From IMG/VR virus record IMGVR_UViG_3300030116_003824, positions 1 to 22,834 of that record: a stretch of DNA of 22,834 bases; one strand, given 5' to 3'. The notes below the pieces were generated by a model. That model was not told where the DNA came from. It worked only from the letters and a program-made list of their open reading frames with translations, and made no database searches. Positions within the stretch are counted from its first letter, which is position 1. Each line of letters starts with the position of its first letter. The DNA comes from a virus. A program made the translations under genes and the position numbers. Below, one piece after another: positions 1-22,834 of this stretch.

Positions 1-576
1 ACTAATATTGTAGCAGAACGTGTCAAGGCTGGAGAAGAATATGCTGGTATCATCTTTGATGGTGGCTCTACTTTCCTCAAGTGGTGCGAACAGGCTATGA
101 CTTATGTATTGCAGAATCGCTCTAAGAATCCGGTTAATCCCGAAGATGGAGATAGATTCAATCAAGCAGAATGGCGTATTCGTAACAAACTGTTCCGAGA
201 TACTATTCAGCGAATTCATGGATTAGATGTACCGAAGGTATTCTTCACATTCCACTTGAAGGCAATTCAAGAGTATGTGGATAACGGCTCTGGTGGCAAA
301 GTTCTAATGAGTGTCGGAGAACGCCCTGAATGGGAGAAGGGAACTATGCGTTGTTTCTCACAACAAATATTCCTAACTCGTTACATGAAGAAGGCTGACC
401 CTGCGGCTGGTGTTAAGGGCGATAAATCCTTGGCCGATGGCGAATGGGCAGTAAAGGCAATCATTGAGGAAATGAAAGGTCACAACATGGAACATCTAGG
501 CGAGACTCATACTATTCTATCTGTTAAAGACGGCAAAGTGAATTGGACTGGACTACCTTTCTTGACTTGGGAGTGA
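1..576 (+). CDS. RecA-fold ATPase, probably Sak4-like, 3' part only (5' end outside window)
   Basis: The reading frame is open from base 1, so the true start lies left of the window; the first internal ATG at 97 is not the start. A hydrophobic stretch ending in aspartate near the left edge (AGIIFDGGSTFLKW) looks like a Walker B strand, followed by a basic helix and then a second strand with polar residues (KVFFTFHLKAIQEY), as in RecA-fold ATPases of the phage Sak4 group. The Walker A loop would be outside the window. Sak4-type proteins work in recombination and single-strand annealing, and would fit the replication genes that follow. The stop is 4 bases before the clamp gene, so the two are probably in one operon. 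The family call rests on strand pattern and context; other P-loop ATPases are possible. Confidence 0.5.
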   Translation, partial: TNIVAERVKAGEEYAGIIFDGGSTFLKWCEQAMTYVLQNRSKNPVNPEDGDRFNQAEWRIRNKLFRDTIQRIHGLDVPKVFFTFHLKAIQEYVDNGSGGKVLMSVGERPEWEKGTMRCFSQQIFLTRYMKKADPAAGVKGDKSLADGEWAVKAIIEEMKGHNMEHLGETHTILSVKDGKVNWTGLPFLTWE

Positions 577-580
577 TTGA

Positions 581-1393
581 ATGATTGTTAGAAACGATGC
601 GCTAACTAGGCTTCTTACGCTAACTAAGCGACCACAAACGGTTGCTGGCAAGAAGCAAGACCAAGTAGAATCTACTCTACTTCGTTTCAGTGGTGATTGT
701 GTTGAGACAATCAACATAGTGCGCGATGGCGTTACTTCCCTTTCACGTTTCTCTACACCTCACAAATTACCAATGGCGGTCAATATACCAATCGCATCTA
801 TCGACGCGGTGTTAGGGATTCTGCCTTATCACGGCACAGAAGTATCTTTATCATGGAATTATGATAAGTTGGAGATAAAATCAAGGAACAAGAAGACCAC
901 CCTAACAAGTAGTCTCAAGGCTCCAGCCTTTGCTAACTGTCCTGACGCAATATCTGTTTGGGCGGAGAAAAGCCTAAATAGATTCGACCAACTGAGAGAA
1001 GATGGGGCATATCTAATAACAAGCACAAGCGAGTGGTTGTTGCCTAAATTATCTATCACTCTTGATTCATCTGAATTATTTGAGGCTCTACGGTGCGATG
1101 CTATCAATGGGCAGAAGACTAATCGCTTTACCTTTTCCTATGACGCTGATTATGTGTCCGTTAAAGTAGGCTCTGAATTGAAAGGTGCTACTGAAACTAT
1201 CTTTTCTCTACCCGACCAAATGTTAGATGCTGGCGAGGTAACTATTGAAGGCGGTATCGATTCGGTACTCAAACACTATGGGGGAGATGTTACATTACAT
1301 TTCCTAGATTTCAGTGAATACGGACAAGGAACCCGTATTCTATTCGTATTCCCTAATGGAGACATGGTTTTCCAAGTGGGGTTATTGGAGTGA
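581..1393 (+). CDS. Divergent PCNA-like DNA sliding clamp
   Basis: The protein has 270 residues, slightly longer than archaeal PCNA (about 245-250). It shows the alternating strand and helix pattern of the two-domain clamp fold. Residues about 67-100 (a helix preceded by VNIPIASID, then VSLSWNYDKLEI) resemble the PCNA segment that sets a lysine-rich helix beside a sheet. Residues about 225-270 resemble the last helix and closing strands, ending in a hydrophobic FQVGLLE tail. A clamp rings DNA as a trimer and tethers polymerase and nucleases. The PolB, XPF-like nuclease and PIP-tailed zinc protein downstream are plausible clients. The start ATG lies 4 bases after the preceding stop, with a GAGTGAT element upstream. 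Sequence similarity is weak by eye, so the call leans on fold pattern and context. Confidence 0.6.
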   Translation: MIVRNDALTRLLTLTKRPQTVAGKKQDQVESTLLRFSGDCVETINIVRDGVTSLSRFSTPHKLPMAVNIPIASIDAVLGILPYHGTEVSLSWNYDKLEIKSRNKKTTLTSSLKAPAFANCPDAISVWAEKSLNRFDQLREDGAYLITSTSEWLLPKLSITLDSSELFEALRCDAINGQKTNRFTFSYDADYVSVKVGSELKGATETIFSLPDQMLDAGEVTIEGGIDSVLKHYGGDVTLHFLDFSEYGQGTRILFVFPNGDMVFQVGLLE

Positions 1394-1398
1394 TTTAT

Positions 1399-1686
1399 AT
1401 GAAAGCAGAAATATTATTGACAGACGACGACGGAAACACAACTAGCATTACGATTCATCCCGAAGATGGGTTGGTAGAACATCCCCTAGGTGAATGGGGA
1501 TTCAGTGGTAGATTGGTCAAAAAGAGTAAAGATTACCGTAATGAAGAGTGGTTAAGAAATCAGTATGAGGTGTTGGGTAGAAGTATGGCAGATATAGCCG
1601 ACGACTACGGTGTAACGCCTATGGCTATCTTAAAGTGGCTAAACAAGTTTGGTATCGAGACAAGAGCAAGAGGTAGAAGAAAGTAA
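1399..1686 (+). CDS. Small helix-turn-helix DNA-binding protein
   Basis: A 95-residue protein with an acidic, strand-rich N-terminal half and a basic C-terminal helix-turn-helix. Residues about 49-86 form the HTH: helix 1 around WLRNQYEVLG, helix 2 SMADIADDYGV, recognition helix TPMAILKWLNKFGI. It ends in a basic RARGRRK tail. The pattern is that of small homeodomain-like or sigma-region-4-like HTH units that bind DNA as regulators or as parts of nucleases and recombinases. I chose ATG 1399, which has GGAGTGAT just upstream; an in-frame GTG at 1390 overlaps the clamp stop and would add three residues. It is the last gene before the structured non-coding stretch, so it may regulate the next promoter; that is inference. 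Confidence 0.6.
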   Translation: MKAEILLTDDDGNTTSITIHPEDGLVEHPLGEWGFSGRLVKKSKDYRNEEWLRNQYEVLGRSMADIADDYGVTPMAILKWLNKFGIETRARGRRK

Positions 1687-1735
1687 GTTCATTTCGCGGT
1701 TTGCCCGGTAATAACGGTATATGAGGGTCATTCTC

Positions 1736-1793
1736 TCCCGCAGAACATCGCGGGATGGGCAGGGGGTCTATCCTCCGCTCCCACCGTTCCCGC
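1736..1793 (+). ncRNA. GC-rich structured non-coding element with two mutually exclusive hairpins
   Basis: The 156 bases between the HTH gene and the next ORF are far richer in G and C than the flanks. TCCCGC (1736-1741) pairs with GCGGGA (1750-1755) over an 8-base loop. The same GCGGGA can instead pair with a second TCCCGC (1788-1793), enclosing TGGG/CCCA (1756-1759 with 1780-1783) and GGGGG/CCTCC (1762-1766 with 1772-1776, one G-T pair) over a 5-base loop. One middle strand with two possible partners is the layout of an attenuator or switch. It ends at the TATA box, so it may be the 3' end of the upstream transcript, a small RNA, or a protein-binding DNA element. No canonical T-loop or tRNA fold is visible. 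Confidence 0.4.
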
Positions 1794-1801
1794 TTTATAT
1801 A
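1794..1801 (+). promoter_or_regulatory. Candidate archaeal TATA box for the polymerase operon
   Basis: TTTATATA is a good match to the archaeal A-box. Transcription would begin about 25 bases downstream, near the T/A-rich run around 1820-1830, giving a short leader before the 41-aa ORF at 1843 and the polymerase behind it. It directly abuts the structured element. Confidence 0.5.
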
Positions 1802-1842
1802 CTTGTTTCTACGAATTTTTTGGAAAAATTTTTGTGATTGCT

Positions 1843-1968
1843 ATGTCTGGTGTATGTAAAAAATGTAAGCGGTGGGCAGTTTTACACCCTATACATCGTC
1901 TTTGTTACAAGTGCTACAAGAACAGTTATATCCCTACCGAAACAAAGGATAAATGGTGGTTGCGATGA
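1843..1968 (+). CDS. 41-aa zinc-binding microprotein
   Basis: The ORF encodes 41 residues beginning MSGVCKKCKRWAV. It has two knuckles, C5-x2-C8 and C21-x2-C24, with a basic, aromatic-rich body, so it is probably a one-zinc treble-clef or ribbon fold. It sits at the right distance behind the TATA box and its stop overlaps the polymerase start as ATGA (1965-1968), a typical sign of translational coupling. Its role is unknown. Nucleic-acid binding or a polymerase accessory role is plausible from charge and position. No close family is recognised. Confidence 0.6.
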   Translation: MSGVCKKCKRWAVLHPIHRLCYKCYKNSYIPTETKDKWWLR

Positions 1969-4169
1969 TAGTCGAACAGGGTAAAGGTCGAGAAGTAATC
2001 ATCCGTTATAGAGATGAAAACGATGTCCGTAAAGTTATCAAAGACAATGACCACTGGCCTTACGCCTTTGTGACTGATGAATCTGCGAAATGGGTTGAGG
2101 CAGTTAGTAAAGAGGCTGGCTACAAAGGCGTGTACAAAGAAAACCTAACTAAAGTAACAGTATCTCATCCAGACCAACTACGTGCAATCAAAGACGTAGG
2201 GCCGACTTGGGAAGGCAACATACCTTTCGTAAATAGAGTTCTAACTGATAGAATAAATGAAGGTTTGCCCCCTATTCCTAACTACAATCATCGTATTTGG
2301 TTCATGGATTGTGAATGGTCGCCGGACACCAACGAAATGAGAATTATAGTAGTTTTTGACTCCTACACAGAAAGAGAGTATGTTTGGTTTGTGCATCCAG
2401 ATTATGACGCCGGTAAATACAGTAAGATAGGCGACCATCACTACGAAACTCACGCTATGTGTTTTTCTGATGAAAAGACTATGTTAGAACATTTTATTAA
2501 TCATATGAAGCGTTGTGACCCCGACATCATTACTGGTTGGTTCGTGGTCGGGGCAGACATTAAGACCATAGCAGAACGATGTAGGTCGCTCGGTATCAAT
2601 CCGGGTAATATGTCTCCTATGCGTCGTTTTCGTTGGAAATTTGGTGATTGGGAGCAACCGATAGTAGGGAGAAATTGTATAGACCTTATGATTGCATTCT
2701 CAAAGTTGTGGGAGATGAAAAACGGCAAACTTTCGGGGTATCGTCTTGATGATGTTGCTACTGAATGTTTGAAAGACTCTAAGGTAGCGTTAGAAGATGG
2801 ACACGATACATATTATAGTGACTTCCCTCTGTATCTAAAATATGCAGTACAGGACGTAAGATTGTTGCCCCGCCTAAACTCTTTGATAAACGCTATCGAG
2901 TATTATTGTGCTATACAACACATCGTTCAGTGTGATTTACGCTCTACACCGTTTGTTACTAAATTATTTACATCACTCTCTTTGGTAGACAAAGAATTTG
3001 ATATGAGAATACCTACTAAACCACAGTTCGATTACAGACCCTACACTGGAGCAGAAGTTATGGACGTTGAGAGTGGTATTTATCATAATATGGGTATTTT
3101 GGATATTAGGGCCATGTATCATAGTAACGCCGAGTTACATAATATATCTTGGGACACGTTAGACCCCGAAGGGAAGGATTGTGGTAACGGTACTTGTTTT
3201 AGACAGGGAAACAAAGGCTTACTTGTCCGACAAATGGATAAGTTGACCGACCTAAGAAACCACTACAAGAAAATGATGAAAGATGACCCCGACAATCATG
3301 ATAAGTGGGACACTATGCAGTTCGCCTGTAAAACTCTTGTTGCGTCTATGTACGGCGCAGCCGGTGATTCTAAATACGGTCTGTATCACCCCGATGTAGC
3401 GCAAGCAATCACATACACATCAAGACAGACTTTAGGTAGATTGAAGGAGTTGGCTAATGAAGAAGGGCTTACAGTTCGCTATGGTCATACTGATAGCGTA
3501 TTTTGTGAGATACCCGACCCTGATACTGGACTAGAAGCAGTATCAAGAATCAATGAAAAGATGTTTCCTATCATTACTGAATTTGAAAAGTGGTGTAACA
3601 GTATGGTTATTATGGCTAAAAATAGATACGCTGGTATCACCGTATGGACTGATGGGCAATACCATGAGCCTAGTCTGTACGTCAAAGGTATTGAGTTAAA
3701 ACAATCTAGGATGCCTCCAGTCATGAAAGAGGCCATGAAAGAGACTCTAAATGCTATGTTATCAGGTCGGCCCGAAGTAGCAATAACTAAAAATCTAACA
3801 TCTCTTATTGATGATATTGTGTCTGGTGGTTGTGAGATTGTGGAACTGTGTATGAAGGGCAAATTAGAAAAATCACTTAAGGAGTATAAGGTGTTGTCCG
3901 GTCCTTCTGCCGGTGCGATGTGGGCCAACGAACATCTTGGTAAAGGTTACGGTGCTGGTTCATACTTCTTAGTGACTATTAATGATGAGGGTAAATACGT
4001 AGCCTTTGATGACCCTAAAGACATAGAGGGTATAACTAAAGTAGGTTTTAGGACTTTGGCAAGTAAGTTTGTAGTAGATAAAGTTCTACCTTATTACAAT
4101 GTGATGAAGTGGGACGTACAGCCTTTGTACAACGCTTTGAACGGATTGAGTAAAACTCAGTGGGTATAA
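1965..4169 (+). CDS. polB: Family B DNA polymerase with 3'-5' exonuclease domain
   Basis: The viral replicative DNA polymerase. From ATG 1965 it has 734 residues, near the size of archaeal PolB. Exonuclease motifs: Exo I FMDCEW (D115, E117), a weak Exo II (GWFVVGADIKTI, D198) and Exo III YAVQD (Y293, D297). Polymerase motifs: A DIRAMYHS (D380), B KTLVASMYG (K456), C YGHTDS (506-511, catalytic D510), then a KNRYAG motif and YVKGIELKQSR. In motif C, histidine replaces the first aspartate of the usual DTD. ATG 1965 overlaps the preceding stop as ATGA; an in-frame ATG at 1953 would add four residues but lie deeper in the preceding gene. No intein or frameshift is seen. Confidence 0.95.
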   Translation: MIVEQGKGREVIIRYRDENDVRKVIKDNDHWPYAFVTDESAKWVEAVSKEAGYKGVYKENLTKVTVSHPDQLRAIKDVGPTWEGNIPFVNRVLTDRINEGLPPIPNYNHRIWFMDCEWSPDTNEMRIIVVFDSYTEREYVWFVHPDYDAGKYSKIGDHHYETHAMCFSDEKTMLEHFINHMKRCDPDIITGWFVVGADIKTIAERCRSLGINPGNMSPMRRFRWKFGDWEQPIVGRNCIDLMIAFSKLWEMKNGKLSGYRLDDVATECLKDSKVALEDGHDTYYSDFPLYLKYAVQDVRLLPRLNSLINAIEYYCAIQHIVQCDLRSTPFVTKLFTSLSLVDKEFDMRIPTKPQFDYRPYTGAEVMDVESGIYHNMGILDIRAMYHSNAELHNISWDTLDPEGKDCGNGTCFRQGNKGLLVRQMDKLTDLRNHYKKMMKDDPDNHDKWDTMQFACKTLVASMYGAAGDSKYGLYHPDVAQAITYTSRQTLGRLKELANEEGLTVRYGHTDSVFCEIPDPDTGLEAVSRINEKMFPIITEFEKWCNSMVIMAKNRYAGITVWTDGQYHEPSLYVKGIELKQSRMPPVMKEAMKETLNAMLSGRPEVAITKNLTSLIDDIVSGGCEIVELCMKGKLEKSLKEYKVLSGPSAGAMWANEHLGKGYGAGSYFLVTINDEGKYVAFDDPKDIEGITKVGFRTLASKFVVDKVLPYYNVMKWDVQPLYNALNGLSKTQWV

Positions 4170-4172
4170 ATG

Positions 4173-4180
4173 TTTATATG
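4173..4180 (+). promoter_or_regulatory. Possible weak TATA element before the zinc ribbon gene
   Basis: TTTATATG lies in the 32-base gap after the polymerase gene, about 27 bases before the next ATG. An archaeal promoter here would give an almost leaderless transcript. However, the gene also has its own SD (GGTGA, 4188-4192), which fits read-through transcription better. The element may be chance. Confidence 0.25.
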
Positions 4181-4201
4181 CAAACAAGGTGAAGGATATA
4201 T

Positions 4202-4501
4202 ATGAGCCGACAACGGAAGCCAACTATACGGGAGGTACAGTCTGATATTATGGATATGAGACAGTACTTAACCCAATTCACTAAGGCTGTTAGTATGGAT
4301 ATACACAGAATTAATGTGATACTATTTTCTTATCTAAAGGAAGTGGGCAAAGCAGAAGAAATAATGTGTGAATCTTGTAATCAAGAAATACTTCTACCAA
4401 TCATAGAAGGAATAGAAAGAGAAACACATTGTCCTTCTTGTGAACAACCACTTTACAAAAACCAAACTACTCTTGATGACTACGCGGAGGAAAGCGAATG
4501 A
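4202..4501 (+). CDS. Zinc ribbon protein with C-terminal PIP-box-like clamp-binding motif
   Basis: The protein has 99 residues. The N-terminal half is helical and probably coiled-coil forming. The C-terminal half holds a zinc ribbon with C56-x2-C59 and C77-x2-C80. Just after it, residues 88-95 read QTTLDDYA, close to the PCNA-interacting consensus QxxLxxFF and to archaeal versions such as QSTLDxFF, though only one aromatic is kept. C-terminal placement is typical of PIP boxes. With a viral clamp gene upstream and PolB immediately before it, this is a likely clamp-bound accessory protein; its activity is unknown. The SD GGTGA is 9 bases before the ATG. The stop overlaps the next start as ATGA. 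Confidence 0.75.
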   Translation: MSRQRKPTIREVQSDIMDMRQYLTQFTKAVSMDIHRINVILFSYLKEVGKAEEIMCESCNQEILLPIIEGIERETHCPSCEQPLYKNQTTLDDYAEESE

Positions 4502-4635
4502 GAAGTCCAGATGATATGGCCCATCGATTGACACGGTACATAGCCGGTCTAAAACAGGGGGCGCATCTAGGAGATGTACCTAGACGCTTGCTTATCCGCA
4601 CCCTAGAAGATATTCTCGGTGCGGAGGTTATCTGA
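4498..4635 (+). CDS. 45-aa basic hypothetical protein
   Basis: A short ORF of 45 residues (begins MRSPDDMAHRLTRYI, ends EDILGAEVI), rich in arginine and leucine and predicted to be largely helical. It overlaps the preceding stop as ATGA, has GGAGG at 4486-4490 as SD, and its stop shares one base with the next ATG (TGATG). This tight coupling on both sides supports a real gene. No family is recognised. Confidence 0.6.
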   Translation: MRSPDDMAHRLTRYIAGLKQGAHLGDVPRRLLIRTLEDILGAEVI

Positions 4636-5486
4636 TGGATGCTACACCACAACAGGTAGAACAATCCTCTTACAAGGTGGGGGAACTACCTATCTTGAGA
4701 GTAAGCAAATCTTCGTTCATGAACTACCAAAAGTGTCCTCGCCAGTATTGGTGGAGATACATGAGTGGTGTACCTAGTCCTCCTGTTGGCGAGGCTGCGA
4801 TTCGTGGTACTGCTATACATTCTGTAATGGAAGCGGGCCTAGTAGATGGACCCGATGTTATACCAGTAGTAGCCGAAAAAGAAGGTGTTGCTGGAGATGT
4901 CGGGGTAGATGAAATGGCTAAGTTGATTCACGGTATAGCGTCGTCTTTTGGTGGCCTTGATGTAGTCGAGGTAGAAGAGAAGAGATACTTGTATGAAGAT
5001 TTCGTAACCGAAAATCAAGGCACTATCCCTATCATTTGGAGTGGTATGATTGACGGTGTTTTACGTCACCCCGACGGCGGTATCATCATCGTAGAACTTA
5101 AGACTGGAAACATGAATCCTTCCAAGTTAAGTCGTACCCGTAAAGAACTTGTTTTCTATCATAGAATGCTGACTCTAGCAGGGTTTGAGAACATAACGCA
5201 CTTTTTGTATATTGCTCCAGACTGCACTGATGAACGTATGTTAGATGAAATCGGCAAGCGTGGTAAAGAGGTTTGGCTTGGAGAAACCTGCGGTGTAGCA
5301 GTTATGGAAAAAGTGCCAACAAGGTCACTTAATACATTCCCCCAATCCTTAAACGACACCATAGAGTCTCTAGTTTCCCATCAATGGCCGATGAAGTGGA
5401 ATGATTATTTTTGCCCCGAATGGTGTGATTTTTCCATGTCGTGCGATGGGATTCTTAGCGGATTAGAACCAGATGTGATAGCATGA
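4635..5486 (+). CDS. RecB/Cas4-like PD-(D/E)XK nuclease with Fe-S cluster
   Basis: The protein has 283 residues and all the marks of the Cas4/AddB/RecB-type nuclease fold. The N-terminal cysteine sits in NYQKCPRQYWW (C34), with H62 in RGTAIHSVME. The metal site has D140 (SGMIDGV), E154 and K156 (VELKTG), and a QxxxY-like helix with Y175. Three C-terminal cysteines in CPEWCDFSMSC (C260, C264, C270) complete a probable 4Fe-4S site with C34. Such enzymes act on single-strand ends, often 5'-3', in recombination or end processing. It lies between PolB and primase, so replication-linked recombination or fork processing is likely. There is no CRISPR array or cas1 nearby, so a Cas4 adaptation role is not supported. 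Confidence 0.85.
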   Translation: MDATPQQVEQSSYKVGELPILRVSKSSFMNYQKCPRQYWWRYMSGVPSPPVGEAAIRGTAIHSVMEAGLVDGPDVIPVVAEKEGVAGDVGVDEMAKLIHGIASSFGGLDVVEVEEKRYLYEDFVTENQGTIPIIWSGMIDGVLRHPDGGIIIVELKTGNMNPSKLSRTRKELVFYHRMLTLAGFENITHFLYIAPDCTDERMLDEIGKRGKEVWLGETCGVAVMEKVPTRSLNTFPQSLNDTIESLVSHQWPMKWNDYFCPEWCDFSMSCDGILSGLEPDVIA

Positions 5487-5644
5487 GTAAAGAAGTAACA
5501 GTATGTGCAAACGACGACGGTAGCGGCGAATGCGAGTGGGTAGATGAGATGACTCTATGGAGTGTAACTAGCGAGGAAGGTGGCGAAAGAACTCCTATCG
5601 TTGTAGCAGTTTGCGCTTGTGGGCATGAGCAGGTGGTTGGTTGA
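5483..5644 (+). CDS. 53-aa acidic hypothetical protein with possible zinc knuckles
   Basis: A 53-residue ORF starting MSKEVTVCANDDGSG. It overlaps the nuclease stop as ATGA and ends 3 bases before the primase start. It has four cysteines: C8, C17 and a CAC pair near the end followed by GHE, which together may bind one metal ion. The rest is acidic with alternating strand pattern. Position and coupling support translation. No family is recognised and no function can be assigned. Confidence 0.55.
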   Translation: MSKEVTVCANDDGSGECEWVDEMTLWSVTSEEGGERTPIVVAVCACGHEQVVG

Positions 5645-5647
5645 GTT

Positions 5648-6664
5648 ATGCTACTTTCTTTTCCCCGCGAGATTGGTCTACGACGTAGTATTTGTTCTTC
5701 CTTAGATAGATTTTCGTCATATGTAGATACAGTCAACGGTAAAGCGAACTGCTATACATCTTTGTTTTCTTTCAAGGAGCGTGACCCCAAAAGACCTTGG
5801 AAACCAGACTACGATAGTGTAGTCATAGACCGCGCTTGGTGGGATTTCGATATGGGCGAGCGCGGTGGTATCGATGATGTCAAGCGCGATGTAGCAACGC
5901 TGATAAATCGCTTAGAAGGTGATGTAAGATTAGTCGCTACTGGTCGTGGATTCCACGTACACCAACTATTCAAAGACCCTGTTATTGGAGGCTCTTGGGA
6001 CCGTAAATTGAATCGATATGAGCGAAGCAAAGCGCATGACCTAAAGACATTAGATGGTGTAGGTTTCGCTAAGAAGATGACTAGGATTCCAGACACCTAT
6101 AATGTTAGTAGAGGTAGATGGGCAGTCAATATAGATGCGCGTGGTTTTGCAGAATCACCTATGGATTTTGTCATACCGACAAGACCAGTGGATGATTACA
6201 CCCACTTGGACCCGTTTCGCGGTGATGATTTATCTGCTACGTTCTCGATTACAAAATGGGCTATCGATAATCCAGAAACAGAACAATGGGTATCTAGCGG
6301 AACTTTTTCAGGAGAAGTAGGTACACATAGCACTGTACCCATTCCTCCCTGCCTAGATAGAGCAATACAGGTTAGCAACCCTAGTCATGAGATTCGTGTA
6401 GCCTTAGTACTACATATGGCCGAAAACCTACGTTGGTTCGCGCCAGCGTCTAGTGTACCGGCAGACAAAATGAAATCTATGGAGGATGAAATATTGACCT
6501 ACATAGAAACTCTAAACTGGAGAGACTTCAATCCTAGTGTAAGTCGAGGTCACATCAGAACTTTGTTGACTTACGATAGGTCGCCTTCTGCTGGTTGGTA
6601 CGCTGCTCGCGGTCTTTGTGATGGTCACGATTGTTGGGCGCATAATCTAAGAAGAGTTAATTAA
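5648..6664 (+). CDS. Archaeo-eukaryotic primase: PriS-like catalytic domain fused to a PriL-CTD-like Fe-S domain
   Basis: The protein has 338 residues and should make the primers for PolB. The N-terminal part carries the three AEP motifs: WWDFDMG (metal ligands D66, D68), ATGRGFHVHQ (H103), and TRIPDTYN (R146, nucleotide binding). The C-terminal part starts with PIPPCLDRA (C235), like the PPC entry to the PriL C-terminal domain. It continues as a helical block and closes with GLCDGHDCWAH (C324, C329). PriL has four cysteine ligands; here only three are obvious in this domain. Cellular archaea use two separate subunits, so this looks like both functions in one short chain, as in some plasmid and virus primases. 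It starts 3 bases after the previous stop. Confidence 0.8.
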   Translation: MLLSFPREIGLRRSICSSLDRFSSYVDTVNGKANCYTSLFSFKERDPKRPWKPDYDSVVIDRAWWDFDMGERGGIDDVKRDVATLINRLEGDVRLVATGRGFHVHQLFKDPVIGGSWDRKLNRYERSKAHDLKTLDGVGFAKKMTRIPDTYNVSRGRWAVNIDARGFAESPMDFVIPTRPVDDYTHLDPFRGDDLSATFSITKWAIDNPETEQWVSSGTFSGEVGTHSTVPIPPCLDRAIQVSNPSHEIRVALVLHMAENLRWFAPASSVPADKMKSMEDEILTYIETLNWRDFNPSVSRGHIRTLLTYDRSPSAGWYAARGLCDGHDCWAHNLRRVN

Positions 6665-6668
6665 TAAA
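6657..6668 (+). promoter_or_regulatory. Possible A-box before the XPF-like gene
   Basis: TTAATTAATAAA overlaps the primase stop and is centred about 28 bases before ATG 6691. The ATG has no close SD (GGGAG at 6669-6673 is 17 bases away). A leaderless transcript starting at or near the ATG would fit. This rests on spacing and AT content alone. Confidence 0.3.
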
Positions 6669-6690
6669 GGGAGTTATCGTAACAACAACT

Positions 6691-7410
6691 ATGATTCTCA
6701 TAGATGACCGTGAGAACGAGAAGTTAATCCACAAGATGCTGATAAGGGGCGGAAATGCGAACCAATCTAGCGACGGAATATCCAAGGTTGCTAGATTAGA
6801 TTCTGCTGATTATATCATAGGAGATATAGGCATAGAAGCCAAAGAAATAAACGACTTGTACAGGTCTATCTTGGGTATAGGAAGAACTAGAACTATCGTA
6901 TCTCAACTTCGTGATTTAGAAGAGACATTTGAGAATCCTATGCTGGTAGTTTATGGTACTAAATTGAAGCCTTGGGTTCCGGGCGGTAGACCTTCGGCGC
7001 AACTGGTGGCGAAAGAAATGGCTAAGATGCGCTCAGTGATAAAAGCATTCAAGATTTCGTTCTATTCTCGATTCCCCAACATAAAATTCATGGAGTTGCT
7101 TACTATGGACGACTTTGTAGATTTTATCATGACCATGCACACTAATCATCTAATCAGCAACAGATTAGGAAAAGTACCAGAGGAAGTTAGGATTAGTCAA
7201 ACATCTGATTTGGACCCGCGAGTAAAGGTACTCTCTTCGATACAAGGTATAACCCCACACATGGCTCAAGAACTTCTTCGTAAGTTCGGGACTATACCTA
7301 AGATACTCAACAAGAGAACATCACAGAAATCTATCATGGAAGTAAAAGGTATAGGTAGAGAAAAAGCAAAGAGAATCCTATCACTGAGAGAGCCTATTCA
7401 AACGGAGTGA
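6691..7410 (+). CDS. XPF/ERCC4-type structure-specific endonuclease with tandem helix-hairpin-helix
   Basis: The protein has 239 residues, matching the short helicase-less XPF form of Crenarchaeota. The nuclease domain has ILIDDREN near the N-terminus, then ADYIIG (D40) and IEAKEINDL (E49, K51, D55), equivalent to the family motif GDx(n)ERKx(3)D. The usual arginine of ERK is alanine here (A50). Residues about 178-235 hold two helix-hairpin-helix units (IQGITPHMAQELL and VKGIGREKAKRIL) that grip branched DNA. Family members cut 3' flaps and fork structures and are usually stimulated by PCNA. Here it would process replication or recombination intermediates. I see no clear C-terminal PIP box. 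Its last 17 bases overlap the opposing tail gene. Confidence 0.85.
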   Translation: MILIDDRENEKLIHKMLIRGGNANQSSDGISKVARLDSADYIIGDIGIEAKEINDLYRSILGIGRTRTIVSQLRDLEETFENPMLVVYGTKLKPWVPGGRPSAQLVAKEMAKMRSVIKAFKISFYSRFPNIKFMELLTMDDFVDFIMTMHTNHLISNRLGKVPEEVRISQTSDLDPRVKVLSSIQGITPHMAQELLRKFGTIPKILNKRTSQKSIMEVKGIGREKAKRILSLREPIQTE

Positions 7411-10400
7411 ATTGACTTCCTAGACTTGGCGCGAAGAAGGCTGCTCGCTTGAAAGCAACACCTACGTTGTGTATTATGATTGAGTTGTTGTCTGCCGTAT
7501 CACTACCGGCATCGGGAGAACGACTTACTGTTACTTTTATTTTGTTGCCGTATATACCAGCACCGTCCAACAAAGCGGTTGGTAGTAACTCTATTGTTGA
7601 GTTATCACTACCAACTGGCACTGTTACACTGTTAGTTATGGATGCGTTTGTATCTATGCACAACGCAGTAACGGTCAAAATCGCTACGTTCCCACCTACA
7701 CCAGTAGCACCTGAACAAGTTATCTTGCCTGTTATATTGATTTCGTTGTTGAGAACGTCTATGGGTACAGTAGCAGTCCCCTCAATAGATGAGGTTTTAT
7801 CTCCTGTATTATCAGAGTGACCAACGCCCGGCAATACCATACCGCTATCTGTTTTGGTAGCGTTACCGGAGGCTGGCATGATATTACTATTGAATCCTTC
7901 TACCTCTCTCATAGCACCGGGCTTCGGTCCTTGTCTCTTCTGACCTAAAATGTTGAAAGAAGATTGATGACTAAAATTATCTGAATCGAGATTCATTCTA
8001 CCTTTCATGTTACCATATGCACCTGCTGTTAGATTGTTAGTACCGCTACCAGACGGTAGACCTGCACCACCACCATCTTTCCACCCACCTGCGGGCGTAG
8101 GTTTAGTTCCTCCAGTCGGTAGATAGGCAGATGGGTTTGCGGGTCCACTAGGCAACGGACCGAAACCGTTAGGCATACCAGAGACATTTGTTGAGCCGGA
8201 ACTACCTGCGAGCGGATTAGGTGGGCCGCCGCCAGTAGTGCCAGTTCTAGGGTTGATGGTGTTGCTGGCTATGTAAGAGACTATGTTATCAGCACCTCTC
8301 GATTCATCTCTTTCAAGAGTTAAAGTAACATCGCTAGTATCTCTACCGCTTATACTCCAATTGACACTTTGTATAGTTAGCACCTCGCTAGATAGATTCA
8401 AACCTTGGTCTGTGTAGGTTGCGAATGTTCCGGGGATAAATCTCATATCATTGACTATGTGAAGTCTAGGAGCATACCATTCACTTCTGCCGTAAGCAAA
8501 ATCACCGAACTCACTGTATCTTCTACCACCTAGAGGAAAAATACTGTTGTCGTTACCACCAGTAATTACGCTAGTAGCGAATCCTGTTATACCGTGTGCA
8601 TTTTTCAGTATATCTGCGTGTGTAGGGTCACCACATCTATGTCTTAGAAGTGCGCGACAATATTCAGCGTTGAAAGAAACTACTATCTTAGCCCCTGCGC
8701 CCGCTAGAGTTGAAGAATAAGAAGTTGGTATAGACATCTCATAGAAACCACTATTTTTGACATTCAAAGAAGATATACGACCACTTCCACCAGATGCAGT
8801 CAAAGATGCAACAGTAGAAGAAGTATAGCCATTAGTAGTTGCGCTGTTAGAGAAAGTATAGTCTTGCATGAGTAAAACAAATTCAGCATTGTCTATATCT
8901 GTTCCGCTTTGACTAGGTTTTAGACCTACAAACAGCCTCATTTCATTACCTGTTGTCTCACTAATATATGGCATATCCTCCGGCACATGAACTATCTGTA
9001 ATGCGTAGTTTAGACTGTTAGCACCATAGAAATAGTATTGGTCCGTCCATTCTATATCAGATGCGCTAGTAGCGGTGATAGAGGTGTAAGGAGCAGACTG
9101 CCCATAACGATGATACAGGTCTGTGCTAGTCTTGAGGTTCCCATCCATAGCGTTGACCATGCCGGGGAAGGGAGTGAAACCGGCTGCTACGTGCGCCCAA
9201 TCGTAAGCGTAAGTATAGTCTTGATGGTCAAGAACTCTATGGGTGTCTGCGATGTAACCAAACCTGCCTCCTGTCATCATTTTATCTGTTGTGTGTTGAC
9301 TGCTTGTTTGTAGTATTGGAGATGCGGTGATAGAGATTCTGCTGTCCTTTAGTTTTTCAAATGTATGCTTTGCTATTGATTGCGCTTCTCTACTGTTTAT
9401 GATACTAGGATGCTCTACTATTTGCCATCTAGTAGTATCTGAAACAGTTGGTGTAGGGAAGTCTGCAAACGCCTTGCCATTGTTGTAATACACTCTTACA
9501 TTAGTCACTACGGAGGCAGAGTCGGCTTTCATAGTACTGACTATCAGATTACTTCTATCAAACAAATAACCACTATTGTACTTAGGTCGTAATTCTATTC
9601 TTGAATCTCTACCTACTAGATATGAGAATGTTTGTGCTACACCTAGACTTCTACCTACTCCACTACCCTCTTGTGTTCCCTTGACAATCGCAAAAATAGT
9701 CTTAGTCCTAGCATCAAAGACCGAACCAAATGAATCTTGCGATGCTGCCGTAGTAGTGCCGTCTGTGGTCATGATTGTAGTGTTAGGTACATTTGCTATA
9801 TCGTGCATGGTAGTAATTCTAGTACGTGGCAGCCAAGTCTTCATCAAACCAGCGTTGAACAACATTCTCATCTTGTCACTCTCAAAGTAAGTCCCTATGT
9901 TTGGTGATTCTACAAACCCTGTGACTCTCATCATGAGCCTAGTCATATGTTGTGTAGATACAGAATTTAGCACAGTTATAGAGTCATATTGATTATCTGC
10001 TGTGCCAACGACCATACTAGGGAAGTGTATCTTTGGACTGCCACCGAAGGCCATTTTATCTGCTACCAAAGCGGATTCTATGGTGGAAGGTGTAGATGCA
10101 CTACCGATAGATTGTGTAGATAGAGTAGAGCCGAAAACATTGATGAGTTGTGGAGGTATAATGTACCCATCACTACTAGCGGCGGTAAATCCAGTGATGT
10201 TATCAAAAGTACCATATAGTCCAGTCGCCATACCAGCAACAGTTACCACATACAATTGTGTTGTGCCAGCAACAGTAACTATTATTCCTAAAGCATTACT
10301 TTGTGTTGTATTAATAATAAAGGGGCGATGACCAGCATCTACAATTTTTTTAAGTTCCGTGAAATCGGCAGAAGAATCAGTTATTATAGAAATGTTTGTT

Positions 10401-13400
10401 GTATTAGATACGCTTGTTGCACTTCCAGTAAAGTTTGTTTGATTTGTAGCATCCCAACTAATGTAGCCAGTTGTTTGAGTCTGATTCTGACCGCTTCCTT
10501 TTCTTGCTATGACCCTACCTAAACCAGCAGTAGGGAACTCATCTCCGGCAGCCAAACGTATATGTCTATCATTTTGTAAAATACTACTATCTGCTGTACT
10601 AGCATCAGAAGTAAGTCTAAATTGATTGGGGTGTTGACTATAAGGAGGTGCTACTGTTTTGTATGTAGCCATAGCCTCTGACCAGTAGTTATCTATTAAA
10701 ACAGGAAACCCTTCACCAGTAGCAATATAATCCCCAAGGTCGGTTCTACCTCCAGCACTTTGCCCACTTTTACCGTTATTGACTATTGTATTTAGATTGA
10801 AGAACTTAGCACTATCTATGACCAAGAAAGCACCTGCTTTGTCTTCCCAATCATGATATTGAGTAAGTGCTTCTTCCTCGCTTCCTGTCGTCTTAACGAA
10901 GAAAGCACCACCAGTACCCATAGAATCTGCTTGCTGGAAAGTAGCAGCACCCAATGTTATTTTAGTAGAAGATACGCCAGCGACCTCGTAAAGTTTGTCA
11001 TGATACAGACTGTTAAGGACATAGATATAGTCATTCGCCACAACACCATGACCAGAACCTACTGTCAATTCTAAAGCACCACTAGAATCCCCAATGCTTG
11101 TAACAGCAGTAGTTGTAGAAAAATCTAACGGTTTAGAAAAAGCACCTTGAGTAGAGGGGTCGTTTGTAGCATCTACTTCCCATAAATCTACATCTGAACC
11201 TAGTTTCAAATCTGTAAAAGAATCCGGGTTGCCGTTTTCATCAGTTTGGTCTACGAAAAACAACTCTACGTTATAATTATCAACCGTAGGTTCTATAATA
11301 CCGAATTCTCTTTTTCTTGTGCTACCATCAGCATCGGCTCTACCATCATTTCTCATATCCGACCAAAGAAGCCAACAATGTTTGTAACTGTCGCTAGTAG
11401 AAACCACATTGATAACCGCACCACTTAGATGTGTTTGACTGATGAAAGAGCAACCAACAAGATAATAATTACCACCGGTTGTAAGTTTCTTTCTCCATAT
11501 GAAAGTATCGACAGTGCCATCTGTATTGGTGATTTGAGCCAAACCAGCGTTTTGTGATATTTGCCCATAAGAAGTAGCATCTATCTGTACAGTCGTAGCG
11601 TTAGGCGTTACATTTGCTTGTATTGTACCAGTGGCATCAGCAGTATTTTGTATAATACCAAAGTGATACTTGAACCAAAGAGAGTTTGCTAAATCTCTCA
11701 TCCAAGTAGAATGTATAGCCCTAGTTGTTATTGCAGTTCCGGTTATTGGTGTTATCTGTCCAAAATCTCTACATATAACACCTTTATTATCACCAGTTAA
11801 ACCGCCTGTTCTTGTAAAAGTACCATATTCAGCACCGCTACTTCCATATTGTTTTGTTACAGTAACGACAAATAAAGTAGACGGACTTCCATCTAAGCCT
11901 TGAAAAGCGGTAAAGGTCGTAGTGCCTTCGGGGGCTATTGCTTGGTAAAGTGCAGGTAAAGCATATGTGTTTTCCATACTTTTGACACTAGCAACCTTTA
12001 GTGGTTGGTTGCTTATTTGTGAATAGTTAGTTGTGCTACTACCGCTAGTAAAATGACCATTAGACGCTGGCGGAACAAAGAAAATGTCACCTGCTTTTAA
12101 TCCGGGGTCTGCATCAAAAATAAAGTTATAGTTACCATTTACTGTACTATTAAAATCAGTAGCAGATGTAGTCAAAGTCATCCTATTTCCCGTCGGGCAA
12201 AATTTACCAGCATATACAAATTCTACACCAGATAAAGGAGTAAATGCTAAATCGCTAGTAGCGAAATCAAGAACTTGTCTAGTATCTCCTTCGGGACTTG
12301 TATATGTAGATACTGCACTAGGACTTTTACTTGTACAGTTGTGGGAAGCACTTCTTATTATATCTACTGTACTGCTGGTTGTATAGATGCTTGCATCCTC
12401 AAGAAAAACCTTAGTTGTTGTGGTAGCACCAACGGATGCCGGTGTACTTATACTAAAACCTACGACACCAAGACCTTCATATTGTTCTTGGAGATTATTT
12501 GGGCCAAAAGATACATCTTCGTTGTTATACATCTGTATAGGATGAGCAGAATAAATTTGTGTTCTTTGGTCGTTTCTTACTAAATAACTATCATCTTTAT
12601 CTAAACCTACCGTAGAGTTAAATGTTCTAAGTGCGGTTGCGCCCATGTAAAATGCACTGTTAAAATCAACAGACTCTTTATTCCAGTAAGCAGTAGAACT
12701 TTCTGTTGTGTTTTCCCCTAGTTGTCCCAAATCCCACAAAGGAACCTGTCTATCCATTACAGATAATGCGTCCTTCGCGGTCAAACTTAGAGTTCTACTT
12801 CTCTCTGTTTGATTGACAGTCATTCCTTGAAACGGTCCTCTCCATATGGGTCTATCTATGCCTTTGTAGAAAAACAATAAATTCCAATCTGCAACAGTGC
12901 CGGTAAAAATATTAGACAAGAAATGACTATAATCTTGGGTACGAAAACCTATTTGTCCGTTTGATGTATTCATCGCAGCATCATCAGCAATATCTATTTT
13001 GAGGGTAGAAGTACCATTGACAGGATTATTCATCTTCATGTTTGTTATAGGCGGCAAAACAGTACCATCTGCTCTTTCAGTCATACATTGATACAAACCT
13101 ACTCTATCTATCATAAGAGTGTAATGATTATCGTTAGCAGCATTAGTCCCTTCTTCTACAATAATTTGCCAGCCTTTCATGGCACTAGGTAAAAACGCCG
13201 CGCCAGTATCTCCGTTGTTGTTCATCGCAAAAGGCCCATCAGTACCGCTAGTATTTTTTACAGCAGTACCGTCTTTGTAGACAGTAAATCTATTGTTTGT
13301 GTAGTCTATCTGAAACTCAAGGTCAATCCACAAAGATGCGGGGTTGTATGTAGACCCGTCCCAAGTTGTTATCTGATTATGATAATCATATGTACCGCCT

Positions 13401-14443
13401 AAACCGTTGTTGGCTGCGGTACTAGCACCTAAATCTATTTCCCATTCGATAGCAGCCGTATTTGTATTTTCTGAAAACCCTTTTTCTCCTGTTGGTGTTA
13501 TAGAAGATGGAAAACCTATTTGTATTGTAAGTTTTGGTGAGTTTGCCACATAACTTTGTGCTAAATTACCCATAGACAACGATTGAATGGCAAATCTTAT
13601 TCCAAAGGTATCGTTATCTTGTCTACTGTTTAGCATTCCATCATATGCTATGGCAGGTCTTTTTTCACTATCTACTACTATGTTTGCATTATCTTTGAAA
13701 TAAGTTTGTATGCACAAAAAAGGCATACCGGACGGAGAACGATGTGGCATATAGTGAAGTCTAGGTGTTTCTACCGTATCGCTAGAAGGAGTTGTAAAGT
13801 GGTTAAAATCAAAGTTTCTTTCTGCCATCCAGCAACCTGTTAGATGAGCGCGTTGCATATAAGTTACTCCAAGTGGATTTATTGTGTCTAGTTCCCCTGC
13901 GTTGCTACTGCCACCGCTAAGGCTTGTACCATCATCGTAGTATTGAATAGTATAAGGCTGCCTTTCTTCTCTACCAAAGGTAGAGTCGTAATCACCTGTT
14001 GGTATGTAGTAAGAGCCAGTTGTATCATGACCATTACAAAACAATAAGTAGCCATCACTACCAGCGTTATTGAATCGATATTTGTTTGCTACATGACTGT
14101 CGGGATATTGTAGTTGCGCTCTACCTTCCCACTTTTCCGGGCTTTGTCTGTTGATGTCGTAGGTAAGCCATTCTGCGGGGCTTACGCTTTTTATGTAGCA
14201 GAATGTAGCAGATACTACTTTATCTTGACCTGCTACTTGGTTTCTATCAGGCAAAGCCCAACGGTAACGAGGATTGAGAGTAGCCTCTCCATTCATAGGG
14301 TTGCCGTAGTGAGTTTTATCGCTGTCATAGGCTGCGGTAAGGGTTGGGTCGTTATCGTCGTTAGGAATGGCTCTAGCACCGTTAAAATCGTCATAGTAGC
14401 CAGCCAGCATGAATTGATAATCTAATGTTGTACTTCTTACCAT
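7394..14443 (-). CDS. Giant tail hub/tip protein (2349 aa)
   Basis: It follows the tape measure gene, where siphoviruses encode distal tail, hub and receptor-binding functions. Residues about 360-450 look like a lectin or jelly-roll module. Residues about 520-570 (IWRGPFQGM through LTAKDALSVMD) resemble the first part of a phage tail hub. A second hub-like block around 1630-1740 (VRVYYNNGKAF, REAQSIAKHTFEKL, MMTGGRFGYIAD) resembles the later gp27/gpD-type domains. About 1000 residues of strand-rich, Ser/Thr/Asn/Gly-rich modules lie between, including a GSGHGVVANDYIYV unit. Residues about 2064-2140 form a Gly/Pro-rich linker before a beta-rich C-terminal domain. The start has GGTGA (14448-14452) upstream. 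It probably forms the tail tip and contacts the host surface. Confidence 0.7.
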   Translation of the reverse strand: MVRSTTLDYQFMLAGYYDDFNGARAIPNDDNDPTLTAAYDSDKTHYGNPMNGEATLNPRYRWALPDRNQVAGQDKVVSATFCYIKSVSPAEWLTYDINRQSPEKWEGRAQLQYPDSHVANKYRFNNAGSDGYLLFCNGHDTTGSYYIPTGDYDSTFGREERQPYTIQYYDDGTSLSGGSSNAGELDTINPLGVTYMQRAHLTGCWMAERNFDFNHFTTPSSDTVETPRLHYMPHRSPSGMPFLCIQTYFKDNANIVVDSEKRPAIAYDGMLNSRQDNDTFGIRFAIQSLSMGNLAQSYVANSPKLTIQIGFPSSITPTGEKGFSENTNTAAIEWEIDLGASTAANNGLGGTYDYHNQITTWDGSTYNPASLWIDLEFQIDYTNNRFTVYKDGTAVKNTSGTDGPFAMNNNGDTGAAFLPSAMKGWQIIVEEGTNAANDNHYTLMIDRVGLYQCMTERADGTVLPPITNMKMNNPVNGTSTLKIDIADDAAMNTSNGQIGFRTQDYSHFLSNIFTGTVADWNLLFFYKGIDRPIWRGPFQGMTVNQTERSRTLSLTAKDALSVMDRQVPLWDLGQLGENTTESSTAYWNKESVDFNSAFYMGATALRTFNSTVGLDKDDSYLVRNDQRTQIYSAHPIQMYNNEDVSFGPNNLQEQYEGLGVVGFSISTPASVGATTTTKVFLEDASIYTTSSTVDIIRSASHNCTSKSPSAVSTYTSPEGDTRQVLDFATSDLAFTPLSGVEFVYAGKFCPTGNRMTLTTSATDFNSTVNGNYNFIFDADPGLKAGDIFFVPPASNGHFTSGSSTTNYSQISNQPLKVASVKSMENTYALPALYQAIAPEGTTTFTAFQGLDGSPSTLFVVTVTKQYGSSGAEYGTFTRTGGLTGDNKGVICRDFGQITPITGTAITTRAIHSTWMRDLANSLWFKYHFGIIQNTADATGTIQANVTPNATTVQIDATSYGQISQNAGLAQITNTDGTVDTFIWRKKLTTGGNYYLVGCSFISQTHLSGAVINVVSTSDSYKHCWLLWSDMRNDGRADADGSTRKREFGIIEPTVDNYNVELFFVDQTDENGNPDSFTDLKLGSDVDLWEVDATNDPSTQGAFSKPLDFSTTTAVTSIGDSSGALELTVGSGHGVVANDYIYVLNSLYHDKLYEVAGVSSTKITLGAATFQQADSMGTGGAFFVKTTGSEEEALTQYHDWEDKAGAFLVIDSAKFFNLNTIVNNGKSGQSAGGRTDLGDYIATGEGFPVLIDNYWSEAMATYKTVAPPYSQHPNQFRLTSDASTADSSILQNDRHIRLAAGDEFPTAGLGRVIARKGSGQNQTQTTGYISWDATNQTNFTGSATSVSNTTNISIITDSSADFTELKKIVDAGHRPFIINTTQSNALGIIVTVAGTTQLYVVTVAGMATGLYGTFDNITGFTAASSDGYIIPPQLINVFGSTLSTQSIGSASTPSTIESALVADKMAFGGSPKIHFPSMVVGTADNQYDSITVLNSVSTQHMTRLMMRVTGFVESPNIGTYFESDKMRMLFNAGLMKTWLPRTRITTMHDIANVPNTTIMTTDGTTTAASQDSFGSVFDARTKTIFAIVKGTQEGSGVGRSLGVAQTFSYLVGRDSRIELRPKYNSGYLFDRSNLIVSTMKADSASVVTNVRVYYNNGKAFADFPTPTVSDTTRWQIVEHPSIINSREAQSIAKHTFEKLKDSRISITASPILQTSSQHTTDKMMTGGRFGYIADTHRVLDHQDYTYAYDWAHVAAGFTPFPGMVNAMDGNLKTSTDLYHRYGQSAPYTSITATSASDIEWTDQYYFYGANSLNYALQIVHVPEDMPYISETTGNEMRLFVGLKPSQSGTDIDNAEFVLLMQDYTFSNSATTNGYTSSTVASLTASGGSGRISSLNVKNSGFYEMSIPTSYSSTLAGAGAKIVVSFNAEYCRALLRHRCGDPTHADILKNAHGITGFATSVITGGNDNSIFPLGGRRYSEFGDFAYGRSEWYAPRLHIVNDMRFIPGTFATYTDQGLNLSSEVLTIQSVNWSISGRDTSDVTLTLERDESRGADNIVSYIASNTINPRTGTTGGGPPNPLAGSSGSTNVSGMPNGFGPLPSGPANPSAYLPTGGTKPTPAGGWKDGGGAGLPSGSGTNNLTAGAYGNMKGRMNLDSDNFSHQSSFNILGQKRQGPKPGAMREVEGFNSNIMPASGNATKTDSGMVLPGVGHSDNTGDKTSSIEGTATVPIDVLNNEINITGKITCSGATGVGGNVAILTVTALCIDTNASITNSVTVPVGSDNSTIELLPTALLDGAGIYGNKIKVTVSRSPDAGSDTADNNSIIIHNVGVAFKRAAFFAPSLGSQFTPFE

Positions 14444-14459
14444 GCCTTCACCACTTCAC

Positions 14460-17400
14460 TTACGCTGGACTTACGTTTATACCGTTAGTTACCGCTCTCT
14501 CGTTTATCTTTCTCAAAATTTCATCTGCTACTTGGTCGGTAGTCATACCGTTGAAATTGTTAGTCATAATTATCTCAGTATTCGCTACAAAGTTTTCAAC
14601 GCCCTTCTGCTCTATCTGCTTTACCAAATCACCAGTGACGTTACCAGCCTTGAAACCAAAGAACAACTCTTCTCTAGCGTTGTTAAATTCATCAAACAAT
14701 TGTATGGAGTTCTCTATTTCTGTATTGAGTCCATCTAAACTTCCTTCTGAGCCATTAAGTGTATCTTGTAAATTTTGTAATTCTCTGTCGTTTTGAGCAA
14801 GTGCTTCGGCAAATTCCTCTATGTTATCAATACCTTCGCTTTCAATAAAGTTAGCAAAATCTTCATTGGTTTCTAGTAAATCATTTATCTGCTGAGTCAA
14901 TACTGCCGCTTCACCTGCTGCTTCCCCCATCGCACCAGTTGAACCCAACACTATTCTATTTAGTGCAAAACCGGCTGAGTCCATAAAACCTTCACCGCCT
15001 ATCATCGCGAATCTACCTGTTTCTTCATTAAACTTACCATATGTGCCTGTAATATCATCTAATTGTGATTGTAAATCAAACAACTCTTCTGCTGCCGCAT
15101 TAAAACCTAATGCGTCTGCTGTTTCGCTTCCTACAACACCAATTAGTCTTTCATTTAAAGAAATCAAATCCAACAGTTGTTGTTTTCTGTCTTCATACTG
15201 CTGCCCTTCTAAACCAGAAATTCTATCTATTTCATTTTCATATTCTACTATTTCATTAGCCAATTGTGTTATTGATTTAGTATTATCTTCAAAAGCATCT
15301 GCTGTTTCTTGTAGACTAGCAGTTCCGGTTTCAGCAAATTGCTCTGCGTCACCAAAGAAGCCAAGGTGTTCCATAGCCTTTGACAAAAGTGTACCCACAG
15401 CAATAAAGGCTATTAATGGGCCAACCGCTCTAATTAAACCATTTTTAAATTTAGCAACCGCACCATCCGCAGCCGTAGCCCCTATCACTATACTATTTAG
15501 AGAAATTCTATATGCGTTATTTGCTGCTGTTGCTTGTCCAGTTGCTACTGCGATTCTTTTTCTAAGAGCCTCCGAAATTGTCTCCATGCTTATACCTATA
15601 CCCATTTGCCTAGATAGTTTCGCCATACTAACTATCTGTGGTATCATAGCGGTATTCATCAACACCATAGCGATTCGCATTCTGTTTTGCCTTTTTTCTG
15701 CATCATCTGTTGCACCCGAAAACATCATCATAGCAGAGCCAGCAGCCATCATGGACATAGCAAGTTGTTGTCCAGCAACAGCCTCTTTACCATATGCAAG
15801 ACCTCTTTTTTCTATTTCTTTATCGTCTTCCAATTGTGATTGAGTCGCTAGTCTTTGTCTTTCTGCTTCTGCGTTTGCTATAATATGACCTATTTCCGCA
15901 GCAGTTTCTCTATTTCTTTCTCTTAAAGCGTTTAGTTGTAAAGTTATTAACTCTAATCTATCGCTATCATCTGCTTTTAATCGTTCCAAACTCATTTCAT
16001 GTTCTAACATTTCTTGATGTTGTTCGCGCAAAATTCTTAACTGTTGTTCGGCTAGTTGTAAATCTTTCATAGATGAATCTTGGAGAGTAGTTGCATCTCT
16101 AATAAGTTGTTTAGTAACTTTTGTTCTTTTATCTCCAGCCATCGCTACGTCTAATTCTGCTGTCGCCTCGTCAACGGCTATTGCAGCCTGTTCTGCTGCT
16201 TCTTGTGTTATTTGTTGCTCTATATCATTCTCTCTAAGCAAAAGGGAAAGTCTAGCAAGTTGTTCCTTAGTTTTTTGCCTTTCAAATTGCATCATATCTT
16301 GTTCATTTTCTAGTCTTCTTTGTTCTGATACTTGTCGTGCCAAATCAGTTTTCATTTGATTTAATTGTTCATCAGTTACAGTTCTTTCCATCATCGCTCT
16401 AGTTTCTGTGTCTATCAACAAATCTCTTGCTATCATACTGGCAAGTGCTGATTTTTGGTTTTGTTCCTCTAATTCTGTGTTTATTAGATTATTAAATCTT
16501 TGACGACCTCTTAATTTACTAGACATAAAATCTTCTCTAATCATTTCTTCTCCCCGTAAAGAAGCAGTAAGAACTTTTTGTGTCGCAAGAGCCACGTTCA
16601 TTTGAACAATATTAACGAAATTTTGAAAAAAACCAGAAGCAGTATCTTGAACTACTTTAGAAACACCGAATAAGTTGTTTAAGAAATCACCGCCTCTACC
16701 AGCAAACACAGAAGTTAGTTGTTTGTTGTATTCTGCTTGTACTTGGGTAGCCATAATAACAGAAGGCGTAAGTGCATCACCGAGAGTACCTTTGTATTTA
16801 TCTAATTCTGCTTCCGCTTCTCTAAGAACAGTAACTTGATTTTGTAACCTAATATTTACTTCATCCATAGCCGGGCTAAGACCTAAAGTAGATTGTATCA
16901 TTAACTCCTGTGTTCTTTCGTTGTTCTCCATCAATTTTAAGAAACGCGCATAATGATGAGTACCGGCTACTGCAATAGCAAGATTTGTTTTTTGTTCACC
17001 GTTTAAGTTTTGATATGCTGGAGCAAGTTCATTTACTATTTGTGTCAATGCTCTCATATCACCGTTTGAATCTCTTGTAGCAACTCCTAACTTTTCTATT
17101 TCAGTAGCAGCCCCGCTTGTATCAGCACCCAACCTAGCATAGATTTGTTTTAGCGCACGACCAGCCTTTCCTTGTTCTTCACCAGCCTCAATCAAAGTAG
17201 CAGATTGAGCAGCCATACCTGCTATGCTTTCATTTGCCAAATCTGCCTGTGACGCAAACTGATTCATAACGAAAGTCATATGTTGCATTGTTGCTGCGCT
17301 TCTGTTTTCAATTGTGTTTAGTTGGTCAAGAGTCGCTATGCTGTTTTCTCTAACAATGTTGGCTTGTTCTTCTGCATCCATAGCGCGGAATTGTTCTAAT

Positions 17401-17954
17401 GTATTTTCTCCCAACATAAAGTTAGTTTGTTGTTGTAAGTTGATTAGTTTGGTCATGGCCTCTTCTGTTCCCATGCCACCAATCAAACCAAATTCCATAC
17501 CTACTTGTGTAGCAGTAGGTATAACATCGGGACCGACAACAGAAGACAACTGCGCCATACGTGCTGCGGCCATCAATGCTTGGTCGGCTGTAAATCCAAA
17601 ACCTTGACCTATCTCAACTACTTCACGGGCTATTTTGTCTGCATCGTCAGCAGACTCTACGAACTTTTCAAACTCAATACGCGCATCTGCAATTCTGTTA
17701 GCAATAGGTATTACATCATCAGTTAGAGCAGCCATCTTTGCGCCAAACATTGAAGCAGCATCTTCAATACCAGACAACCCATCAAGAGCAAGTGAATTTA
17801 GAGTTGCGAACTGCGCCCTAGCATCTTTTAGCATTCTGTTACCGTAAAATACACCGATAACATCGAAGAAAACACGGGATGCACCAGCACGATTAACAAG
17901 CATGGTTGCAGCGAATACTACTGCTATTATCCATGAGGGGAAAAGTTCAATCAT
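14460..17954 (-). CDS. Tail tape measure protein
   Basis: The protein has 1164 residues. It sets tail length and is threaded through the tube during assembly. It has an N-terminal hydrophobic stretch (WIIAVVFAATMLV), then an alpha-helical block typical of the TP901-like tape measure core (MAAARMAQLSSVVGP, EFGLIGGMGTEEAMTKL, residues about 120-200). A long charged coiled coil spans about 490-720, followed by hydrophobic segments near 730 (MSMMAAGSAMMMF) and 850 (GPLIAFIAVGTLL). The order after the tube and chaperone genes is the standard one. At roughly 1.5 angstrom per residue the tail would be near 175 nm; this is an estimate. The start overlaps the chaperone stop as ATGA. Confidence 0.9.
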   Translation of the reverse strand: MIELFPSWIIAVVFAATMLVNRAGASRVFFDVIGVFYGNRMLKDARAQFATLNSLALDGLSGIEDAASMFGAKMAALTDDVIPIANRIADARIEFEKFVESADDADKIAREVVEIGQGFGFTADQALMAAARMAQLSSVVGPDVIPTATQVGMEFGLIGGMGTEEAMTKLINLQQQTNFMLGENTLEQFRAMDAEEQANIVRENSIATLDQLNTIENRSAATMQHMTFVMNQFASQADLANESIAGMAAQSATLIEAGEEQGKAGRALKQIYARLGADTSGAATEIEKLGVATRDSNGDMRALTQIVNELAPAYQNLNGEQKTNLAIAVAGTHHYARFLKLMENNERTQELMIQSTLGLSPAMDEVNIRLQNQVTVLREAEAELDKYKGTLGDALTPSVIMATQVQAEYNKQLTSVFAGRGGDFLNNLFGVSKVVQDTASGFFQNFVNIVQMNVALATQKVLTASLRGEEMIREDFMSSKLRGRQRFNNLINTELEEQNQKSALASMIARDLLIDTETRAMMERTVTDEQLNQMKTDLARQVSEQRRLENEQDMMQFERQKTKEQLARLSLLLRENDIEQQITQEAAEQAAIAVDEATAELDVAMAGDKRTKVTKQLIRDATTLQDSSMKDLQLAEQQLRILREQHQEMLEHEMSLERLKADDSDRLELITLQLNALRERNRETAAEIGHIIANAEAERQRLATQSQLEDDKEIEKRGLAYGKEAVAGQQLAMSMMAAGSAMMMFSGATDDAEKRQNRMRIAMVLMNTAMIPQIVSMAKLSRQMGIGISMETISEALRKRIAVATGQATAANNAYRISLNSIVIGATAADGAVAKFKNGLIRAVGPLIAFIAVGTLLSKAMEHLGFFGDAEQFAETGTASLQETADAFEDNTKSITQLANEIVEYENEIDRISGLEGQQYEDRKQQLLDLISLNERLIGVVGSETADALGFNAAAEELFDLQSQLDDITGTYGKFNEETGRFAMIGGEGFMDSAGFALNRIVLGSTGAMGEAAGEAAVLTQQINDLLETNEDFANFIESEGIDNIEEFAEALAQNDRELQNLQDTLNGSEGSLDGLNTEIENSIQLFDEFNNAREELFFGFKAGNVTGDLVKQIEQKGVENFVANTEIIMTNNFNGMTTDQVADEILRKINERAVTNGINVSPA

Positions 17955-18229
17955 TCACTATCCCCACTTTCATTACTGCCCACAATCGGAACATTCGCAT
18001 CTCTCAACGCTTGGAACAGGTCTTTATTGTTGTTTAAGAGTTCGCGTTTTTGGTTGCGCCTAGCAACCATAGATTTACCATCACGCTTGGCATCTTTTGT
18101 TGCTTCACCTATACGGTCATTTATTTCATTTGCTACTACTAAATCAAGTTCAAGTAGTTGCTGCCCTCCCGCGCAGTCATACCTTTCCCACAAATCGGAA
18201 GGTAAAACGCCTTTGAAAGCCATACACAA
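17951..18229 (-). CDS. Tail assembly chaperone, downstream (T) frame, probably made as a -1 frameshift fusion
   Basis: This frame can encode 92 residues from a TTG at 18229, or 90 from ATG 18223, but neither start has an SD. The frame is open upstream without a stop into the preceding chaperone gene and lies at -1 relative to it. A slip at CCCTTTG (18256-18262) would join 113 residues of the upstream frame to 101 of this one, giving about 214 aa. The junction would then read GQFFRVAAPLCMAFKGV, a helical stretch like the start of T regions in phage G-GT proteins. The rest is basic and helical. The fusion would help load tube subunits onto the tape measure, encoded immediately downstream. The stop overlaps the tape measure start. 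Confidence 0.8.
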   Translation of the reverse strand: MCMAFKGVLPSDLWERYDCAGGQQLLELDLVVANEINDRIGEATKDAKRDGKSMVARRNQKRELLNNNKDLFQALRDANVPIVGSNESGDSE

Positions 18230-18274
18230 AGGCGCGGCTACTCGGAAGAATTGCCCAAAGGGACTGCACCCTCC
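18208..18274 (-). promoter_or_regulatory. Programmed -1 ribosomal frameshift cassette
   Basis: On the minus strand the zero frame reads GTC CCT TTG GGC, containing the perfect X_XXY_YYZ heptamer C_CCT_TTG (18262 to 18256). GGAGGG (18274 to 18269), an SD-like stimulator, ends 6 bases before the heptamer. An inverted repeat CGCCTTTG/CAAAGGCG (18234-18227 with 18215-18208) makes an 8-bp stem with an 11-base loop, beginning 21 bases after the heptamer; that spacer is longer than the usual 5-9. The -1 frame then stays open to 17951. Confidence 0.75.
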
Positions 18275-18594
18275 GGGTCATCTCCACGAACAAATGCTAG
18301 TAATGTTCTCAATTCTTCGCTAGTCAATGTATCTACATCAATATCGTCATCAAGAATACAATCTGGAATCCAATCAGCCATCTGTGTAGATACGCCTCCA
18401 CCGGCTTCATCAAGAGCATTTACAAACTCTTCGTTTTGCTCATCTGTCCATTCAGTAGGGTCGCCATAATGCTTAAACTTACGAAACACCTTTGCTTGGA
18501 TGTTTTCTATTCGTAGTTTCTGCATACCGGATGCTTGTCGCACCCAAATCTTGCGTCCGTCGTTCAATTCAATTTTCTTTTTTAGTACCGGCAT
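18238..18594 (-). CDS. Tail assembly chaperone, upstream (G) frame
   Basis: The protein has 118 residues, starting MPVLKKKIELNDGRKIWVRQ. It has a short basic N-terminal beta part, then an acidic helical body (DEQNEEFVNALDEAG, TSEELRTLLAFVRGDD). Size, acidity and position between the tail tube and the tape measure genes match the short product of G/GT chaperone pairs of long-tailed phages. It normally terminates at 18238. A -1 slip at codons 112-113 would extend it into the next frame. Its ATG lies inside the preceding 35-aa ORF (26-base overlap), with only a weak AGTGAAG upstream, so coupled translation is likely. Confidence 0.75.
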   Translation of the reverse strand: MPVLKKKIELNDGRKIWVRQASGMQKLRIENIQAKVFRKFKHYGDPTEWTDEQNEEFVNALDEAGGGVSTQMADWIPDCILDDDIDVDTLTSEELRTLLAFVRGDDPEGAVPLGNSSE

Positions 18595-18676
18595 CTTTCT
18601 TCACTTTTCCACTTTTCTTCTTTGAAGCCTTCTTTGGCTTCTCTTCACTTACTGGTTCTGTATATCTTCTCGACAT
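18569..18676 (-). CDS. 35-aa lysine-rich small protein
   Basis: The ORF encodes 35 residues starting MSRRYTEPVSEEKPKKA, with lysine making up roughly a third of the chain. It has one of the best SD sequences in the window, GGTGAT (18682-18687), 5 bases before the ATG. It overlaps the start of the chaperone gene by 26 bases in another frame, so it may also act as a leader that couples chaperone translation. It is probably disordered. It may bind DNA or acidic partners such as the chaperone; this is inference. Confidence 0.6.
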   Translation of the reverse strand: MSRRYTEPVSEEKPKKASKKKSGKVKKDAGTKKEN

Positions 18677-18689
18677 TTCCAATCACCTA

Positions 18690-18902
18690 TTACTGGTCTT
18701 CAAACACCACATACACAGTAACGTCGTTACTGTTCTTATTTCTCTCGTATATGATTTGATAAATAATATCGTTGTTAGCAAATGTGCTACCACGAAGGAA
18801 TGTTTGTAGTTCTGATGCAAGACCAGCCAGTGTGGTCTTTAGTTCTGCAACAGTAATCTTTGTCTTATCGACAATCTTAATGCCACCGTCACCGACTGCC
18901 AT
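18690..18902 (-). CDS. 70-aa hypothetical tail-module protein
   Basis: A 70-residue ORF, MAVGDGGIKIVDKTKITVAE at the start. It has an N-terminal strand, a central helix (LKTTLAGLASELQTFL) and C-terminal strands (IIYQIIYE, VTVYVVFED). Its ATG shares a base with the preceding stop (TAATG), so translation is probably coupled. It lies between tube and chaperone genes, where some phages encode tail accessory proteins. No family is recognised. Confidence 0.65.
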   Translation of the reverse strand: MAVGDGGIKIVDKTKITVAELKTTLAGLASELQTFLRGSTFANNDIIYQIIYERNKNSNDVTVYVVFEDQ

Positions 18903-19096
18903 TATTCTTCACTCTCCTTCTTAGAAGGTGTTTTCTTAGCAGCAGCCTTCTTAGGTGCTGCTTTTTTAGTTGCCTTCTTAGGAAGTCTGCGAATGTATTT
19001 TAGTGCTACGCTTTTGTTCTCAATTTTTCCTAGAACTTCTGCGGAAGCCTCATCGACTTCATGCCCAAGAGATTCTGCTAGTTCTACAAAACTCAT
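18902..19096 (-). CDS. 64-aa protein with histone-H1-like lysine/alanine tail
   Basis: The first 40 residues are a compact acidic helical part (MSFVELAESLGHEVDEASAE and following). The last 25 are a low-complexity Lys/Ala/Pro tail with repeated KKAAPKKAAAKK units, like histone H1 or bacterial HU/H1-like tails. The SD GAGGTGAT (19100-19107) lies just before the ATG and also holds the stop codon of the tail tube gene. Lying in the tail operon, it may bind DNA in the virion or a negatively charged tail surface. Function unknown. Confidence 0.65.
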   Translation of the reverse strand: MSFVELAESLGHEVDEASAEVLGKIENKSVALKYIRRLPKKATKKAAPKKAAAKKTPSKKESEE

Positions 19097-19105
19097 CTAA
19101 TCACC

Positions 19106-20134
19106 TCAAGCATCATACTGTGTGCCTGATAATTGAGTTCCCGATGCTACTACTTGCATAGCACCAAGGTTATCATCATACAAACCTACAAAGTTCACGG
19201 TCATTGTGTTAGTATCACGACCACTTACTGATGCTTCGGGTGCTTCAAATCTTACCTTGAAGAAATCAAAGTCAATAAAATCTGCTCCCGCTTCATCAAG
19301 TAATTTTAGTTTCATTGATGGAGAAGAACCATCGTTGTATTCAAGACCGTCTGCGGCAATCAAGTTATCGTAAGTAGGCTCATCAAGAGAACTTGTATAA
19401 ACTACTTTGTTAAACTCGATTGTTCCGCTAATTTCTCTGCGCTGTGCTGGAGGTGCGCGACCATAAGTGCTATTACCAATACCATATGCGTTATCTGTAT
19501 CACGATTTAGGTTAATATCAAAACTAAATGATTTAACAGATGCTACTGCTGCTGGTGCGCTGCCGGTTCCATCATCGAACCTAACTTGTCCGTTAGCGAA
19601 GTATAGTGCGTCAAGAGCAACACCGTCGAATGTAGGGGTAGCAAGACTGGAGGTTGCCGATTCTGCCTTTCCAACGAAGCCAACACTCATTGTAGCGTAT
19701 TCTCCAACCGAAGCACTAATGCTTAATGTGTTAGTCATCATACCAGTAAAGGTGTGTTCTTTTTCTTCGCGTCCAACACGAATAGTAAATGACGGATAAA
19801 CGCCAGCAGATGCACTGGTAAGAGAAGGCTCTGTTAGTGTATGAATGTTAGCCGAACCCGATGTTGTTTTTGTGTCTTGAGGGAAGAAAGAGTAAAGTAA
19901 GTTGCCTACAAAGTCATCAACCTGTATAGCGAGGTTGATGTCGCCTTCTGAAAACTCGGTTCCAGTAACGGACTTTGAACTGATAGGTCGGCTCATATCC
20001 ATACGGGTCATAAGTTCATAGTTATGACGAATACTTTCATCATCAACTTCTCCGTAGACAGGAGTTCCGCTAGGTTCAGACCCGTAAGATGATTCTTTCT
20101 CTAGTGAGACATAACGATTTAAGAATTCGACCAT
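19106..20134 (-). CDS. Major tail tube protein
   Basis: The protein has 342 residues, starting MVEFLNRYVSLEKESSYGSE, the typical opening of the Phage_tube_2-type tail tube family found in archaeal and bacterial siphoviruses. The body is almost all beta strand (for example FTIRVGREEKEHTFTGM, SISASVGEYATMSVGFVG) and ends with a strand-rich SGRDTNTMTVNF segment. Hexameric rings of this protein stack into the tail tube around the tape measure. GAGGTG precedes the start within a 61-base gap after the terminator gene. Being the only large beta-rich protein between terminator and chaperones, it is the best tube candidate. No sheath gene accompanies it. Confidence 0.85.
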   Translation of the reverse strand: MVEFLNRYVSLEKESSYGSEPSGTPVYGEVDDESIRHNYELMTRMDMSRPISSKSVTGTEFSEGDINLAIQVDDFVGNLLYSFFPQDTKTTSGSANIHTLTEPSLTSASAGVYPSFTIRVGREEKEHTFTGMMTNTLSISASVGEYATMSVGFVGKAESATSSLATPTFDGVALDALYFANGQVRFDDGTGSAPAAVASVKSFSFDINLNRDTDNAYGIGNSTYGRAPPAQRREISGTIEFNKVVYTSSLDEPTYDNLIAADGLEYNDGSSPSMKLKLLDEAGADFIDFDFFKVRFEAPEASVSGRDTNTMTVNFVGLYDDNLGAMQVVASGTQLSGTQYDA

Positions 20135-20195
20135 AGGTTAGCACCTCGACAGTATTTGTTGATTCCCCGATTGATTATTAAGCATTCGCACCTAT

Positions 20196-21269
20196 CTAAC
20201 GATGACGCATATCGATTCTACGCATATATGAAAGTTCTAATCGATGTACGCAAATAAAATCATCAGAGTCTTTCCTAGAATCTAAATCAGCGTTGTATGA
20301 GGTTAGGCTATCAGTAGTGCCTAACAGTCCTGTATTTATGTATAGTTCATCAAAAACTTCTCCCATAATGTTTAGACCCATGCGATAAGCATTTTCATAA
20401 TTTGTTCCCTTTGTGGTAACAAAAATCATCACATTGTAATCCTGTGTTATCTTACTACCAGATAAAGCCTCAAACTCTGGTGACGATAATCTTTCTATCA
20501 AAACGTGTATTGTTGGTGGGGCAAAACGATTCAACATTTCAGAAGATAAGTCATAACCATATACTATTGAAGAGTTATCTACTTGTGTTTTTAAGTACAT
20601 TCTTGTACTGTTTCTTAGTTGTTCTACAACAGAAAGACCCATACGAGCCAAAGCATCTTGAGCAAAATCAGAAGGTAGTAATTCATCTGGTCCGAAAGAG
20701 CCAGCACTTGTGTAATAAACTGAACCCCAATCTATTGTACCGGATGAGTTACCCCATCGCACATCTTTACCAGAACCACTAGAAGCGGTTACAGATAGGA
20801 AGTGCGTAGCACCGTCGTCATCCTCGATAATCTCACGCATAAACAACCTAGCGTTGCCACTAGAATCTAATGTAAGACGTAGTATAATTGCTACTGCTTC
20901 CTCATCTTGTAATGCTAAATCAAGGTCTGGTGTAGTAGCCGTACTAGCACCAACAAGGTCTAGGGTAGATGAGTTACCTTTTGCTCTTACTTCTACTCTG
21001 TAATCACCATTATCTAGGCGCATAAGCACAGTGCCATCACTAGGCAACGCACTTGTATCTGGAAACTTAAATGCTGTTATGATTGTATAATCGCTTGTCG
21101 TAGGAGTTTGTGACCAATAACCATTGTTGTTGATTCTCCAATATTCACCACTGGCTGCACCAGCATTACCAGTCAAAGACCAAGAATCGTTAAACGTACC
21201 AGTCAAGGCTGCTGGATTTGTGCCGTTCATACGACTTGTCCAATATTGTGTCTTGGTTGCGATAGCCAT
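20196..21269 (-). CDS. Lectin-like (LamG/ConA-fold) domain fused to a tail terminator-like domain
   Basis: The protein has 357 residues in two parts. Residues 1 to about 195 look like a concanavalin A/LamG beta sandwich (DYTIITAFKFPD, GTVLMRLDNGDYRVEVRAKG, AVAIILRLTLDSSGNARLFM). Residues about 200-357 match the size and alpha/beta pattern of tail terminator proteins: a first helix (DFAQDALARMGLSVVEQL), a strand with PPTIHVLIERL, a helix after TNYENAYRMGLNIMGEVF, and a final strand HRLELSYMRRI. Terminators cap the tube and join it to the neck. Gene order (adaptor, gp10-like, this, tube) agrees. The ATG shares a base with the preceding stop (TAATG). The lectin part may decorate the neck; its ligand is unknown. 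Confidence 0.6.
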   Translation of the reverse strand: MAIATKTQYWTSRMNGTNPAALTGTFNDSWSLTGNAGAASGEYWRINNNGYWSQTPTTSDYTIITAFKFPDTSALPSDGTVLMRLDNGDYRVEVRAKGNSSTLDLVGASTATTPDLDLALQDEEAVAIILRLTLDSSGNARLFMREIIEDDDGATHFLSVTASSGSGKDVRWGNSSGTIDWGSVYYTSAGSFGPDELLPSDFAQDALARMGLSVVEQLRNSTRMYLKTQVDNSSIVYGYDLSSEMLNRFAPPTIHVLIERLSSPEFEALSGSKITQDYNVMIFVTTKGTNYENAYRMGLNIMGEVFDELYINTGLLGTTDSLTSYNADLDSRKDSDDFICVHRLELSYMRRIDMRHR

Positions 21270-22105
21270 TAACTCACCCTTCCACTACTATTATTTAAAT
21301 TATTAAACTCGGCAATCCTTAAATGTTTTAGTGTTTTTTCATCTAAGTGTTTCTTAAACGCATCATGAAATCTTTCTACTATTCCTTTTCTGTCGTTTCC
21401 GGGCGGAGTAAAACCCGGATGCCTAGCATCTTTGACTAATAATACTTCTCCGACCTTTGCATCAAATGAATAAGTAGGCGTTGGTGTTACACCTCTAAAA
21501 CCTTGTCTACTGCTTCTAAAATTATATTTGAATGCTGGTACTCCTATTTCGTAAGCCTTTGCTAAATTGAATCCGCCACTTGGTTTTCTGTTTTCAGTAG
21601 TTCTAGGGTTAGCATCCGGCGCAGAAACAGCAGTAATACCACTAAATTGCGTATTTGCATCATTCCAATCACTTGAACCGGCTATTGCTCTTACATAAGA
21701 GCCTCTACCATCTTGTAAGAAGGTATAACCTAAAGAGTCCCATATTCTTTGTTCTGCGCTAGACGCTCTATTTCTATTGTGTTTTGTTAATTGTTTTCCT
21801 TGATATTTAGAAGTACTAGCCCTATCTACAAATTTTTGTGTGACTCCGGTTGGTGCTGGCATACCAAAAACATCAACATCTTCTAATTGCATACCAACTT
21901 CTTTTTTTGCTTCTATAAAGGCGTCGTTGTAACCATCCATTATAGCCTGTTTTACAGTTTCTCTACAAAGGATTCCAAAATTATCCATAATTTTTTTTGA
22001 GCCTTTATCTACATAAGTTGTAAAACTTAAAAGATTATGATGTGTTGTTCCCGCTAAACGTGTTCGCGGATTTCCTCTTCCTCTTGTAGTAGTGCTGTAT
22101 GCCAT
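21269..22105 (-). CDS. HK97 gp10-like neck/tail completion protein
   Basis: The protein has 278 residues, with a basic, glycine-rich N-terminus (MAYSTTTRGRGNPRTRL), then helices and a strand-rich middle. The end (ARHPGFTPPGNDRKGIVERF then a basic helix) resembles the HPG-plus-helix ending of HK97 gp10-type neck proteins. It is longer than usual for that family (about 110-150 aa), with an insert around residues 90-200. Its place between the adaptor and the terminator is where such genes lie. GAGGTGAC (22109-22116) precedes the start and contains the upstream stop codon. The family call is moderate. Confidence 0.5.
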   Translation of the reverse strand: MAYSTTTRGRGNPRTRLAGTTHHNLLSFTTYVDKGSKKIMDNFGILCRETVKQAIMDGYNDAFIEAKKEVGMQLEDVDVFGMPAPTGVTQKFVDRASTSKYQGKQLTKHNRNRASSAEQRIWDSLGYTFLQDGRGSYVRAIAGSSDWNDANTQFSGITAVSAPDANPRTTENRKPSGGFNLAKAYEIGVPAFKYNFRSSRQGFRGVTPTPTYSFDAKVGEVLLVKDARHPGFTPPGNDRKGIVERFHDAFKKHLDEKTLKHLRIAEFNNLNNSSGRVS

Positions 22106-22114
22106 TTAGTCACC

Positions 22115-22651
22115 TCAATCTACTGAACCGAGGTGAGCAAGACGTACTAAATTATTAGTTCCTCTCTCGCGTAATACAGTTCCTCTCATACTACCTTGTG
22201 GACCCGTTGTTTGAAATGTAGATTCATCTTCATAATAATACGCTGCTGCTAAGTCAGCGCAAATTTCACGTAATACGTGTGCTTGCTCTCCTTCTTCTAC
22301 GGTAACACCGGAAGCATGGTCGAAGGATATACCTGTAACACCTGTAAGGTCGTTAGTAGATTTACCAGACCACTTAAAGGAGTCACCATCTACGTTACCA
22401 TTACCAGCACTACTAAATCCTGTACCGCTAGTCAAAGTAATAGTAGTAGCACCAGCAGAAATAGCACCATTTAGTGTAGTGCTTGCTATCTCGCGTGACG
22501 GCACATCTCTGCCATAATCACGATAACATTGGTCAATGTCTATTGTAGCCCTGCGAATTGAATTTGTGATGCGTGTATTAGCGCGTGTACGCTGGTCACT
22601 GTTTAGCCCCAAGCGTGTGCCTACATCAGCAACAGAGCAATAATAAACCAT
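22115..22651 (-). CDS. Head-tail adaptor (connector) protein with inserted beta domain
   Basis: The protein has 178 residues. Helices at the N-terminus (SVADVGTRLGL, ARITNSIRRATIDIDQCYRDYG-like region) and at about 120-145 (HVLREICADLAAAYYYEDE) match the gp6/gp15-type adaptor that sits below the portal. Residues about 56-118 interrupt them with a beta-rich module (TTITLTSGTGF, DSFKWSGKSTNDLTGVTGI) of a kind common in virion proteins. It lies first in the neck-tail order seen here, so portal and capsid genes are probably just right of the window. GGAGG before the ATG serves as SD. Confidence 0.6.
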   Translation of the reverse strand: MVYYCSVADVGTRLGLNSDQRTRANTRITNSIRRATIDIDQCYRDYGRDVPSREIASTTLNGAISAGATTITLTSGTGFSSAGNGNVDGDSFKWSGKSTNDLTGVTGISFDHASGVTVEEGEQAHVLREICADLAAAYYYEDESTFQTTGPQGSMRGTVLRERGTNNLVRLAHLGSVD

Positions 22652-22654
22652 TGA

Positions 22655-22717
22655 TTATTCCTCCACTGGAAAGTAAAGGTCTAGCCATTCTAAAAGATAG
22701 CGAGGATTATTGTCCAT
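22655..22717 (-). CDS. Possible 20-aa microprotein
   Basis: MDNNPRYLLEWLDLYFPVEE is encoded between two genes. It overlaps the end of the preceding 36-aa ORF by 11 bases and stops 3 bases before the adaptor ATG. Its aromatic and acidic content is not random-looking, and its stop abuts the adaptor's SD. It may be a real peptide or a coupling leader. Evidence is limited to position. Confidence 0.35.
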   Translation of the reverse strand: MDNNPRYLLEWLDLYFPVEE

Positions 22718-22817
22718 CCTTAGCATCCTCCACCGCATCAGCGATTTCTTCAACTTTGTCAGTTGCTTCGCTTACGGTGTCAAGGACTTCTTCAAGACTA
22801 ATTTTACCATCAGCCAT
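22707..22817 (-). CDS. 36-aa acidic helical protein, or C-terminus of a longer protein
   Basis: From ATG 22817 the ORF gives 36 residues (MADGKISLEEVLDTVSEATD and on), acidic and strongly helical, with a heptad-like pattern. No stop lies in frame between this ATG and the window edge, and there is no strong SD, so the ORF may instead be the end of a longer gene. DGKISLEEVL resembles helix openings in small phage proteins. No function is assigned. Confidence 0.45.
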   Translation of the reverse strand: MADGKISLEEVLDTVSEATDKVEEIADAVEDAKDGQ

Positions 22818-22834
22818 GACGCTCTTGTATTTAT

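Follow-up and report, generated by a model that had tools for sequence, protein, structure and literature searches.

Probable programmed -1 frameshifting at a conserved slippery site joining two tail assembly chaperone reading frames in a virus group with a probably archaeal host

The window, i.e., the whole stretch of DNA that was analyzed, comprises the 22,834 nucleotides of the IMG/VR virus record IMGVR_UViG_3300030116_003824. On its minus strand the tail tube gene is followed by two to three small ORFs, then by a G-like ORF, by a T-like part in the -1 frame and finally by the tape measure gene (Table 1). The original prediction had described two tail assembly chaperone frames between the tube and tape measure genes, as in lambda G-GT, and this position is borne out by the gene order. 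A check of the letters also located the slippery heptamer, the SD-like sequence and the 8-bp stem where they had been reported.

Table 1. Features of the putative tail assembly chaperone locus in the window.
Feature	Positions	Strand	Basis
G-like zero-frame ORF, predicted short form of the tail assembly chaperone, 118 aa	18238..18594	-	homologues; AlphaFold pLDDT 92.8; weak HK97 2ob9 Foldseek match
Slippery heptamer C CCT TTG, proposed site of the -1 shift	18256..18262	-	conservation in relatives; top synonymous conservation
T-like -1-frame part, 101 post-shift residues and the stop codon	17951..18256	-	open, conserved -1 frame; third-position-biased change, also before Met12
Stretch in which a shift would have to occur, from the first -1 codon that is open to the TAG of the zero frame (18240-18238)	18238..18277	-	
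SD-like GGAGGG inside Pro-Glu-Gly codons, 6 nt from the heptamer, not conserved as SD	18269..18274	-	
Perfect hairpin of 8 bp, not conserved, at a distance of 21 nt downstream of the heptamer	18208..18234	-	
Rival independent start, an ATG at T codon 12 in the -1 frame	18221..18223	-	Met in 48/68 clusters, 0/21 further members
Tape measure protein, ATG overlapping the T stop (ATGA)	14460..17954	-	
Tail tube protein	19106..20134	-	Phage_tube_2 6e-22

By sequence inspection, the zero frame of the G-like ORF contains CCCTTTG. The -1 frame is open across the join, as had been claimed, from 18277 to a stop codon at 17953-17951; the nearest upstream -1 stop is at 18280, so a shift would be confined to positions 18277-18241. 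Across 17 ORFs of the window, 20 of 7110 zero-frame heptads have the form XXXYYYZ, and the chance presence of one within the 12 codons available for the shift has a p of about 0.03 when the window sequence alone is considered; the significance of the heptamer derives from its conservation in relatives. Two other zero-frame heptamers were dropped as shift sites: TTTGGGC (18259-18253), which overlaps CCCTTTG and is present in few relatives, and AAAAAAG (18583), downstream of which there are many -1 stops.

Relatives were taken from scans that retained the best 80 of 188 matches and, later, the best 80 of 193, a sample that the most distant relatives lie outside of. In the later set of 80 one region was cut (L321) and most others repeated earlier regions. 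Two regions with a truncated zero-frame end (L055, L056) and one that is a stretch of the window itself (L059) were left out before counting; the resulting 134 rows, among them the window itself and duplicates of contigs recovered in two scans, represent 95 distinct regions. Removal of L001, with three mismatches in 641 bases relative to the window, left 94 regions, which form 68 clusters at 90% nucleotide identity. A later set contributed 21 further distinct members.

CCCTTTN was found at the homologous position in 83 of the 95 distinct regions (58 with G, 17 with T and 8 with A as the last base), and CCCTTTG in all 21 further members. The remaining 12 regions belong to one sub-clade with TTT as the A-site codon and sites of the form N CCT TTT or N CAT TTT; they have no XXXYYYZ heptamer and retain TTTT, and their A-site codon permits perfect tRNA re-pairing. 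As a refuting case, homologues that have no slippery site but a separately initiated second gene were searched for: these 12 regions lack XXXYYY but keep TTTT, and the site lies within an open -1 frame in 95/95 and 21/21 distinct regions. A false indel introduced by assembly or sequencing could split a single gene into two adjacent frames; as the 95 distinct regions, which come from many metagenome contigs, show the two frames arranged alike, with zero-frame stops 0-5 codons past the site, this explanation is negligible.

Among 115 codon columns, synonymous conservation is highest at the slippery Pro and second highest at the slippery Leu, and the third position of the Pro codon shows no change on the tree (median over the 115 columns, 19). 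In the 45 Leu-type clusters the Pro codon is always CCT (background 33%), and the Leu codon is TTG (41 clusters) or TTA (4 clusters) and never CTN (background of TTR, 47%). The preceding codon ends in C in 45/45, even though its residue varies among V, I, P, L, T and C (background of xxC, 8-38%).

The T frame itself is conserved in the relatives, and the question is whether it could be an ordinary gene with no frameshift, its translation beginning at ATG 18223 (or TTG 18229) either internally or by re-initiation after the TAG. A distance of 14 nt separates this ATG from the zero-frame stop codon, Met is found at codon 12 in most clusters (Table 1), and an 85-aa BFVD entry resembles T alone, as if called from around ATG 18223. 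However, the possible -1-frame starts in the window (TTG 18229, ATG 18223 and TTG 18193) have no SD, as the original prediction had held, and by a simple motif test a start preceded by an SD exists in only one of the 68 clusters. Met12 is replaced by Ser or Gln in 20/68 clusters and by Ser in 21/21 further members; no ATG, GTG or TTG precedes the conserved FKG in seven of the 68 clusters, or codon 12 in nine of the 21 further members. Codons 8-11 of T, situated beyond the zero-frame stop in all 68 clusters but ahead of Met12, show 25, 13 and 89 changes at positions 1, 2 and 3, respectively, like codons 13-26 (76, 57 and 284). Such third-position-biased change is a -1-frame protein-coding signal upstream of ATG 18223. 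The structure model of T contains a confident helix (residues 3-13) that crosses Met12, and an independent start of T would leave the synonymous constraint on CCCTTT unexplained. On this comparative evidence, we judge independent initiation of the second part to be unlikely, and consider an ordinary second gene very improbable.

The G model was built from an alignment of 65 of the 68 clusters, the T model from 48 of 65 complete ones. In a Foldseek comparison of the G model with the PDB, the two best matches were chains of the HK97 tail assembly chaperone (2ob9; probabilities 0.84 and 0.60), with weak E-values of 0.14 and 0.18. VIA-align did not distinguish the chaperone from other folds, as 2ob9 ranked fourth with a Z of 4.7 over 82 residues at an rmsd of 4.1, tied with unrelated chains. 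Among the 50 BFVD matches listed for the G model, 10 bear the name tail assembly chaperone (E 0.05-0.74), whereas the sole BFVD match of the T model below E 5 is the 85-aa protein mentioned above, which is unnamed. The G protein of the window yielded no match in PHROGs or Pfam, and a PHROGs scan of 65 G relatives yielded one chaperone match (E 0.04). A tblastn search of 50,697 phage records with G as query yielded no match, and no relatives of G were found in genome contigs.

Taken together, a -1 programmed frameshift very likely yields G and G-T tail chaperones, as had been predicted; conservation of the heptamer, synonymous constraint, the coding signal before the ATG, gene position and the weak HK97 fold match all point to a join of two lambda G/GT-like frames. 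We assign a probability of about 0.92 to the reading of the locus as a two-part tail assembly chaperone, with a 118-aa G and a 214-aa G-T made via a -1 slip at C CCU UUG. In the model that we infer, which covers slippage itself, its efficiency, the tandem P- and A-site mechanism and the chaperone function, most ribosomes would read the G-like ORF to its TAG and release G. In a minority, with CCU in the P site and UUG in the A site, the ribosome would slip backward by one base, both tRNAs would re-pair with CCC and UUU, and the -1 frame would then be translated as far as 17951, so that the T part would be made only as the G-T fusion. If the roles are those known for lambda gpG/gpGT, coating of the tape measure protein would fall to the G part, and recruitment of tail tube subunits, in a set ratio, to the T part.

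Tandem slippage may not be universal, as single-tRNA slippage at U UUU could operate in the Phe-type sub-clade (and slippage might be A-site-dominated elsewhere). In the 23 Phe-type clusters the A codon is TTT throughout, but no more than 14 of them have C as the preceding third base, and two have CAT as the P codon; in every cluster with TTG or TTA as the A codon, that third base is C. About six changes between C and non-C are placed on the tree and, with C fixed in all Leu-type clusters, non-C states occur in the Phe clade alone. The association nevertheless rests on one clade, since the change from Leu to Phe occurred once on the tree; the background frequency of TTT is already 74%, and the window itself is of the Leu type and so falls outside this case. 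We regard single-tRNA slippage as a possibility that is on balance doubtful. Still more tentatively, the group may be a large, probably archaeal marine virus clade with a bare slippery site, in which tandem slippage decayed to single-tRNA slippage on UUUU where the A-site codon became TTT, with repeated loss of the first C there only; it would then be a natural mutational scan of archaeal -1 slippage.

The original prediction had further proposed that GGAGGG and the hairpin act as stimulators. GGAGGG is present in the window; its spacer of 6 nt, however, does not have the dnaX-type spacing that had been ascribed to it, as 9-14 nt are reported for -1 shifts. GGAGG occurs in 23/68 clusters, and GGAGG, GAGG or AAGG within 20 nt upstream of the site in 60/68; the further members carry GGAGG (12 of 21), GAGG (4), AAGG (4) or GATGG (1). 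The choice between GAG and GAA at the Glu codon of the motif is unconstrained (excess -0.05), and with Glu-Gly conserved and the Glu codon free, an SD-like motif can arise from the protein sequence. One relative (L261) has no such motif at the homologous place, its GAGG being 16 nt from the site. The perfect stem (CGCCTTTG/CAAAGGCG, 18234-18208) is likewise present, but it begins 21 nt downstream of the heptamer, against the 5-9 nt given for stem-loops of dnaX-type -1 signals in the passage on such signals in PMC8211752. Its pairs are retained at chance level (3.71 of 8, versus 3.77 in column shuffles), and alifold returned no structure for the 24 members of the group to which the window belongs. 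Downstream folds are very stable in three relatives (z below -4), although mean folding downstream is not stronger than elsewhere in T. It is thus unlikely that the two elements are frameshift stimulators. Of the three elements that had been held to be jointly non-random, the heptamer stands, being very strongly conserved, whereas the hairpin is at chance level and the SD-like sequence is free of synonymous constraint. The site seems to function with neither an SD nor a hairpin conserved, although the SD-like sequence may have a mild effect in some viruses. Stimulation by an internal SD is not supported by the spacing, the free Glu codon or the frequencies of GGAGG, and the locus therefore carries no implication of SD-stimulated frameshifting in archaeal ribosomes.

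An archaeal host, as had been suggested, is probable, though not proven. PolB is encoded in the window, an RFC-like clamp loader is found on a contig carrying an identical G protein, and replication genes on the plus strand converge with tail genes on the minus strand. Among the best 80 of 230 PolB relatives in genome contigs, identities are 20-27% and archaeal and bacterial sequences are mixed; the best E-value belongs to an Archaeoglobales MAG, and no record with Poseidoniales in its title is among these 80. Primase S, TFB and Rad51 were found in none of 15 long relatives, and MCM gave weak matches in two of them. Terminase matches are mostly to cyanophages and other bacterial phages, which speaks against the archaeal reading, and the portal yielded no match. 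The clamp loader is not decisive for the host, since its matches to T4-like clamp loaders from bacterial phages are also good (Rhizobium phage, E 2e-24). Neither the putative clamp nor ORF 5648-6664 had a match in searches of the PDB.

For this family of uncultured marine tailed viruses, the interest of the locus lies in the slip sequence CCCTTTG combined with the apparent absence of conserved helper signals. If the host is archaeal, the data would amount to family-wide evidence from more than 100 distinct, naturally occurring variants of a single gene (95 + 21). Reporter constructs could ask whether archaeal ribosomes shift on the heptamer alone, and how re-pairing in the P site trades off against that in the A site. 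Annotators should treat the T part as a continuation of G rather than as a gene that begins at the ATG.

Frameshifting in tail chaperone genes is already known, including proposals for haloarchaeal viruses; for the present virus group, no earlier report of a frameshift was found in open-licence PMC text. The slippery site of lambda gpG/gpGT is GGGAAAG, in contrast to CCCTTTG here, a putative site that lacks a conserved stimulator. The frameshift in tail genes is described as conserved, with lambda gpG/gpGT as the example, in the passage on it in PMC5009743. A -1 frameshift has been proposed in the haloarchaeal viruses HCTV-1, -2, -5 and HVTV-1, and a +1 frameshift in HSTV-2 (passages on these viruses in PMC5009743 and PMC8211752). 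These tailed viruses share with the present group, if its host is archaeal, the gene, archaeal ribosomes and, except for HSTV-2, the -1 direction. The sites listed for HCTV-1, -2, -5 and Hardycor1 are GGGAAAC, AAAAAAC, GGGAAAG and GGGAAAT (the last from the Hardycor1 passage of PMC7911831), as opposed to CCCTTTG/A/T here, where the site is shown to be conserved throughout a virus family. With E. coli dnaX and its upstream SD, as outlined in PMC5009743, a -1 slip at a heptamer would be shared, whereas here the SD spacing is not that of dnaX and no stem-loop is conserved. An archaeal -1 shift at a slippery heptamer is also known from fucA1 of Saccharolobus solfataricus, which differs in being a cellular enzyme gene whose frameshift was experimentally tested; according to the fucA1 passages of PMC8211752, that frameshift is also present in strain 98/2, other Sulfolobales genes being full length. 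With the magroviruses (order Magrovirales), compared by their description (PMC10768690, PMC12999244), the present group shares PolB, the clamp loader and opposed replication and morphogenesis clusters. (Note that this combination is not unique to Magrovirales.) The Aoguangviridae map labels include a tail assembly chaperone (PMC10768690, PMC12999244), and magrovirus genomes measure 90-110 kb, versus 60-74 kb in the 15 long relatives here.

The GGAGGG motif and the 8-bp hairpin are present in the window as first described, and the tape measure and tube assignments stand. G, the 118-aa zero-frame ORF, does lie between these two genes, but it is not directly adjacent to the tube gene, from which 2 to 3 small ORFs separate it. 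A XXXYYYZ heptamer would occur by chance in the 12-codon shift window with p about 0.03, so the window sequence alone would not settle a frameshift. Two lysine-rich ORFs lie nearby on the minus strand: one of 35 aa (MSRRYTEPVSEEKPKKASKKK..., 18676-18569), in a different frame from G and overlapping its start, and one of 64 aa at 19096-18902. Directly downstream of the tape measure gene is a 2349-aa ORF (7394-14443, minus), convergent with an ERCC4-type nuclease ORF with a 17-base overlap.

Features of the proposed tail chaperone locus in the window
Feature	Position	Strand	Remarks
G ORF, 118 aa	18594-18238	minus	ends at TAG 18240
CCCTTTG	18262-18256	minus	in G frame as C CCT TTG
-1 frame open stretch	18277 to TGA 17953-17951	minus	
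Tape measure	ATG at 17954	minus	overlaps TGA of -1 frame; PhageMin_Tail 1.6e-14
Tail tube			Phage_tube_2 6e-22
GGAGGG	18274-18269	minus	
8-bp hairpin	18234-18208	minus	

IMG/VR was scanned twice, yielding 58 and then 80 loci (some contigs common to both), with search patterns of which none spans the slippery codons and those of the second scan sit in the N-terminal half. Matches were present in 137 sequences (the window and 136 loci), of which 134 were usable and made up 95 distinct regions. Of the 95, 83 carry CCCTTTN (58 CCCTTTG, 17 CCCTTTT, 8 CCCTTTA), and the -1 frame is open across the site in all 95. The 12 regions without XXXYYY have ACCTTTT (6), GCCTTTT (3), TCCTTTT, GCATTTT or ACATTTT (1 each). 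A third scan, with a divergent member as query, served as a later check; its 21 new distinct regions all have CCCTTTG and an open -1 frame.

Leaving out L001, a near-identical relative of the window, 94 regions formed 68 clusters at 90% nucleotide identity, in which the zero frame reaches its stop 0 to 5 codons past the site. Regarding synonymous identity, the slippery Pro and Leu codons rank first and second of 115 codon columns (observed 1.000 and 0.868, expected 0.309 and 0.289). In a tree from which columns 112-122 were left out, no change falls on the third base of the Pro codon, where the median column has 19; besides it, only the start codon and an invariant Trp are free of changes. All 45 clusters with a Leu codon at the second slippery position have C just before CCT. 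The residue whose codon ends in this C nevertheless varies (V, I, P, L, T or C), and background xxC usage for such residues is 8-38%. CCCTTT itself carries no other coding information, since the -1 frame is read only from the next base on; the final G does, as it opens the T codon GGN, T being the -1-frame part of the proposed fusion. Slippage would explain this pattern, for which we know of no amino-acid explanation.

In none of the 68 clusters does the zero frame extend as far as T codons 8-11, which precede Met12 (ATG 18223). Changes at codon positions 1/2/3 number 25/13/89 there and, much alike, 76/57/284 in codons 13-26; judged by this coding-like pattern, the -1 frame is translated ahead of that ATG. 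Ahead of the conserved FKG motif, an ATG is present in 55 of the 68 clusters (GTG or TTG only in 6, none in 7). Met12 is replaced by Ser in 19 clusters and Gln in 1, and is Ser in all 21 further members, where starts ahead of codon 12 are ATG in 2, GTG or TTG only in 10 and none in 9. By motif test, an SD-preceded start occurs in just 1 of 68 clusters, and the predicted model of T has a confident helix from residue 3 onward. T cannot in general be made by independent initiation, though some viruses may also make an additional product that begins at the ATG.

Frameshifting at the heptamer may take a different form where TTT replaces TTG (23 clusters; TTT in all 23, CCT in 21, CAT in 2). There C precedes CCT/CAT in just 14 of 23, with about 6 changes between C and non-C on the tree and a single change from Leu to Phe. 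Since tRNA-Phe would re-pair perfectly on UUU within the UUUU run, the first tRNA may matter less, a suggestion based on a single clade. In two relatives (L012, 5001-5348; L114, 733-1080) the slippery Pro codon has become His (GCATTTT, ACATTTT), leaving just the four-T run; these are the most degenerate sites found in the family.

Neither proposed stimulator is supported. The SD-like motif lies 6 nt from the site, whereas the spacings in a review (PMC5009743) are 9-14 nt where the shift is -1 and 3 nt where it is +1. Within 20 nt upstream, the 68 clusters have GGAGG (23), GAGG (16), AAGG (21) or GATGG (8); the further 21 have 12, 4, 4 and 1, so some sub-groups often keep the motif. Across the 68 clusters its Glu codon lacks synonymous constraint (excess -0.05) and that on the Gly/Ala codons is weak (0.19, 0.20), so the motif can follow from a conserved Glu-Gly; it is absent from the corresponding position in one relative (L261). 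The motif may have a mild effect in the window or some sub-groups. The hairpin begins 21 nt past the heptamer, and its pairs are kept in relatives no better than in column shuffles (mean 3.71 of 8 vs 3.77). Mean folding z after the site was -0.65 and -0.67 (two runs) vs -0.36 to -0.74 elsewhere in T. RNAalifold gave a structure (-9.1 kcal/mol) for a 22-member group and none for the 24-member group that includes the window. Very stable folds (z below -4) are predicted just past the shift site in the relatives L039, L040 and L045, and none in the relative L048 (z 0.08).

For a chaperone role of G, gene position is stronger evidence than structure matches. The predicted model (pLDDT 92.8) has as its two best Foldseek PDB matches HK97 tail assembly chaperone chains, with weak E-values (0.14, 0.18); VIA Z was 4.7, a score that is not distinctive. 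Among BFVD entries, an unnamed protein shares 55% identity (E 9e-14), and 10 of the 50 matches listed carry the name tail assembly chaperone (E 0.05 to 0.74). The role of lambda G and GT is described in PMC5009743.

The host is probably archaeal. The G protein of one contig of 60,885 bases is 100% identical to that of the window, and this contig encodes a clamp loader. In PDB the clamp loader is best matched (1e-25) by chains named RFCS or replication factor C small subunit, which we take to be archaeal; it also matches bacterial-phage clamp loaders (E 2e-24). The four phage records that match the tube belong to one Thermus phage and two viruses of methanogens. For PolB, halovirus HRTV-11 has the best E-value among the 20 phage records listed, and cyanophages predominate in the 627 phage-record matches. 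Counted against an archaeal host were the lack of matches to TFB, primase S and Rad51 in 15 long relatives, only weak MCM matches in 2 of these, their sizes (60-74 kb), the lack of a Poseidoniales-titled record among the PolB matches listed, and a terminase nearest bacterial phages among the matches listed. The opposed replication and tail clusters in the window fit magroviruses (PMC10768690, PMC12999244).

One close relative encodes an 842-aa protein (L244, 11390-13918) in which a stretch of 116 residues shows 63.6% identity to Actinomycetia phage DSL-LC01, far more than to the remaining matches listed. This stretch looks like a transferred domain. The same relative encodes an ArdC-like anti-restriction protein with a metallopeptidase domain (L245, 15215-16252; Pfam ArdcN, MPTase-PolyVal).

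Frameshifting in the tail assembly chaperone gene shows wide conservation among tailed phages (PMC5009743); the main text of a magrovirus survey (PMC10160649) mentions neither a frameshift nor a chaperone. Sites proposed for haloarchaeal viruses are GGGAAAC, AAAAAAC and GGGAAAG (PMC5009743), and GGGAAAT for Hardycor1 (PMC7911831); +1 shifts have been proposed for HSTV-2 (PMC5009743, PMC8211752) and the HF1 group (PMC7230728). CCCUUUG/T has been proposed in West Nile virus (PMC3574045). In annotated phage sites of the XXXYYYZ type, PRFect (PMC10885494) records every base at each of X, Y and Z, so CCCTTTG would fall within a known kind. Strong comparative evidence indicates that the window locus adds to the tail-chaperone frameshifting already known.
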